A stretch of DNA of 64,000 nucleotides from Pseudomonas sp. Au-Pse12. GTDB lineage: Bacteria; Pseudomonadota; Gammaproteobacteria; Pseudomonadales; Pseudomonadaceae. The position numbers and the translations under genes are program-made. Position 1 is the stretch's first letter, and the number at the start of each line of letters is the position of its first letter. Of the stretch, positions 1-64,000 are shown piece after piece. The notes under the pieces are model-generated. The model worked only from the letters and a program-made list of their open reading frames with translations. It was not told where the DNA came from and ran no database searches. The stretch lies in NCBI RefSeq assembly GCF_021341665.1, contig NZ_JAJTTH010000001.1, positions 620,001 to 684,000 on the forward strand, written 5' to 3'.

Positions 1-613
1 CGCTGCCGATCAGCTTCGCCTCGGCCTGGATCAAGCGCTGGGCGGCGGCCTGGGCCACTTCCCAGCGGGTTTCCTCGCTGCGCACCACCAGCACCACGCC
101 GTCCACCTGGGTGGCCAGGGTGAGGATGTCGCCGCTGCTGTAGACCGGGTCGCCGTCGATGATCACGAAGCGATACTCCTCGGCCAGCACCCGCAGCCGT
201 TCACGCAGCAGTTCCGGGGTCAGGCGCTCGGCGTATTGCTGGCGGCGGCCCAGGGGCAGGAAGTCGACATTCAGCGCGTCGCTGTTTTCGATGCACGAGG
301 CCAGGGACGGTGGGGTCTCGGCCAGGGCCAGGTCGAGAAAGCCCGGGCGTTCGTCCAGCGCCAGGCTGCGGGTCAGGCTGCTGTCCGAGAGGCTGGTGTC
401 CACCAGCAGCACCCGGCCGCGGCTGGTGCGCGCCAGTTCATTGGCCATGCTCAGGCTGCTGCGGGTGACACCGCTGTTGCGGTTGGCCGCGGTCAGCAGG
501 ATGACCCGCAGTTCCTGGTCGAGTACGGTCACCGCCAGGTTGCTTTCGCTGGGGCTCTGGATCTTCAGACTGGCAAAGGTTGCTGCCGCCATTTCAACTT
601 GCTCCGTGGCCAT
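1..613 (-). CDS. CpsD/Wzc-like ATPase of polysaccharide synthesis, partial (C-terminus outside window)
   Basis: The 204 visible residues have the layout of a CpsD/CapB or Wzc cytoplasmic domain: a hydrophobic strand before the P-loop (RVILLTAANRN), a Walker A'-type strand (RVLLVDTS) and a Walker B-type strand (FVIIDGD). The P-loop itself is degenerate: where family members carry a GK[ST] motif this protein reads NRNSGVTRSS, with no lysine. ATP binding or tyrosine autophosphorylation is therefore doubtful, and a structural or regulatory role in polymer length control or export is possible. It is the fourth visible gene of the EPS operon and overlaps the sugar transferase by 20 bases. The ATG follows AAGG at good spacing. 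Confidence 0.7.
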   Translation of the reverse strand, partial: MATEQVEMAAATFASLKIQSPSESNLAVTVLDQELRVILLTAANRNSGVTRSSLSMANELARTSRGRVLLVDTSLSDSSLTRSLALDERPGFLDLALAETPPSLASCIENSDALNVDFLPLGRRQQYAERLTPELLRERLRVLAEEYRFVIIDGDPVYSSGDILTLATQVDGVVLVVRSEETRWEVAQAAAQRLIQAEAKLIGS

Positions 614-1346
614 TGAGGACCTTGAAAGGGGTTTTGATCAGGATCTTCAGGTCGAGCCAGGGGCTCTGCTGGAAGATGTACGTCATGTCGAGGGTTACCC
701 GGCCGTCGAAATCCACGTCGCTGCGCCCGGAGACCTGCCACAGGCCGGTGATCCCCGGGTAGATGCTCAGGCGGCCGAGGTGGTGTTCCTTGTAGGTCTG
801 GGCATGGAACGAGGTGGGGCGCGGCCCGACGATGCGCATCTGGCCGAGCACCACGTTGATCAGGTTGGGCAGCTCGTCGAGGCTGGTGCGCCGCAGGAAG
901 CCGCCGATCCCGGTGATCCGCGGGTCACGGTCGATCTTGAAGTCCACCGAGTCCGGGCCGTGCTTGTTCAGGTGGCGCACCGAGTCCTTCAGGGCCTCGG
1001 CGTTGACCACCATGGTGCGGAACTTGTACATGCCGAAGCGCCGGCCACGGAAACCGGTGCGCAGCTGGACGAAGAACACCGGGCCCGGGCTGGTGAGCTT
1101 GATCAGCAGCGCCACGCCCAGCAGCACCGGCGACAGAAGCACCAGCAGCACCAAGGCCAGCAGCGCCGACGTCAGGCGCTTGCTGCGCGACAGGGTCCAG
1201 GGCCGTCCACCGTCGCGGCCGGTGATCCAGCCATGCTGCTGCAGGTCGATGGCGGCCTGGACCTTGCGCCGGAACGGGTCGTTGCGCCGGTCGATGCGCG
1301 CCGCAGCGGGCACCTCGGTGACGGGCGATGAGAGGGGTCTTTGCAT
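594..1346 (-). CDS. Bacterial sugar transferase (undecaprenyl-phosphate sugar phosphotransferase family)
   Basis: This 250-aa protein should start polymer assembly by moving a sugar-1-phosphate from a UDP-sugar to undecaprenyl phosphate at the inner membrane. A cytoplasmic N-terminus of about 55 residues leads to one membrane segment (LLALVLLVLLSPVLLGVALL). The family core follows: SPGPVFFVQ, the basic YKFRTM, then GGFLRRTSLDELPNLINV and GPRP. It is the short WcaJ/EpsE-type form with only the catalytic domain and one helix. It sits 35-60 bases behind the epimerase gene. An in-frame ATG at 1367 would add seven residues; neither start has a strong ribosome site. The sugar transferred cannot be read from the sequence. 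Confidence 0.88.
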   Translation of the reverse strand: MQRPLSSPVTEVPAAARIDRRNDPFRRKVQAAIDLQQHGWITGRDGGRPWTLSRSKRLTSALLALVLLVLLSPVLLGVALLIKLTSPGPVFFVQLRTGFRGRRFGMYKFRTMVVNAEALKDSVRHLNKHGPDSVDFKIDRDPRITGIGGFLRRTSLDELPNLINVVLGQMRIVGPRPTSFHAQTYKEHHLGRLSIYPGITGLWQVSGRSDVDFDGRVTLDMTYIFQQSPWLDLKILIKTPFKVLNGHGAS

Positions 1347-1402
1347 ATCCACCGGGAATACTTCCATGGCAAAAGTTGGGGGGAACGTTCGGCTGTGGCG
1401 GC

Positions 1403-2422
1403 TCAGGACGCCGCGCCCGGGTAGTAGCTCAGGTACCACTGGACGAAATGCCTCAGGCCTTCCTCCAGGGACACCTGGGGGCCGAAACCGGTGAGGTTTT
1501 CCAGGGCACTGACATCCGCGCAGGTGTTGAGCACGTCGCCGGGCTGCAAAGGCAGGTATTCCACCTGGGCCTGGCGGCCGAGGAGCTTCTCCAGGTTCGC
1601 CACGTAGTCCTTGAGTTCCACCGGGCGTTGCCCGCCGATGTTGAACAGGCGCCAGGGCGCCATGCTGGTGGACGGGTCCGGCTGTTCCCGGTCCCACAGC
1701 GGGTCGCGCGCCGGCGGCTTGGCCAGGAGACGCGCCAGGGATTCGACGATGTCGTCGATGTAGGTGAAGTCGCGCTGGTGCATGCCGTAGTTGAACAGCT
1801 TCAGCGGCCGGCCCTGGCTGATCGCATCGGCGAACAGGATCGGCGACATGTCCGGCCGGCCCCAGGGGCCATAGACGGTGAAGAAGCGCAGGCCGGTGGC
1901 GGGTACGCCGAACAGGTGGCTGTAGCTGTGGGCCATCAGCTCGTTGGCTTTCTTGCTGGCCGCGTACAGCGACAGCGGGTGGTCGACGTTGTCGCTGACC
2001 TTGTACGGGGTCTGCTGGTTGGCCCCGTACACCGAACTGGACGAGGCGTAGATCAGGTGCTGCACCGGGTAGCGCCGGCACATCTCCAGCAGGTTAAGGA
2101 AGCCTGTGAGGTTGCTGTCCAGGTAGGCCTTGGGGTTTTCCAGGGAGTAGCGCACCCCGGCCTGGGCGGCGAGGTTGATCACCACCTGGGGCCGGATCTC
2201 GGCGAACAGCCGTTCCAGGCCCTCGCTGTCGGCCAGGTCGAGGCGCTGCAAGGGGAAATGCCCCACTTGCCGTTCCACCCAGCGCACCCGGTCATGCTTG
2301 AGCCGGGGGTCGTAGTAGTCGTTGAAATTATCCAGCCCGGTGACCTGGTGCCCATCCTTGAGCAGACGCAGTGCGGTATGGGCGCCGATGAAACCGGCGG
2401 CCCCGGTGATCAGGATATTCAT
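1403..2422 (-). CDS. UDP-glucuronate 4-epimerase-type NAD-dependent epimerase
   Basis: The 339-aa extended SDR has the dinucleotide-binding TGAAGFIG at residues 6-13, the ASSSSVYG strand with the catalytic serine region, and the YAASK active-site pair. The phrase [10 protein letters not shown] and overall length fit the family that interconverts UDP-glucuronate and UDP-galacturonate. The start ATG overlaps the stop of the upstream UDP-glucose dehydrogenase (ATGA), so translation is probably coupled and UDP-glucuronate would pass directly to this enzyme. A UDP-glucose 4-epimerase activity cannot be excluded, but the dehydrogenase partner argues for uronic acid supply to the exopolysaccharide. 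Confidence 0.85.
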
Positions 2423-3789
2423 GCGCTGAGCGCCTCCGGTACACGGTAGGGCAGGCCGATGCTCAGGTAGTGCAGTCCGGCATCCGCTGCCTGTTGCGGG
2501 TTGTAGAGGTTGCGGCCGTCGACCACCAGGCGGTCCTTGAGGGTCTCGCGCAACAGCTTGAAGTCGACCACGCGAAAGGCCTTCCACTCGGTGCAGATCA
2601 CCAGGGCATCAGCGCCTTGCAGGGTGTCGTCGCGGGTGGCGCACAGGTGCAGGTCGTCGCGGTAGCCGTACAGGCGCCGGCATTCGGTCATGGCTTCCGG
2701 GTCATAGGCCTGGACCTTGGCCCCGGCGTCCCACAGCGACTGCATCAGGTAGCGGCTGGTGGCCTCGCGCATGTCGTCGGTGTTGGGCTTGAAGGCCAGG
2801 CCCCAGAGCGCGATGACCTTGCCCTGGAGGTCGCCGCCCAGGTGCGCCTTGAGCTTGCGAAACAGCACATGGCGCTGCTGTTCGTTGACGTCGCGCACGG
2901 TCTTGAGCATGTGCGGCTCCAGCCCGTGGCTTTCGGCGGTGTGGATCAGCGCCCGCAGGTCCTTGGGGAAGCACGAACCGCCGAAGCCGGCGCCCGGGTA
3001 GATGAAGTGGTAGCCGATGCGCGGGTCGGCGCCGATGCCCTTGCGCACCGCGTTGATGTCCACCCCCAGGCGTTCCGCCAGGTTGGCCATCTCGTTCATG
3101 AAGCTGATACGCGTGGCGAGCATCGCGTTGGCCGCGTACTTGACCAGCTCGGCGCTGCGGTTGTCCATGAACATCAGGCGGTCATGGTTGTGGTTGAACG
3201 GGGCGTACAGCTCGCTCAACTGCTGGCGGGGCAGGTCGTCGACGCAACCGACGATGATCCGGTCCGGGCGCATGCAGTCGGCCACCGCCGAGCCTTCCTT
3301 GAGGAATTCCGGGTTGGACACCACATGCACCCGCAGCTCGGATTTGCCCAGGTCGGCCAATTGCTCGGAGACGGTCTCGATCACCAGGTCGGCGGTGCCC
3401 ACCGGGACCGTGGATTTGATCACCAGGGTCTTGTCGCTGAACATCAGGCAGGCAATGTTGCGCGCCACCGCCAGCACATGGTCCAGGTCGGCGGAGCCGT
3501 CTTCGTTGGAGGGGGTGCCGACCGCGATGAAAATCACCTGGCCATGGCCCACCGCGTCACTGGCCTGGGTGGTGAAGTGCAGGCGGCCGGCCTTTTGATT
3601 CTCTTCGATCAGGGTCGCCAGACCCGGCTCGTGAATCGGCGGAATAGAACGTTGCAGCTGGGCTATCTTGTGGCTGTCGATATCGACACAGACCACGTTA
3701 TGCCCGACATCGGCCAGGGCAACTGCTTGCACCAGGCCAACATAGCCAGTACCAAAAACGCTGACTTCCAAGGGAACGACCTCGTCCAT
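2419..3789 (-). CDS. UDP-glucose 6-dehydrogenase (exopolysaccharide operon copy)
   Basis: The enzyme oxidises UDP-glucose to UDP-glucuronate with two NAD+. Visible features are the Rossmann GTGYVGLVQ, the [11 protein letters not shown] and KYAANAMLA segments, and the catalytic cysteine in GGSCFPKD. Length is 456 aa from the ATG at 3789. That ATG has no ribosome site, while a TTG at 3771 follows GGACGAGG with eight bases between and gives a protein starting directly at the Rossmann strand, as in other Ugd proteins. The TTG may be the real start. It is the first gene of the EPS operon. A second, different copy lies at 29088-30452 in the arn operon. Confidence 0.92.
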
Positions 3790-3985
3790 GATGAGTGTTG
3801 GGTGAGGGTGATACCCACCTTCTGAAAAAGGCGTATGGCACATTGCCGCTATCACGCTCTTTTTTTGACACTACCATAACAAAGAGTCGTTTAATTGACG
3901 TTTTGCTGTGCTGCATAAATGACAGCGCTGTTTTATTTAATTTTCGATACAGATAAATATCTTATAAATCAGTAAGTTAAGATCA

Positions 3986-4005
3986 TTCATGATGACCATC
4001 ATGAA
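3986..4005. promoter_or_regulatory. Perfect 8-bp inverted repeat, possible operator
   Basis: The sequence reads TTCATGAT-GACC-ATCATGAA, two perfect 8-base arms around four bases. It lies about 200 bases upstream of the EPS dehydrogenase start and about 410 bases upstream of the porin start. The geometry suits a dimeric regulator. No adjacent regulator gene identifies the protein. Confidence 0.4.
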
Positions 4006-4313
4006 AAGCGTCAATTACTTGCTGGTTCATCGAAAATTTTCAAAATATCCGACGAACGGTATGTTGTTTTGACTAAAATCTGATGTTCTTTTGACATTAG
4101 CTGCTACCTGACGGTCGATATCAGCGCGGCAACTGATCGAGTGGACAGGTTTTTTGACGCTTTGGGACGCGGTAAAAATTGGCGAAATTGATCGGTTTTT
4201 TAAGCAATCTGCCAGAGGGGAGCGCACCGGGCCGTCGCTGATCGGTGTGCGGCGGTGTCAGACTAAAGTCGGGTTGGGCGCGCCTGGGCCATCTGCCATC
4301 ATTTCCGGTCTTC

Positions 4314-4328
4314 ATTGATTCAATCAAT
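4314..4328. promoter_or_regulatory. 15-bp palindrome upstream of the porin
   Basis: ATTGATT-C-AATCAAT has perfect 7-base arms around one base, about 88 bases before the porin ATG, a position suited to an operator near the promoter. The function is inferred from position and symmetry only. Confidence 0.35.
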
Positions 4329-4415
4329 TCAACTGGCGACAAAAAATTCGCTGGATGAATTTCACCTGGGTCTTTTCTTTACCTCGCGTCACTGATTTTC
4401 TGCTGGAGCCTGTTC

Positions 4416-5717
4416 ATGCGTCCCCCTTTCCCTTTACTCAATCCGTGCCCGCTGCTGGGCCTCGGAGCTGCCGTGCTATGCGCGGGTTTTGCCCCTCTGG
4501 CGAATGCTGCGGGCTTTTTCGAGGACAGCAGCGCCAAGCTCGAATCACGCACGATCTACTTCAACCGGGATTTTCGTGACGGCCATACCAGCACCGAGCA
4601 GGGCGCTTCCAGGCGCGAAGAGTCGGCTCAGGGTTTTATCCTCAACCTGCAGTCGGGCTACACCGAAGGCACCGTGGGGTTTGGCCTGGATGCCCTGGGC
4701 ATGCTCGGGATCAAGCTCGACTCCAGCCCTGACCGCAGTAACAGCGGCCTGCTGCCGTCCAGCGGGCACGACCCGCGGGGCTCGGCGGACCAGTACGCCA
4801 AGCTGGGCCTGACCGCCAAGGTCCGGGTCTCGCAGACCGTGTTCAAGTACGGCGCGCAACTGCCGGACCTGCCGCTGCTCAAGTACAACGACGGGCGCTT
4901 GCTGCCAACCATGTTCAACGGTGCGGTGCTGACCTCCAGGGAGGTCAAGGACCTGACCCTGACCGCCGCCCGGTTGAACCGCTACACCGCCCGGGATTCC
5001 ACCGATGCCCAGGACATCCGCGTGCACTGCAAGAACAAGCGCTATGCGTGCAACACCACGGCGGATCATTTCGACACCTATGGCCTGGACTACAAATTCA
5101 ACGATCGGCTGACCGGCCAGTACCACTACGCCGAGCTGGAAGACATCTACCGTCAGCATTTTGTCGGCCTGCTGGCCAACCAGCCCCTGGGTCCAGGCGT
5201 GCTCAAGGGTGACCTGCGCCTGCTCAAGAGTGCCGACACCGGCGCCGAGCGCGCCGGCGGCATCGACAACCGCGCCCTGAGTACCATGCTCGGCTACAGC
5301 CTGAGCGGCCACACCGTGAGCGCCGGCTGGCAGCGCATGTATGGCGACAACTCGATGCCCTACCTGGATGGCAGCAACCCGTACCTGGTGAACTACGTGC
5401 AGGTCAACGACTTCGCGGCGATCCAGGAGCGCTCCTGGCAACTGCGTTATGACTACGACTTCAAGGCCGTCGGCCTCAATGGCCTGAGCTTCCTGACCCG
5501 CTACGTCAGCGGTGACCACATCAAGGTGCCGGGCAGCTTGCGTGAAGGTCGCGAATGGGAACGCGACAGCGAACTCAAGTACGTGGTCCAGAGCGGCACC
5601 TTCAAGGACGTCAGCCTGCGCTTGCGCAACGCCACCTATCGCAGCAACTACCAGAAGATTGCCCGCGACATGGACGAGACGCGGTTGATCGTCAGCTACA
5701 ACTTCTCGTTGCTCTGA
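4416..5717 (+). CDS. OprD-family outer-membrane porin
   Basis: The 433-aa precursor has a signal peptide ending near ANA-AGFFED. Mature sequence then shows the OprD-family start (DSSAKLESRTIYFNRDF) and alternating beta-barrel strands. Typical family stretches include KYGAQLPDLPLLKYNDGR, DYKFNDRLTGQYHYAEL and NGLSFLTRYVSGDHI. The end, RLIVSYNFSLL, is barrel-like. OprD porins pass specific small solutes (basic amino acids, peptides, aromatic or organic acids); the substrate here is not evident. A short extracellular loop with a cysteine pair (CKNKRYAC) is visible near residues 205-212. The gene stands alone, divergent from the EPS operon. Confidence 0.92.
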   Translation: MRPPFPLLNPCPLLGLGAAVLCAGFAPLANAAGFFEDSSAKLESRTIYFNRDFRDGHTSTEQGASRREESAQGFILNLQSGYTEGTVGFGLDALGMLGIKLDSSPDRSNSGLLPSSGHDPRGSADQYAKLGLTAKVRVSQTVFKYGAQLPDLPLLKYNDGRLLPTMFNGAVLTSREVKDLTLTAARLNRYTARDSTDAQDIRVHCKNKRYACNTTADHFDTYGLDYKFNDRLTGQYHYAELEDIYRQHFVGLLANQPLGPGVLKGDLRLLKSADTGAERAGGIDNRALSTMLGYSLSGHTVSAGWQRMYGDNSMPYLDGSNPYLVNYVQVNDFAAIQERSWQLRYDYDFKAVGLNGLSFLTRYVSGDHIKVPGSLREGREWERDSELKYVVQSGTFKDVSLRLRNATYRSNYQKIARDMDETRLIVSYNFSLL

Positions 5718-5741
5718 CCCCGGCCGGGCCGCCCAGCCCCC

Positions 5742-5800
5742 TTGTTGCTTGACTCGTAGTTGTTGCTTGACTCCTACGCAGCCTGCGGCAGCGGCCACAG
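5742..5800. repeat. 18-bp tandem duplication followed by REP-like sequence
   Basis: TTGTTGCTTGACTCGTAG (5742-5759) is followed at once by TTGTTGCTTGACTCCTAC (5760-5777), 16 of 18 bases identical. The second copy runs into CGCAGCCTGCGGCAGCGG, which resembles the short interspersed repeats common in fluorescent pseudomonads. It lies between the porin stop and the AraC gene. Confidence 0.5.
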
Positions 5801-5925
5801 GCGCGTGGCCGGGCGGACCTGTAGCGGTTTGCGCCGCGGCAACTGGGCCAAAGTCGACTGGATTTTTCCCGTTCACTGCCTAAGATGGCCGTCCTGTCTC
5901 CCTGTTCTGGAAGCCGTTGGCCGCG

Positions 5926-6942
5926 ATGTCGGAAAAAGACACCATCTCCATGCAACTGGTGCGCGAGGCGTTGCTGCAAAGCTGCGCCCCGGGCGCCGCC
6001 AGCGATGAAGTGCTGCACAAGGTCGGTATCGATCCAACGCTCTTGCAGCAGGCCTCGGCGCGGGTTCCGGCCGGTGCCTATGCGCGGCTCTGGCGCTTGC
6101 TGGCCCGGCGCCTGGACGATGAATTCTTCGGCATGGACCCACGCCGGCTGAAATCCGGCAGCCTGGCCTTTCTCTGTCGCTCGGCCATGGCCCAGCCGAC
6201 CCTGGCCAGCGGGCTGGATTCGCTGCTGGGCTTTCTCTCGTTGATGTTCGAGCGCCTGCCGGCGCAGCTGGTGCGCCAGCAGAGTCTGGCGGAAATCGTT
6301 CTGCTGGAGGATGAGCACGAGCCGGGCCGGGCCTTCACCTACTTCACCTACTGGATGATCGTCCATGGCGTGGCCTGCTGGCTGGCGGGGCGGCGGATTC
6401 CGATCCTGGCGATCGAGCTGCGCTGCCCGCAGCCGCATTTCTGTGACGACTACCGGGTGATGTTCTCCGACAACCTGCGCTTTGCCCGGCCGCGCACGCG
6501 AATGATCATCGCCGCCGACTGCCTGGACCTGCCGATCAAGCGCAGCGAGGAAGAGCTCAAGCGCTTTCTGGCCCATGCCCCGGCCAACATCCTGGTCAAG
6601 TACCGCGACCCGCAAAGCCTGGCCAGCCGCATCAAGCAGCAGTTGCGGCAATTGCCCGGCGAGCAGTGGCCGGAGAGCGAAAGCCTGGCCCAGAGCCTGT
6701 GCATGTCCGCTTCGACCCTGCGCCGGCGCCTGGCCGAAGAAGGCCAGAGCTACCAGGCGCTCAAGGACGGCGTGCGCAAGGAGCTGGCGATTGTCTGGCT
6801 GGCCGAGCCGCAGATCAGCTTTGCCGAAATTGCCGGGCGCCTGGGGTTTGCCGACACCAGCTCGTTCTACAAGGCCTTTCGCAAGTGGTCCGGTTCCAAC
6901 CCCGGGCATTACCGCAGCCTGATCCTCAACGACCCGCAATAA
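5926..6942 (+). CDS. AraC-family regulator with N-terminal arabinose-binding-type domain
   Basis: The 338-aa protein carries a ligand-binding N-terminal domain of about 200 residues of the type found in OruR/ArgR-like and related Pseudomonas regulators. The C-terminal AraC helix-turn-helix pair shows in SMSASTLRRRLAEEG and in the second-helix signature FADTSSFYKAFRKWSG. It reads toward the acyl-CoA catabolic operon and is its likely activator, probably sensing an acyl or acyl-CoA inducer. The ATG at 5926 is preferred over an in-frame TTG at 5917, which lies only three bases from the GGAAG ribosome site. Confidence 0.85.
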   Translation: MSEKDTISMQLVREALLQSCAPGAASDEVLHKVGIDPTLLQQASARVPAGAYARLWRLLARRLDDEFFGMDPRRLKSGSLAFLCRSAMAQPTLASGLDSLLGFLSLMFERLPAQLVRQQSLAEIVLLEDEHEPGRAFTYFTYWMIVHGVACWLAGRRIPILAIELRCPQPHFCDDYRVMFSDNLRFARPRTRMIIAADCLDLPIKRSEEELKRFLAHAPANILVKYRDPQSLASRIKQQLRQLPGEQWPESESLAQSLCMSASTLRRRLAEEGQSYQALKDGVRKELAIVWLAEPQISFAEIAGRLGFADTSSFYKAFRKWSGSNPGHYRSLILNDPQ

Positions 6943-6956
6943 CCCAGCATCCCCGT

Positions 6957-6995
6957 GGGTACCTGCTTGCTGGCGAAGAGGCCGGCTCTTGGCCA
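6957..6995. repeat. Possible degenerate REP-like sequence
   Basis: The stretch GTGGGTACCTGCTTGCTGGC followed by GAAGAGGCCGGCTC resembles a degraded Pseudomonas REP unit (consensus type GTGGGAGCTGGCTTGCCAGC). It lies between the AraC gene and the ligase gene and is only a partial match. Confidence 0.35.
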
Positions 6996-7110
6996 AACCG
7001 GTCACGCAACTTGATAGCTTTGACCATTGTCCCGCGAGGGCTCTGGCGCCAGTATTTCCCTGATTTTCATGAGGTTCCCATCCTAATAAGAACAGTGAGG
7101 GATTCTGGCA

Positions 7111-8775
7111 ATGCGCAACTACCTGTCCGCTACCAACGATTTCAACTATCAGCACACCGTGGATGCCGCCCTGGCGGGTTCGCTGTCGGCCCTCAATGCC
7201 TGTGTCGAATGCTGCGACCGACACGCATTGCCCGGGCGCATCGCTCTGTTCTGGGAGGGCCGCGACGGTAGCAGCGCCACCTACACCTTCACCGAATTGC
7301 AGGACAAGGCCGCGCGCCTGGCCAATTTCTTCCTGGCCCAGGGGGTAGGCAAGGGCGACAAGGTCGCCGGATTGCTGCCGCGCAATGTCGAATTGCTGAT
7401 CACGGTACTGGCCACCTGGCGCATTGGCGCGGTGTACCAGCCGCTGTTCACCGCCTTTGGCCCCAAGGCCATCGAGCATCGCCTCAACAGTTCAAAGGCC
7501 AAGCTGGTGATCAGCGACGCGGTGAACCGGCCGAAGCTGGCGGAAGTCGCCGAGTGCCCGACCATCGTCACGGTCGCGGCGGCCAAAGGGCAGGGCATCG
7601 TGCGCGGCGATTTCAGTTTCTGGGCCGAGCTGGAACAGTACCCGGCCCAGTGCGAACCGGTGCTGCTGACCGGCGAAGACCCGTTCCTGCTGATGTTCAC
7701 CTCGGGCACCACCGGCCCGTCGAAAGCCCTGGAAGTGCCGCTCAAGGCGATTGTCGCGTTCCAGAGCTACACCCGCGACGCCGTGGACCTGCGCCCCGAG
7801 GATGCTTTCTGGAACGTCGCCGACCCGGGCTGGGCCTATGGCATCTATTTCGGCGTCACCGGGCCGCTGGGCCTGGGGCACCCGATCACGTTCTACGATG
7901 GCCCCTTCACCCTGGAAAGTACCTGCCGGGTGATCAACAAGTACGGCATCACCAACCTCACTGGCTCGCCTACGGCCTACCGCCTGCTGATCGCCGGCGG
8001 CGACCAGTTCGCCCGTTCGATCAAGGGCCGCCTGCGCATCGTCAGCAGCGCCGGCGAGCCGCTGAACCCGGAAGTCATCCGCTGGTTCGCCGAGCAGCTG
8101 GACGTGGTGATCCACGATCATTACGGCCAGACCGAGCTCGGCATGGTGCTGTGCAACCACCATGGCCTGGAGCATCCGGTGCATGTCGGCGCCGCCGGTT
8201 TTGCCTCGCCCGGCCACCGCATCGTGGTGCTGGACGAGGAGTACCGCGAGCTGGGAGTCGGCCAGCCGGGGATCCTGGCCATCGACCGCCGCCAGTCACC
8301 GATGTGCTGGTTCGCCGGTTACGCCGGGGTGCCGACCAAGGCCTTCGTCGGCGACTACTACCTCAGCGGCGACACCGTCGAGCTGAACCAGGACGGCAGC
8401 ATCAGTTTCGTCGGGCGCAGCGACGATGTGATCACCACGTCCGGCTACCGGGTCGGCCCCTTCGATGTGGAAAGTGCCTTGATCGAACACCCGGCGGTGG
8501 TCGAAGCCGCGGTGGTGGGCAAGCCCGATCCGGAGCGCACCGAGCTGGTCAAGGCATTCGTGGTGCTCAGCGAGCAGTACCGCGCCACCCCGGAGTTGGC
8601 CGAGGAGCTGCGCCAACATGTGCGCAAGCGCCTGGCGGCCCATTCCTACCCCCGTGAAATCGAATTTGTCAGTGATTTGCCCAAGACCCCCAGCGGCAAA
8701 TTGCAGCGCTTTATCTTGCGCAACCAGGAAATCGCCAAGGCTCAAGAGGCCGCGGCGTCAACAGCTACCGCATGA
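7111..8775 (+). CDS. AMP-dependent acyl-CoA synthetase
   Basis: The 554-aa ANL-family ligase activates a carboxylic acid to its CoA thioester through an acyl-adenylate. The P-loop is FTSGTTGPSK (family form TSGTTG.PK). The adenylate-binding HDHYGQTELGM, the YLSGDT hinge region and the C-terminal catalytic lysine in KTPSGKLQR are present. It opens an operon of five genes with gaps of 11-20 bases. The other members oxidise short or branched acyl-CoA, so the substrate is probably a short- or medium-chain, perhaps methyl-branched, acid. GAGGGA lies upstream of the ATG. Confidence 0.9.
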   Translation: MRNYLSATNDFNYQHTVDAALAGSLSALNACVECCDRHALPGRIALFWEGRDGSSATYTFTELQDKAARLANFFLAQGVGKGDKVAGLLPRNVELLITVLATWRIGAVYQPLFTAFGPKAIEHRLNSSKAKLVISDAVNRPKLAEVAECPTIVTVAAAKGQGIVRGDFSFWAELEQYPAQCEPVLLTGEDPFLLMFTSGTTGPSKALEVPLKAIVAFQSYTRDAVDLRPEDAFWNVADPGWAYGIYFGVTGPLGLGHPITFYDGPFTLESTCRVINKYGITNLTGSPTAYRLLIAGGDQFARSIKGRLRIVSSAGEPLNPEVIRWFAEQLDVVIHDHYGQTELGMVLCNHHGLEHPVHVGAAGFASPGHRIVVLDEEYRELGVGQPGILAIDRRQSPMCWFAGYAGVPTKAFVGDYYLSGDTVELNQDGSISFVGRSDDVITTSGYRVGPFDVESALIEHPAVVEAAVVGKPDPERTELVKAFVVLSEQYRATPELAEELRQHVRKRLAAHSYPREIEFVSDLPKTPSGKLQRFILRNQEIAKAQEAAASTATA

Positions 8776-8786
8776 ACAGGATTTGA

Positions 8787-9551
8787 ATGATGCAGATTGC
8801 AAACCAGGTGTTTCTCGTCAGTGGCGGTGCTTCCGGCCTCGGTGCGGCCAGCGCTGAAATGCTCGTCGCCGCCGGCGCCAAGGTGATGCTGGTGGACCTC
8901 AACGCCGAGGCCGTGGCGGCCAAGGCGCAGCAACTGGGGTGCCTCAGCGTGGTGGCGGACATCAGCCAGGAAGCCGCCGCCGAAGCGGCGGTGCAGGCGA
9001 CGGTCAAGGCCTTTGGCGGGCTCAACGGCCTGGTCAACTGTGCCGGGATCGTGCGTGGCGAGAAAATCCTCGGCAAGAACGGCCCGCATGCCCTGGCCAG
9101 TTTCAGCCAGGTGATCAACGTCAACCTGATCGGCAGCTTCAACCTGCTGCGTCTGGCCGCGGCGGCCATCGCCGAAAGCGCGGCCGATGCCGAGGGCGAG
9201 CGTGGGGTGATCATCAACACCGCCTCCATCGCCGCCTTCGACGGGCAGATCGGCCAGGCCGCCTACGCCGCGTCCAAGGGCGCCATCGCCAGCCTGACCC
9301 TGCCGGTGGCTCGCGAGCTGGCGCGTTTCGGCATCCGCGTGATGACCATCGCCCCGGGGATTTTCGAAACCCCGATGATGGCCGGCATGAGCGATGAAGT
9401 GCGCGCCGGCCTGGCCGCTGGCGTGCCGTTCCCGCCGCGCCTGGGCAAACCCGCCGAGTACGCCGCGCTGGTGCGGCATATCATTGAAAACAGCATGCTC
9501 AACGGCGAGGTGATCCGTCTCGACGGTGCCTTGCGCATGGCCGCCAAGTAA
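8787..9551 (+). CDS. SDR-family 3-hydroxyacyl-CoA dehydrogenase (HSD10 / 3-hydroxy-2-methylbutyryl-CoA type)
   Basis: The 254-aa classical SDR has [11 protein letters not shown] for NAD binding near residues 10-20, the NCAG strand, the serine in [10 protein letters not shown] and the YAASK catalytic pair. The segment GENP-like [24 protein letters not shown] and the end [15 protein letters not shown] are characteristic of type II 3-hydroxyacyl-CoA dehydrogenases, which oxidise (2-methyl-)3-hydroxyacyl-CoA. It lies 11 bases after the ligase and 12 before the thiolase, giving the third oxidation step of a beta-oxidation cycle. ATG ATG tandem starts are present; the first is used here. Confidence 0.88.
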
Positions 9552-9563
9552 GGAGGATTCATC

Positions 9564-10754
9564 ATGTCCATTGCCCACGATCCGATTGTCATTGTCAGCG
9601 CCGTCCGCACCCCGATGGGCGGTTTCCAGGGTGACCTGAAAGGCCTCAGCGCCCCGCAACTGGGAAGCGAAGCCATCCGCGCCGCGGTGCAGCGTGCCGG
9701 TATCGGCGCCGACGCGGTGCAAGAAGTGCTGTTCGGCTGCGTGCTGGCCGCCGGCCTTGGCCAGGCCCCGGCGCGCCAGGCGGCCCTGGGCGCTGGCCTG
9801 GACAAGGGCACCCGCTGCACCACCCTGAACAAGATGTGCGGCTCCGGCATGGAAGCCACCATCCTGGCCCACGACATGCTGCTGGCCGGCAGCGCCGAGG
9901 TGGTGATCGCCGGGGGCATGGAAAGCATGTCCAACGCCCCGTACCTGCTGGATCGCGCCCGCAGCGGCTACCGCATGGGCCACGGCAAGGTGTTGGATCA
10001 CATGTTCCTCGACGGCCTGGAAGACGCCTATGACAAGGGCCGCCTGATGGGCACCTTCGCCGAGGACTGCGCCGAGGCCAACGGTTTCACCCGCCAGGCC
10101 CAGGACGACTTCGCCGTGGCTTCCCTGACCCGCGCCCAACAGGCGATCAAGGACGGCCTGTTCAAGGACGAGATCGTTCCCCTGCAAGTGATGGTCGGCA
10201 AGGAGTCGAAGCTGATCAGCGATGACGAACAGCCGCCCAAGGCCAAGCTCGACAAGATCGCCACCTTGAAGCCGGCGTTCCGTGACGGCGGCACCGTGAC
10301 CGCCGCCAACGCCAGCTCGATCTCCGACGGCGCCGCGGCCCTGGTGCTGATGCGCCGTTCCGAAGCCGACAAGCGCGGCCTCAAGCCCCTGGCGGTGATC
10401 CACGGGCACGCGGCCTTCGCCGACACCCCGAGCCTGTTCCCGGTGGCCCCGGTGGGCGCCATCGAACGGCTGATGAAAAAGACCGGTTGGGCCCTGAGCG
10501 ATGTCGACCTGTTCGAAATCAACGAAGCCTTCGCCGTGGTTAGCCTGGTGACCATGAACAAGCTGGACATCCCCCACGCCAAGGTCAACGTGCACGGCGG
10601 CGCCTGCGCCCTGGGCCACCCGATCGGAGCCTCCGGCGCGCGGATCCTGGTGACCCTGCTCTCGGCCCTGCGCCAGAAGGGCCTCAAGCGTGGCGTGGCC
10701 GCAATCTGCATCGGCGGTGGCGAAGCCACGGCCATGGCCGTTGAATGCCTGTAA
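9564..10754 (+). CDS. Acetyl-CoA acetyltransferase / thiolase
   Basis: The 396-aa thiolase carries the acylated cysteine in LNKMCGSGM (Cys92), the HGGACALGHPIGASGAR block and the second catalytic cysteine in CIGGGEATA near the C-terminus. It cleaves a 3-ketoacyl-CoA (with this operon, perhaps 2-methylacetoacetyl-CoA to acetyl- and propionyl-CoA). An excellent ribosome site (AAGGAGG) lies just after the SDR stop, and the gene is 12 bases from both neighbours, so it belongs to the same transcript. Confidence 0.93.
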   Translation: MSIAHDPIVIVSAVRTPMGGFQGDLKGLSAPQLGSEAIRAAVQRAGIGADAVQEVLFGCVLAAGLGQAPARQAALGAGLDKGTRCTTLNKMCGSGMEATILAHDMLLAGSAEVVIAGGMESMSNAPYLLDRARSGYRMGHGKVLDHMFLDGLEDAYDKGRLMGTFAEDCAEANGFTRQAQDDFAVASLTRAQQAIKDGLFKDEIVPLQVMVGKESKLISDDEQPPKAKLDKIATLKPAFRDGGTVTAANASSISDGAAALVLMRRSEADKRGLKPLAVIHGHAAFADTPSLFPVAPVGAIERLMKKTGWALSDVDLFEINEAFAVVSLVTMNKLDIPHAKVNVHGGACALGHPIGASGARILVTLLSALRQKGLKRGVAAICIGGGEATAMAVECL

Positions 10755-10766
10755 CGAGGAATCCCG

Positions 10767-11894
10767 ATGTTGCCCAATGACGAACAACTGCAGATCAGCG
10801 ACGCCGCCCGGCAATTCGCCCAGGAGCGGCTCAAGCCCTTTGCCGCCGACTGGGACCGCGAGCACCGCTTTCCCAAGGAAGCCATCGCCGAGATGGCCGA
10901 ACTGGGCTTCTTCGGCATGCTGGTGCCCGAGCAGTGGGGCGGCTGCGACACCGGCTACCTGGCCTATGTCATGGCCCTGGAAGAGGTCGCTGCCGGTGAT
11001 GGCGCTTGTTCCACGATCATGAGCGTGCACAACTCGGTGGGCTGCGTGCCGATCCTCAAGTTCGGCAACGATGAGCAGAAAGAGCGTTTCCTCAAGCCCC
11101 TGGCCAGCGGCGCCATGCTCGGCGCCTTCGCCCTCACCGAACCCCAGGCCGGCTCCGACGCCAGCAGCCTGAAGACCCGGGCCCGCCGCGACGGCGACCA
11201 CTACGTGCTCAACGGCTGCAAGCAGTTCATCACCTCGGGGCAGAACGCCGGGGTGGTGATCGTCTTCGCGGTCACCGACCCGGCGGCCGGCAAGCGCGGC
11301 ATCAGCGCCTTTATCGTGCCCACCGATGCACCGGGCTATAAGGTCGCGCGTGTCGAGGACAAGCTCGGCCAGCATGCCAGCGACACCTGCCAGATCCTCT
11401 TCGAAGACGTCAAGGTGCCGGTGGCCAACCGCCTGGGCGAGGAGGGCGAGGGCTACAAGATCGCCCTGGCCAACCTCGAAGGCGGCCGCGTGGGCATTGC
11501 CTCGCAATCGGTGGGCATGGCTCGGGCCGCGTTCGAAGCGGCGCGCGACTATGCCCGCGAGCGCGAGACCTTCGGCAAGCCGATCATCGAGCACCAGGCC
11601 GTGGCGTTCCGCCTGGCGGACATGGCCACCCAGATCGCCGTGGCGCGGCAGATGGTGCACTACGCCGCGGCCCTGCGCGACAGCGGCAAGCCGGCCCTGG
11701 TGGAGGCCTCGATGGCCAAACTGTTCGCCTCGGAAATGGCCGAGAAGGTCTGCTCTGCGGCCTTGCAAACCCTGGGCGGCTATGGCTATTTGAGCGACTT
11801 CCCGGTGGAGCGGATCTGCCGCGACGTGCGCATCTGCCAGATCTACGAAGGCACCAGCGACATTCAGCGCATGGTCATTTCGCGCAATCTCTGA
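10767..11894 (+). CDS. Short/branched-chain acyl-CoA dehydrogenase
   Basis: The 375-aa flavoprotein introduces the first double bond and passes electrons to ETF. It shows the ACAD signature [10 protein letters not shown], the FAD and CoA contacts in [21 protein letters not shown], and the catalytic glutamate in [10 protein letters not shown], the short-chain/branched-chain position. It is the fourth gene of the operon. A second ACAD of similar type lies at 13484-14635 on the other strand. Confidence 0.92.
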
Positions 11895-11914
11895 CTTTTA
11901 GCAGGAGCTGATTC

Positions 11915-12688
11915 ATGAGCTACGAAACCATTCTGTTGGACATCAAGGGCCGGGTCGGCCTGATCACCCTCAACCGCCCCCAGGCGCTGAACGCCCTCAA
12001 CGCACAGATAGTCGGTGAAGTGAACCAGGCCCTGGATCGCCTGGAAGCCGACCCGCAGATCGGCTGCATCGTCATCACCGGTTCCAAGAAAGCCTTCGCC
12101 GCCGGTGCCGACATCAAGGAAATGGCCGAGCTGAGCTACCCACAGATCTACCTCGACGATTTGTTCAGCGACAGCGACCGTGTGGCCAACCGGCGCAAGC
12201 CGATCATCGCCGCGGTCAATGGCTTTGCCCTCGGTGGCGGCTGTGAACTGGCGCTGATGTGCGACTTCATCCTGGCCGGCGACAACGCCAAGTTCGGCCA
12301 GCCGGAAATCAACCTCGGCGTATTGCCGGGCATGGGCGGCACCCAGCGCCTGACCCGCGCCGTGGGCAAGGCCAAGGCCATGGAAATGTGCCTGACCGGG
12401 CGTTTTATCGACGCCGTGGAAGCCGAGCGTTGCGGCATCGTCGCGCGCATCGTGCCGGCCGATGAACTGGTGGAAGAAGCGCTGAAAGTCGCCGCGCTGA
12501 TTGCCGGCAAATCGATCCCGGTGAGCATGATGATCAAGGAAAGCGTGAACCGCGCCTTCGAAGTCAGCCTGTCCGAAGGCGTACGTTTCGAGCGTCGGGT
12601 GTTCCACGCCGCCTTCGCCACCCAGGACCAGAAAGAGGGCATGGCCGCCTTCATCGCCAAGCGTGATCCGCAGTTCAAGGATCAGTAA
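11915..12688 (+). CDS. Enoyl-CoA hydratase
   Basis: The 257-aa crotonase-family protein has the oxyanion-hole strand [12 protein letters not shown] and [14 protein letters not shown], followed by [20 protein letters not shown] with both catalytic glutamates in place. These are features of an active hydratase. It hydrates trans-2-enoyl-CoA and closes the operon, so ligase, dehydrogenase, hydratase, 3-hydroxyacyl dehydrogenase and thiolase are all encoded together. A terminator follows at 12724. Confidence 0.92.
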
Positions 12689-12723
12689 CCGGGCTCGGCT
12701 CCTACGGGGCAACCGCCAATAAT

Positions 12724-12748
12724 AAACGCAGCCTAGGCTGCGTTTTTT
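12724..12748 (+). terminator. Rho-independent terminator of the acyl-CoA operon
   Basis: AAACGCAGCC-TA-GGCTGCGTTT forms a 10-bp stem with a two-base centre and runs into a T6 tract, 35 bases after the hydratase stop. Confidence 0.85.
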
Positions 12749-12817
12749 GGTTTCAAGTAGCGTTACCCAGAGAACGCAACGGGACACGCAACTCTATGGA
12801 ATGGAAAAACTACAGGA

Positions 12818-12836
12818 GATGGTAGCGACTACCATC
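12818..12836. promoter_or_regulatory. Inverted repeat upstream of the small secreted protein gene
   Basis: GATGGTAG-CGA-CTACCATC has perfect 8-base arms around three bases, about 75 bases before the ATG at 12910. It could be an operator or an RNA hairpin; there is no T tract, so not a terminator. Confidence 0.35.
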
Positions 12837-12909
12837 GCTTGGATAGCCTTGAATATAAGGATCCTAGGGTTAGGCTCGTAGCCATATATTTTTGGGAGTT
12901 GAAAGGATA

Positions 12910-13314
12910 ATGCGTTTTATTTTGGCGTTTTTTTTGTCTTTTTCGTGCTCTTTTACCGTAACTGCTGCTGATCTACCCAAGGCCCGTGAAATGCTCAAGA
13001 ACTATGGGTTGGCTAATTGCATCGACAGCCAGTTCAAGGAGCAGTCAGCAATCAAGGAAGATATTTCGTTGGCCATTGGTGCCTACCATTTCATGGGAAA
13101 GGGAATGCACAGGATCGTGCAGAATGAGGACACACAAGAAACCCTCCATGACCCTTATGCGTCCACTGAGAAGTTCATTCTGGATGCCTATCAGAAGACT
13201 TCAGCCTTGAGTAAGTACTCGTTTCAAAAGATGGTGTTTTATGGATGTCTGGAGGTTTACAACTCTCAGGAGTTTGACAGCTTTGTCAGAACCCAGGATC
13301 AGTACGTTCGGTAA
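12910..13314 (+). CDS. Small secreted protein resembling the Tai4-type T6SS amidase immunity family
   Basis: The 134-aa product has a Sec signal peptide (MRFILAFFLSFSCSFTVTAA) and a mature, probably helical domain with two cysteines (Cys37, Cys113) that could pair in the periplasm. The pattern LKNYGLANCI...KYSFQKMVFYGCLEVYNS resembles the Tai4 immunity family, which blocks Tae4 amidase effectors; this is from memory and only moderately sure. No amidase gene is adjacent. The gene is AT-rich with long T runs, unlike both flanks, which suggests recent acquisition. AAAGGA precedes the ATG; an in-frame TTG at 12892 would spoil the signal peptide. Confidence 0.5.
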   Translation: MRFILAFFLSFSCSFTVTAADLPKAREMLKNYGLANCIDSQFKEQSAIKEDISLAIGAYHFMGKGMHRIVQNEDTQETLHDPYASTEKFILDAYQKTSALSKYSFQKMVFYGCLEVYNSQEFDSFVRTQDQYVR

Positions 13315-13398
13315 AAGAGCGGGATATCTGAAGCATTGCCGTCGCGCTTGATGGGATTAAAACCGCGAGCGGGAGCATTTTGCCTATGGCCCTAGGGC

Positions 13399-13426
13399 CT
13401 CTTCGCCGGCAAGCCGGCTACTACGG
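13399..13426. repeat. REP element
   Basis: TTCGCCGGCAAGCCGGCTAC has the inverted core of Pseudomonas REP sequences. It sits just before the bidirectional terminator in the convergent gap. Confidence 0.65.
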
Positions 13427-13435
13427 GGAACAGCC

Positions 13436-13466
13436 AAAAAAATCGCAGCCTGGGCTGCGATTTTTT
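13436..13466. terminator. Bidirectional rho-independent terminator
   Basis: A-rich bases lead into AATCGCAGCC-TG-GGCTGCGATT and a T tract, so the hairpin has T runs on either strand. It separates the plus-strand small protein gene from the minus-strand acyl-CoA dehydrogenase, 18 bases past the latter's stop. Confidence 0.85.
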
Positions 13467-13483
13467 GTTTTCGGCGTCAATGC

Positions 13484-14635
13484 CTACAGCTGGTAATGCT
13501 TCAACTCGCGGGCAATCAACAGGCGCTGGATCTCGCTGGAGCCTTCGTAGATCTGGGTGATCCGCGCATCGCGGTAGTAGCGCTCCACCGGGTAGTCCTC
13601 CAGGTAGCCGTAGCCGCCATGGATCTGCATCGCCGAGGAGCAGACCTTCTCGGCCATTTCCGAGGCGAACAGCTTGGCCTGGGACGCCTCCGACAGGCAT
13701 GGCTGGCCAGCGCTGCGCAGGCGCGCGGCGTGCAGGATCAGCAAGCGCGCGGCATTCAGCCGGGTGTGCATGTCGGCCAGCAGGTTGGCGATGCTCTGGT
13801 GCTCGATGATCGGCTTGTCGAACTGCACCCGTTCCCGGGCGTAGGCCAGGGCCGCTTCAAACGCGGCGCGGGCAATGCCCAGGGCCTGGGCGGCAATGCC
13901 GATGCGGCCGCCTTCGAGGTTGGACAGGGCGATGGCCAGGCCCTTGCCGCGTTCACCCAGCAGGTTGGCTTCGGGGATGGTGCACTGGTTGAGGGTGACC
14001 GCGCAGGTGTCGGAGGCGCGAATGCCCATCTTGTGTTCGGTGCGGTCGACGATAAAACCCGGGGTGTCGGTGGGCACCAGGAACGCCGAGAGGCCTTTCT
14101 TGCCCAGTTCCGGGTCGGTCACCGCAAAGACGATGGCCAGTTGTGCACGCTTGCCGTTGCTGACGAACTGCTTGGCGCCGTTGATCACCCACTGGCCATC
14201 GCGCAGTTCGGCGCGGGTGCGCAGGTTGTGCGCTTCGGAGCCGGCCTGGGGTTCGGTCAGGCAGAAGCAGCCGATGGCTTCGCCGGCCGCCAGGCGCGGT
14301 AGCCATTGCTGTTTCTGTTCCTGGCTGCCGTAGTTGAGGATCGGCCCGCAGCCCACCGAGTTGTGGATGCTCATCAGTGCGCCGGTGGCACCGTCGCCGG
14401 CGGAAATCTCTTCCACCGCCAGGGCGTAGGCCACGTAATCCAGGTAGCTGCCGCCCCATTCCTCGGGGACCACCATGCCCAGAAGGCCCAGCTCGCCCAT
14501 CTTGCGCACCAGGCCGTCGTCGATCCAGCCGGCCTTTTCCCAGGCCTGGGCATGGGGCGCGATCTCGCCGCGGGCAAAATCCCGGGCCATGTCGCGGATC
14601 ATCACTTGTTCTTCGCTCAGTTCAATGTCGTGCAT
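13484..14635 (-). CDS. Acyl-CoA dehydrogenase, isobutyryl/short-branched type
   Basis: The 383-aa flavoprotein has [32 protein letters not shown] and the catalytic glutamate in [11 protein letters not shown]. It is translated four bases after a 3-hydroxyisobutyryl-CoA hydrolase gene, and its GGGAG ribosome site lies inside the end of that gene. That pairing is typical of valine degradation, where isobutyryl-CoA dehydrogenase supplies methacrylyl-CoA. The assignment to isobutyryl-CoA is inference from the neighbour. Confidence 0.88.
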
Positions 14636-14639
14636 GAGT

Positions 14640-15746
14640 TCAGCTCCCGCTGCCGTCGAAACCGCTGAAGAAGCTCGCTACCCGTTCGGCCTCGAGGGCG
14701 GCCAGGGTTGGCGGGTTCCAGCGGGGGGTCTTGTCTTTGTCGATGATCAGGGCGCGCACGCCTTCCATCAGGTCGCCACGCTCGAACCACTGGCGGTCCA
14801 GGTGCAGTTCCAGGGCGAAGCACTGTTCCAGGCTCAACTGGCGGCCGTGGCGGAGCATTTCCAGGGTCACGGCCATGGCCAGCGGCGAGCGGGTCTCCAG
14901 CAGGTCGGCGGTGGCCTTGGCCCATTCGTGGCAGTCGGCGACCGTCACGTTGCGCAACTGCTCGACGATGCTCGGCATGTCCGGCAGGGCGAAGAAATGG
15001 TCGATGGCCGGGCGCAAGGCCTCCAGCGGTGCATCGGGCAAGCTCTGCACCGCCAGCTTGGCCAGCAGGCCCTGCAGGTCCTTGAGCGGCGAGTCGCTCC
15101 AGTGCAGGCGGTCCAGGCGCTGGTTCAGCAGCTCCAGCTTGGCGCTGTCCAGGTGCCAGTCGGCCAGGCCGCAGTACAGCGCATCGGCGGCGCGGATCTG
15201 CACCCCGCTGACGCCGAGGTAGATGCCCAGCTCGCCGGGTATCCGCGAGAGGAAGTAACTGCCGCCGACATCCGGGAAGTAACCGATGGCCACTTCCGGC
15301 ATCGCCAGGCGGCTGCGCTCGGTGACCACCCGCAGGTCGGCGCCTTGGACCAGGCCCATGCCGCCGCCAAGGACAAAGCCGTCCATCAGCGCCAGCACCG
15401 GCTTGCGGTAATGGTGGATTGCCTGATCGAGGGCGTATTCCTCGACGAAGAAGTCCTGGTGCAGGCTGTCGCCGTTGTGGAAGCTGTCATACAGCGAGCG
15501 GATATCACCGCCGGCGCAGAAGGCTTTTTCGCCGGCGCCACGCAGCACGATGGCGTGGATCAACGGGTCCTGGGCCCAGGCGTCCAGTTGCTGCTGCAAG
15601 GTACGGACCATCGACAGGGTGATGGCGTTGAGACCGGCGGGGCGGTTTAGGGTCAGGTAGCCGATGTGGTTGCGCACCTCGACCAGCACTTCGTCCGGGG
15701 TGGCATCGGGGGCCCGGCTCGCCTGGGATGAAACCTGAGCAGTCAT
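14640..15746 (-). CDS. 3-hydroxyisobutyryl-CoA hydrolase (crotonase family)
   Basis: The 368-aa protein is longer than a hydratase and has the HIBCH layout: crotonase core with [31 protein letters not shown] and [18 protein letters not shown], then a C-terminal helical region with RWNPPTL near the end, a common HIBCH signature. It would release 3-hydroxyisobutyrate from its CoA ester in valine catabolism. The ATG at 15746 has GGGAG six bases upstream and is chosen over an in-frame ATG further upstream that adds an unconserved, basic leader. Confidence 0.9.
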
Positions 15747-15910
15747 CACTAACTCCCTGCTTTTATTGTTTTTTATATGAGGCTCGCGCGCGAGCATCGG
15801 CGGATCGTAACAGTGCAAATTTGCCAATTACAACCCCGAAAGCTGCAGGTCGACTGTGCATTTTTGCCTCAATGTAAAACACCCTTTTCCTGCTGGAAGT
15901 CGGCCCCCGT

Positions 15911-17320
15911 TCAAGGGGCCATGCACTTGAACAGCACACTCTGGCTGGCCCGCAACTGTTGCGTACAGCCCCATGGCGCCAACTCGGCAAGCCCGTGATC
16001 CAGATCCTTTTCGCGGCGCGCCAGATAGAACCGCGTGTTGTTGGGCAACAAGGACAAATCCTTCACTTGCCGAGCCTGCCCGGCACTGTAGAACTCGCCC
16101 GAGTATGAGCGTCGTCCCCAATAATAGAGTGGGCCGGGTTCGGTCGCCTGGAGCGCTTTCCAGGCGCTCGCCAGTGCCTGCTGATTGTTCGGCCGCTCGA
16201 ACAGGGAACCCTCGATGATGGCCAATAACAGGCCGACGGGGAGCAGCAGCGAACTGACCAGCGCCGCGGCCCGGGCAAAATGGCCGGGTTCGGACTGATG
16301 GGGGGGCCAGGCCGTCGCCAGCAACAAGCTCCAGGCTGGCAACGCCGGCAAGACGTAAGTCCAGAGAATATTCCCCGACAGGGTGAAAAACGCGGGTGTG
16401 GCCAATGCCCATAAGGCAATGAAGCTGAAGTAGCGAGGCTGGGCCAGGTATTGCCGGCGCTGGCGCCATAGCAACGGCAACCACAGGCTCCAGGGAAACA
16501 GCGCCAGCAGCAGGTCCAGCCAGATGCTGCCCGGGGGCCGTGCGTGAGCGCTGCCATACAGATCACCGGCCCAGTCACTGACCACATAACGCTTCCAGTG
16601 TTCGCCCACCAGGAAATAGTCGAGGAAGCCCGGGCTGCGCACCTCCGCCAGCACGTACCAGGGCACGGCCACCAACAGCATCAAGCCCAGGCCCGGTATC
16701 CAAGGCAGGCGCCAAAGTGCTTGCCATTGTCGATTGAGCAGCGTCCAGAGCCCCGCCTGGGCAGCGACCAACACCAAGACCAGCGGCCCTTTGGCCAGCA
16801 GACCCAGGCCCAGGCCGAAAAAACCGGCCAGGGCCCAACGCCGATCAGCCTGCATCGTGCCTCGCCAAAAACCATAGGTTGCCAGGAGCAGGGCAAAACC
16901 CAGGGCGGGATCGGTCAGCACCACGCCGGCACTTAGAAAACCAAGGGTGGTGCTGGAAAAGATGATCGCGGCATACAGGCCGGAACGCAGGTCGCGCTCC
17001 TCGCGAGCAAATCGCAGGATGAGCAGGCAGCTGCCCAAGTGAAACAACCAGGCGGGGAAACGCAGCGCAAACTCATTGACACCCAACAGCTGCATGCTCA
17101 GCGCCTGGCTCCAGAAGGCCAGAGGCGGCTTGCCCCAAAACGGCACGGCATAATCGAACATGGGGGTCACCCAATCATCGAGTTCGAGCATCTTGCGGGC
17201 CATTTCTCCATAGCGCGCCTCAGAGGTGTCCATCAGCGGATACAACCCGAGGCTGGCCAGGCGCACGCCCAGAATCACCAGTAGCAGCCACCACAATGTT
17301 CGAATGGAAGGGCGCTTCAT
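15911..17320 (-). CDS. PMT/ArnT-type membrane glycosyltransferase of the gtr cassette
   Basis: The 469-aa polytopic protein has about ten membrane segments and a C-terminal soluble tail. The first periplasmic loop carries EARYGEMARKMLE and GKPPLAFW, the loop that holds the acidic active-site residue in ArnT/PMT enzymes (here SEARY rather than DEARY, the upstream Asp being MDTSEARY). It should use a polyprenyl-phosphate sugar as donor. Its start overlaps the stop of the GtrB-type gene by four bases. Acceptor could be LPS, a polymer or a protein; nothing local decides. Confidence 0.8.
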   Translation of the reverse strand: MKRPSIRTLWWLLLVILGVRLASLGLYPLMDTSEARYGEMARKMLELDDWVTPMFDYAVPFWGKPPLAFWSQALSMQLLGVNEFALRFPAWLFHLGSCLLILRFAREERDLRSGLYAAIIFSSTTLGFLSAGVVLTDPALGFALLLATYGFWRGTMQADRRWALAGFFGLGLGLLAKGPLVLVLVAAQAGLWTLLNRQWQALWRLPWIPGLGLMLLVAVPWYVLAEVRSPGFLDYFLVGEHWKRYVVSDWAGDLYGSAHARPPGSIWLDLLLALFPWSLWLPLLWRQRRQYLAQPRYFSFIALWALATPAFFTLSGNILWTYVLPALPAWSLLLATAWPPHQSEPGHFARAAALVSSLLLPVGLLLAIIEGSLFERPNNQQALASAWKALQATEPGPLYYWGRRSYSGEFYSAGQARQVKDLSLLPNNTRFYLARREKDLDHGLAELAPWGCTQQLRASQSVLFKCMAP

Positions 17321-18309
17321 TGGTTTTGCTCTTCTTCGCCAAGCCGCCGGGTCGCGGGGCCTGCCAGGCGCTTGGAAAAACCACCGAAGGTGCTGCGGAG
17401 CAGGTACACCGGGCGGCGCTTGACCTCGCTCAATGTGGCACCGATGTATTCGCCAACCAGGGCCACTCCCAAGGCCAGCATGGCGCCGACACTGAGGATG
17501 AAGTCATGAATATCCAGGCGGCCAGTGCCAATCTGCTGAGCGAGATAAAGCAGGGTCAGCACAAAGATCGATGCACTGAGCAAGCTGAACCAGCGCAGGG
17601 GCTTGCGTGAAAAGGCCACGATGCCTTCGATCGCCAGGTCGATCAGGGCAAACGGCCCCCACTTGGATTGACCGGCACCACGGGCCACGCGCTCGTAAGG
17701 CAGCTCGATGGTCTTGAACCCCAGCCAGTTGACCATGCCCTTCATGAAGCGGGCTCGCTCGGGCATGGCCCGCAGGGCCCGCAACGGCGCAGCGCCGATC
17801 AGGCGGAAATCACTGACGTCCTGCGGGATCGCATATTGGTCGACCAGCCGCCGCAGCAGACGGTAATACACCGTGGCGCTGATTCGCTTAGCCGCGGTAT
17901 CGCCTCGTCGATCGCGGCGTTGCATGTTGACGATGTCGCAACCGGCCAGCCAGTGCTCGACCATCAGTGGAATCAACTCGGGAGGGTCTTGCAGGTCGGC
18001 ATCGATAAACAGGATGGCTTCGCCGGCGGCATGGTCGAGACCCGCGGTCATGGCCGCCTCCTTGCCAAAGTTGCGCGAGAGATTGAGACAGCGGACATGG
18101 GGAGCCTGGCAGAAAGCATCAAACAGCGTCAGGCTACTGTCGTTGCTGCCATCATTTACATACAGGACTTCATAACGAATCTGTAACTTTCCAACGATTG
18201 ACATCAGTCGGGCATGAAACTCCGGTAATACATGGGTTTCGTTATAACAACAGATCACTACGCTCAAGAAGCGTGTGCCGTCAGCGTTCATGTCGTTAGA
18301 GGTTTTCAT
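17317..18309 (-). CDS. gtrB: GtrB-type polyprenyl-phosphate glycosyltransferase (GT2)
   Basis: The 330-aa protein has a GT2 catalytic domain (VVICCYNE, LYVNDGSNDSS, LNLSRNFGKEAAMTAGLDHA, the FIDADLQDPPE metal-binding strand) and two C-terminal membrane helices around residues 230-290. This is the layout of GtrB and dolichol-phosphate-sugar synthases, which load a sugar on undecaprenyl phosphate at the cytoplasmic face. It overlaps the GtrA gene by 14 bases and the PMT-type gene by four, so the three are one transcription and translation unit. Confidence 0.88.
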   Translation of the reverse strand: MKTSNDMNADGTRFLSVVICCYNETHVLPEFHARLMSIVGKLQIRYEVLYVNDGSNDSSLTLFDAFCQAPHVRCLNLSRNFGKEAAMTAGLDHAAGEAILFIDADLQDPPELIPLMVEHWLAGCDIVNMQRRDRRGDTAAKRISATVYYRLLRRLVDQYAIPQDVSDFRLIGAAPLRALRAMPERARFMKGMVNWLGFKTIELPYERVARGAGQSKWGPFALIDLAIEGIVAFSRKPLRWFSLLSASIFVLTLLYLAQQIGTGRLDIHDFILSVGAMLALGVALVGEYIGATLSEVKRRPVYLLRSTFGGFSKRLAGPATRRLGEEEQNQ

Positions 18310-18709
18310 GTTTGAATGTCCAAGTCCGGTTAATCCAGTAGGTAACCAGTGTCAGGCCTGCGCTGCTGATTATCTGCATCAACAAAGGCGACTGCTGCCA
18401 GTGATCCAGTAACAGCAGCATCATCAAGGCGTTACCCAGGTTGTAAGCGAATGCGGTCACGCAAAAACGCAGCATCGGCCCGGGCCACGGCGCCTGCCGG
18501 TCGCAGGCAAAGGTCCAGCGCTTGTTGCCCTGGTAGCTGACCAGGGTGCCGACTGCCGCGCCCGCCAGGCTGGCGGGTAGCGGAGCAATAGAGCTGATCA
18601 TCAACAGGAAGATGCTGTAGTGACTTACCGTGGCCAAGCCACCAACGATCAAGTAACGCGGAAGTTGAATGGAATGTTGCGGTCGAACACTTTCCGGGGA
18701 ACGCGACAT
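18296..18709 (-). CDS. gtrA: GtrA-like flippase
   Basis: The 137-aa protein has four membrane segments and the GtrA-family features RYLIVGGLATVSHYSIF near the N-terminus, SYQGNKRWTF in the middle and YWINRTWTFKH at the end. GtrA proteins are thought to flip the polyprenyl-phosphate sugar across the inner membrane. The ATG at 18709 has AGGAGC five bases upstream; an in-frame start 20 codons upstream is less likely. It is the first gene of the cassette. Confidence 0.88.
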   Translation of the reverse strand: MSRSPESVRPQHSIQLPRYLIVGGLATVSHYSIFLLMISSIAPLPASLAGAAVGTLVSYQGNKRWTFACDRQAPWPGPMLRFCVTAFAYNLGNALMMLLLLDHWQQSPLLMQIISSAGLTLVTYWINRTWTFKHENL

Positions 18710-19274
18710 CAAATGCTCCTGCTTTAACAGATAGGGCAGTGGTAATCGGAATGGCGATCGTGGCGTCATAAGATGTCATTAAACGAAGTGGGTCTTGTGA
18801 AAATAATATTTATCGAGTCCGATAAATTGTTTCAGGATTTATAATTGCAGAACTGTTATTTTTACTTGCCAGGAACATGCCTTGCCATATGTAAGTTTGG
18901 CGACTGCAATTTGCAGTTTTAAATAACAAGCATGTTATTGAATTGTTATCTGTTTGACTTGGCGCAACCGCTCTGGGCCAAGGCGCAGAGCCTTGGCGAC
19001 AGAGTCGGCTGTGAAATAGCCGTGATCAGCCGATCCGGGCTGTCGCAGGTGCCGCTTACGACACCTGGGATGCTTCGCCAGTTGGCATTCTGGCGCTCCG
19101 TTGCAGCGTAGACCGCGGCAACCAGGAACCGGTCCGGCACGGCTCGCCGAACCTGGTCAATAACAACAAAAAACCGACTGCGGCGACCCCGCACCCACTC
19201 TCTGCCCCTGTCACAAGTGGGGCCCGGCCTTGTTGCCGGGCCGCTATAAATCCAAATAATCCGGGACTCTGAAG
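18710..19274. promoter_or_regulatory. Divergent region between gtr cassette and ABC transporter, with three palindromes
   Basis: About 565 bases with no supported gene. The part next to gtrA (18780-18945) is strongly AT-rich and holds three palindromes: ATTTATCG-AGTC-CGATAAAT at 18808-18827, ACTGCAA-T-TTGCAGT at 18903-18917 and AATAACA-AGCA-TGTTATT at 18922-18939. The part next to the transporter is GC-rich with no clear content except the hairpin at 19221-19242. Confidence 0.5.
19221..19242 (+). other. Stem-loop in the leader of the ABC transporter operon
   Basis: GGCCCGGC-CTTGTT-GCCGGGCC is a perfect 8-bp GC stem ending 32 bases before the binding-protein ATG. No T tract follows, so it is not a terminator; it may stabilise or control the leader. 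Confidence 0.45.
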
Positions 19275-20054
19275 ATGACTAAACACTGGCTGGCTGTGCC
19301 GTTACTGGCAATTGCGTGCATGTCCATGGGCGCCAGCGCCAAGGAGTGGAAAGAACTGCGCTTTGGCGTCAACCCGAGCTATCCGCCCTTTGAATCCACC
19401 ACCGCCGACGGCGGCGTGCAAGGCTTCGGCGTCGACCTGGGCAACGCCATCTGCGCCGAGCTCAAGCTCAAGTGCGTGTGGGTCAGCAACGATTTCGACG
19501 GCCTGATCCCGGCGCTCAAGGCCGGCAAGTTCGACGCCATCGAATCCTCGATGACGGTCACCGATGCGCGGCGCAAGCAGATCGACTTCAGCGACCGCCT
19601 GTACGCCGGGCCGACGGCCATTGTCACCCGCAAGGGGTCGGGGCTTGAGCCCACCGGCGAATCCCTCAAGGGCAAGACCCTGGGTTACATGCAGGGCACC
19701 ATCCAGGAAACCTACGCCAGGGCCAAACTGGCGCCGGCCGGGGTCAAGCTGCGGGCCTACCAGAACCAGGATCAGGTCTACGCCGACCTGGTCTACGGCC
19801 GGCTGGATGCCTCGATCCAGGACAAGTTGCAGGCGCAGATGAGCTTCCTCGCATCGCCCCAGGGCGCGGACTTCGAGAACAGCGTCGGGGTCAGCGACCC
19901 GCTGGTGCCGGCGGAGATCGCCATCGGCCTGCGCAAGGACCAGGACGAACTCAAGGCCATGCTCAATGGCGCCATCAAGGCCCTGCATGAAAAGGGCATC
20001 TACGCCCAGATCCAGCGCAAGTACTTCGGCGACCTCGACCTCTACAACAACTGA
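19275..20054 (+). CDS. Periplasmic basic amino acid-binding protein (HisJ/LAO/AotJ type)
   Basis: The 259-aa precursor has a signal peptide ending ASA-KEWKE. The mature protein shows the family-3 binding-protein start LRFGVNPSYPPFES, FDGLIPALKAGKFDAI, the MTVTDARRKQIDFSDRLY block and the C-terminal IQRKYFGDLDLYN. The TDARR arginine is the one that holds the ligand carboxylate in this family. Lysine/arginine/ornithine/histidine-binding proteins have this profile. Ligand is probably arginine, citrulline or a related guanidino compound given the downstream genes. Confidence 0.88.
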   Translation: MTKHWLAVPLLAIACMSMGASAKEWKELRFGVNPSYPPFESTTADGGVQGFGVDLGNAICAELKLKCVWVSNDFDGLIPALKAGKFDAIESSMTVTDARRKQIDFSDRLYAGPTAIVTRKGSGLEPTGESLKGKTLGYMQGTIQETYARAKLAPAGVKLRAYQNQDQVYADLVYGRLDASIQDKLQAQMSFLASPQGADFENSVGVSDPLVPAEIAIGLRKDQDELKAMLNGAIKALHEKGIYAQIQRKYFGDLDLYNN

Positions 20055-20064
20055 TCGCCCACCG

Positions 20065-20101
20065 CCGGCCCCGGGACACCTGCGCGCTGTCCCGGGGCCG
20101 G
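20065..20101 (+). other. Perfect 14-bp hairpin between binding protein and permease genes
   Basis: CCGGCCCCGGGACA pairs fully with TGTCCCGGGGCCGG around a nine-base loop, ten bases after the binding-protein stop. Such intercistronic hairpins commonly protect the upstream message from 3' decay, so that binding protein exceeds permease. No U tract follows. Confidence 0.75.
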
Positions 20102-20126
20102 TCGTGGACTGAACAAGGTGATTGGC

Positions 20127-20852
20127 GTGAATACCTTTCTGACGCTGTTGGGCCTGGACCTGTCGGTCTTGCAAGGCTACGGACCGCTGTTGCTGCACGG
20201 TGCCTGGATGACCCTGAAACTCTCGGCCCTGGCGCTGCTGGTGAGCATGCTCCTGGGCCTGCTGGGGGCGGCGGCCAAGCTCTCGCCGCTACGCCTGCTG
20301 CGAATCCCGGCGACCTGCTACACCACGTTGATTCGCGGAGTGCCGGACCTGGTGCTGATGCTGCTGATTTTCTACAGCCTGCAGGGCTGGCTGACGGTTC
20401 TGACCGAACTGCTGGAGTGGCCCTATATGGAGATCGACCCCTTTGTCGCCGGGACCGTGACCCTGGGCTTCATCTATGGCGCCTATTTCACCGAGACCTT
20501 TCGCGGGGCGATCCTCAGCGTGCCCCGGGGCCAGCAGGAAGCGGCGGCGGCCTTTGGCCTGAGCCGCATGCAGCGCTTTCGCCACGTGGTGTTCCCGCAA
20601 ATGATGCGCTTCGCCTTGCCCAGCCTGGGCAATAACTGGCTGGTGCTGCTCAAGGCCACGGCGCTGGTGTCGATCATCGGCCTCACCGACCTGGTCAAGG
20701 TGGCTCAGGAAGCCGGCAAGAGCACCTTCAACATGCTGGATTTCCTGTTGCTGGCGGCGGCGCTGTACTTGCTGATCACCAGTGCTTCGAACCAGTTGCT
20801 GCGACGCCTGGAACGGCACTACAACCAGGGCGTGCGAGGGCTGTCGCGATGA
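20127..20852 (+). CDS. ABC transporter permease (HisQ/AotQ type)
   Basis: The 241-aa protein has five membrane segments and the HisMQ-family EAA loop (QQEAAAAFGLSRMQRFRHVVFPQMMRFALP). GTG at 20127 is preferred because AGGTGA lies five bases upstream; an earlier in-frame GTG at 20118 has no site. It forms the membrane channel with the next permease, whose ATG overlaps this stop by four bases. Confidence 0.9.
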   Translation: MNTFLTLLGLDLSVLQGYGPLLLHGAWMTLKLSALALLVSMLLGLLGAAAKLSPLRLLRIPATCYTTLIRGVPDLVLMLLIFYSLQGWLTVLTELLEWPYMEIDPFVAGTVTLGFIYGAYFTETFRGAILSVPRGQQEAAAAFGLSRMQRFRHVVFPQMMRFALPSLGNNWLVLLKATALVSIIGLTDLVKVAQEAGKSTFNMLDFLLLAAALYLLITSASNQLLRRLERHYNQGVRGLSR

Positions 20853-21559
20853 TCGAACTGATCACGGAATACTGGCGGCCGTTTCTGTTCAGCGACGGCG
20901 AAACGCTCACCGGACTGGCCATGACCCTGTGGCTGCTGGTGGCGAGCCTGGCCATGGGCTTCGTCCTGTCGCTGCCCTTGGCCATTCTGCGCACTTCACA
21001 GTGGGCGTTGCTGCGCTGGCCGGTGCAGCTGTTCACCTACGTGTTTCGCGGCACGCCTTTGTATATCCAACTGCTGATCTGCTACAGCGGCTTGTACGGC
21101 ATCGCCGCGGTGCGCCAGCAACCGCTATTGGAGGCGTTCTTTCGCGACGCCATGAACTGCACCTTGCTGGCCTTCACCCTGAACACCTGCGCCTACACCG
21201 TGGAGATCTTCGCCGGGGCCATCCGCAGCATTCCCTATGGCGAGATCGAGGCGGCCCACGCTTATGGCCTGAGTGGCTGGCGCCTGTACTGGCGGCTGAT
21301 CCTGCCTTCGGCGCTGCGCAGGGCGCTGCCGTACTACAGCAACGAAGTGATCCTGATGCTGCACGCCACCTCGGTGGCCTTCACCGCCACCATTCCGGGC
21401 ATCCTCAAGGTGGCCCGGGACGCCAACGCCGCCACCTTCATGACCTTTCAGGCTTTCGGCATCGCCGGCCTGTTGTACCTGGGGCTGTCGTTCGGCCTGG
21501 TGGCTGCCTTCCGCCTGGCGGAGCGGCGCTGGCTGAGCTTCCTCGGCCCGGCTCACTGA
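20849..21559 (+). CDS. ABC transporter permease (HisM/AotM type)
   Basis: The 236-aa protein has five predicted membrane segments, the FRGTPLYIQLLICYSGLYGI region typical of HisM and the coupling EAA loop IEAAHAYGLSGWRLYWRLILP. The ATGA overlap with the preceding permease indicates coupled translation. With it, this makes the heterodimeric inner-membrane pore. Confidence 0.9.
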   Translation: MIELITEYWRPFLFSDGETLTGLAMTLWLLVASLAMGFVLSLPLAILRTSQWALLRWPVQLFTYVFRGTPLYIQLLICYSGLYGIAAVRQQPLLEAFFRDAMNCTLLAFTLNTCAYTVEIFAGAIRSIPYGEIEAAHAYGLSGWRLYWRLILPSALRRALPYYSNEVILMLHATSVAFTATIPGILKVARDANAATFMTFQAFGIAGLLYLGLSFGLVAAFRLAERRWLSFLGPAH

Positions 21560-21624
21560 TGGCGTGTTCCCTCTAATTTCTGTCCAGAGCGCCGTTGCCC
21601 GCCACGGCGTTCCAGGAGTGTGCG

Positions 21625-22386
21625 ATGTACAAATTGACCGTTGAAAATCTCTACAAGCGTTTTGGTGACAACGAGGTGCTCAAGGGCGTCTCGTTGAAAG
21701 CCCGGGCCGGAGATGTGGTGAGCATGATCGGCGCCAGTGGCTCGGGTAAGAGCACCCTGTTGCGCTGCATCAATTTCCTTGAGCGGGCCGATGCCGGGAC
21801 CTTTGCCCTGGATGGCGAAGCGGTGGTTACTCGGGACGCCCCCGGTGGCATGCAGGTGGCCAGCCCGGCCCAGTTGCAGCGCCTGCGCACGCGTCTGGCG
21901 ATGGTGTTCCAGCACTTCAACCTGTGGAGCCACCTGAGCGTGCTGGAAAACATCATGCTTGCGCCCTGTCAGGTGCTGGGCAGCAGCCGCAAGGCAGCCG
22001 AGGCCAGTGCCCGGGCCTACCTGGACAAGGTGGGGTTGCCGCAGCGAGTGGCCGAGCAGTACCCGGCGTTTCTCTCCGGTGGCCAGCAGCAGCGGGTGGC
22101 GATTGCCCGGGCCCTGGCGGTGGAGCCGCAGATCCTGCTGTTCGACGAGCCGACCTCGGCCCTGGACCCGGAGCTGGTGGGGGAGGTGCTGAAGGTGATC
22201 CAGGCGCTGGCGGAGGAAGGGCGGACCATGCTCATGGTCACCCATGAAATGGGCTTTGCCCGGCAAGTCTCGAGCCAGGTGTTGTTCTTGCATCAAGGGC
22301 GGGTCGAGGAGCAGGGTAGTGCGGCGATTCTCGACCAGCCGCAGAGTGAACGTTTGCAGCAGTTTCTATCCGGCCGTTTGAAGTGA
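21625..22386 (+). CDS. ABC transporter ATP-binding protein (HisP/AotP type)
   Basis: The 253-aa ATPase has Walker A GASGSGKST near residue 37, the Q-loop in MVFQHFNLWSH, the signature [15 protein letters not shown], Walker B ILLFDEPTSALDPE and the switch histidine in VTHEM. It powers uptake through the two permeases. ATG at 21625 has AGGAG at nine bases; earlier in-frame starts add an unconserved leader. Confidence 0.93.
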   Translation: MYKLTVENLYKRFGDNEVLKGVSLKARAGDVVSMIGASGSGKSTLLRCINFLERADAGTFALDGEAVVTRDAPGGMQVASPAQLQRLRTRLAMVFQHFNLWSHLSVLENIMLAPCQVLGSSRKAAEASARAYLDKVGLPQRVAEQYPAFLSGGQQQRVAIARALAVEPQILLFDEPTSALDPELVGEVLKVIQALAEEGRTMLMVTHEMGFARQVSSQVLFLHQGRVEEQGSAAILDQPQSERLQQFLSGRLK

Positions 22387-22398
22387 GGGAAGGCATCC

Positions 22399-22878
22399 AT
22401 GGCGGACATCCGCGACTTGTCGATCGTGCTTGATCGAATCGACCAGGCGATCATCGAGGTTTTGCGCCACGAAGGGCGCATCACCTACCAGAAGCTCTCC
22501 GAGCGCGTGCACCTGACCCCCAGGCCGTGCCTGGAACGGGTGCGCAAGCTGGAGCAGTTGGGGGTCATCCGTGGCTACGGGGCGATTCTCGACGAAAAGA
22601 AACTCACCCCGGGGCTGTCGCTGCTGGTGCTGGTGGCGCTGTCCAACCAGAGCGGGCGCGCGGCGCAGAAAGCCTTCGAGGCCAAGGTCCGCGCCTGTCC
22701 CCAGGTCCTGGAGTGCCGCCTGATCAGCGGCGCCTTCGACTATAGCCTGCGCATGCGCTGCCGCGACATGGAGCACTACCGGGTACTGACCGAAGTCTGG
22801 TTCGACGACCCGGACCTGCACATCGACAAGCTGGTCAGCCATCCCGAACTGGCGATGGTCAAGACCGGCATGGAATAA
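22399..22878 (+). CDS. Lrp/AsnC-family regulator
   Basis: The 159-aa protein has an N-terminal helix-turn-helix (ITYQKLSERVHLTPRPCLERVRKLEQLGVI) and a C-terminal RAM ligand-binding domain. It starts 12 bases after the ATPase gene and is probably co-transcribed. Lrp-family proteins beside amino acid transporters usually control them in response to the transported amino acid, so this is the likely local regulator of the arginine-type module. Confidence 0.88.
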   Translation: MADIRDLSIVLDRIDQAIIEVLRHEGRITYQKLSERVHLTPRPCLERVRKLEQLGVIRGYGAILDEKKLTPGLSLLVLVALSNQSGRAAQKAFEAKVRACPQVLECRLISGAFDYSLRMRCRDMEHYRVLTEVWFDDPDLHIDKLVSHPELAMVKTGME

Positions 22879-23055
22879 CCCCCGCCACCTCCCTCCCTGG
22901 GGCCGCATGCCGCGGTGTTCCTGGGGGCGCGAAATCGGCTGGGGCCGCCTGTGCTTTCAGCCATTTCCTGCTGTGCAAAGCCGTCGATCAGCCGGGTTTT
23001 GCCCCGGCAAAAAATCACAATGAGGCCCTCTGAAAACTCATTGATTGCGTGCCCC

Positions 23056-23994
23056 ATGCAGACCACTCACAGCGTTTTGATGATTCGCCCGACGCGCTTC
23101 TCCTTCAATCAGGACACCGCCGGCAACAACCGTTTTCAACGTCCGGCCAGGGTCGCCGAGGACGTCCAGGTCAAGGCCCTGGAGGAGTTCGATGGCTATG
23201 TCGCGGTCTTGCGCGAGCAGGGGGTCAGGGTGCTGGTCCACGAGGACGGCGCCGCGCCTCATACCCCGGATTCGATCTTCCCCAACAACTGCTGGAGCAG
23301 CCACCCCGACGGCACGCTGGTGCTGTACCCGATGCAGGGCCGCAACCGCCGCCTGGAACGCTTCAAGGGCGTGCTGGCCCACCTGCACGAGCGGTATGAG
23401 GTGGCCCGCACCCTCGACCTGACGCCTCTGGAGCAGCATGAGATGTTCCTCGAAGGCACCGGCAGCATGGTCCTGGATCGCCAGCAGCGGATCTGCTACG
23501 CCGGCTATTCGAGCCGTACCCATCACCAGGCCCTGGTGCAGTGGGGGGAGCAGTTGGGCTATGAGCTCTGTGCTTTCCACGCCCGGGATCGCCACGGCGT
23601 GCCGATCTATCACACCAACGTGATGATGAGCGTCGGCAGCCGGCTGGCGGTGGCCTGCCTGCTGGCCCTGGACGACGGCGGCGAGCGCGAGGCCTTGCGC
23701 CAGCGCCTGGAAAGCAGCGGCAAACAGCTGCTGCCCTTGACCTGGGCCCAGCTCGAATCCTTCGCCGGCAATATGCTGGAAGTGCACAACCGTGCCGGCG
23801 AACCGCTGCTGGTGATGTCACGCAGTGCCTGGCGCTCGCTGGACGCCCGGCAGCGATGCCTGATCGAGCAGCATGTACAGCCCTTGCCGGTCAACATCGA
23901 CACCATTGAACGCATCGGCGGCGGCAGCGCCCGCTGCATGCTGGCGGAAATCTACCTGCCCGAACGTCAACCTCAGCTGGAGCACTCGCGATGA
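23056..23994 (+). CDS. ctlX: Guanidino/ureido hydrolase of the CtlX family (amidinotransferase fold)
   Basis: The 312-aa protein belongs to the arginine deiminase/DDAH/amidinotransferase superfamily. Active-site candidates are Asp72 and the FPNNCW motif at 75-80, Glu133 in LEGTGS, His186 in YHTNVMM and the nucleophile Cys294 in GGGSARCMLAEIYL. CtlX-type proteins were proposed for citrulline utilisation; the same fold hydrolyses arginine or methylarginines. Its stop overlaps the arginine succinyltransferase start (ATGA). No clear ribosome site precedes the ATG; an ATG at 23021 is an alternative. Confidence 0.8.
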   Translation: MQTTHSVLMIRPTRFSFNQDTAGNNRFQRPARVAEDVQVKALEEFDGYVAVLREQGVRVLVHEDGAAPHTPDSIFPNNCWSSHPDGTLVLYPMQGRNRRLERFKGVLAHLHERYEVARTLDLTPLEQHEMFLEGTGSMVLDRQQRICYAGYSSRTHHQALVQWGEQLGYELCAFHARDRHGVPIYHTNVMMSVGSRLAVACLLALDDGGEREALRQRLESSGKQLLPLTWAQLESFAGNMLEVHNRAGEPLLVMSRSAWRSLDARQRCLIEQHVQPLPVNIDTIERIGGGSARCMLAEIYLPERQPQLEHSR

Positions 23995-25025
23995 TCGTCC
24001 GTCCCGCCACCCAGGCCGATTTGCCGGCCCTGCTGGCCCTGGCCCACAGCGCCGGTGCCGGCCTCACCACCTTGCCGGCCGACGCCGGGCGCTTGCGCTC
24101 GCGGTTGCAGTGGGCCGAACAGACCTTCGCCGGCCAGGCGTCCCGAGCCGATGCCGACTACCTGTTCGTGCTGCAGAGCGAGCAGGGCGAAGTGGTCGGC
24201 ATCTGTGCCCTGGCCGGGGCCGTGGGGCTGCGCGAGCCCTGGTACAACTATCGCCTGGGGTTGTTTGTCGCCGCCTCGAAAAACCTCGGCATCAACCAGC
24301 AGTTGCCGACCCTGTTCCTGGGCAACGACATGACCGGCCAGTCGGAGCTGTGCTCACTGTTCCTGCATGCCGATCACCGCCAGGGCCTCAACGGCCGCCT
24401 GCTGTCCAAGGCGCGCTTGCTGTTCCTGGCCGAGTTTCGCGAGCATTTTGGCGACAAGGTGATTGCCGAGATGCGCGGCTACTCCGACGAGCAGGGCGTA
24501 TCACCGTTCTGGGAGGGCCTGGGCCGGCACTTCTTCAAGATGGATTTCGCCGACGCCGACTACCTCACCGGCCTGGGTAACAAGACCTTCATTGCCGAGC
24601 TGATGCCCAAGTTTCCGTTGCCCACCTGCCTGCTGCCGGAAGCGGCCCGCGCAGCGATCGGCCGCGTGCACCCCAATACCGAGCCGGCGCTGGGCATGCT
24701 CAAGGCCGAGGGCTTCGCCTTCAAGGATTACATCGACATCTTTGACGGCGGGCCCTTGATCGAATGCGCCACGGGCGAGATCCGCGCGGTGCGCGACAGC
24801 CAGGTGCTGCAGCTGAGCATCGGCACACCGGGGGAGCAGGCCGAGCCCTACCTGATTCACAACCGCCAGTTCGCCGATTGCCGGATCAGCGCAGCGCCAG
24901 CACGGGTGGCGGCGGGCACCCTGATTGTCAGCGCCGAGAGCGCCAAGGCCCTGGGGCTGACAGCTGGTGCTTCAGTGCGGGCGGTGAGCCTGGCGGTGCC
25001 CGCGCGGCAAATGTCCGCGGCCTAG
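23991..25025 (+). CDS. astA: Arginine N-succinyltransferase family protein
   Basis: The 344-aa length equals AstA. Family signatures are visible: LFLGNDMTGQSELCSLFL, FADEM-like VIAEMRGYSDEQGVSPFWEGLGRHFF, MDFADADYLTG, PKFPLPTCLLP and FIAELMPK. AstA transfers a succinyl group from succinyl-CoA to the alpha-amine of arginine. Pseudomonads usually carry paired aruF/aruG genes in an aru operon; this is a lone copy coupled to ctlX, which points to a specialised substrate such as an arginine analogue. That specificity is inference. Confidence 0.88.
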   Translation: MIVRPATQADLPALLALAHSAGAGLTTLPADAGRLRSRLQWAEQTFAGQASRADADYLFVLQSEQGEVVGICALAGAVGLREPWYNYRLGLFVAASKNLGINQQLPTLFLGNDMTGQSELCSLFLHADHRQGLNGRLLSKARLLFLAEFREHFGDKVIAEMRGYSDEQGVSPFWEGLGRHFFKMDFADADYLTGLGNKTFIAELMPKFPLPTCLLPEAARAAIGRVHPNTEPALGMLKAEGFAFKDYIDIFDGGPLIECATGEIRAVRDSQVLQLSIGTPGEQAEPYLIHNRQFADCRISAAPARVAAGTLIVSAESAKALGLTAGASVRAVSLAVPARQMSAA

Positions 25026-25084
25026 CAGCGCCGTGCAGCGAGCGCCGCTACAATGGCGCTCGAATTTTCTGCCGGCGAGGCACC

Positions 25085-25948
25085 ATGGACATCGATCTGG
25101 CGCGCACCTTCCTGGAAATCGTCCGTAGCGGCAGCCTGATCGCCGCCGCCGAGCGCCTGCACCTGACCCAGACCGCCATCAGCGCTCGGGTGCAGAAGCT
25201 GGAAGGCCAGCTCAACTGCAAGCTGCTGGTGCGCAACCGTGCCGGCGCCCGGCCCACCGCCGACGGCGAGGCCTTCATCGCCTACGCCAACCAGCTGGTG
25301 CAGACCTGGGAAGCGGCCCAGCGCGACCTGCCGTTGCTGGCCGGCTATCGCAATGTGCTGCACATCGGCGGCGAGCTGAGCCTGTGCAACCCGCTGATGC
25401 TCAATTGGGTGCGGCGCCTGCGCCAGGCGTTGCCCAACCACGCAGTGCGCACCCAGATGGCCGAAGGCGCCAGCTTGCAGCGGCAACTGGAGCTGGGCGT
25501 GCTGGACGCCGCACTGGTGTTCCAGCCGCTGTACTCGCCGGGCTTGCAGGTTGAGCAACTGCTGGAGGAAAAGCTCATCCAGGTGCGTTTGGCGGGGCGC
25601 CCCGAACCTTATGTGTACATCGATTGGGGCGAGGATTTTCGCCGTCAGCACGACGCCGCGCTACCCCAGCAGGCCAAGGCGGCGGTGGGTTTCAACCTCG
25701 GCCCGCTGGCCCTGCAGTTCATCCTCGATGCCGGGGGCAGCGGCTATTTCCGCACGCGGGTGGTGCAGAGCTACCTGGACAGCGGTGTGCTGGAACGGGT
25801 GGAAAAGGCCCCGGAATTCAACTTTCCCACCTACCTGCTGTATGCCCGTGAGCGGGACTCGGCAGAGCTGCAACAGGCGTTCGCGGTGCTGCGGGAAGTG
25901 ATCAGGAGCGACACCGACTGGTCCCAGCGCTGGTCGCCGATGATCTGA
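25085..25948 (+). CDS. LysR-family regulator
   Basis: The 287-aa protein has the N-terminal LysR helix-turn-helix (FLEIVRSGSLIAAAERLHLTQTAISARVQKLEGQL) and a periplasmic-binding-type effector domain. It follows the succinyltransferase by 59 bases on the same strand and may belong to that module or stand alone. The effector is unknown. The ATG follows GGCGAGG. Confidence 0.88.
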   Translation: MDIDLARTFLEIVRSGSLIAAAERLHLTQTAISARVQKLEGQLNCKLLVRNRAGARPTADGEAFIAYANQLVQTWEAAQRDLPLLAGYRNVLHIGGELSLCNPLMLNWVRRLRQALPNHAVRTQMAEGASLQRQLELGVLDAALVFQPLYSPGLQVEQLLEEKLIQVRLAGRPEPYVYIDWGEDFRRQHDAALPQQAKAAVGFNLGPLALQFILDAGGSGYFRTRVVQSYLDSGVLERVEKAPEFNFPTYLLYARERDSAELQQAFAVLREVIRSDTDWSQRWSPMI

Positions 25949-25970
25949 AGCCAGCCCCCACGCTTGGCTG

Positions 25971-26675
25971 TCAGCGGCGTGAAGCGAGCACCTGGGCAAT
26001 GCTGCGGCGGCGGGCGTGTGCTTCGCTGGCGTGAATCAGTTGTTCGAGGTCTTCGGGGGTCACGTCGAAGAACTCTTGCATATCGGCCAGGGCCAGCTTC
26101 AGGTCTTCGGCGGTGATTGCCAGATTGCCGTCAGGGGCCGCGGAAGGCAGCACCGCAGGCACTTCGCTCGGTCCCTTGGGGTAACGGATGCGCGTCAGGT
26201 TGTTGTAGGCCAGGGCACTGGCCAGCAGGCTGGCGGCGGCCAGCATCACCGGCCCCAACTCGCGCCAGTCCAGGGCGACGCTGGCCGGGTCGGCCAGCAC
26301 CAGGGTCAGGGCCAGGGCACCGGCCGGTGGGTGCAGGCAGCGCAACCAGCACATCAGCACCAGGGCCATGCCCGCGGCCAGGCAAGCGCTGCCCAGGGTC
26401 CGGCCCAGGACATGCGCCACCAGCAGCGCGACCACGCCGGCGCAGAGGTAGCCACCGAGGATCGACCAGGGCTGTGCCAGGGCCCCGGAAGACACCGCGA
26501 ACAGCAGCACCGCCGAGGCGCCGAGCGGGCCGATCAGGTGCAGCGCAACGGGCATGCCAAACACCTGGGCACAGAGCCAGACACTGAACAGGGTGCCCAG
26601 GGCCATGCCGATCGCGGCGCGGCTCCATTCCAGGGGGCGGGTATTGATGGCGGCGGGTTTCCAGCGGGCAAACAT
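25971..26675 (-). CDS. HPP-family membrane protein
   Basis: The 234-aa protein has about five membrane segments and the family hallmark LHPPAGALALTL near the middle, which gives the family its name. A soluble C-terminal tail of about 60 residues is rich in acidic residues (AEDLKLALADMQEFF). Function of HPP proteins is not well defined; some plant and cyanobacterial members transport nitrite. The start MFARWKP is preferred over a GTG at 26732 because the upstream region forms a terminator-like hairpin (26706-26744). Confidence 0.75.
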   Translation of the reverse strand: MFARWKPAAINTRPLEWSRAAIGMALGTLFSVWLCAQVFGMPVALHLIGPLGASAVLLFAVSSGALAQPWSILGGYLCAGVVALLVAHVLGRTLGSACLAAGMALVLMCWLRCLHPPAGALALTLVLADPASVALDWRELGPVMLAAASLLASALAYNNLTRIRYPKGPSEVPAVLPSAAPDGNLAITAEDLKLALADMQEFFDVTPEDLEQLIHASEAHARRRSIAQVLASRR

Positions 26676-26704
26676 CGGTAGAAGCGATCCAATCCAGAAC
26701 GACA

Positions 26705-26744
26705 GGCAAAAAGAAGGGCTTGTCTGGATCACCAGAAAGCCCTT
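26705..26744 (-). terminator. Rho-independent terminator or attenuator, minus strand
   Basis: On the minus strand AAGGGCTT-TCTGG-TGAT-CCAGA-C-AAGCCCTT is followed by CTTTTTG. The stem has 8 bp plus an inner 4-5 bp helix. It may end the arn/PMT/GNAT transcript or act as an attenuator in the leader of the HPP gene 30 bases further on. Confidence 0.6.
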
Positions 26745-26904
26745 GAACGTTCCAACATTTGGGGGAGGAACGTGCGCAGTGTGCCGAGGAATCAGTCGGC
26801 TGACAAATTCATAATAATGCTGCTTCAGTGCATTTATTTTGCTGTATGACGCCCGTAGCCGGCTCCCACGATCAGGTGTCGCGGCCAGATGCAGCGTCAG
26901 GGCA

Positions 26905-27420
26905 CTAAAAGGTCAGGCGCATGGCGCAGCGGCGGGCCGCGGGCAGGCCGTGTTGCGCTTCATCGGCCAGGACCTGACGCAGGCGCGGGCTCAGTTGTGC
27001 CTGCTGGAGGGTGACAAAGCCCTGGCGCTGGTAGAAGGGCTCGTTCCACGCCAGTTCGCGGAAGGTGCTCAGGGTCAGGGCTTCTAGCTGCTGCTGTTCG
27101 GCGTATTGCCGCGCTGCCTGCAACAGGCGCTTGCCAATGCCCTGGCCCTGGTGGTGACGGGCCACGGAAATCTCCCAGACGTGCAGTTCCCGATCGCAGA
27201 CTTGGGCATTGAGAAAGCCGCAGGGGTGGTCGTCCGACGTCACCGCGACCCACACCGGGTGGTGGCGGATGTTGTCGCGATGGCTCGGGGCATCGGCCAC
27301 TTCAGCGTCCGCCAGCCAGGCCAGTTGCGCATCGCTGCGAAACAGCTCGGCTGCACAGGTTTCAATGGCGGGAAGAAAGTCGGCATCGCTCACGCGCGCC
27401 CGACGGATCTGAATGGTCAT
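26905..27420 (-). CDS. GNAT-family acetyltransferase
   Basis: The 171-aa protein has the GNAT fold with the acetyl-CoA-binding motif VARHHQGQGIGKRLLQAA and the later NEPFYQRQGF element. The acceptor is unknown. It lies 41 bases after the extra PMT gene on the same strand and may be read from the arn transcript. ATG at 27420 is used; upstream codons in frame are not conserved-looking. Confidence 0.85.
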   Translation of the reverse strand: MTIQIRRARVSDADFLPAIETCAAELFRSDAQLAWLADAEVADAPSHRDNIRHHPVWVAVTSDDHPCGFLNAQVCDRELHVWEISVARHHQGQGIGKRLLQAARQYAEQQQLEALTLSTFRELAWNEPFYQRQGFVTLQQAQLSPRLRQVLADEAQHGLPAARRCAMRLTF

Positions 27421-27461
27421 GGGCGCGAGTGTAGGCAGCGGGCCGGTGCCGCGCAACGCTT

Positions 27462-29087
27462 TCAGGGTTGCGCGGCGGGTGTTCCGGGCAGGTGCAGGAG
27501 CACGAAGTCGTTCTTGTCGAAGCGCCCGCTCAGCACCGGCTGGAGTCCGGCCAGGGGCGTGCCCTGCAAGCTCGTCAGGTCGCTCTGATCAAGGATCACC
27601 CAGGCCGGGCCGGGGACCTGGACCAGGGCGTCGGGAGTCTCGGTGAACTGCGGCTGCAGGTCCCGGTCCAGGTTGACCATGAACTTGATCGCCTTGGCGT
27701 CCTTGCCCATGCGGTGCAGGACCACCGGTGCCGGGTCGGCCTCGATCAATTGCATGGCGCCGTGGCTGAAGGCGCGAGTGTCATAGAGGCGGTGTTCCAC
27801 CGGCTCGAAGACCCCGATGTAGCAGGCCCAGACCGCCAGCACGGCACTGTAGGCCAGGCCCACGGCGCGCCATTGGCGCTTGCACAGCAGCCCCAGGGAC
27901 AGCAACTGCAGCAAGCCAAGGATCAGCAGCATCGGCGTCAGCGAGTCGAGCTGCTCGGGGAATTTGCGCCGCAGCACCAGCAAGCCGACGATCAGCAGCC
28001 CGGGCAGCAGCAACCAGATGCCCTGGATCGCTCCGCGCAGCCAGACCATCAACCGGCCGTGGCCGGCCTGGAATGGATAGGCGGCAATGATCGCCGCCAT
28101 GGGCAGCATCGGCAGCAGGTAGCGGGCCTTTTTCGCCTGGGGAATCGACAGGCCGATCATCACGATCAGCCCGGCCGCGGTGCACAGGCGCAACAGCTTC
28201 AGGCCCGGGCCCGGTTCCGTGGCGCGGTTCAACAGCACCGCGATCCAGGCCAGGATCGCCAGGGGATAGGCCAGGGCGTAGTTGCCCAGGGAACTGGTGA
28301 AGTAATAGAAGACGTCGCTGGAGCCTTCGCTGCCGTCCATGCGGCCCATGAACTGCATGCGGATCACATCGTCGACGAAGGCCTGGCCACCGCTGAGCTT
28401 GGCCAGCCACAGCAGCAGGCCGACGCAGGCCAGCAACAGCAACAGCGCGCCGAAACCGACGCTGAACAGCCGCCGCCACTGGCCATTGAGCAGGTAGTAG
28501 CTGCACAGCATGCCGGTGGGGATCACCAGGCCGATGGGCCCGCGAATGGCAAAGCCCAGCACCAGCAGCAGGAAGATGCAGCCCAGGTGCCGGCGGGCGC
28601 CGAAATGGTCATGGGCATAACCCAGGTAAAACACCGCCAGGGACACCGCGGCGAGCATCTGGTCGAGGGACACCGCGCGGGTTTCGCTGATGAAGGTGTT
28701 GCTGAGCAACAGCAAGGCGACGCTGAGCAAGGCCCAGGTCCGGGAATAGGGCGCCAACAGGCGATAGATCAAGCTGACAATCACGGCCGAGGCGATGGCC
28801 GTCGGCAGCCAGGCGGTAAAGCTGCTGACCTGCCCCGAAGGCAGTGAGAACAGCCACACCAGCAGGGTCGAGGCGCTGGAGTAGTCGGCGTAGGGCTGGC
28901 CATAGGTGGTGGGGAAGAACCCCGGCCCGTGGCGCAGCATTTCCTTGGCAAACAGCACGAAGCGCGAATCGAAGCCGATCGCCGACGGGTAGTCGGCGCC
29001 GGTGCAGAACAGCAGCAGGGCCAGCAACCCCAGCCCCAACGATTGCCAAAGAAGTGTGTTCGAAGGGGAGGAGTGGCGGTTGTTCAT
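27462..29087 (-). CDS. Additional PMT/ArnT-family membrane glycosyltransferase at the end of the arn operon
   Basis: The 541-aa protein has about 12 membrane segments and a C-terminal periplasmic domain of about 110 residues, as in ArnT. The first periplasmic loop reads IGFDSRFVLFAKEMLRHG, keeping an acidic residue where ArnT has PDETRYA. The usual KPPL element is replaced by YADYSS. Its ATG abuts the ugd stop (TGA ATG), so it belongs to the arn transcript as a ninth gene. It could move L-Ara4N or another sugar to a different acceptor, or be a divergent ArnT paralogue. Confidence 0.78.
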   Translation of the reverse strand: MNNRHSSPSNTLLWQSLGLGLLALLLFCTGADYPSAIGFDSRFVLFAKEMLRHGPGFFPTTYGQPYADYSSASTLLVWLFSLPSGQVSSFTAWLPTAIASAVIVSLIYRLLAPYSRTWALLSVALLLLSNTFISETRAVSLDQMLAAVSLAVFYLGYAHDHFGARRHLGCIFLLLVLGFAIRGPIGLVIPTGMLCSYYLLNGQWRRLFSVGFGALLLLLACVGLLLWLAKLSGGQAFVDDVIRMQFMGRMDGSEGSSDVFYYFTSSLGNYALAYPLAILAWIAVLLNRATEPGPGLKLLRLCTAAGLIVMIGLSIPQAKKARYLLPMLPMAAIIAAYPFQAGHGRLMVWLRGAIQGIWLLLPGLLIVGLLVLRRKFPEQLDSLTPMLLILGLLQLLSLGLLCKRQWRAVGLAYSAVLAVWACYIGVFEPVEHRLYDTRAFSHGAMQLIEADPAPVVLHRMGKDAKAIKFMVNLDRDLQPQFTETPDALVQVPGPAWVILDQSDLTSLQGTPLAGLQPVLSGRFDKNDFVLLHLPGTPAAQP

Positions 29088-30452
29088 TCAGGCCTCAGCA
29101 GACCATTGCTGGTGGGGGATCGGCAGGTTGCGCGATTCACCGCGGCCAATCGGGAAGTAGGTGAAACCGTTGCGGGCCAGACGCTCGGCGTCGTACAGGT
29201 TACGTCCGTCGAAGATCACCGGGGCCAGCAGGCGTTGCTGGATCAGATCGAAATCCGGCGCCTTGAACTGCTGCCACTCGGTGCAGATGATCAGCGCGTC
29301 GGCGCCGGTGAGTACCGACTCCGGCGTGCCCATGAGCATCAGGCGCGATTCATCCGGGTACAGGCGCTGGGTTTCCTGCATGGCTTCCGGGTCGTAGGCG
29401 CGCACTTGCGCACCGGCGGCGAACAGCGCATCGAGCAGCACTCGGCTCGGGGCGTCGCGCATGTCGTCGGTGTTGGGTTTGAACGCCAGGCCCCAGACCG
29501 CGAAGGTCTTGCCTTTCAGGTCGCCCTTGTAGAACGCCTTGATGCGCTCGAACAGCTTGTGCTTCTGGCGTTCGTTGATGGCTTCCACCGCTTGCAGCAG
29601 GTCGCTGGAGCAATGGGCTTCCTGGGCACTGTGGATCAGCGCGCGCATGTCCTTGGGGAAGCACGAGCCGCCGTAGCCGCAGCCTGGGTAAATGAAGTGG
29701 TAACCGATGCGGGTATCGGCACCGATTCCCAGGCGGACCGATTCGATGTCGGCGCCCAGGTGCTCGGCCAGCTCGGCGATCTGGTTGATGAAGCTGATCT
29801 TGGTCGCCAGCATGCAGTTGGCGGCGTACTTGGTCAGCTCGGCGCTGCGCAGGTCCATGAACATGATGCGATCATGGTTGCGGTTGAACGGCGCGTACAG
29901 GTCGCGCATCACGTCGCGCACTTCTTCGCGCTCGCAGCCGATGATGATCCGGTCCGGACGGCGGCAGTCGGTCACTGCCGAGCCTTCCTTGAGGAATTCC
30001 GGGTTGGAGACGATATCGAATTGCAGCGGGCGGCCATTGAGGACCTTTTCGATGTGCGCCTTCAAGGTGTCGCCCGTGCCCACCGGCACGGTGGATTTTT
30101 CCACCAGGATCACCGGTTGCTCACGGTGGCGAGCGACCGCGTCGCCCACCGACAGCACGTAGCGCAGGTCCGCCGAGCCGTCTTCGCTGGAAGGCGTGCC
30201 CACGGCAATGAACAGCACCTGGCCGTGCTGCACCGCGAGTTTCTCGTCGCTGGTGAAGTGCAGGCGCTTGGCTTCGAGGTTTTCCTTGACCAGGCTGGCC
30301 AGCCCGGGCTCGAAGATGCTCACGTGTCCCTGTTGCAGCTGCTTGACCTTTTGCTCGTCGATGTCCATGCAGATGACATCGTGGCCGACTTCAGCCAACA
30401 CGGCGGCTTGTACAAGACCGACGTAACCACTTCCAAATACACTGATTTTCAT
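29088..30452 (-). CDS. ugd: UDP-glucose 6-dehydrogenase (arn operon copy, pmrE)
   Basis: The 454-aa enzyme supplies UDP-glucuronate, the precursor of L-Ara4N. It has the N-terminal [15 protein letters not shown], the [12 protein letters not shown] segment, [14 protein letters not shown] and the catalytic cysteine in GGSCFPKD. Its ATG overlaps the arnF stop (ATGA). It is clearly similar to the EPS-operon copy at 2419-3789 but differs throughout, so the two are paralogues rather than a recent duplication. Confidence 0.95.
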
Positions 30453-30862
30453 GGGGTATTCCTGGGACTTGTCGCGGGTGCAGATCGAGAGTTGATGGTG
30501 ATGACCCCGAGGATGACCAAGGCCACCCCGAGGCTTTTGGAAAGCGTGAACGGTTCGTTGAACAGCGGCAGGCTGGCGGCCAGCAGGTAGACCAGCGCGT
30601 AGCTGATGCTGAGCAGCGAATAGGCCCGGCCCAGCGGCAGGTCGCGCAGCGCCAGGAGCCAGCAGAGCATCGACAGCGCGTAGGCGCCGATGGCCGCGAT
30701 CACCAGCGCCAGGGCGGCCAGGTCGACGTTGCCGGCGCTCAGCGCCGTCAGCCACTGATCCGGGGCGGGCAGGCGGGTCATGCTCCAGCGCATGCCCAGC
30801 TGGGCGCCGCTGACCAGGGCCACGCTGCCCAGGGCGAAGGCAAATCCCTTGGCCCGGCTCAT
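30449..30862 (-). CDS. arnF: ArnF, subunit of the undecaprenyl-phosphate-L-Ara4N flippase
   Basis: The 137-aa small-multidrug-resistance-like protein has four membrane segments and the [23 protein letters not shown] region typical of ArnF. With ArnE it is thought to move undecaprenyl-phosphate-Ara4N to the periplasmic face. It overlaps arnE (four bases) and ugd (four bases). Confidence 0.9.
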
Positions 30863-31203
30863 GCGTGGCGACTCAACAGCAGCACGCCGCCAATCACCAG
30901 GGCCACGCCGAGCCAGTGGCGACGGTCGATGGGCTCATGAAAGACGAAACGGGCGATCAGGGTAATGAACACGAAATTCAGGCTGAGCATCGGGTAGGCC
31001 ACGCCGACTTCCATGCGCTGCAGCACCAGCAGCCAAACCAGCAGGCCCAGGCCGAGGCTGAACAGGGCCAGCCACAGCCAGCCCGAGCGCAGTTTCTGCA
31101 GGGCCCCGCAGGGCTGGTCGCGCCAGCTTTCCACGGCGAATTTCTGTGCCACCTGGCCCAGGCAGGTCAGCCCGCAGGCCAGGAGTAGCAGCAACAGGCT
31201 CAT
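30859..31203 (-). CDS. arnE: ArnE, subunit of the undecaprenyl-phosphate-L-Ara4N flippase
   Basis: The 114-aa protein has four membrane segments in EamA/SMR style, with [21 protein letters not shown] marking the ArnE family. It starts in a four-base ATGA overlap with arnT and ends in one with arnF, as in other arn operons. Confidence 0.9.
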
Positions 31204-32849
31204 GGCTGGCTCTGGGGAATGATGAAGATCACGATATTGCCTTGCTCATAGCGCTTGGCGTCCTTGGGCAGCAGCTCGACTTCATGCGCCTCGTCGCTGC
31301 TCTTGACCCGCATCACCACGCCGATCGAGCCTTGCTTGCGGGCTTGCTCGATCCACGGCTGGACCTGGTTCAGGTCGACCTTGCGCGCGGCGCTGTCTTC
31401 GTAGCCCAGGCCGTATTTCACTTCGCCCTCGGTGTTGTACAGGGTCACGTCAGGGCGACCCAGGCGCCAGGCCAACGCCGAGGCCGCGCCCAGGTCGTTG
31501 CTCAGCAGGGCCTTGGCCTGACCCAGTTCGGCCACGTGATCGATGATGAACTGGTCGGGAATCTTGTTGTAGACCACCGAATTGGGCAGCGCCGCCGGGG
31601 CCAGCGCCACCAGCAGGAAGCTGCCCAGGGCCGGCGCGGCCCACAGGCTCAGCGGACGCATGGCCTGCAGCAGGTTGCTGAGGATCCAGCCCAGCAGCAG
31701 TACATAGACCAGCACCAGGTGCTGCGGCTCGTCCACATACACCGGCTTCTTCATCTGGAAATACACCAGGGCCAGCAGCCCGAGCAGGCCGGCCACCAGG
31801 TTGAGCACGCCGTTGAACGCCAGCAGCCGGGTCTTGCCGGCGGCCAGGCGGTCCATCAGGGTGTGGCCCATCAGCAAGGCCAGGGGCAGCAGGCACGGCA
31901 GGATGTAGGCCGGCAGCTTGCCCTTGCTCAGGCTGAAGAAAGCCAGGGGCAGCACCAGCCACAGCAGCAGGAAGCCGCTGCTGTTCAGGCGCCGTTGCTC
32001 CCACGCCTGTTTCAGGCTGGCCGGCAGCAGCAAGACCCACGGCACGCTGAAGCCCACCAGCAACGGCAGGTAATACCACCAGGGCGAGGCGTGCTGGGCG
32101 TCTTCACCGGCAAAGCGCCGGATGTGCTCGTGCCAGAAGAAGAAGCGCCAGTAATCCGGTTCCTGGGCATGCACCATCAGGGCCCAGGGCAGGCTGATGA
32201 GAACCGCCACCAGCACGCCGAGGCCGCCATAGATCAGCAGCGAGCGCAGGCGTTTCTGCCACAGCGCGTAGGGCAGGGCCACCAGCACCGGCAGCAGCCA
32301 GGCAAGAAAGCCCTTGGTCATGAAGCCCATGCCGCAGGCCAGGCCCAGTACCACCCAGGCGATGATCTGGCCGCGCACACTGCGGCAGTCGAAGGTGAAC
32401 CACAGTGCCACCAGGCTCAGGTTGACCCAGAAGGTGAACTGCGGGTCGAGGTTGGCATAGCCGGCCTGCAGCGCGACCACGGTAAAGCTCATGTAGAGCA
32501 GCGCGCTGGCCAGGCTCTTGCGCGGATCGTTCCACAGGCGCCGGGCCAGCAGATAGGCCAGGACCACGCTGAGGCCGGTGCTCAGGGCCGAGGCGACGCG
32601 CACGCCGAACAGGTTGTCGCCAAACAGCGCTTGGCCGATGGCGATCATCCAGTATCCGGCCACCGGTTTTTCGAAATAGCGGATGCCCATGAAATGCGGC
32701 GACGCCCATTTGCCAGTCAGGAGCATTTCCTGGCTGATCTGCGCGTAGCGGGTTTCATCGGGAATCCACAGGCCGTGGGTGGCCATGGGCAACAGGTAGA
32801 ACAGACCGAAAGCGATCAGCAGCAGCGGCAGGGCCCAACGTCTGGTCAT
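31200..32849 (-). CDS. arnT: ArnT, lipid A 4-amino-4-deoxy-L-arabinose transferase
   Basis: The 549-aa inner-membrane enzyme transfers L-Ara4N from undecaprenyl phosphate to lipid A phosphates, lowering negative charge and giving resistance to polymyxin and other cationic peptides. Features are the first loop [14 protein letters not shown] with its acidic residues, [12 protein letters not shown], about 12 membrane segments, [12 protein letters not shown] and a C-terminal periplasmic domain. Length matches ArnT. It overlaps arnD and arnE by four bases. Confidence 0.95.
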
Positions 32850-33730
32850 GCGCCTTGCACTCCCAGCCAGCCTTCGCGGCCTTCCAGCGCGCCGCGCACG
32901 ACCTTGCCTGCGGGCAGGCTGGAAAGGTCCGCCGGGAGCATGTCGCCCAAGGGCTGGAAGTGGATGTCGCGCTGCTTGGCACTGGCCAGCAACTGGCGGA
33001 AATCGTTGGCCATGAGAATCCCTTCTACTTCGGCATGCACGGTGTAGACGTTGAGCTTGTCCGGGCTGAACCGGTCGAGGATGTAGCGGTTGAAATCCTT
33101 GGCGGCCACCACCGGCCCGACCACTTCGTCGAAGGTCGGCAGGTCCACCGGAATCTGTGGGGCGCCCAGGCTGCCGTCCGCCAGGCGTGGCTGGAACAGG
33201 CTCTGGCCGCGGCAATCGCTGTTGTAGCGAAAGCCGAATTGTTGCTTGGCTTCGATGACGCGTTCATCGGCGCGCCAACCGGCGGACGCCGAGCAGCTCA
33301 CCGCTTGCCCGAGAATATCGTTGAGGCTGTCGACGCCACGGCGGATCTGTTCGATCAGCTGCGCGTCGCTCCAGCGCCCGGTGTTGGCCTGCCAGCCGTG
33401 GTGATCCCAGGCGTGCAGGCCGACTTCGTGGCCGGCGGCCAGGGTCTGGCGCATCAAGTGCCCCAGGTCCCGACCTATGGGTTTACCCGGCCAGGCAGTG
33501 CCGGCCAGGAGAATGTCCCAGCCGTACAGGCCCGCGGCATTGGACCGCAGCATTTTCCAGAGGAACTGCGGACGGATCAGGCGCCACAGGTGGCGCCCCA
33601 TGTTGTCCGGCCCGACGCTGAAGAAGAAGGTGGCCTTGACCCCGGCTTCGTCCAGCGATTCGAGCAGCCGTGGCACCCCCTCCCGGGTGCCGCGGTAGGT
33701 ATCGACATCAATGCGCAGACCTGCCTGCAT
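32846..33730 (-). CDS. arnD: ArnD, undecaprenyl-phosphate-L-Ara4FN deformylase
   Basis: The 294-aa NodB-type polysaccharide deacetylase removes the formyl group from the lipid-linked sugar. Visible are RIDVDTYRG with the metal-binding and catalytic aspartates near the N-terminus, [10 protein letters not shown] supplying metal-binding histidines, and [10 protein letters not shown]. Its start shares one base with the arnA stop (TGATG), so translation is coupled. Confidence 0.93.
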
Positions 33731-35736
33731 CAGCGAGCTTCTTCTTTCGAACGGTCGGCGATTTCCAGCATGGCTTCACGCAGGAAGAAGTCCAGGGTGT
33801 TGCCGATGGTTTCGCTCATCTCCACGGTCGGCTCCCAGTTCAGCAGGCGCTTGGCGTTTTCGATGCTTGGCTTGCGGTGTTCCACGTCCTGGTAGCCAGC
33901 GCCGTAGAAGGCCTTGCTTTCGACGTCGCGGAAACCGGCGAACGGCGGGAAGTTGCCGCGCAGCGGGTGGGCTTCGAACTGACGCAGCAGCTCTTCGCCC
34001 AGCTGACGGATGCTGGCTTCGTTGTCCGGGTTGCCGATGTTGATGATCTGGCCGTTGCAGCAGTCGTTGTCGTTGTCGACGATGCGTGCCAGGGCTTCGA
34101 TGCCATCGGCAATGTCAGTGAAGCAGCGCTTCTGCTCGCCACCGTCGAACAGGCGGATCGGCGTGCCTTCCACCAGGTTGAGGATCAGCTGGGTGATGGC
34201 GCGGGAGCTGCCGATACGCGCCGAGTCCAGGCGGTCCAGGCGCGGGCCCATCCAGTTGAACGGACGGAACAGGGTGAAGTTCAGGCCCTTGGCGCCGTAG
34301 GCCCAGATCACCCGGTCCAGCAGCTGCTTGGACACCGAGTAGATCCAGCGCTGCTTGTTGATCGGGCCGACGATCAGGTTGGAGCTGTCTTCGTCGAAGT
34401 TCTTGTCCTGGCACATGCCATAGACTTCCGAGGTCGACGGGAAGATCACGCGCTTGTTGTACTTGACGCAGTAGCGAACCAGTTTCAGGTTCTCTTCGAA
34501 GTCCAGTTCGAACACGCGCAGCGGGTTGCGGGTGTATTCGATCGGCGTGGCGATGGCCACCAGCGGCAGGACCACGTCGCACTTCTTGATGTGATATTCG
34601 ATCCACTCGGAGTGGATGCTGATATCGCCTTCGACGAAGTGGAAGTTCGGATGGCTGCGCAGGCGTTCGATGGCGTCGGAGCCGATGTCCAGGCCGTAGA
34701 CGTCGTACTTGTCGTCACGCAGCAGGCGCTCGGACAGGTGGTTACCGATAAAGCCGTTGACGCCCAGGATCAGCACGCGGGTGCGGCGTGGCTTGCGGCC
34801 GGATTCGGCACCGCGCAGCAGGGAGCCGTCCACCAGGCCCAGTTCGGCGGCCAGTTGCGGGCCACCCAGGTACAGGCCGTTGGCGTTGCGCTGGCCGGAG
34901 GTGATCACCAGGGAGTCTTCGCCACAGGCGATGCGCAGTGGGTCGACGCTGATGACCCGGCCCGGGGCCTGGCCTTCATTGCCCTTGACCACTTCGGCGC
35001 TCCAGACGATCAGCTTGTGCTCGCCAACGGCGCAGAAGGCGCCCGGGTACGGTTGGGTCACCGCGCGCACCAGGTTGAACAGCTCTTCGGCAGGGCGCTT
35101 CCACTCGATCTTGCCGTCTGCGGCGGTACGACGACCGTAGTAGCTGGCCTTGGACTCGTCCTGGGCGGTCTCGGTGATCTTGCCCTGGGCCAGTGCCGGC
35201 AGGGTGTCGCGCAGCAGGCTGGCGGCGGCGTCACGCAGTTTGTGGTGCAGGGTCAGCGCGGTGTCGCTGCGCTCGATGGCCACGCGTTCCTGGGCAATGA
35301 TGGCGCCGGCATCGGCGCGCTTGACCATGCGGTGCAGGGTCACGCCGGTTTCGGTTTCGCCCTTGACCAGTACCCAGTTGGCCGGTGCGCGGCCACGGTA
35401 GTGCGGCAGCAGGGAACCGTGCAGGTTGAACGCGCCCTTGCTGGCGGTGGCCAGCAGCGGCTCGCTCAGCAGGTTGCGGTAATAGAAGGAGAACAGGTAG
35501 TCGGGGTTGAGCTTGGCGATGCGCTCGATCCACAGCGGGTGGTTGGCATCTTCCGGGGCGTGCACGGCAATGCCTTTGCGGGCGCAGAGCTGGGCCACGG
35601 AGCCGTAGAAGGTGTTTTCCTTGGGATCATCGGCGTGGGTGAACACGGCGGCGATCTCGTAACCTGCGTTGAGCAGGGCTTCGATGCCAGCACAGCCAAT
35701 ATCGTGGTAGGCGAAGACAACAGCTTTATTGCTCAT
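33730..35736 (-). CDS. arnA: ArnA, bifunctional UDP-L-Ara4N formyltransferase / UDP-glucuronate decarboxylase
   Basis: The 668-aa protein has the two expected domains. Residues 1-300 form the 10-formyl-THF formyltransferase with the [15 protein letters not shown] motif. From about residue 315 the SDR decarboxylase begins ([14 protein letters not shown]), with PSTSEVYG, the YSVSKQLLD active-site pair and RPFNWMGPR. Both halves look intact. It oxidatively decarboxylates UDP-glucuronate and formylates UDP-L-Ara4N. It overlaps arnC by four bases. Confidence 0.95.
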
Positions 35737-36752
35737 GGCGAAACCTGATCAGTATGAGTGGAAGTTAAACCGTCGACAGTCACAGCAGGGGCCGGGGCCG
35801 CGGGCTGGCTGCGCAAGACTTTTTCGATGAAGAAGCGCGGGCGGGCCCGCACATCGCTGTACATGCGTCCCAGGTATTCACCCAGAAGACCCATGCCAAT
35901 GAATTGGCCACCGGTGAACACGAACAGCACCGCGAACAGCACGAAGGTGCCATCGCCGGCCCAGGTGGCACCGAAGATCAGGCGCAGGACAATCAGCATC
36001 AGGGCGAACAGCGCGCCGACCCCGGCCATGCCGAAACCGATGATGCTCAGCAGCCGCAGCGGCGTGGTGGTCATGCAGGTGATCAAGTCGAACATCAGGT
36101 TGATCAGGCGCATCGGGCTGTACTTGGAGTCACCGTGCTCGCGCTCGGCGTGCTCCACCAGCACCTCGGTGGTGTGCCGGGCAAAGCTGTTGGCCAGGAT
36201 CGGAATAAAGGTGCTGCGCTCGGTGCAGGCCAGCATCGCGTCGATGATGGTCCGGCGGTAGGCCCGCAGCATGCAGCCGTAGTCGCTCATGGCGACGCCG
36301 GTGGAGCGCTGCACCGCCAGGTTGATCAACTTCGACGGCCAGCGGCGGAAGGCCGAATCCTGGCGGTTGTTGCGCACGGTGCCGACCACGTCGTAGCCGA
36401 GCTCGGCCTGGGCCACCAGGCGCGGAATTTCTTCCGGCGGGTTCTGCAGGTCGGCGTCGAGGGTGATCACCACGTCGCCGCGGCACTGCTCGAAACCGGC
36501 CATGATCGCCGCGTGCTGGCCGTAGTTGCGGTTGAGAATCACCGCCACCACCGGGCTGCCTTCGCGTTCGGCGGCTTCTTGCAGGATGTTCGCCGAGGCG
36601 TCGCGGCTGCCGTCGTCCACCAGGACGATTTCAAACTCGTGCTTGAGTTGGCGGCAGGCCGCTTCGGTACGCCGCAGCAGCTCGGGGAGGCTCTGTTCTT
36701 CGTTGTAGACCGGGATCACGATCGACACGAACTGAATCGGATAAGGTTTCAA
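35733..36752 (-). CDS. arnC: ArnC, undecaprenyl-phosphate 4-deoxy-4-formamido-L-arabinose transferase
   Basis: The 339-aa GT2 enzyme loads the formylated sugar on undecaprenyl phosphate. It has [18 protein letters not shown], the VDDGSRD and [11 protein letters not shown] motifs and two C-terminal membrane helices (about 235-300). The start is a TTG at 36752, giving [10 protein letters not shown], the form I expect for Pseudomonas ArnC and length 339. No ATG is available nearby without running far into arnB, which ends five bases upstream. Confidence 0.93.
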
Positions 36753-36757
36753 AGGCT

Positions 36758-37897
36758 TCAGTCCAGGAGGTTTGCAATGGCGCCGGAAACCCGCTCGACA
36801 TCGTCGAGGGTCATGTCCGGAAACAGTGGGATCGAGCATAGCCGCGCCGAATTCCATTCGGTATGGGGCAGCTGCACTTCAGGGAAGCGCTGTCGGTAAT
36901 AGGTATGCAGGTGGGTCGCAATGAAGTGGATGCCGGTGCCGATGTTCTGCTCCTGCAGGCCTTTCATGAACGCATCGCGGTCCAGGCCGCAACGTTCGGC
37001 GTCGATCCGCAGGATGAACAGGTGCCAGGCATGCTGCTGCGGGTACTGGGGCAGGTGCAGAGGTTGCACCGGCAGGCCTTCGAGGCGTTCCAGGTAAGCC
37101 TTGGCCAGGACTTCGCGCTTGGCGTTGATGTCGTCCAGGCGTTGCAGTTGCACCAGGGCAATGGCCGCGTTCATGTCCGCCAGGTTGTACTTGAAGCCGG
37201 GCTCGATCACCTGGGCCTGGGGCTTGCGGCCGTGGGTCAGGCGGTCGTAGGCGTCCACGCCCAGGCCGTGGAACTTGAGCATGCGCACGCGGTTGGCCAG
37301 GGCTTCGTCATCGCTGACGAACATCGCGCCCTCGGCGCAGGTCATGTTCTTGATCGCGTGGAAAGAGAAGATCGCCGTGCCCCGGGCGCCGATGGCGCGG
37401 CCGCGGTAGGTGGTGCCAGCCGCGTGGGCAGCGTCTTCGATGACGCTGATGCCGTGCTGGTCGGCCAGGGCGTAGAGCGGGTCGAGGTCGAAGGCGGCAC
37501 CGGCGTAGTGCACCGGAATGATCGCCTTGGTCCGCGGGGTGATGGCTGCTTCGATGGTGGCCGCGTCGCTCATCAGGGTGTCGGGGTCGACGTCGACGAA
37601 CACCGGGGTGGCGCCCAGCAGGCAGATCATGTTGGCGGTGGAGACCCAGGTCTGCGAGGGGGTGATCACTTCATCCCCCGGGCCGATGCCCAGGGCCAGC
37701 AGGGTGATGTGCATCGCGCCGGTGGCGGAGGACAGGGCCACGGCGTGGCGGGCGCCGACGCGTTCGGCGAACTGTTGTTCCAGTTCCTGGTTTTTCGGGC
37801 CGGTGGTGATCCAGCCGGAGCGCAGAACCTGCTCCACTGCAGCAATCTCTTCTTCGCCGATACTCGGGCGCGAGAAAGGAAGGAAAGCCTGGTTCAT
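36758..37897 (-). CDS. arnB: ArnB, UDP-4-amino-4-deoxy-L-arabinose aminotransferase
   Basis: The 379-aa PLP enzyme converts UDP-4-keto-arabinose to UDP-L-Ara4N with glutamate as donor. DegT/DnrJ-family features are [32 protein letters not shown] and the PLP lysine in [14 protein letters not shown]. It is the first gene of the arn operon and its ATG has GAGG five bases upstream. Confidence 0.95.
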
Positions 37898-38359
37898 GGT
37901 TACCTCGGGTTTACACAGTGCTAGTTGCCGGAAAACGGGGTGCTGCGGGTGAACGGACCGTTCATGGAAAGCGGGGAGGTCTTGCAGTCATCAAGGCGCA
38001 TCCAGTTATTGAGCCAGCGGGGCATTCCATGCAGCAAATCAGTAAAGCCTAGAGTTATGAAAAGTAAAGGTGGATCAAGGTGTTATCTTTGCAACCTGAG
38101 AAAAAACTGCACTCGAACGGTTGATTGTCGGGGGCTGAGATTAAGCGGAAAAATGTGAAACGAATATGAAAAATAAGGTAAAAGTCCGTTTTTCTGCGAG
38201 CCAGACAGCTGGTGTTCAGTTTGTTTCAAAAAATATCCACACACCCGGTCGTCGCGACTTTTGTAACCAGTTTTCAATACAGATTGAAGGGGGCACCGAA
38301 AGTATTTTTTTCACCCCGTTGCGGTGCTACCCGGTGCAACCGCGCCCACTGGAGCGTCC
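37898..38359. promoter_or_regulatory. Divergent region between arnB and the tyrosine recombinase
   Basis: About 460 bases with no supported gene, AT-rich from 38040 to 38330. It should carry the arn promoter. One CTTAAT half-site, as in PmrA boxes, occurs on the minus strand near 38141-38146, but the second half at the proper spacing is missing, so PmrA control is not shown. The last 50 bases before the recombinase contain CGGTGC twice. Nothing else stands out. Confidence 0.4.
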
Positions 38360-39301
38360 ATGACCCTTGCACGCCCTGAGCCGGCCGGCAGTGTTGGCGC
38401 GAGCAACCCGCTGAGCCTGTACCTGCAACGGCTGGCGCCCTCCAGCCAGGCGACCCTGCGTTATGTGCTGCAGGACGCCGCCGACCGCCTGGGGTACGCC
38501 GAACAGAACCTCGACGAGATTGCCTGGCACCTGTTGCAGCCCGAACACGTCACGGCCCTGGTGGCCACCTTGCGCGCGGACGGTTATGCGCCCAACACCT
38601 CCTCGCTGTACGTCAACGCCCTGCGCGGGGTGATGAACGAAGCCTGGCGCGCCAGCCTGATCAGCCAGGACCACCTGCTGAAGATGCGTTCGGTCAAGGC
38701 CATCGGCGGCACGCGGCTGTCTCGCGGGCGCAACCTCAAGCGCGGCCTGATCCATGACCTGATGGCGGCCTGCGCCGCCGACCCGCGGCCCCAGGGCGTG
38801 CGTGACGCGGCGATCATCGCCGTGCTCTATGGCTCGGGCATGCGCAAGTCCGAGTCGGTGAACCTCGACCTCGCCCAGGTGGACTTCAGCGAGCGCAGCC
38901 TGCAGGTACTGGCCAAGGGCAACCGGCAGTTGATCAAGTACGCGCCGACCTGGGCCTTCGACAAGCTCCAGGCCTGGCTGGAGCTGCGCCGTTCACGGTT
39001 GGTCGAGGGCCAGGAAGATGACCGGTTCCTGTTCAACCGCATCCGGCGTGGCGGCCACATCACCCGCGAGCGCATCACCAAGCACGCCATCTACTACATC
39101 GCCCGCCAGCGCGGGGCCGAGGTCGGCGTGCAGATCATGCCCCACGACTTCCGGCGCTCGTTCATCACCCGGGTGATCGAGGAGCATGACCTGTCACTGG
39201 CGCAGAAACTCGCGCACCACAGCAACATCCAGACCACCGCCGCCTATGACCTACGCGACGACAATGAGCGGCGCCGGGCCATCGATCGCTTCGACCTGTA
39301 G
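38360..39301 (+). CDS. Orphan tyrosine recombinase (integrase family)
   Basis: The 313-aa protein has the N-terminal SAM-like core-binding domain and an intact C-terminal catalytic domain: Arg in GSGMRKSES, the lysine strand VLAKGNRQ, HDFRRS (HxxR), the later histidine in LAHHSNIQTT and the nucleophile in TTAAYD. All catalytic residues of the RKHRHY set appear present. There is no phage gene, excisionase, transposon end or tRNA nearby, so it may be a resident XerCD-like or DNA-inversion enzyme. Its target is not apparent. Confidence 0.88.
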   Translation: MTLARPEPAGSVGASNPLSLYLQRLAPSSQATLRYVLQDAADRLGYAEQNLDEIAWHLLQPEHVTALVATLRADGYAPNTSSLYVNALRGVMNEAWRASLISQDHLLKMRSVKAIGGTRLSRGRNLKRGLIHDLMAACAADPRPQGVRDAAIIAVLYGSGMRKSESVNLDLAQVDFSERSLQVLAKGNRQLIKYAPTWAFDKLQAWLELRRSRLVEGQEDDRFLFNRIRRGGHITRERITKHAIYYIARQRGAEVGVQIMPHDFRRSFITRVIEEHDLSLAQKLAHHSNIQTTAAYDLRDDNERRRAIDRFDL

Positions 39302-39313
39302 AGCGCCACAGGC

Positions 39314-39526
39314 TCAGGCTGGGGGCAGGCTCGGTGCGAGTTGCCCGCTGAGCTCCCAGACTTCGAGCATCTTCGCGTACTCGAAGGCGTGGCGCGGATC
39401 GCTCTGCAGCCAGTCCTCGAAGGCCCGGCGCTCGGCCAGGCTGCAATCGGCCTCGCGCAGGCGCATGCACCAGTGCGCGGCCTGCATCATCAGCCGATCC
39501 TCGGCGTGGCGGGCGGTATCAGTCAT
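39314..39526 (-). CDS. Isolated FecR N-terminal (DUF4880-type) domain protein
   Basis: The 70-aa protein matches the cytoplasmic N-terminal domain of FecR-type anti-sigma regulators: AEDRLMMQAAHWCMRLREADCSLAERRAFEDWLQSDPRHAFEYAKM in pattern, including the A..W..RL and F..WL..D..H..AY-like elements. FecR proteins are normally about 320 aa with a membrane helix and a periplasmic domain, both absent here. A strong ribosome site (AAGGAG, seven bases from ATG) argues for real translation. It follows the iron transporter genes on the same strand by 107 bases. No ECF sigma gene is adjacent. Confidence 0.75.
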   Translation of the reverse strand: MTDTARHAEDRLMMQAAHWCMRLREADCSLAERRAFEDWLQSDPRHAFEYAKMLEVWELSGQLAPSLPPA

Positions 39527-39633
39527 CGTTCACTCCTTGTCCAGGGTGGCGCTGGCGACCGTAGCGCAGCGGCGTGTCCCCAGTATCGGCGCAACGGCGG
39601 CGCGCGGTCATGATCGAGGACAGCCTGCGCCGC

Positions 39634-40698
39634 TCAAACGCCTGGGCTGGCGCCCAGTACATGCGCATGCCCCAGGGTACGGATGCGCACCCGGCTGCCG
39701 GGGGCTGGCGCGTGCAGCCCGGAACTGCGCACCGGCAACAGCTGTTCGTGCCCCGCGGCACTGGTCACGCCGATGCTCAGGGTGCAGGTGTTGCCGGCGA
39801 AGTCGCAATCCCTGACCACCCCCGGGCAACTACCGGTAAGATCGCCGTCTTCGACCAGCACTTGCAATTGCTCGGGGCGCAGCATGATCTGCGCCGGGCC
39901 CTTGAGTGATCGGTCGCGGATCGGCACTGGCCCCAGGTCGCATTCGGCCACGCCCTGGTCCAACTGCGCCGGCAGCAGCACGGCGTCGCCAAGAAACAGC
40001 GCGGTCTGGGCGTCCCGTGGATGCTGGTACAGCTCCAGCGGCGCGCCGGCCTGGATCAGCCGGCCCTGGCGCATCACCGCCAGCTGGTCGGCGAAAGACA
40101 GCGCCTCGGCCTGGTCATGGGTGACCAGGATGGTGGTCACTCCGGCCTCGGCCAGGAGTCGCGCCACGGCCTTGCGCATCGACGCCCGCAAGCCGGTGTC
40201 GAGGGCGGAGAACGGCTCGTCCAGCAGCATCAGCCGCGGGCGCTGGGCCAAGGCCCGGGCCAGGGCGACCCGTTGCTGCTGGCCGCCGGAAAGCTCATGC
40301 GGCCAGCGCGCCGCCATGTGTTGTTCCAGGGCCACCATGTCGAGCAGCTCGGCAATCCGCTGCTGCTTGTCTGGCCCCGTACCGGCCAGGCCGAAGCCGA
40401 TGTTGGCGGCCACGCTGAGGTGCGGAAACAGTGCGCCGTCCTGCGGCACATAGCCGATCAGGCGCCGATGGGCCGGCACCGCCCCCTGGTCGTCCACCAG
40501 CACCTGGCCATTGAGGGTGATGCGCCCGCGGTCGGGGTATTCAAAGCCGGCGATCATCCGCAGCAAGGTGGTCTTGCCGGAACCCGAGGGGCCGACAATC
40601 GCCGTGCGGCTGCCAGCCGGCACGCTGAGGCTGATGTCCTGCACCGCCGGGGCGCCGCCGAAGGATTTGTGCACTGCGTGAAGTTCGAGAGCGTTCAT
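39634..40698 (-). CDS. fbpC: Ferric iron ABC transporter ATP-binding protein
   Basis: The 354-aa ATPase has Walker [10 protein letters not shown], signature [15 protein letters not shown], Walker [13 protein letters not shown] and the switch histidine in VTHDQ. A C-terminal OB-type regulatory domain (TOBE) from about residue 245 is typical of Fe3+/polyamine/sulphate importers. It overlaps the permease gene by four bases and ends the fbpABC set. Confidence 0.88.
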
Positions 40699-42305
40699 CG
40701 GCCCGCCGTACGTCTGGATTGGTGATAGAGGAGGCCGGTCAACGGCAGGGACAGCAGGATCATGATCAAGGCGTAGGGCGCCGCCGCCGCGTAGTCGATT
40801 TCGCTGGTCCTGGCCCAGAAGCCGGTGGCCAGGGTCCGGGTGCCATTGGGCGCCAGCAGCAGGGTGGCGGTCAGTTCATTGCTGATGGCCAGGAACACCA
40901 GCGCCGCGCCGGCCGCGGCACCCGGCGCGGCCAGGCGCAAGGTGACCCGCCACAGGGCCTGGAGCGGCGTGCGCCCCAGGCTGCGGGCGATGTTCTCCAG
41001 TTCCACCGGGGCCTGGGCGATGCCGGCGCGCAGGCTGACCAGGGCCCGAGGCAGGAACATCAGCAGGTAGGCCAGCAGCACGGTCATGCTGGTCTGGTAG
41101 ATCGGCCGGGCGAATTTCACGGTGACCGTCACCAGGGCCAGGGCGACAACGATGCCGGGCAGGGAACTGGTGATGTAGTTGCAGCTTTCCAGGACCCGTA
41201 ACAGGCGCCCGGGAGCGCGGATCGACAGCCAGGCCACGGGAATCGCCGCGCAGGTGGTCAGCAGCGCGCCCAGGCTTGCCAGCATCAGGGTCTGCTGCAG
41301 GCTGGGCAGCAGCTCCGGTACTTGCCAGACCTCAAGACCGCCGGCCCGCAACCAGTTGCCCAGGGTCAGCAGCGGCACGCCGAGGGCCAGCACGCTGGTC
41401 AGCACCGGCAGGCACAGGGCGCCTGCCCGCGCCGCACCGCGCAAGGCCTGGATGCGTTGCGCGCGTGGGCTGCCGGAGCCGACCCGGGCGTAGCGCGCCT
41501 GGCCCCGGCTGGCCGACTCCGCCAGCAGCAGCGCCAGGCAGCAGAGCACCAGTACGCTCGCCAGCATGTTGGCCGCCGGGCCGTTGTAGGTGGACTGGAA
41601 CTGGTCGTAGATGGCCGTGGTGAAGGTATCGAAACGGATCATCGCGTACAGGCCGTATTCGGCCAGCAGATGCAGGCCCACCAGCAAGGCACCGCCGCCC
41701 AGCGCCAGGCGCAATTGCGGCAGCACCACCCGCAGGAACAGCGCGCGAGGCCTGAGCCCCATGGATTCGGCGACGTCTTCGAGGGCCGGGTCGAGCCGGC
41801 GCAGCGTGGCTGACACCGGCAGGTAGACAAACGGGAAATAGGCGATCACCGACACCAGCACCGCCGCCGGCAAGCCGTGCAGCGCGGGCGCCAGGCTGAC
41901 CCAGGCATAGCTGTGGACGAACGCCGGCACCGCCAGCGGCGCCACGGCCAGCAGCGACCAGACACGCCGCCCCGGCAGGTCGCTGCGCTCGGTCAACCAG
42001 GCCAGCGCCACCCCCAGCAGCAGGCACAACGGCAGCGTCAACACCAGCAGCAACAGGGTATTGCCGAGCAGCTCCGCGACCCGTGGTCGCAGCAGCAGTT
42101 GGCCAATGGTTGCCCAGCCGGTCTGGATCGAGATGCCGACCACAAACCCCAGCGGCAACAGGGCCAGAAGCGACACCAGCAGCGCCGCGCCGAGCAGCCA
42201 GGGCGGCGTGCGCCGGCCCCGGCGGTGGCGACGATAGCCACTGCAGGTCGCAGCGGCGACCCTGGTCATTTCGGCGACGGGCGCGCGTGACAGATCGTCG
42301 GCCAT
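40695..42305 (-). CDS. fbpB: Ferric iron ABC transporter permease, fused two-domain
   Basis: The 536-aa protein contains two permease halves in one chain, about 12 membrane segments in total, with coupling loops [21 protein letters not shown] in the first half and [21 protein letters not shown] in the second. Such duplication is characteristic of FbpB/ThiP-type importers. It starts four bases after the binding-protein gene. Confidence 0.9.
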
Positions 42306-42309
42306 GGGC

Positions 42310-43323
42310 TTACAGAAGACCGGCCTGGGTCATCAGGTCCACGGCGTGCTTGCTGTTGAGCTTGGCGGCGTCGACTTTGGGCGCATCGAGCTCGGCCAGG
42401 GGCACCAGTTTGGGATTGGACTGCGCGCCCAGGCCCACCGCGTATTCGAACGAGTTGCCGTTCTTCAGCACTTCCTGGCCCTTGGCGCTGGTGATCCACT
42501 TGATGAAGGCCTGGGCCTGCTCCTGGTGCTTGCTGGAGGCCAGCACCGCACCGCCGGAAAGGCTGACGAACGCCCCCGGATCCTGATGCTTGAAGTAGTG
42601 CAGGGCGGTGTTCTTGCTGTTTTCCCCGGTCTTGGACTGGTCGACGAAGCTGTAGTAGTGGTAGATCACGCCACTGTCCACCTGGCCGGCATTGACCGCC
42701 TTGAGCACCGCGCTGTTGCCGCGGTAGACGCTGGCGTTGGCCTTCATGCCCTTGAGCCACTCCAGGGTCGCGGCTTCACCTTTGAGTTCCAGTACGGCAC
42801 TGACAATGGCCTGGAAGTCGGCGCCAGCGGGCGACGCGGCCCAGCGGCCTTTCCAGGCCGGGTTCGCAAGATCGAGCAGGGACTTGGGCAGGTCGGCCGG
42901 CTGCAGCTTGGCCGGGTTGTAGACGAACACCGTGGAGCGCGCGGCGATGCCCACCCAGTTGCCGTTAGTCGGACGATAGGCGGCTGCCACCTGCTCCAGG
43001 GTCGCTGGCGCCACCTTGGCGAACAGCCCTGCGTGGTCCACCAGGGCCATGGCGGGGGAGTTTTCGGTCAGGAACACATCCGCTGGCGAGGCTTGGCCTT
43101 CCTGCACCAGTTGGTTGCCCATTTCGCTGTCATCACCGTTGCGCAGGGTGACCTTGATCCCGGTGTCCCGGGTGAAGCCTTCGACCCAGGCCTTGGTCAG
43201 GCCTTCGTGCTGGGCGTTGTACACCAGGATGCCGTCGGCGTCGGCCGCGTAGGCATGGCCGGCGGTCAGCAAGGCGCCAACCAGCAGGCTGACGGAAAAG
43301 TACGAGGGAATACGTAGGGTCAT
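42310..43323 (-). CDS. fbpA: Periplasmic ferric iron-binding protein
   Basis: The 337-aa precursor has a signal peptide ending [18 protein letters not shown]. Family features are [15 protein letters not shown], the tandem tyrosines in IYHYYSF that bind Fe3+ in FbpA proteins, and FEYAVG near the end. It would capture free ferric iron, perhaps after xenosiderophore release. The ATG at 43323 is used; a longer frame exists upstream but lacks a signal peptide at its start. Confidence 0.9.
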
Positions 43324-43391
43324 GGTCAAGGCCGCTCCTGCGGTGGTTTCTGGAGGTATCCGGCCCACCGCAAACAATCGGCGGCAAGCTG

Positions 43392-43410
43392 AACAATAGG
43401 AATCATTTGC
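43392..43410 (-). promoter_or_regulatory. Possible Fur box upstream of fbpA
   Basis: On the minus strand GCAAATGATTCCTATTGTT agrees with the 19-bp Fur consensus at about 12 positions and includes the strong AATGAT core. It lies about 70 bases before the fbpA ATG. It overlaps a perfect 12-bp palindrome, CATTTGCAAATG, at 43404-43415. Control by Fur would fit an iron importer. Confidence 0.45.
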
Positions 43411-43563
43411 AAATGAAAGTGCGCGCAATGTAGAGCGGCAAACGAGAAAAAATCGTCAAATTTATGGTGAATTCCCGTCATGGCCATACGCTTTGACTGA
43501 CGCCGGGCTCAGCGCCGGCCCCGAGTCTGTGATGCACTCGACAGCGTGCGCCTCGGCTTGCTT

Positions 43564-43609
43564 TATAATCGCCGCGCGAAAACCGCAGTAAATGGAATTG
43601 ACCGGTCAA
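43564..43609 (+). promoter_or_regulatory. Promoter -10 box and 12-bp palindromic operator of the effector gene
   Basis: TATAAT occurs at 43564-43569; the -35 region is poor. Between it and the GTG start lies the perfect palindrome TTGACCGGTCAA (43598-43609), 14 bases before the start codon and close to the ribosome site, a position where a bound protein would block transcription or early elongation. Confidence 0.45.
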
Positions 43610-43623
43610 CCGAGGGAATCAAC

Positions 43624-44079
43624 GTGAGCGCCAAACTCTGCAACAACATCAGTGCCGTGACCTTTGTCAGCAAGTACAAGGTGGTGTGCCAGCCCATTGC
43701 CGACCAACTGAACCTGCCGGTGGAGAACCTGCTGGGCCTGGCCGCTCAGGAGAGCCAGTACGGCACCGGGCGGATAGCCCGGGAACTGAACAACTATTTC
43801 TCCATGCACGCACCGGCACCGCTGCAAATCGGCGCCGAGGCGCCCCTGGGCAATGCCAGCATCAAGGTGGCCAAGTTCGACTCTTTCCAGAAATCCGCGC
43901 AATCCTTTGCCACCAGCTTTGGCGCGGCGGTGCGCGGCCAGCGCGAGCCGATGGCGTTCGCCCAGGCACTGGTGCGCAGCGGCTACAACACCGGCAACGC
44001 CAAGACCGGCGGCCGGGACGGCTTCGCCCAGTACCTGGCGGACATCATCATCGCAGTCAGAGGGCGCATGGCGTGCTGA
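43624..44079 (+). CDS. Glucosaminidase-like T6SS effector candidate (Tge2-like)
   Basis: The 151-aa protein has no signal peptide and consists of a single peptidoglycan glycosidase-like domain. ENLLGLAAQESQYGTGR carries the candidate catalytic Glu43, followed by NNYFSMH, as in GH73-type N-acetylglucosaminidases (NN.FG). Cysteines 6, 22 and 151 could pair after export. It is followed, with overlap, by a lipoprotein gene. This arrangement and size recall the P. protegens T6SS pair Tge2/Tgi2, whose effector structure is GH73-like; identity is from memory. GTG start with GAGGGA six bases upstream. No T6SS core gene is in the window. Confidence 0.7.
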   Translation: MSAKLCNNISAVTFVSKYKVVCQPIADQLNLPVENLLGLAAQESQYGTGRIARELNNYFSMHAPAPLQIGAEAPLGNASIKVAKFDSFQKSAQSFATSFGAAVRGQREPMAFAQALVRSGYNTGNAKTGGRDGFAQYLADIIIAVRGRMAC

Positions 44080-44543
44080 AACTAAAAAGCCCTTCCTGGC
44101 TGCTCGGCCTGGCCCTGGCCGGCAGCACCCTGGTGGCCTGCGCCAGCGATGCCTTGCAGCCGGCACAGATCAAAGCCAGCGGCCTGACCCGCGAACAAGC
44201 AGAACGGGTGCTGCGAGTGGCCCTCAAGCACCAGGACTATCAGCTGCAGCGGCCTGGCGTGTTCATCGACGGTGACCTGCAGGACGAGAACGGCCAGCCG
44301 CCGCACCCCGGGTACTACGATTTCAGCCTGGGCTACAACGACCCCAAGGCCGGCGCCACCGAATACTGGGGCTTGTTCTCGGTCAGCCTGAACACCGGCG
44401 ACACCTGGGAAATCAACAGTTGCAAACGCCTCGATGGCGCCGAACTGCGGGCCTTGCAGCGGCGGGTGATGGCGCGCACCGGCAAGACCCTGGCGGATGA
44501 AAAAGTCCAGCGCCAGGGCCTGGGTTGCGAGGAGGAGCCTTAG
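44073..44543 (+). CDS. Lipoprotein immunity candidate (Tgi2-like)
   Basis: The 156-aa precursor has a lipobox LVAC (Cys23), so it should be lipidated and periplasm-facing. The mature domain is small and mixed alpha/beta, with acidic and aromatic patches (GYYDFSLGYNDPKAG, YWGLFSVSLNTGDTWEINSC) of the kind that plug enzyme active sites. GTG start at 44073 overlaps the effector gene by seven bases, with GAGGG upstream. A periplasmic location fits protection against a peptidoglycan glycosidase delivered by sister cells. Confidence 0.68.
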   Translation: MLKLKSPSWLLGLALAGSTLVACASDALQPAQIKASGLTREQAERVLRVALKHQDYQLQRPGVFIDGDLQDENGQPPHPGYYDFSLGYNDPKAGATEYWGLFSVSLNTGDTWEINSCKRLDGAELRALQRRVMARTGKTLADEKVQRQGLGCEEEP

Positions 44544-44576
44544 GCCTGAAACCCGGGCTGGCGGCGCGCAGCATTA

Positions 44577-44737
44577 TCAGGCCAGTTGCAACAGGGTGAA
44601 GTAGGCCGCGGTGCCCAGGGCCGCTGTGCTGATCAGGCCCAGGGTATTGCTCAAGGCCAGCCCCCGACGAGCAGCCCCACCAGCGCCACTTCCAGCAGCG
44701 ACCAGCCGGCGCGCGCCGCCCGTACGCCAAACAGCAT
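44577..44737 (-). pseudogene. Small two-helix membrane ORF split by a G-tract frameshift
   Basis: From the ATG at 44737 the frame reads MLFGVRAARAGWSLLEVALV and stops after 28 codons at 44651. One extra G in the run at 44661-44665 (five Gs on this strand) would continue it as LALSNTLGLISTAALGTAAY and on to a stop at 44577, a 53-aa protein with two membrane helices. It starts three bases past the aldehyde dehydrogenase stop. It may be a sequencing error, a real disruption or a phase-variable tract. Confidence 0.45.
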
Positions 44738-44739
44738 GC

Positions 44740-46209
44740 TCACCGGGACAACGCTTGCCTGGCAGGCCGTGCGGCGTGGCCGAGCAGCAGGCGCTTGCGC
44801 CGCCGGAACCCGTCCAGCGCCTCCGGCGACAGGTCGCCGGCCAACCGCGATAGGGTCCAGTGGTGTTCGCTGTCGGGGTGGTTGGCCAGCGGGGCCGGGT
44901 TGATCCGCACCCGCGCGCTCAGCAGCCGTTGCGCCAGCAGCAAGGCGGGCGCCGGGTCGTTGGCGAACAGGGTCACCTCGAAGCTTGTCGGGCAATCGTT
45001 GGCCAGTTGCACGGCGGCGCCAAGATCGCTGGCCCGGCGGATGATCGCCACCGGGCCCAGGCACTCTTCCTCAGTGATGGCCATGTCGTCGTCGACTTCA
45101 TCGAGGATCACCGGCACCAGCGAACCGCCGGGCAGCGCGGCATCGAGCACCTGTTCGCCAGCCAGCAGCCTGGCGCCCTTGGCCAGGGCGTCACGCACCA
45201 GCCGTCGGAGCTTGTGCCGCGCCGCGTCGCTGATCAGCGGCGCCACGGAAGTCGCCGCGCTGTGGCCCGAGTACAGCGCGTGGGTGTGTTCGATGAACTG
45301 GCGGACGAACGGGTCATGGACCCGCGCGTCGACGAAAAAATACTGGATCGACAAACAACTCTGGCCGCTGCGGCTGAAGGCCGCGCGGGCTGCGCAAGCG
45401 GCGGCGAGCGCCAGGTCGGCGTCCTCGGCAACGATCATCGCGCCGCGACCGGCGCTCTCGATCACGCAGGGCTTGAGCAGTTCGGCGCAGGTCACCGCCA
45501 CCGCGCTGGCCGCGCCGGCACTGCCGGTGAAGGCCACGGCGTGGGTGCCGCAGGACTGCAACAGCCACTGCCCGGTGGTGGCGTCCCCGGGGATGCACGA
45601 CACCAGCCCCGCCGGCAGGCACGCGAAGTGCTGCATGAAGGCCAGGGTCGACAGGCTGGCGTTCGGCGCCGGTTTGACCAGGCAACTGTTGCCCGCCGCC
45701 AAGGCCGCGGCCACGCTTTGCCCGAGCAGGGCAATGCCCAGGGTGAACGGCAGGATATGCACGCTGACCCCATAGGGTTCATACCGCAGCTGGCACGACG
45801 CGGAGTCGGCCGGGGCGGAGCCCGGGGCCAGGCGATCGAGCAGTTTCGCGCAGTAGCGCAACAGCGCAGCGCAGTGATCCAGCTCGGCCCGGGCCTCGGC
45901 CGCGGACAGCGCCAGTTCCCGAGTCATCTGCCCGACGATCTGCCGGTTCAACGCGCTGTCGGCGGCGATGCTGTCCGCCAGTTGCTGCATCAGCGCCTGG
46001 CGCTGCTGCGCGTCCAGCAGGCGCCACAGGGTGTGGGCGACGTTGGCTGCCGCCACCGCGGTGTGCACATCGTCCTTGGTGCAGCACGGGTTCAGCCCGA
46101 TCGGCTCGCCGGTGGCCGGGTTGAACACCGGGTGCGGGGCATCGCCGGACGCCGGCAGGTACAGCGGGTTGATATAGAACTGCGGGTTCCAGGGTTGAAA
46201 ACCGTGCAT
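44740..46209 (-). CDS. Aldehyde dehydrogenase family protein
   Basis: The 489-aa NAD(P)-dependent enzyme has the general base Glu251 in VIESAGRG (usually LELGGK), the nucleophile Cys285 in SRSGQSCLS, and the VKPAPNASLST cofactor region. The glycine-rich motif is AFTGSAGAASAV (family form FTGS..VG). These changes are unusual but catalytic residues are kept. Substrate unknown. ATG at 46209 follows AAGGGA at seven bases. The PagP-like gene lies 137 bases upstream on the same strand. Confidence 0.85.
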   Translation of the reverse strand: MHGFQPWNPQFYINPLYLPASGDAPHPVFNPATGEPIGLNPCCTKDDVHTAVAAANVAHTLWRLLDAQQRQALMQQLADSIAADSALNRQIVGQMTRELALSAAEARAELDHCAALLRYCAKLLDRLAPGSAPADSASCQLRYEPYGVSVHILPFTLGIALLGQSVAAALAAGNSCLVKPAPNASLSTLAFMQHFACLPAGLVSCIPGDATTGQWLLQSCGTHAVAFTGSAGAASAVAVTCAELLKPCVIESAGRGAMIVAEDADLALAAACAARAAFSRSGQSCLSIQYFFVDARVHDPFVRQFIEHTHALYSGHSAATSVAPLISDAARHKLRRLVRDALAKGARLLAGEQVLDAALPGGSLVPVILDEVDDDMAITEEECLGPVAIIRRASDLGAAVQLANDCPTSFEVTLFANDPAPALLLAQRLLSARVRINPAPLANHPDSEHHWTLSRLAGDLSPEALDGFRRRKRLLLGHAARPARQALSR

Positions 46210-46346
46210 TGGAAGATCCCTTTCCAGGTGTGCCGGGACCGGCAACGATGGCCACGCCGGACCACCGCGGCGCGGTGGTCATTCAGCGGCGAGTCTAGGA
46301 AAGGGGAGTAGCAGCGTCTTGTACGATTGTGCGCGTTGCCGTGGCC

Positions 46347-46862
46347 TCAGAGGCGGTAGCCGACGTTGACCATCACCGCCGCCGCGCCAAGCACCACCAG
46401 CTCCGCGGCGACCGGGCCGTAATGCGCGCCCACCGCGGGAATCAGCACCGGGGCCACGCCAAAGTGGTTCAGCGGGATCTTGTCCTTGTACTCGCCCTTG
46501 TAGCCTTCGATCAGGCCGCCGCTGAGCTTGGCGTAGACCGGCCAGTCGGGGTTTTCCCAGGCCTTGCCGACATAGGCGTAGTAGGAGCGCTGGGAGAATG
46601 AATTGCGGAAGGTGCTCACGCCCCACAACTGGCCGTCGGCGTAATTGCGCTCCAGGCCGATCAGGTCCTGGTGGTTGTTGTGGTCGGGGTCGTTGCTCCA
46701 GTGGTTGGTGTACACGCTGGTCTGCACCACCCAGAAGTCCTGTTGCTGATCGGCCTGGGCGCTGCCGACGGCACCGAGCAGCAGGGCCGCCGCGAAGGCT
46801 TTCAGCGCGTGGCGCGGGGGCGTGGACTGGCGGGTGGCCCGGGCTTGAAACATGGAGATCAT
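46347..46862 (-). CDS. PagP-like outer-membrane beta-barrel protein
   Basis: The 171-aa precursor has a signal peptide ending SAQA-DQQQ (about residue 37). The mature part reads as a small eight-strand barrel and aligns by eye with the lipid A palmitoyltransferase PagP: TNHWS (His54) against the catalytic-histidine strand, TFRNSFSQ (serines 88/90) against FKDSW, and GVAPVLIPAVGAHYGPV against PLPVLLPLASVGYGPV. Pseudomonas PagP is known to be divergent. If correct it adds palmitate to lipid A; other small barrels cannot be excluded. ATG at 46862 follows AGGGA. Confidence 0.55.
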   Translation of the reverse strand: MISMFQARATRQSTPPRHALKAFAAALLLGAVGSAQADQQQDFWVVQTSVYTNHWSNDPDHNNHQDLIGLERNYADGQLWGVSTFRNSFSQRSYYAYVGKAWENPDWPVYAKLSGGLIEGYKGEYKDKIPLNHFGVAPVLIPAVGAHYGPVAAELVVLGAAAVMVNVGYRL

Positions 46863-46954
46863 CGTCTTTCCCTGCCATACGGCAGTTGCGCCCCCTCGGA
46901 AATCAAGGGGGGGAGGGGGCGGCGAAACTACCACCTGGGCCTTGGACCGATCAA

Positions 46955-48427
46955 TCACTGAACTGTTGCTTTATCTATCTGCGCCTCGATGCGCTGGATC
47001 AGGTAGGGATAGAACGGGTTGGCGGTCAGGCGCATCAGCTCATCCATCGGCACCACCAGCACCCCCCGTTCGCCACGGGCGGCCAAGGTCCCCAGGTGCA
47101 CGCCGAAATCCTCACGGGCGCTGGGCTGGGTGCCGTACAAGCCATCGTCGACGGGGAACGGCAGTGCCACATGGGACAGGGAAAACACCCCGGGCGGGTA
47201 GGCCAGGTCCAGCGGCCGCCGGTGGCTCTCCAGGCTCAGGGCGGTATTGCTGACTTCCTGCAGCGTCGCATTGCCCGAACCCTCGTTGCTGAGGACCCGC
47301 GTTGTGTAGTTGCGCGGCGCCGGCGGCAGCAGGTTGGCCAGGGAAGTGACGCTGGCCGGGTCCAGCAGCCCTTCGAAGTCGCGTTCACGGTTGAGGTCGA
47401 AAATCACCAGCTCGCTGCCGTTGGCCGGCAGATGCCGGTACAGGGCGTTGACCACCGCCGGGGTGCTCACCGTGGCATCGGTCAGCGACTGAAAACCGAG
47501 CATCGGCGGCAGCCGGGCCAGCCGTGGGTCGCCCACCAGCGCTTGCAGTTGTTGTTGCAGGGCGTCGGTCAACAGCCAGGACTGGCGCGCCGCATTGGCC
47601 GGAAACGAGTTGTACTTGAACGGGTTGTATTCAGGCCGCAGGTTGAGCCACGCCGCCTTGCTGAAGGCCGGGAACACCGCGGGCAGGGCGGCCAGCCCGG
47701 CGAATCGCGCGGACGCGGCGACGCCGATCATCGGCGAAATCAGCACCAGGCGCTGGGCCTGGGGCAATTGCGGGTCGCTCAAGGCATCCAGGCTGTACTT
47801 GACCGCCAGCGCGCCGCCGTTGGAATACCCCACCAGATGCAGCGGCGCCGGCGACGGCACCTCGGCCCGGGCGGTGCGCAGGGCCAGGCGGGTGGCGGCC
47901 AGCCAGTCCTGCCACTGGGCATCGGTCAGCCCCGCCGGCACCGTGCCGTGGCCCGGCAGGCGCAGGCCGATGGCCAGGTAGCCATGCTCGACGTAGCGCT
48001 GGGCAACATGGCGCAGGCTGTAGGGCGAATCGGTCAGGCCATGCAGCAGCACCACCACGCCGCGCGGCGTGCCGGCCGGGCGCAGCAGGTAGGAACGGTT
48101 CCAGTCGGTGGCGAAGTGCGGCGGGTAGACCCGGCTGTCCTTGCGGTAACGGTTGAAGGGCGGCACCTGCTCCGGGTCGAGCCGCTCGCTGACCTGCTGC
48201 CGGACCTCGGCGAACACCCGGTCCTCGGCCTGCAACCAGCGCGCCCAGTCGGCGCGGTCCAGTTGCTCCGCGCTCAGTTCATGGGGCACGTACAGGTGCC
48301 AGGGTTGCAGCGCCGGGCCGCGCTCGCTGTCATACGCGCGCCAGGCCAGCAGGGTCAGGGTGGCGACGCCAAGCATCAGCGCGCCCTGTTTGAGCACGCG
48401 GGACAAGGTAGGCAAGGGCACGGGCAT
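46955..48427 (-). CDS. Membrane-anchored alpha/beta hydrolase
   Basis: The 490-aa protein has an N-terminal membrane anchor (about 12-30) and an alpha/beta hydrolase domain with LLHGLTDSPYSLR, LRLPGHGT and the nucleophile elbow GYSNGG (Ser202). The C-terminal 150 residues (ANGSELVIFDLN on) extend the fold; the catalytic His is probably in SLSHVALPFP. Substrate is unknown (ester or lipid). Its ATG overlaps the stop of the cysteine-rich regulator by one base (TGATG), so the two are coupled. Confidence 0.82.
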   Translation of the reverse strand: MPVPLPTLSRVLKQGALMLGVATLTLLAWRAYDSERGPALQPWHLYVPHELSAEQLDRADWARWLQAEDRVFAEVRQQVSERLDPEQVPPFNRYRKDSRVYPPHFATDWNRSYLLRPAGTPRGVVVLLHGLTDSPYSLRHVAQRYVEHGYLAIGLRLPGHGTVPAGLTDAQWQDWLAATRLALRTARAEVPSPAPLHLVGYSNGGALAVKYSLDALSDPQLPQAQRLVLISPMIGVAASARFAGLAALPAVFPAFSKAAWLNLRPEYNPFKYNSFPANAARQSWLLTDALQQQLQALVGDPRLARLPPMLGFQSLTDATVSTPAVVNALYRHLPANGSELVIFDLNRERDFEGLLDPASVTSLANLLPPAPRNYTTRVLSNEGSGNATLQEVSNTALSLESHRRPLDLAYPPGVFSLSHVALPFPVDDGLYGTQPSAREDFGVHLGTLAARGERGVLVVPMDELMRLTANPFYPYLIQRIEAQIDKATVQ

Positions 48428-49095
48428 CAACTCGCTGGGGTGGCACAGATGCGATAGACGCAGCGTCGATCGCCGGTAATCAGGTGCTCCACGCGCCGTA
48501 CCTGGCCCAGCTCGCCAATGGCGGCCTGGAATACCTGCAGCTCGGAGCGGCAGAACCCCTGGCATTGCTGGGCCGCGACGCAGATCGGGCAATGGCTCTC
48601 GATCAGCAGCCAGGCGTCGCCGTCGGTCTCGACGCTGGCCATGTAGCCGGCCACCTCGCGGATCTGCGCCAGGGCCCGAACCCGCTGTTCCAGGGTTGGC
48701 AATGGCGCACAGACGCTGAGGTACTCGTCACGGTTGGCCCGCTCCATGTCACTGACGATGCGTTCCACGCCGTCGGAGCCGTACACCGCGCGAATCGAAT
48801 CGATCAGTTGCAGGGTCAGGTTGGCGTGGGTATCGGGAAAGCGCGCCTGGGCCTGCTCGCTGAGCACCCATTTCTGCGAAGGCCGCCCGGCGCCCTGGGC
48901 CGGCATCAGCTGGCCGACGATCAGTTGGCTGTCCACCAGCTTCTGCACCTGCTGGCGGGCGGCTTCCTGAGAAACCTTGAGCAGCAGCGCCAGCTCGGCG
49001 GTTTTCAACGGCCCGCGGGTTTTCAGCAGAAACAGGATCCGTTCGGCGGTGGCGCTGGGGTTTTTCTTCTCGGCGGAGGAGGAGGTCGAAGACAT
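48427..49095 (-). CDS. HTH regulator with C-terminal cysteine cluster (SufR/DeoR-like)
   Basis: The 222-aa protein has an N-terminal winged helix (GPLKTAELALLLKVSQEAARQQVQKLV) and the AGRPSQKW segment. The C-terminal part carries C169-x2-C172-x5-C178-x3-C182 in SHCPICVAAQQCQGFC, and further cysteines at 129, 212 and 217. This resembles Fe-S or metal-sensing regulators of the SufR type, so redox, iron or metal sensing is likely. It is divergent from the MFS gene and coupled to the hydrolase; both are its probable targets. Confidence 0.82.
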   Translation of the reverse strand: MSSTSSSAEKKNPSATAERILFLLKTRGPLKTAELALLLKVSQEAARQQVQKLVDSQLIVGQLMPAQGAGRPSQKWVLSEQAQARFPDTHANLTLQLIDSIRAVYGSDGVERIVSDMERANRDEYLSVCAPLPTLEQRVRALAQIREVAGYMASVETDGDAWLLIESHCPICVAAQQCQGFCRSELQVFQAAIGELGQVRRVEHLITGDRRCVYRICATPAS

Positions 49096-49251
49096 GCTGG
49101 GCCATTAACCAATGCGCGGGTGGGGTATCAGGAGCGTCGACGACGCTGGCAAGCGCGCAAGCATAACAGGCCAGGGCGCCACGGCCCGCAGCTTGTCGCC
49201 GGGTTGCCGGCCTTTGTAAAAAACGGCGAATCGGGAAAAATAATTATCAAA

Positions 49252-49270
49252 GTATTTGCTTGTGTAATAC
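49252..49270. promoter_or_regulatory. Inverted repeat in the regulator/MFS intergenic region
   Basis: GTATT-TGCTTGTGT-AATAC lies 38 bases before the MFS ATG, overlapping TAATAC that could serve as a -10 box. It is a candidate operator for the divergent cysteine-rich regulator. Confidence 0.35.
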
Positions 49271-49308
49271 AGTCGCTCCGTCACCCATCACTCCAAAGGG
49301 AATACGGC

Positions 49309-50715
49309 ATGGCATCGACAAGTGGATGGTCCGCACTGTTACTGGGCAAGAACGGGCTGCGCTCTGCCGCCCTGGCCGGCGGCGTGGCCCTGCATGCAAT
49401 CAACGTCTATCTGGTGACCACGCTGTTGCCCTCGGTGGTCCAGGACATTGGCGGCCTGGACTACTACGCCTGGAACACCACGCTGTTCGTGGTGGCCTCG
49501 ATCATCGGTTCAGTGCTCTCCACCCGGGCCCTGGCGCGGCTCGGGCCGAAAGCCGCCTACGGCCTGGCGGGCCTGGTGTTCATGCTCGGTTGCAGCCTGT
49601 GCGCCCTGGCCGCGGACATGGGCTGGCTGATCCTCGGGCGCAGCGTTCAGGGGCTCGGCGGTGGCCTGCTGTTCGCCTTGCCCTACGCGATGATCCGCCT
49701 GGTCTTCGACGAGCCGCTGTGGCCCCGGGCAATGGCGCTGATTTCCGCCATGTGGGGCGCGGCGACCCTGATCGGCCCGGCGGTGGGCGGCGTGTTCGCC
49801 GAGCACGGGGCCTGGCGCGCGGCGTTCTGGGTGCTGCTGCCGTGCACGTTGTTGTGCATGCTGCTGGCGGTCGTGCTGCTGCCGGGAAAAAGTCGCGAAA
49901 CCGCGCCCCGCAGCCCGATTCCCGGCCTGCAACTGCTGTTGCTGACCGGCGTGGTGCTGGCGATTTCCATCGGCAGCATTACCCCGTCGCTGCTGTACAA
50001 CGCGCTGGGCCTGGGGGCCGGGCTGGGGCTGCTGATGCTGGTCTTCGGCCTGGAGAACCGCAGCGCAGCGCGCCTGTTGCCGCGCAACAGCCTCAGGCCC
50101 GGGAGTGCCTTGCTAGCGCTGTACGTCTCCATGGCGTTGCTGGTGGTGGGCATGACCAGCGAGGTCTTTGTGCCGCTGTTCCTGCAAGTGCTGCATCGGC
50201 AGACACCGCTGCTGGCAGGTTACATCGCCGCGCTGATGGCCGCCGGCTGGACCCTGGGGGCGATCTTCAGCTCCGGCCTGGGCCCGCGCGGCGCGGCCCG
50301 GGCGATTGCCGCCGGCCCGTTGCTGGTGGTGGCCGGGCTGCTCCTGGCCTGCCTGTTCATGCCCGCCACGGCTACCCCCGTGCTGAGCCTGGGAGCGGTG
50401 TGCCTGGCCATGCTGCTGGTGGGCGTGGGTATCGGCCTGGCCTGGCCGCATCTGTTGTCGCGGGTACTGGAACAGGCCCCGGAGGACCAGAAGGAACTGG
50501 CCGGCGCCTCGATCACCACCGTGCAGCTGGTGGCCACCGCCCTGGGCGCGGCGCTGGCGGGCATGATCGTCAACCTCGCGGGCCTCGGCTCCAGCGGCGG
50601 CACGGCCCGGGCCGCGGCCTGGCTGTTCGGTGTGTATGCCGGGCTGTCGCTGCTGCTGTTTGTCTCGGTGCGCCAGGTGCGGCGCCATGGCCGCTCGGCG
50701 CTGGCCGAAGCCTGA
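49309..50715 (+). CDS. MFS transporter (DHA2-type drug/solute exporter)
   Basis: The 468-aa protein has about 14 membrane segments, the early TTLLPSVVQDIGG element, the loop RALARLGPKAAYGLAG (motif A-like) and a motif-C-like stretch SAMWGAATLIGPAVGGVFAEHGAWRAAFW typical of antiporters that export drugs. The substrate is unknown. The ATG follows AAAGGGA. It is transcribed away from the cysteine-rich regulator, which probably controls it. Confidence 0.88.
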   Translation: MASTSGWSALLLGKNGLRSAALAGGVALHAINVYLVTTLLPSVVQDIGGLDYYAWNTTLFVVASIIGSVLSTRALARLGPKAAYGLAGLVFMLGCSLCALAADMGWLILGRSVQGLGGGLLFALPYAMIRLVFDEPLWPRAMALISAMWGAATLIGPAVGGVFAEHGAWRAAFWVLLPCTLLCMLLAVVLLPGKSRETAPRSPIPGLQLLLLTGVVLAISIGSITPSLLYNALGLGAGLGLLMLVFGLENRSAARLLPRNSLRPGSALLALYVSMALLVVGMTSEVFVPLFLQVLHRQTPLLAGYIAALMAAGWTLGAIFSSGLGPRGAARAIAAGPLLVVAGLLLACLFMPATATPVLSLGAVCLAMLLVGVGIGLAWPHLLSRVLEQAPEDQKELAGASITTVQLVATALGAALAGMIVNLAGLGSSGGTARAAAWLFGVYAGLSLLLFVSVRQVRRHGRSALAEA

Positions 50716-50813
50716 ACCTTGCCACGCTGTAGGCGCCCGCGATGCTTGACCTGCAACGCGGCGCGGTTCAGACCATCGTCCACCAGGGGCGAGTGAGAAT
50801 CCGCCAGCGCTAG

Positions 50814-53800
50814 CTACCAGGTATCGACAAAACCCTGGGCGCGCGCAGCCCAGGGAACCGGGCGGGGCGCCGCCTGCAAGCCGCGCAGCAGCCAGGCGCG
50901 GCTGTCCTGGGGGTCGATCACGGCGTCGATCTCCAGGTAGCTGGCCATGTTCAGGGCCTTGCCCTGGGCGTAGGCCTTGGCCACCAGTGTGTCGAACAGT
51001 GCCTGGCGCGACTCGGCGTCGGGCTGGGCCGCCAGTTCCTTGGAAAAGCCCAGGCGCACCGCGCCTTCCAGGCCCATGGCGCCAAACTCGGCGCTGGGCC
51101 AGGCAACCGTGAACAACGGGCTGTGGAAGCTGCCCGCCGCCATGGCCTGGGCCCCCAGGCCGTAGCCCTTGCGCAGCACCAGGGTGAAGAACGGCACCGT
51201 GAGGCTGGCGGCGCTGACGAACATCCGCGACACATGGCGCACCGTGGCCTGCCGTTCCGATTCCGGGCCGACCATGAACCCCGGGGTGTCGCACAGCGAC
51301 ACCAGCGGCAGGCCGAAGGCCTCGCACAGGCGCATGAAGCGCGCGGCCTTGTCGCCGGCCGCGGCGTCGATGGCGCCCCCCAGTACCGCGGGGTTGTTGG
51401 CCAGCAGGCCGAAGGCCCGGCCCTCGATGCGGATCAGCGCGGTGATCAGCCCCGGGGCGAATTGCTGGCGCAGCTCCAGCACGCTGTCGCGGTCGGCCAG
51501 GGTTTCGATGACCCGGCGGATGTCGTAGACCCGCAAGCGGTTTTCCGGAATCAGCTGCCGCAGCTCACGCTGGTCGGCGCAGTGCCAGTCCTGGAGCGGC
51601 CCCTGGAAATAGCCCAGGTACTGTTTGGCCACTCGTACCGCCTCGGCTTCGTCCGCCACCAGCACGTCGATCACCCCGTTGGGGCCTTGCACCGACACCG
51701 GGCCTACCTGTTCCGGGGTGAAGCTGCCCAGGCCGCCGCCTTCGATCATCGCCGGGCCGGCCATGCCGATGCTGGCGTTGTGGGTGGCGATGATCAGGTT
51801 GCAGCAACCGAGCAAGGCGGCATTGCCGGCAAAGCAGCGCCCGGAAGCGATGCCCACCGTGGGCACCCAGCCGGACAGCCGGGCCATGGCGGCGAATGTG
51901 TGGCAATCCAGGCCGGCAACCCCGACAAAGTCGCTGTCGCCGGGCCGCCCGCCGCCGCCCTCGGCGAACAGCACCACCGGCAGCCGCCACTCCTGGGCCA
52001 GGCTCAGCAGGCGGTCGGTCTTTTTGTGGTTCATCACCCCCTGGGTGCCGGCGAACACCGTGTAGTCATAGGCCAGGGCCAGGCAACGGGCATCCTGGCC
52101 ATCGAACAGCCCGGCATTCACCGTGCCAATGCCGCCCACCAGGCCATCGGCCGGGCTCAGGGCCTGCAACTCTTCGGCACTGCGCCGACGCCGTTGCGCG
52201 GCCAGGGCCATGGCGCCGTATTCCATGAAGCTGCCCGGGTCCAGCAGCTGTTCGAGGTTTTCCCGCGCCGTGCGCTGGCCGCTCCTGCGCCGCTTGGCCA
52301 CGGCCTCGGGCCGGTGCGCATCTTCCAGCTGGGCATGGCGCGCGCGGACCTCGGCCAGGTCGGCGCGGATCAATTCCAGGTCCAGCTGTTCCTCGCTCTG
52401 CAGGCTGGCGCCGGCCAGCTCGATGGCTTCGAGAAACAGCAGCGGCTGGCCCTCGCTGAGCGCATCGCCGAGCTGTACCGCCAGCTCGCGGACAATGCCG
52501 CTGCACTGCGCCGTGACCTCGAATTCCATCTTCATCGCTTCCAGCACCGCGACCCGCTGGCCACGGCGCAGCTCATCGCCGACGGCCACCTCCAGGCTCA
52601 CCAGCACCCCGGTGCTCGGCGCAGGCAGCGCCGCTGTGCCCGCAGGCGCCTCGGCCACGCGCTGGGGGCTGCCCACAGCGGCCGCCGGTGCGGCAAAGAA
52701 CAACGGCCGGTGCGGCTCGGCCGGGTCTTGCAGCAGCTCGGCCCAATGCTCCTCGACGAAGCGGGTATCCACCTGATAGTGGATCACCGCCGGCTGGCGC
52801 AGCAGGTTCAGCAACAGCCCGAGGTTGCTCGCCACGCCCTCCAGGCGAAACTCGCGAAGCCCGCGATAGGCCCGGTCCAGGGCGGCCCGGTAGTCCGCGC
52901 CGTGGGCAATCAGCTTGGCCAGCAGCGAGTCGTAGCTGGGGTTCAGCCGATAGCCGGCATAGCCGTAGCCGTCGACCCGCAGCCCTGGCCCGCTGGGCGC
53001 CTCGTAGGCGCTGAGGGTGCCGGCCACCGGCCGCGTGCCGCCATCGCTCAGTTGCTGCTCCAGGTTGACCCGGGCCTGCACCGCAAACCCTCTCGGTGCC
53101 GGCGGCCGGGTCAAGCCCAGGCTGGCGAGGGAGGCGCCGGCCGCCAGCCGCAGTTGGGTGTGCAGCAGGTCGACGCCGGTAATGGCTTCGGTCACCGTGT
53201 GCTCCACCTGAATCCGCGGGTTGGCCTCCATGAAATAGAAACGCCCGGGGCATTGCGCGTCGAGGAGGAACTCGAAGGTGCCGATGCCCTGGTAGCGGAC
53301 CCGGGCGGCCAGGGTCAGGGCGGCGTCGATCAACTGCTGGCGCAGCTCATCGGCAAGGTCCGGGCTGGGGGCGATTTCCACCAGCTTCTGATGGCGGCGC
53401 TGCAGACTGCAATCGCGCTCCCAGAGGTGGCTGACCGCGCCGCTGCCGTCGCCCAGGACCTGGATTTCGATGTGTCGCGCCCGTTGCAGCCACTGCTCGA
53501 CATAGAGCTGGCCGTTGCCGAACGCCGCCTGAGCCTCGGATTGGCAACGGATGAAGGCCTGTTGCAGTTGCCCGCGCTCGCCGACCGCGCGCATGCCGCG
53601 GCCACCACCGCCGGCCAGGGCCTTGAGCATCACCGGGCCATGGCACTCAAGAAAGGCGCTGGCCTGCTCCAGGTCGACCGCCTGGTTGCTGCCGGCCAGC
53701 AGCGGCACGCCACAGTCCTGGGCCAGCGCCCGGGCCGCGGCCTTGTCGCCGAACAGTTGCAGCACCTGCGGCGCGGGCCCGATAAAGGTCACCCCGGCGT

Positions 53801-54086
53801 CCAGGCAGTCCTGGGCGAAGCCGGGGTTTTCGGCGAGAAAGCCGTAGCCGGGGTGGATCGCCTCGCAGCCCTGTTCCAGGGCCAGGGCAATCAGTTGCGG
53901 GCGGTCGAGGTAGGCGGCGACCCCGCGACCTTGCAGCGGCAGGGCCAGGTCGGCCTTGCGCGTGTGCAGGCTGGCCGCATCGTCCTCGGCGAACACCGCG
54001 ACACTGCGGATGCCCAGGTCGGCGCAGGCGCGGGCGATACGGATGGCAATCTCGCCACGATTGGCGATCAACAGGCTCTTGAACAT
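50814..54086 (-). CDS. Single-chain biotin-dependent acyl-CoA carboxylase (BC-BCCP-CT)
   Basis: The 1090-aa protein carries all three carboxylase parts. Residues 1-450 are biotin carboxylase (LIANRGEIAIRIARA, glycine loop GGGGRGM at 159-165, EANPRIQVEHTVTE). Residues 485-555 are the biotin carrier with EAMKM (Lys519). Residues 590-1090 are the carboxyltransferase with FAEGGGGRPGD and the oxyanion segments near CDTPGFMVG. Most bacterial enzymes use two or more chains; this layout matches the single-chain long-chain acyl-CoA carboxylases. ATG at 54086 is preferred to a GTG at 54098. It is read from the ligase promoter, 27 bases downstream of that gene. Confidence 0.92.
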   Translation of the reverse strand: MFKSLLIANRGEIAIRIARACADLGIRSVAVFAEDDAASLHTRKADLALPLQGRGVAAYLDRPQLIALALEQGCEAIHPGYGFLAENPGFAQDCLDAGVTFIGPAPQVLQLFGDKAAARALAQDCGVPLLAGSNQAVDLEQASAFLECHGPVMLKALAGGGGRGMRAVGERGQLQQAFIRCQSEAQAAFGNGQLYVEQWLQRARHIEIQVLGDGSGAVSHLWERDCSLQRRHQKLVEIAPSPDLADELRQQLIDAALTLAARVRYQGIGTFEFLLDAQCPGRFYFMEANPRIQVEHTVTEAITGVDLLHTQLRLAAGASLASLGLTRPPAPRGFAVQARVNLEQQLSDGGTRPVAGTLSAYEAPSGPGLRVDGYGYAGYRLNPSYDSLLAKLIAHGADYRAALDRAYRGLREFRLEGVASNLGLLLNLLRQPAVIHYQVDTRFVEEHWAELLQDPAEPHRPLFFAAPAAAVGSPQRVAEAPAGTAALPAPSTGVLVSLEVAVGDELRRGQRVAVLEAMKMEFEVTAQCSGIVRELAVQLGDALSEGQPLLFLEAIELAGASLQSEEQLDLELIRADLAEVRARHAQLEDAHRPEAVAKRRRSGQRTARENLEQLLDPGSFMEYGAMALAAQRRRRSAEELQALSPADGLVGGIGTVNAGLFDGQDARCLALAYDYTVFAGTQGVMNHKKTDRLLSLAQEWRLPVVLFAEGGGGRPGDSDFVGVAGLDCHTFAAMARLSGWVPTVGIASGRCFAGNAALLGCCNLIIATHNASIGMAGPAMIEGGGLGSFTPEQVGPVSVQGPNGVIDVLVADEAEAVRVAKQYLGYFQGPLQDWHCADQRELRQLIPENRLRVYDIRRVIETLADRDSVLELRQQFAPGLITALIRIEGRAFGLLANNPAVLGGAIDAAAGDKAARFMRLCEAFGLPLVSLCDTPGFMVGPESERQATVRHVSRMFVSAASLTVPFFTLVLRKGYGLGAQAMAAGSFHSPLFTVAWPSAEFGAMGLEGAVRLGFSKELAAQPDAESRQALFDTLVAKAYAQGKALNMASYLEIDAVIDPQDSRAWLLRGLQAAPRPVPWAARAQGFVDTW

Positions 54087-54113
54087 GGCAATTCTCACGC
54101 AGCTAAAGGGGGT

Positions 54114-55805
54114 TCAGAGCAGGGGTTCCAGCTCGTTTTTCTTGACCTTGCCGGTGGCGGTCATGGGCAGGGCGCTCACCAGACGGATTTCCGGCACCTT
54201 GTAGGCGGCCATCACCTCATGGCACCAGGCCGTCAGGGCATGCGGGTCCTGGGGGGCATCGGCCTTGAGCACCACAAACGCCACCGGCTGCTGACCGCGA
54301 TGCGCATCGGCGCGGCCGATCACCGCACTGGCGAGCACCTGCGGGTGCTGGCCGAACAGCGCCTCCAGCTCGCTGGGAAACACGCTCATGCCATTGACCT
54401 TGAGCATTTCCTTGCGCCGGCCCAGGTAACGGATAAACCCCTGTTCGGTGATCTGCCCGAGGTCGCCGGTGTGCAGCCAGCCGTCGCGCAGGGCCGCCGC
54501 GGATTCTTCCGGGCGCTGCCAGTAGCCTTGCAGCAGCGACGGGCTGCGCACGCACAGCTCGCCTTCGGCGCCCAGGGGCAGCAAGGCGCCGCTGTCGAAG
54601 TCGCAGACCTTGAACTCGGTGCCCGGCACCGGCAGGCCGACGAAAGTCGGTGCGCTCCTGAGGTCGAAATCCTGCTGTTGCAAGCCGGCGGTGAAGGTGT
54701 CGCAGGTGTGGGTTTCGGTCATGCCGAAACTGAACTCGAACAAGGTGCAGCCGGTGCGTGCACGCCAGCGCTGGCGGTAGTCGAGGGTGAGCTTCTTGAC
54801 GAAGGAAATGCAGCCCGTGGCCTTGAGCGAACGCAGGTCGTAGTCGGTGCCGGCCGGGTGTTCCAGCACTTCGGCGGCGCTGTCCACCAGCAGCCCGCAG
54901 TGGCTGACCCGGTAATGCTCCACCGCCGCCATGAAGCCCAGGGCGTCCCAGCGCGCCAGCAGCACCAGGCGGCAACCGGCGTAGATCGGAAACAGCAGGC
55001 CGGCGTTTTCCCCGGCGATCCAGAATTCCGGAAGGAAGTTCAGCAGCACGCTGTCCTGCTTCAGGCCCAAGGCCACCGGTACGAAGCTGGCGCAGGTATA
55101 GAGCATGTCGCCATGGCTGTGGATACACCCCTTGGGCATGCCGGTGGTGCCGCCGGTGTAGTTCAGCGCGGCGATATCGCCAAGGGCCGGGCGGTGCGCC
55201 GGGGTTGCGGCGCGGCACTGCTCCAGGGCGGGGTAGAAGTCAATCACTCCCGGGGCCAGGCGCTTGGGCGCGCGCAGCAGGTCCGGCACGGCAATGCTCG
55301 GGGTTGCCGGGCACAGCTCGGAAAGGCTGGTGGCGAGAATCGCGTTCAGGGCCCAGGCGCCGCTGACCGCCTGCACCACGTCCAGCAGTTGGTCGAAACA
55401 CAGGATCACCCGGGCGCCGCTGTCCTTGAGCTGGTACTCCAGCTCCAGGGTTCGCGCCAGCGGGCTGACCGGCGCGTACACCGCGCCGCACTTGAGAATG
55501 CCCCAGAAACCGATGTGCAATTGCGGGCAGTTGGGCAGGTACACCGCGACCCGATCACCGGGGCCGACGCCCAGCTCGCCGAGCAAGGCCGCGCAACGGT
55601 CGGAAAGCCGATCCAGCTCGGCAAAGCTCAACGAGTAACCGTAGAAGTCCAGGGCCACGGCCGCTCCTTGCTGCTGCGCCCAGGCCCTGAGGTACTCGCT
55701 CAGCGGCTGCTCGCCCAGAGGGTACTGCGGGGTGCGTGGCAGGCCTTCGGGCCAGGCTGCTTGCTGCAGGGCGTGAAGCTGCTGTTGGTAGGCCGCAAGG
55801 TCCAT
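54114..55805 (-). CDS. Acyl-CoA synthetase (ANL family)
   Basis: The 563-aa ligase has the P-loop YTGGTTGMPKG, the adenylate motif EFSFGMTET, the WLHTGDLG hinge region and the C-terminal lysine in TATGKVKKNEL. It precedes the carboxylase in one operon, so the pair probably activates an acid to its CoA ester and then carboxylates it. Chain length is not evident. It diverges from the LysR gene. Confidence 0.9.
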   Translation of the reverse strand: MDLAAYQQQLHALQQAAWPEGLPRTPQYPLGEQPLSEYLRAWAQQQGAAVALDFYGYSLSFAELDRLSDRCAALLGELGVGPGDRVAVYLPNCPQLHIGFWGILKCGAVYAPVSPLARTLELEYQLKDSGARVILCFDQLLDVVQAVSGAWALNAILATSLSELCPATPSIAVPDLLRAPKRLAPGVIDFYPALEQCRAATPAHRPALGDIAALNYTGGTTGMPKGCIHSHGDMLYTCASFVPVALGLKQDSVLLNFLPEFWIAGENAGLLFPIYAGCRLVLLARWDALGFMAAVEHYRVSHCGLLVDSAAEVLEHPAGTDYDLRSLKATGCISFVKKLTLDYRQRWRARTGCTLFEFSFGMTETHTCDTFTAGLQQQDFDLRSAPTFVGLPVPGTEFKVCDFDSGALLPLGAEGELCVRSPSLLQGYWQRPEESAAALRDGWLHTGDLGQITEQGFIRYLGRRKEMLKVNGMSVFPSELEALFGQHPQVLASAVIGRADAHRGQQPVAFVVLKADAPQDPHALTAWCHEVMAAYKVPEIRLVSALPMTATGKVKKNELEPLL

Positions 55806-55967
55806 GGTGCCTCCTCGATGGTTGTTATTGTCGCGGCCATCTTAGGCAGCGCCCGGGGCGCCACAGAACCGACGGTTATTCATCGAGATTCATGAATGCG
55901 CTACATGGTTCTTCCGGCGATACCCGGCTGTTAGCCTGCGCCGGGTCGAGAATGCGAGGGCACAACC
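55806..55967. promoter_or_regulatory. Divergent promoter region, LysR gene and ligase-carboxylase operon
   Basis: The gap contains ATTCAT at 55878-55883 and again inside the palindrome ATTCATGAAT at 55888-55897, spaced ten bases. This suits a LysR-type site. Control of the ligase-carboxylase operon by the adjacent LysR protein is the usual pattern for this arrangement. Confidence 0.45.
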
Positions 55968-56885
55968 ATGAACTCACCGCATGACTGGTCGGGGCTCAGC
56001 CGCCTGGACCTGAACCTGTTCCGGGTCTTCGAGGTGGTGTACCAGGAGCGCAACCTGACCCGCGCGGCCTCGGTGCTGCACCTCAGCCAATCGGCCATCA
56101 GCCACGCCCTGGCGCGCCTGCGCACCCAGCTGGACGACCCGTTGTTCGTCCGCGAAGGTTACGGCGTGGCGCCGACGCCCCTGGCCAAGCAACTGGCGCC
56201 GGGGATCCAGGACGCCCTCAGTGGCCTGCGCCGCAGCATCAACCCGGCCCAGGGCTTCGACCCGTCGCGGGACCGGCGGCGTTTCACCCTGAACATGCCG
56301 GAGCAGCTGGAGCCGGTGATCCTGCCCTTGATCCTGGCGCACCTGAACCGCGTCGCCCCGCACCTGGAGGTGCGCAGCACCAGCGTGCACTGGGCCGACC
56401 TGAAGCTGGAGATGATTGCCGGGCGCATCGACCTGGCCATCGAACTGTCGCGTCTTACCGACCCGCAGCTGCAACAGCAACGGCTGCTGCAGGACTCGTT
56501 CTGCGTGATGGCCGGGCCCGGCTTCAGCGGCGAACTGACGGTGGAACGCTACCTGGCGGCCGAGCATGTGGCGGTGACTTCACAGCGCCGAGGCATCTGC
56601 GTCGAAGACCTGGCCCTGGGGCACCTGGGGGTGGTGCGGCGGATTCGCCAGCACTGCCAGCATTTCCTCACCGCCGCGCAACTGGTGGCCCAGGGCGATG
56701 GCCTGCTGACCCTGACCCGCAATAACGCGCGGCTGATCAATGCCGGCCTGGGCAATCGCCTACTCGACATGCCCCTGACCCTGCCCGAGGTATGCCTGAA
56801 CCTGTACTGGAGCAAGCAGGTGCAGAACGAATCGGCCAATCGCTGGCTGCGCGAGCAGTTGCTGGCGTTGGCTGGCCGAGCCTGA
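55968..56885 (+). CDS. LysR-family regulator of the ligase-carboxylase operon
   Basis: The 305-aa protein has the LysR helix-turn-helix (VYQERNLTRAASVLHLSQSAISHALARLRTQL) with PLFVREGYGVAPTPLA after it, the NodD/NahR-like subgroup, and a PBP-type effector domain. It is transcribed away from the ligase gene with about 160 bases between. The likely inducer is the acid or acyl-CoA handled by the operon. Confidence 0.88.
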   Translation: MNSPHDWSGLSRLDLNLFRVFEVVYQERNLTRAASVLHLSQSAISHALARLRTQLDDPLFVREGYGVAPTPLAKQLAPGIQDALSGLRRSINPAQGFDPSRDRRRFTLNMPEQLEPVILPLILAHLNRVAPHLEVRSTSVHWADLKLEMIAGRIDLAIELSRLTDPQLQQQRLLQDSFCVMAGPGFSGELTVERYLAAEHVAVTSQRRGICVEDLALGHLGVVRRIRQHCQHFLTAAQLVAQGDGLLTLTRNNARLINAGLGNRLLDMPLTLPEVCLNLYWSKQVQNESANRWLREQLLALAGRA

Positions 56886-56970
56886 AAGGCGCGCGCACCG
56901 CCAATTTCGCCTTGCGCGGCGTCGCTGTGCTCTAATCCGCAGCCACTGAAGCGCACAAGGAAGCCCGTGG

Positions 56971-57594
56971 ATGCACGAATCCGCCCGCCATATCGTCGAT
57001 CTGTACCAGCGGCATGCTCACGCGTGGGACCGCTTGCGCCAGGCCAACCGCGAAACCTTCGCCCGGGAACGGGTGTGGCTGGAGCGCTTTCGCCAGGTCA
57101 TGGGCGGAGGCCGCGAGGTGCTGGACCTGGGCTGCGGAGGGGGCGAGCCGGTGGCGCGCTACCTGATCGAGGAGGAATACGCGGTGACTGGCGTCGACAG
57201 CTCCGCCGCCTTGCTGGAGCAGTGCCGCCAGCGTTTTCCCCAACAGCAATGGCTCAACGCCGATATGCGCGGCCTGGCCCTGGACCGGGACTTCGACGGC
57301 ATCCTCGCCTGGAACAGCCTGTTCCACCTGAGCCCGGACGATCAACGCGCGATGTTTGCCGTGTTCGAGCGCCACGCCCGCCCGGGCTGCGCCCTGATGT
57401 TCACCAGCGGGCCGCAGGCCGGGGAGGCCATAGGCGAATTCGAAGGCGAGGCGCTGTACCACGCCAGCCTGGACCCGGGGGAGTACTGCACCTTGCTCGA
57501 CACCCATTGTTTCGAGGTGGTGCAGCAGGTCAGCGAGGACCCGGACTGCTGCGGGCTTACCGTCTGGCTGGCCCGGGCGATGGATTTCGGATAA
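56971..57594 (+). CDS. SAM-dependent class I methyltransferase
   Basis: The 207-aa protein has motif I VLDLGCGGGEPVARYL near residue 50, motif II VTGVDSS, and DFDGILAWNSLFHL for motif IV. The fold is that of small-molecule methyltransferases; the substrate is unknown. AAGGAAG precedes the ATG. No functional link to neighbours is visible. Confidence 0.85.
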   Translation: MHESARHIVDLYQRHAHAWDRLRQANRETFARERVWLERFRQVMGGGREVLDLGCGGGEPVARYLIEEEYAVTGVDSSAALLEQCRQRFPQQQWLNADMRGLALDRDFDGILAWNSLFHLSPDDQRAMFAVFERHARPGCALMFTSGPQAGEAIGEFEGEALYHASLDPGEYCTLLDTHCFEVVQQVSEDPDCCGLTVWLARAMDFG

Positions 57595-57659
57595 AGAATC
57601 GCCAGCGCGAGAAAAACCTGCGGCGGGGCGCTTGCTCCCGTTGGGCCGCACAGCGCCGC

Positions 57660-57703
57660 AAAAAAAATGGGACGGCTACGCCTCAGGGCGTCGGCCAGTC
57701 CCA
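57660..57703 (-). terminator. Rho-independent terminator of the copper gene pair
   Basis: On the minus strand TGGGACTGGCCGACGCC pairs with GGCGTAGCCGTCCCA with two mismatched positions, then T8. It lies 20 bases past the PCuAC stop, in the gap with the convergent methyltransferase gene. Confidence 0.75.
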
Positions 57704-57723
57704 CGGGAGCCCTACAGGGCTTG

Positions 57724-58203
57724 TCAGTGCTTCATCATGCTGTGGTCCGGCGCATTCAGCGCTCGGGCTTCGGCTTGCACCTGGACGGTTTCCTTCTCGC
57801 CCTTGGCGTTTTCCACGATCAGGGTCAGCGGCACGGTGTCACCGGCTTTGATCTGGCCGGTCAGCTCCATGAGCATCACGTGGTAGCCGTGGGTGTCCAG
57901 GCTGACTTTCTGCCCGGCCGGCAGGGCGATGTCCGTCACTTGCTGCATGCTCATCACGTCGTTGTGCATGCTCGACTGGTGAATCTGCACGTTCTTGGCC
58001 ACTGGCGACTGCACCTCGATCAGCTTGCTGTCAGTGCTGGCGGTGATGTCCATGAAGGCGCCGCTGGCGTGCTGGCCGGCCACGGTGGCGCGTACCCAGG
58101 CATTGTCTACTTGGGTCGCGGCGCTGGCAGTGCCGGCCAGGCCGAGCAGGGAAGCCAGGAGCAGGGCGGCTTTGAGACGGGTTGGGCGCTGTAGCGAATG
58201 CAT
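57724..58203 (-). CDS. Periplasmic copper chaperone PCu(A)C
   Basis: The 159-aa precursor has a signal peptide ending ASA-ATQVDNAWVRAT. The copper ligands follow the family spacing: IHQSSMHNDVMSM and then THGYHVMLMEL. A C-terminal HSMMKH adds further ligands. PCuAC delivers Cu(I) to the CuA or CuB site of cytochrome oxidase. Its ATG overlaps the SCO stop by one base (TAATG), so the two copper proteins are translated together. Confidence 0.92.
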   Translation of the reverse strand: MHSLQRPTRLKAALLLASLLGLAGTASAATQVDNAWVRATVAGQHASGAFMDITASTDSKLIEVQSPVAKNVQIHQSSMHNDVMSMQQVTDIALPAGQKVSLDTHGYHVMLMELTGQIKAGDTVPLTLIVENAKGEKETVQVQAEARALNAPDHSMMKH

Positions 58204-58808
58204 TAACAAACCTCCATGACGGTGAGCAGATCTTCCGCGCATTCTTGGGCGGTCAGGGACTGGGAGAGCCCCAGGCGCAAGGTGCCTCGGGAATCGAAGA
58301 CAAAACTGGTGGCGGTGTGCGACAGGGTGTAGGTCGAACCGCTGGGAATCTTTTCGTAGAACACGCCGAATTCCTTGGCGGTGGCCGCGGTCTGTTCCAG
58401 GGTGCCGTACAGCGCCTCGAAGCTCGGGTCGAAGGACTTGACGTAGGCATCCAGCACTTGCGGGGTGTCGCGCTCCGGGTCCAGGGTGATGAACACCACT
58501 TGCAGGCGCTCGCCATCACGGCCCATCAGCTTCTTGGCCTGGGCCGCGCGGGCCAGGGTGGTGGGGCACACGGCCGGGCACTGGGTGAAGCCGAAGAAGA
58601 TCATCGGCATCAGCCCGCGGTAGCTGGACAGCGACTTGGTTTCGCCTTGGGAATCGGTGAGTTTGAAGGTCCGGCCCAGAATCTGATTGCTCAGGTCCTT
58701 GCCGTATTTGAAGGACAGTCGGGGACTGTTGTCGCAACCGGCGAGCAGGCCCAGGCCGAGCACCCCGGCGCTGGTAAGCAGGGTGCGGCGAGTCAGCAGA
58801 ACACTCAT
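58203..58808 (-). CDS. SCO1/SenC-family copper assembly lipoprotein
   Basis: The 201-aa precursor has a lipobox LLAGC, so it is membrane-anchored in the periplasm. The thioredoxin-like domain has the copper-binding CPAVCP (CxxxC) within FGFTQCPAVCPTTL, VFITLDPERDTP and the distal histidine in LSHTATSFVFD. SCO proteins mature the CuA centre of cytochrome c oxidase. AAGGGC precedes the ATG. Confidence 0.92.
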   Translation of the reverse strand: MSVLLTRRTLLTSAGVLGLGLLAGCDNSPRLSFKYGKDLSNQILGRTFKLTDSQGETKSLSSYRGLMPMIFFGFTQCPAVCPTTLARAAQAKKLMGRDGERLQVVFITLDPERDTPQVLDAYVKSFDPSFEALYGTLEQTAATAKEFGVFYEKIPSGSTYTLSHTATSFVFDSRGTLRLGLSQSLTAQECAEDLLTVMEVC

Positions 58809-58979
58809 GAAATAACGCCCTTTGAACAGCCAGACAGGCAAAAACCCGCGCATGGTAACAAACAGACGAAAGTGGCGGCGGGCTAATTAGACCAATGCCT
58901 GCGGCCATCGGTCGCAGGTTGGCCTGGGTTGGCGCGTGGATTGCGGGGCGGATAGCCGCGTGGATTGACGCGTGGTTTT

Positions 58980-59396
58980 TCAGCTTTCCAGGGCGGCCAT
59001 CTGCACCAGCGCGCGCACGGCGCTGCGGGTGGCCTGGGTCAGGGGCTGGGGCAGGCGGTCGAGTTCGAACCAGGCCACGTCGCTGTGCTGGTGCGGTTCG
59101 CCATAGTGTGGCGCCATGGCGGGGGCCGAGGCCAGGTACACCGGTGATACCCAGTGCTCCTGGCGCTGCGGGTCGATCTGATCAACCACGCACAACAGGC
59201 TGACGCCTTGCAGGGTCAACCCCAGCTGTTCGTGGACTTCCCGGCGCATGGCCTGTTCCACCGGCTCCAGCCAGCCGACCTTGCCCCCGGGCAGGCCCCA
59301 GCAACCGGCTTCGGGATCGCCCAGGCGCCTGACCAGCAGCAACTGGCCGTCTAGGACAATGGCGACACCGCACCCCAGGCGTGGCTGTTGTTGCAT
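58980..59396 (-). CDS. Nudix hydrolase
   Basis: The 138-aa protein has a complete Nudix box, GGKVGWLEPVEQAMRREVHEQLGL, matching GX5EX7REUXEEXGU apart from Q for the last E. It hydrolyses a nucleoside diphosphate derivative; the exact substrate is unknown. It is alone on its strand between the SCO gene and the LysE-type gene. Confidence 0.85.
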   Translation of the reverse strand: MQQQPRLGCGVAIVLDGQLLLVRRLGDPEAGCWGLPGGKVGWLEPVEQAMRREVHEQLGLTLQGVSLLCVVDQIDPQRQEHWVSPVYLASAPAMAPHYGEPHQHSDVAWFELDRLPQPLTQATRSAVRALVQMAALES

Positions 59397-59525
59397 GGCG
59401 GGTCCTCCTAGCGCTCATGGGCGGGGCCCGACGGGCCCGATACCGCTCCGACCCTCTCGGCGGCGGTGCTCGGCGCAGATTATTGCTTTGTTGTGTCGGT
59501 GTGATGACGGTTGCAGGTCAGCGGC

Positions 59526-60164
59526 TCAGTGGCGCCACAGGGTGGCGCCGATCACCAGCAGCGCCAGCAGGATCAACACCACCCCGGTGCCGCGCTCCAG
59601 CCAGGGCAGGGCCCGGGCAAACCGCTCGCGCACCCGGCGGTTACCGATCGCCAGGGCGACCAGCACATCCCACAGCAGCACCGCGCTGAACATCCACACG
59701 CCGTAGACCAGCTTCCAGCCGGCACTGGTCTGGGCCCCCACCAGGGACGCCAGGCTGACATAGAACAGCGCGTTCTTCGGGTTGAGAATGCCGGAGAGAA
59801 ACCCCATGCCCAGGCCCCGCCACCAGCTGGCGCGACCCAGCGCCCGGGTTTCGCCGTTGCTGTCCACCGCGGCCAGGGAGCTGGCGCCGGCATGGCGGAT
59901 AAACAGCCCGCCCATGTAGAGCAGGTAGCCGCAGCCGGCCAGCTGGATGGTCAGGAACAGCGGGCTGTCCGCGCGGAACACCGACACCCCGGCGAACGCC
60001 AGGACGATGAACGCGCCGTTGGCCAGGGCGATGCCCAGGCAGGCACCGGTAGCCGCACGCCACCCGGCGGCCATGGACATGCGCGCCACCAGAAAGAAAT
60101 CCGGGCCGGGGGAGAGCAGGGCGAGAAAGTGCGCGGCGGCGACCAGCAGGAACTGTTGAATCAT
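59526..60164 (-). CDS. LysE/RhtB-family amino acid exporter
   Basis: The 212-aa protein has about six membrane segments, the N-terminal LALLSPGPDFFLVARMSMAAG signature and GFLSGILNPKNALFYVSL in the middle, both typical of RhtB exporters of homoserine, threonine or related amino acids. The AraC gene lies upstream (81 bases) on the same strand, reading toward it. Confidence 0.88.
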   Translation of the reverse strand: MIQQFLLVAAAHFLALLSPGPDFFLVARMSMAAGWRAATGACLGIALANGAFIVLAFAGVSVFRADSPLFLTIQLAGCGYLLYMGGLFIRHAGASSLAAVDSNGETRALGRASWWRGLGMGFLSGILNPKNALFYVSLASLVGAQTSAGWKLVYGVWMFSAVLLWDVLVALAIGNRRVRERFARALPWLERGTGVVLILLALLVIGATLWRH

Positions 60165-60245
60165 CGGTGAAGACTTCCAGTGACGGTAGAGCCCGGAAGT
60201 CTGCGGCGCCGCAAGGGCAGGGGTATTGAAGAAAATTGCGCGGCC

Positions 60246-61055
60246 TCAGGCCTTGTACAGCCCCGGGGTCACGCCGACGTGGGCCTTGAACACCCGCTGG
60301 AAGTGCGCCTGATCGGCAAAGCCCAGGCGCTGGGCCAGGGCCGCCGAGGCTTCCCCGGCCTGCAGCGAGGAGCGGGCCTGGATGATCCGCTGGTTCAACT
60401 GGTAGGCATGGGGCGTCATCCCGGTGGCCGCGCGAAAGGCCCGGATCAACTGATAGCGGCTGATCCCGGCCAGCTCCGCCAGTTGCTCCAGCGCGCGGCT
60501 CTGCTCCGGGTCGCGCTGAAGAAACGCCATGACCCGGCGCACGCCGGCACTGGCCCGGGCAGGGTCCGCCGCCAGGGCGATCACCGGTTGTTCATGGGCG
60601 GCAAACCCGCCGATGAACTCGATCAGCGCGGCCTCCTTTTCCTGCCAGCTGTGCGTGGAGAACAGCAGGTCGTTGAGCCGGCAGAAGCCCTGGTAAAGCT
60701 CGTCATCGTTACTCAGCAGCACCTGGCACAGCGCGCTTGGCGCGTTCTGTTGCGCTTCCTGGCGCACCGCTTCGACCCAGAGCGGGTCTAGGTGCAGCAT
60801 CTGGTAGCTCCAGGCGTGGTCGGGTAAAGGGTTGCAGGCATGGGCGCAATCGGCCGGGACAAACACCACGCTGCCCGCCTGAATCAGGGTTGGGCCCTGG
60901 GCACCGCCACTGAACACGCTGACACCCCGGTCCACGGCGCCGATGGACACCGTGGGATGGCTGTGGGCCTTGTAGTTGGCGCGGCTGTCACAGGCCCGGC
61001 GGCTTTCGACGTAGGGCAGGTTGGGGTCGCGCCAGAATTGCGCTGAAGGGGGCAT
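60246..61055 (-). CDS. AraC-family regulator (cupin-sensor type)
   Basis: The 269-aa protein has an N-terminal cupin-like sensor domain (HSHPTVSIGAVDRG, GSVVFVPADCAHACNP) and a C-terminal AraC DNA-binding domain (LAELAGISRYQLIRAFRAATGMTPHAYQLNQR, FADQAHFQRVFKAHVGVTP). This form is common next to LysE/RhtB exporters, which it probably controls. Confidence 0.87.
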   Translation of the reverse strand: MPPSAQFWRDPNLPYVESRRACDSRANYKAHSHPTVSIGAVDRGVSVFSGGAQGPTLIQAGSVVFVPADCAHACNPLPDHAWSYQMLHLDPLWVEAVRQEAQQNAPSALCQVLLSNDDELYQGFCRLNDLLFSTHSWQEKEAALIEFIGGFAAHEQPVIALAADPARASAGVRRVMAFLQRDPEQSRALEQLAELAGISRYQLIRAFRAATGMTPHAYQLNQRIIQARSSLQAGEASAALAQRLGFADQAHFQRVFKAHVGVTPGLYKA

Positions 61056-61416
61056 GGGGTGGTTCCTGGCTGAGGCGAACCAGCCTAACAGGCTGGCTTG
61101 CGCCCGTGCCAGTACTGCCTGAGCGCATATTTAGAGAAAAGAACAAGACGCATTAGTTCCTGGCAATTGCTGTTCATACAGCGCCATCAGAACTTTGCTG
61201 TATTCATCTTTAAAGTTCGGACCCGTCTTACATGCTTTTCGCGATGTTTAATTTAGTATCCGTGGGCGACGGGTTAACTTGGCCTGCTTCAGAATGGCCC
61301 CACCATCTATTTCACACTTGATCACGTTAATCGTAGTGCTCTCTACGATTGTCCAGTCAGAACCAGGCAGCTTTGCTCGGTACTTATCAAACACAGCATC
61401 CACAGGGCATCTTGGA
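61056..61416. other. Intergenic region before the fimbrial adhesin
   Basis: About 360 bases, distinctly richer in A+T from 61120 on than the surrounding genes. It must carry the adhesin promoter. An open frame runs in from 61279 but lacks a signal peptide until 61417. No repeat or RNA gene is seen. Confidence 0.4.
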
Positions 61417-62622
61417 ATGAGATATTTGAATAGATTGGCCGCGCGGTGCGCCGGTTGGCGCCGCCATGACTACTTGTGCCTGGTGTTCCTGATGCTGGGG
61501 TGTTTCGTGATGAACTCGGCGAACGCGGCGCCGTTAGCGACATGCAGCGTGCGTAACGGCACCTTCACTCCAGTCGGCGGGTGGACGGTAAACAACGTTC
61601 CCAATCCGACCAATAACTCGCTGCTGGCCAGTATCGATTTACAAATGGACATTGACTACACGAACCTGGCGGCCGGGAGCAATAACACTGAAACGACATT
61701 GACTGTTTCTCCCTCCGCGGACTTCACCGGTTTCAACTCGGTGACAGCGGCGTTGCCGCTCAAGTCGCTGCCAGGCGTGGGGGCCACCGTGACCTTTACA
61801 GCAGGCATGACACCCACGATGCCGAGTCTCTGGATATGGCCTTGGCCGTCACAGACGGGGACGGTCTTTACAAAAAAGGGCGACTTTTTGTCTTATGCCT
61901 ATCCCGGAGCGTTATCAGGTGCTCGATACAACACCAGCATGAAGGCGGTCTTTCGTTATCAGCTGTATGTCACCGATGCCACGGCCTATGGCAAGGATCT
62001 GTCAAAGATCAACATGAGCCTGGAGAAAGGCCCGCAGATTCTTTGGACGGCGCAACTGGATGGCGTCATGAGCAATTGTTTTGATGGCGCCAACGCCGCC
62101 AATCGGTTGACCAACGTTCCTGCGCCAGTGCTACCGGTGCCCACGGTACCGACCTGTGATTTCAACATGACCCTGATGAACCAGGCCGTCTCCCTGAACC
62201 CGGCAATCAGCTCTTCAGTGGCCGCTGCCGGCGCGGGGCGCAGCGCTGGCGCCGCGGGTGAAAAGAGTTTTCAGCTGCAGGCCTCGAACTGCAAGAACGG
62301 CGCGCTGATGAATATCTACTTCACCGACACCAGCAACCCGGCCAGCAGCAACGATTATCTGCTGCCGACGGGGGGCGGCTCGAGCGCCGGCAAAGTGGGC
62401 ATACGCCTTTACCACGACAGCTCCCCGACCCCTATTCAGTTCGGTCCTGCACCGGTGGGCAGCACCTTGCCTTCGCGCGCTCCCATCACCTACAGCTCCA
62501 GCGGCGGCAGCCTGACGGTGCCTTTCACCGGCCAGTATGTGCGCATACCCGGAGGCACCGGCAGCACCGCTCCTGCTGGAGCCGTGTCGGCGGCGACCAC
62601 CGTGACTATTGTCTACCCATGA
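61417..62622 (+). CDS. Fimbrial tip adhesin (two-domain, type 1-like), orphan
   Basis: The 401-aa precursor has a signal peptide of about 35 residues (LCLVFLMLGCFVMNSANA). The N-terminal 210 residues form a beta-rich putative receptor-binding domain beginning APLATCSVRNGTF. From about residue 245 a pilin domain starts (TCDFNMTLMNQAVSL), with LQASNCKNGALMNIYF and the end TVTIVYP, as in chaperone-usher subunits. No chaperone, usher or major pilin is nearby. Threonine, asparagine and serine are abundant and base composition is lower in GC than the flanks, which suggests transfer. ATG at 61417 is chosen for the signal peptide. Confidence 0.72.
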   Translation: MRYLNRLAARCAGWRRHDYLCLVFLMLGCFVMNSANAAPLATCSVRNGTFTPVGGWTVNNVPNPTNNSLLASIDLQMDIDYTNLAAGSNNTETTLTVSPSADFTGFNSVTAALPLKSLPGVGATVTFTAGMTPTMPSLWIWPWPSQTGTVFTKKGDFLSYAYPGALSGARYNTSMKAVFRYQLYVTDATAYGKDLSKINMSLEKGPQILWTAQLDGVMSNCFDGANAANRLTNVPAPVLPVPTVPTCDFNMTLMNQAVSLNPAISSSVAAAGAGRSAGAAGEKSFQLQASNCKNGALMNIYFTDTSNPASSNDYLLPTGGGSSAGKVGIRLYHDSSPTPIQFGPAPVGSTLPSRAPITYSSSGGSLTVPFTGQYVRIPGGTGSTAPAGAVSAATTVTIVYP

Positions 62623-62689
62623 GCCAGCCCCCCGATGAGCGAGCGCCGTCGAGGGGGCCGAAGGTGGTTTTGACGGCCGTAAAGAGCGC

Positions 62690-63763
62690 TCAGGCGCCTT
62701 CGAACTTGAAGGCCGGGGTGACCTTGAACGCGCTGGATACTTCGCCGGAATAGGTCGTGGACTGATCCTTGCCCAGGTCCAGTTTCATGACCTGGCCTGT
62801 ACCGCTGGAGAAGTCGATCTTCTTCAGGTCCACCCAGAACGTGTTGGGTGTCAGCGCCGACTCGAAGAAATACAGCTTGCGTTGATGGTCGACCACCGAG
62901 CGCCAGCGGGTCGAAGAAATGTTCGGCTCACCCGGTGTGGAGATGCCGTAAGGCACGGAGACGTTCCTGATCACGCTGAACACGCTGGCCAGCGACACCT
63001 GTGGGTTCTCGGTCTTGGGTATCGCGTTGACATAGAACGAGGCCCTGGCGAAACGGTCCGCCGCGCGGTTGGTGCCCGGCAACATGACCGTGCCGCCAAT
63101 CGCTTTCCAGTAGCTGTTCAGGGCCAGTTGTTGATCAAAGGTCGGGGAGTTGGTCATGACCTGATATTCCCGGCCATGGTGAATCACCGGCTTGCCCTTG
63201 ATGTATTCGATGATCGCGCTGTCGCCTGTGGCGTCGGAAATCGACAGGTGCAGGGTGGCCAGGCGGGTGTCCCCGGGAACCGTGGCCGTCACCAGGGTAA
63301 AGGGTTCTTTTCTCAAGGCGTCCACGGCTTCGGCCACGGTGGCGTAGTTGTCCAGCACATATTGGGCCCAGGCGGCGATGCTCAGGCCGGGTTTGCCGCG
63401 GTCGGGTGCCGGGTACTCGGACTCCACCAGCCACAAAAGGTTGGTCACCAGACCTGCCTGATTGACTCCATCGGTGGTGGAAATGTCGTAGCCCGAGGCA
63501 ATCACGCTGCCATAGCGCGAGGTCCATTTGATCGAGTTCGGGCCCACCTCGCCATGGCGCTGCATACCCTGCGGGAAGATCCACAGGTTGGTCGCCACAT
63601 CGGTTTTCCAGTCCATGGAGCGGGCGGTAATCACCGTCTGGTTGTCCCCCAGGTAGGTCAGTCGGGTGCAGGCCTGGGCCACTGGCAGGGCACACAGGAA
63701 GCCGGCCAGGCTCAAGGCCAGAGCGCGGGCGAGGGGTTTCGGGGCTGGCAACGCGGGCTTCAT
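62690..63763 (-). CDS. Linear amide C-N hydrolase (choloylglycine hydrolase / penicillin V acylase family)
   Basis: The 357-aa precursor has a signal peptide ending PVAQA-CTRLTYLG, so cleavage exposes the N-terminal nucleophile cysteine of this Ntn-hydrolase family. ITARSMDWKTD carries the conserved Arg and Asp, and YDISTTDGVNQAGLVTNLLWL and NSPTFDQQLALNSYW are further family segments. Gram-negative members cleave penicillin V and often acyl-homoserine lactones, so a periplasmic quorum-quenching or acylase role is possible. An outer-membrane protein gene lies just upstream on the same strand. Confidence 0.88.
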   Translation of the reverse strand: MKPALPAPKPLARALALSLAGFLCALPVAQACTRLTYLGDNQTVITARSMDWKTDVATNLWIFPQGMQRHGEVGPNSIKWTSRYGSVIASGYDISTTDGVNQAGLVTNLLWLVESEYPAPDRGKPGLSIAAWAQYVLDNYATVAEAVDALRKEPFTLVTATVPGDTRLATLHLSISDATGDSAIIEYIKGKPVIHHGREYQVMTNSPTFDQQLALNSYWKAIGGTVMLPGTNRAADRFARASFYVNAIPKTENPQVSLASVFSVIRNVSVPYGISTPGEPNISSTRWRSVVDHQRKLYFFESALTPNTFWVDLKKIDFSSGTGQVMKLDLGKDQSTTYSGEVSSAFKVTPAFKFEGA

Positions 63764-63785
63764 TCTATGAGTCCTCAAGGGCTGA

Positions 63786-64000
63786 TCAAAAACGCACGGA
63801 CAGGCCGAGTACCGGGCCGCGCTGGGTAACGTCGTACTTGAAGCGGTTACCGGTGAAGTCACGGGTCTGATACTCCTGGGACAACACGCGATAGCCCGCA
63901 CGCAGGATAGTCGGGTATTGGAAAAGGTAGGTTCGATAACCCAGATTGCCCTGGGCGTTGTAGCTGTTCTTGGTGGCGGTATCGAAGCCGCCCAGGTCGG
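63786..64000 (-). CDS. C-terminus of an outer-membrane beta-barrel protein, partial
   Basis: Seventy-one residues are visible, reading DLGGFDTATKNSYNAQGNLG at the window edge and ending TQRGPVLGLSVRF with a terminal phenylalanine, the signal for barrel assembly. Alternating hydrophobic and polar residues give three or four strands (YRTYLFQYPTILRAGYRVL). The start lies beyond the window. It is 22 bases upstream of the Ntn hydrolase and probably in one operon with it. Confidence 0.65.
   Translation of the reverse strand, partial: DLGGFDTATKNSYNAQGNLGYRTYLFQYPTILRAGYRVLSQEYQTRDFTGNRFKYDVTQRGPVLGLSVRF

Follow-up and report, generated by a model that had tools for sequence, protein, structure and literature searches.

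The gene at 39526-39314 on the minus strand of the window (the whole stretch of Pseudomonas sp. Au-Pse12 DNA that was analysed, 64,000 nucleotides long) encodes 70 residues followed by a stop, and by sequence its product is a free-standing cytoplasmic anti-sigma domain of the FpvR type. Because the domain is FpvR-type, we predict that it acts on the pyoverdine sigma factors PvdS and FpvI. We lean slightly towards a reading in which the protein acts as a soluble anti-sigma for PvdS and FpvI that is deaf to the pyoverdine signal and is made together with a ferric importer.

The short gene and its FpvR-type domain

39314 to 39526, minus strand: gene for a free-standing FpvR-type cytoplasmic anti-sigma domain (PF16220/DUF4880), 70 aa, assigned from profile, selection, tree and model
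39533 to 39538, minus strand: ribosome-binding site AAGGAG, 6 nt before the ATG of the short gene

The initial annotation had described a lone FecR N-terminal domain of about 70 residues with a strong ribosome site, lying downstream of fbpABC on the same strand, and these points were borne out. The PF16220 profile (DUF4880, FecR N-terminal) matched residues 15-53 of the 70-aa protein at 50.6 bits, where the gathering cut-off is 25 bits, and the gap between the fbpC stop (39634) and the short gene is 107 bp. The protein gave no second Pfam match, and its stop comes soon after the PF16220 domain. It lacks the transmembrane segment and the periplasmic FecR domain that characterize a whole FecR protein, and no fecI-type sigma gene is adjacent, the neighbours being fbpC and a recombinase. 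The 6.98-Mb genome (52 contigs) gave 16 DUF4880 matches; the only one in a short frame was the window gene (71 aa in this survey), and the remaining 15 were 320-478 aa long. A simple scan of 39200-44200 revealed no terminator-like site on the minus strand (two on the plus strand, with shuffles giving 2.4) and no standard sigma-70 promoter.

Relatives were sought with exact peptides of the window protein in one genome per species (84,980 species), a search that retrieves close relatives only, and their genes were called with a simple purpose-made caller. The search returned 28 short relatives, every one in Pseudomonas, with lengths of 70-94 aa when the nearest upstream ATG was chosen as the start by script. 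Strains 14B2 and FD6 of Pseudomonas protegens are among the carriers. Six of the 28 are at the same locus, beside arnB. The short form is conserved and is not a truncated copy: a full-length fecR was present at the locus in none of these six relatives, and all six short genes encode exactly 70 aa. Among the window gene and the six same-locus orthologues, pairwise dN/dS was 0.09-0.34 (21 pairs), and the variable columns numbered 24, 20 and 48 at codon positions 1, 2 and 3, respectively. The identical length, the low dN/dS and the bias towards the third codon position in the seven orthologues indicate that the window gene is real, beyond chance, and, as judged from these alignments, the short gene is under purifying selection at this locus.

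In a survey of 199 genomes of the genus, short DUF4880 frames (<150 aa) were found in at least 14, the window's included, and a survey of 59 genomes of the family added few further short frames among the matches listed. The one that was opened (L170; G239:C2:2924049, minus strand) belongs to another genus and is a 158-aa FpvR-like frame consisting of the domain and a hydrophobic segment, after which it soon ends. A MacA-like gene adjoins it. The periplasmic domain has perhaps been lost independently in this frame. The distant short genes were checked for a shared neighbourhood and have none, the contexts being many and different across species. We found no description of a free-standing FpvR domain among the matches listed from the open-access literature searched, outside which most subscription literature lies. 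In the accessible portions of published work, DUF4880 proteins are named together with an ECF sigma factor in siderophore loci, or are otherwise met as one entry of a domain list.

The assignment to FpvR comes from pairwise comparison, a tree and signature residues. The window protein was 51-60% identical to 18 N-terminal domains of the FpvR clade (70-81 bits), and its best full-length relatives were FecR-type proteins of 331-356 aa. Compared with the genome's other full-length FecR proteins (12 of 14 taken, two left out), it showed 19-41% identity and at most 38.5 bits to 11 of the 12 and no match to one. The tree, of 59 rows, united the 29 short proteins in one clade (support 100/98) and joined the short and FpvR proteins in a clade that excluded the other FecR proteins (97/92); it was built on 76 columns and the other FecR proteins are long branches, so that its inner order is unsure. 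The FpvR proteins do not form one side of a branch in this tree, as expected if the short form arose from FpvR. Residues C20, C28, E49, Y50, M53 and E55 are each present in 28-29 of the 29 short proteins and in 17-18 of the 18 FpvR proteins, and in only 0-2 of the 12 other FecR proteins. The two cysteines, C20 and C28, are kept in the short and FpvR proteins and occur in none of the 12 other FecR domains, and a redox or metal role for this pair is conceivable.

Full-length FpvR, FpvI and PvdS are encoded at other loci of the window genome. Its fpvR copy (C11:528513) has no Sigma70_r4_2 match within 12 kb, and fpvR is isolated from sigma genes in SBW25 and also in Pf-5, according to the available parts of PMC2235872 and PMC3377617, respectively. 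The copy codes for LSYSDYKD and the SBW25 fpvR primer for LVYSNYKD. A string of the LSYSDYKD type was absent from the 12 other FecR proteins examined, and the mark L.YS.YKD was present in 8 of 17 FpvR-clade proteins of other genomes, which makes it supportive, not defining. The 300 bp that precede the genome's fpvR do not contain the SBW25 FpvI motif, TAATGAGAA. In another genus of the family, an FpvR-clade member lies between an FpvI-like ECF gene and a MacA-like gene, and this FpvI-like gene adjoins a PvdA-like gene (names by eye). We take the order FpvI-like, FpvR-clade, MacA-like to be the PAO1 arrangement. The window-genome ECF gene C50:267593, beside a PvdA-like gene, is 72% identical to the FpvI-like factor of that other genus. 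A further ECF gene, C33:57036, we take to be PvdS from its sequence and its PvdL-like neighbour.

A predicted model of the 70-aa protein consists of three helices with a mean pLDDT of 89. Foldseek ranked chains of the PupR cytoplasmic domain first to sixth (best rmsd 1.0 Å, TM 0.72/0.86); the whole-chain E-values against PupR were weak, 0.33 and up, as is to be expected from so short a chain, and the phmmer E-value was also weak (0.038). In the text available from PMC4256889, FpvR1-67 is the minimum region that binds both PvdS and FpvI, and FpvR1-89 inhibits both sigma factors. The part of PMC9249621 at hand sets the N-terminal fragment of FpvR, which inhibits, against that of FecR, which activates. 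Because fragments of FpvR bind and inhibit, and because the domains are alike, the window protein appears to be a natural near-equivalent of a sigma-silencing laboratory construct, and by this analogy we infer that it silences the pyoverdine sigma factors. With 15 ECF factors of the genome as queries and an E-value limit of 1e-4, neither the window nor any of 41 short-gene loci yielded a homologue; the positive controls were recovered in this search, and some of the 41 loci are the same species fetched twice. This suggests that the sigma target is not encoded next door.

The fbpABC importer and the shared promoter element

38324 to 39301, plus strand: XerC/D-like tyrosine recombinase, convergent, from profile matches (context only)
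39634 to 40698, minus strand: fbpC-like ABC ATPase with a TOBE_2 domain (orthologues of 66-68% in L114-L120)
40695 to 42305, minus strand: fbpB-like permease, with two matched stretches of BPD_transp_1
42310 to 43323, minus strand: fbpA/sfuA-type ferric-binding protein, SfuA 1xvy being the best match
43427 to 43432, minus strand: -10-like hexamer TACATT, 21 bp after the TTGACG of the box
43444 to 43459, minus strand: ColR-like box TTGACGATTTTTTCTC upstream of fbpA, agreeing at 15 of 16 consensus positions, matrix score 20.2

The start of fbpA was set at the ATG at 43323 by comparison with relatives such as L052; the longest open reading frame extends to 43428. Among 32 matches of FbpA to PDB sequences, SfuA 1xvy was the best (534 bits, 1.4e-159), followed by the ferric ABC binding protein 8k7n, YfuA 1xvx and HitA. 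Because these are the best matches, the window importer is placed in the ferric Sfu/Fbp class; among the matches listed, none of the three importer proteins reached an NCBIfam cut-off.

The recombinase is present in five of the six same-locus relatives and in all seven fbpABC loci of other species. In 12 of these 13 other loci (L052-L057, L114-L120) it has arnB on one side and fbpC or the short gene on the other, and it shows no obvious membership of a mobile element. Beyond it are arnBCA-like genes, named by eye. On the other side, a gene at 43546-44079 is transcribed away from fbpA, with a common intergenic region between the two, and a relative of it is found in five of the six same-locus relatives. 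We take this gene to be lysozyme/glucosaminidase-like.

The window and two of the six same-locus relatives (L052, gap 91 bp; L054, gap 26 bp) have the short gene downstream of fbpC. In these two relatives no element precedes the short gene, and the box lies before fbpA with matrix scores of 15.6 and 10.6. In the other four (L053, L055-L057), the 6 kb fetched on either side of the short gene contain no fbpABC, and the element otherwise found before fbpA precedes the short gene there. In seven other genomes, fbpABC is unlinked to the short gene and lies between the promoter element and the recombinase-arnB block. A fixed operon partnership with fbpABC was therefore rejected. The iron-import operon proposed in the initial annotation stands for the window, L052 and L054 and does not extend, in the stretch fetched, to the other four same-locus relatives. 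Judged from these loci, the tie to fbpABC is the shared promoter element, with the operon form in some species only. The proposed link between ferric import and siderophore control is supported and becomes more specific, since the FpvR-type domain points to the pyoverdine system, with the shared element in place of a general operon.

A TTGACGnTTTTTT-like pattern was present upstream of 26 of the 28 short genes, and in 23 of the 26 a TAnnnT follows TTGACG at exactly 21 bp; in the other three (L068, L072, L076) the pattern is inside a terminator-like repeat beside the start codon. The element pattern was run over 12 genomes, 11 of them relatives and the twelfth that of the window, and it hit 46 times where its control hit 18 times, so part of the hits are due to chance. 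Eight genomes have a hit at the short gene and seven at fbpA, and the window's own site was not returned by this pattern. A window-derived pattern gave four hits in the genome against three for its control, with the window site as the only exact match. The PvdS iron-starvation box, TAAAT-N16-CGT, overlaps the element in 5 of the 28 short-gene loci (L059, L061, L062, L065, L069) and was not found upstream of the window fbpA. No Fur-like site was detected upstream of the 28 short genes with a few simple patterns, as distinct from a Fur matrix. A related element, TTTGCCGTTTTTTTCACAT or near to it, was seen at L096, L107, L109, L110 and L111 before a conserved gene pair, which in several genomes encodes membrane-anchored proteins with similar C-terminal parts. 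We presume that this pair is possibly of the SdiA-regulated type.

The candidate regulator, the proposed mechanism and its rivals

ColR is a regulator responsive to Fe3+ and Zn. Seven footprinted ColR sites of Pseudomonas putida give the consensus (T/C)(T/C)NA(C/G)NN(T/C)TTTTT(C/G)AC, in the part of PMC2689224 available. The window box does not match this 16-bp consensus exactly, having T instead of A at position 15. Each of the seven footprinted sites has this A; in the boxes that we found before short genes and fbpA it is replaced by T, C or G, which suggests that the regulator may not be ColR, or that it binds weakly. A matrix built from the seven sites scored the window box at 20.2 (empirical p = 0.003; p-values came from 300 shuffles, with a floor of 1/301). 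The upstream regions of 21 of the 28 short genes scored at least 15.8 (p ≤ 0.013), L053 (p = 0.027) and L077 (p = 0.040) had weak scores of about 10, and L052, L054, L068, L072 and L076 gave no signal upstream of the short gene; the 28 loci are related, so that these scores are not independent. Among 559 distinct regions upstream of genes of at least 100 aa in the fetched loci, 14 scored 15 or more, and these were nine of fbpA, one of a short gene, three of one phosphatase gene and one of a dehydrogenase gene.

The relative of this phosphatase in the window genome, identified by eye, has an exact ColR consensus upstream. The genome has seven exact consensus sites against five for a backwards-pattern control, and with the two counts nearly equal any single exact site may be due to chance. 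Some of the sites lie before or near DgkA-like, PagL-like, methyltransferase and phosphatase-relative genes (by eye); in the same portion of PMC2689224, the ColR targets of P. putida include dgkA and pagL. The genome carries colR, colS and a methyltransferase gene in that order, with one ColS at 79% and the next-best kinases at 32% among the matches listed. Regarding ColR control of fbpA, no report was found among the matches listed from the open-access literature searched, and the available part of PMC2689224 names neither an FpvR domain nor fbpABC as a ColR target.

A ColS-like kinase (62-63% identical to ColS) is encoded 4-6 kb upstream of the fbpA element in L114-L118 (for example L114:3332-4591, minus strand), and no match to it was found in L119 or L120. 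A local ColRS paralogue was considered as the regulator and rejected: five of the seven loci have the ColS-like kinase, but no ColR match in those stretches exceeds 38% identity, and the window genome has the regular ColS only. We initially took the motif for an ECF-type promoter; it agrees better with the footprinted ColR sites, and position 15 keeps some doubt. From these matrix scores and patterns, we regard it as an even call that a ColR-type regulator reads the element, with an ECF promoter as the main alternative.

In the mechanism that we propose, the short gene product would be a soluble, sigma-binding cytoplasmic domain of FpvR without a membrane anchor or the periplasmic signal-receiving domain. 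It would bind PvdS, FpvI or both, contacting FpvI chiefly at region 4 as has been reported for FpvR, and so withhold them from RNA polymerase. Because the parts acted on are missing, the proteolysis triggered by ferripyoverdine and FpvA could not inactivate the short protein in the usual way. It would be co-transcribed with the Sfu/Fbp-type importer, either from one operon or from unlinked copies of the same promoter element, in which a ColR-like response-regulator box would replace the -35, 21 bp from a -10-like TAnnnT. Switching on direct Fe3+ import would then damp pyoverdine synthesis and uptake. The domain and its conservation, the grouping with FpvR, the shared element and, in some species, the position next to fbpABC are observed; we infer that the genes are transcribed together, that the protein binds and inhibits a sigma factor, that ColR is the regulator, and that the signal is ferric iron or another metal. 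A wider reading, which we hold only tentatively, is that the short FpvR domain of Pseudomonas serves as an override, in which ColRS-like sensing of external Fe3+ would call up the importer together with an unreleasable anti-sigma and move the cell from siderophore to direct import.

Several other readings of the protein must be weighed. It might be an anti-sigma for another ECF factor, or a binder of FpvR itself through domain pairing or competition. Q41 and K52 mark the short clade, each being present in 27 of 29 short proteins and in none of the 18 FpvR proteins, and the short proteins of most species have a C-terminal tail that carries KKLLT or a similar string, so the specificity of the clade may have shifted. 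The cytoplasmic domain of PupR dimerises, as reported, which counts towards pairing with FpvR. Nevertheless, the FpvR-specific signature residues are retained and no local sigma partner was found (15 ECF queries; window and 41 short-gene loci), and we consider this reading rather unlikely. That the protein is a pro-sigma and not an anti-sigma seems quite improbable. The FecR 1-59 fragment induces without a signal and W19 and W39, among the FecR residues needed for induction, are conserved in the window protein; the available part of PMC9249621, the source for the fragment, also suggests that binding to FpvR stabilizes FpvI and PvdS. The window protein, however, groups with FpvR, and it is the N-terminal fragment of FpvR that, in the same partial text, inhibits FpvI and PvdS.

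If the element were instead an ECF sigma promoter, for example of the PvdS or FpvI type, the short gene would form a feedback loop on its own target. Such a loop would accord with the iron-starvation box overlapping the element in 5 of 28 short-gene loci, and with FpvI raising fpvR expression in SBW25 (in the part of PMC2235872 available). The box is limited to those five loci, however, and is absent upstream of the window fbpA; a response-regulator site would suit the T-tract and the box-N21-TAnnnT layout, and the three further high-scoring regions belong to the phosphatase gene, whose window-genome relative has an exact ColR consensus. We therefore judge the feedback loop unlikely. A non-functional fecR remnant would, like the window gene, be short and without a signal-receiving domain, but seven orthologues have the same length and dN/dS of 0.09-0.34, the 28 relatives of 70-94 aa fall in one clade, and the gene has its own ribosome site and, in most species, its own promoter element. 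This leaves the remnant hardly credible; by its sequence, the window short gene is not a broken fecR.

Significance and comparison with known systems

Control of pyoverdine is understood as Fur together with the FpvA-FpvR-PvdS/FpvI surface signal. If the soluble anti-sigma reading is true, pyoverdine would have a second brake, a soluble FpvR domain that acts independently of the signal and is wired to a different iron importer. It would also mean that a FecR cytoplasmic domain is used alone in nature, and that a metal-excess sensor is connected to the siderophore economy. The short gene was found in some species and not in others, and differences between strains in siderophore output could be due to it.

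The closest known system is the cytoplasmic domain of FpvR (PAO1 PA2388, Pf-5 PFL_2903); the window protein is 51-60% identical to N-terminal domains of the FpvR clade and has the signature residues in common with them, and FpvR1-67 is a laboratory-made near-equivalent in length. Unlike FpvR, the window protein has no transmembrane helix, no periplasmic domain and no signal from FpvA, and it is encoded by a separate gene with a different promoter. The PupR cytoplasmic domain (PDB 5cam, 5cos) has the same fold by model at 24-25% identity, but it is a fragment of a membrane protein and serves another sigma factor, whereas the window protein stands alone. The sigma factor of PupR is PupI. With the FecR/DUF4880 regulators in general, the window protein shares PF16220 with W19 and W39; full-length FecR proteins are membrane proteins, usually beside fecI and a TonB receptor, and the window protein has none of these features. 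The importer resembles SfuABC/FbpABC, its FbpA being similar to SfuA (534 bits) and YfuA, but it has a ColR-like element in front of it and a gene for an anti-sigma domain behind it. The ColRS regulon of Pseudomonas putida is matched by a box that agrees at 15 of 16 positions and by colRS in the genome, and it differs at position 15.
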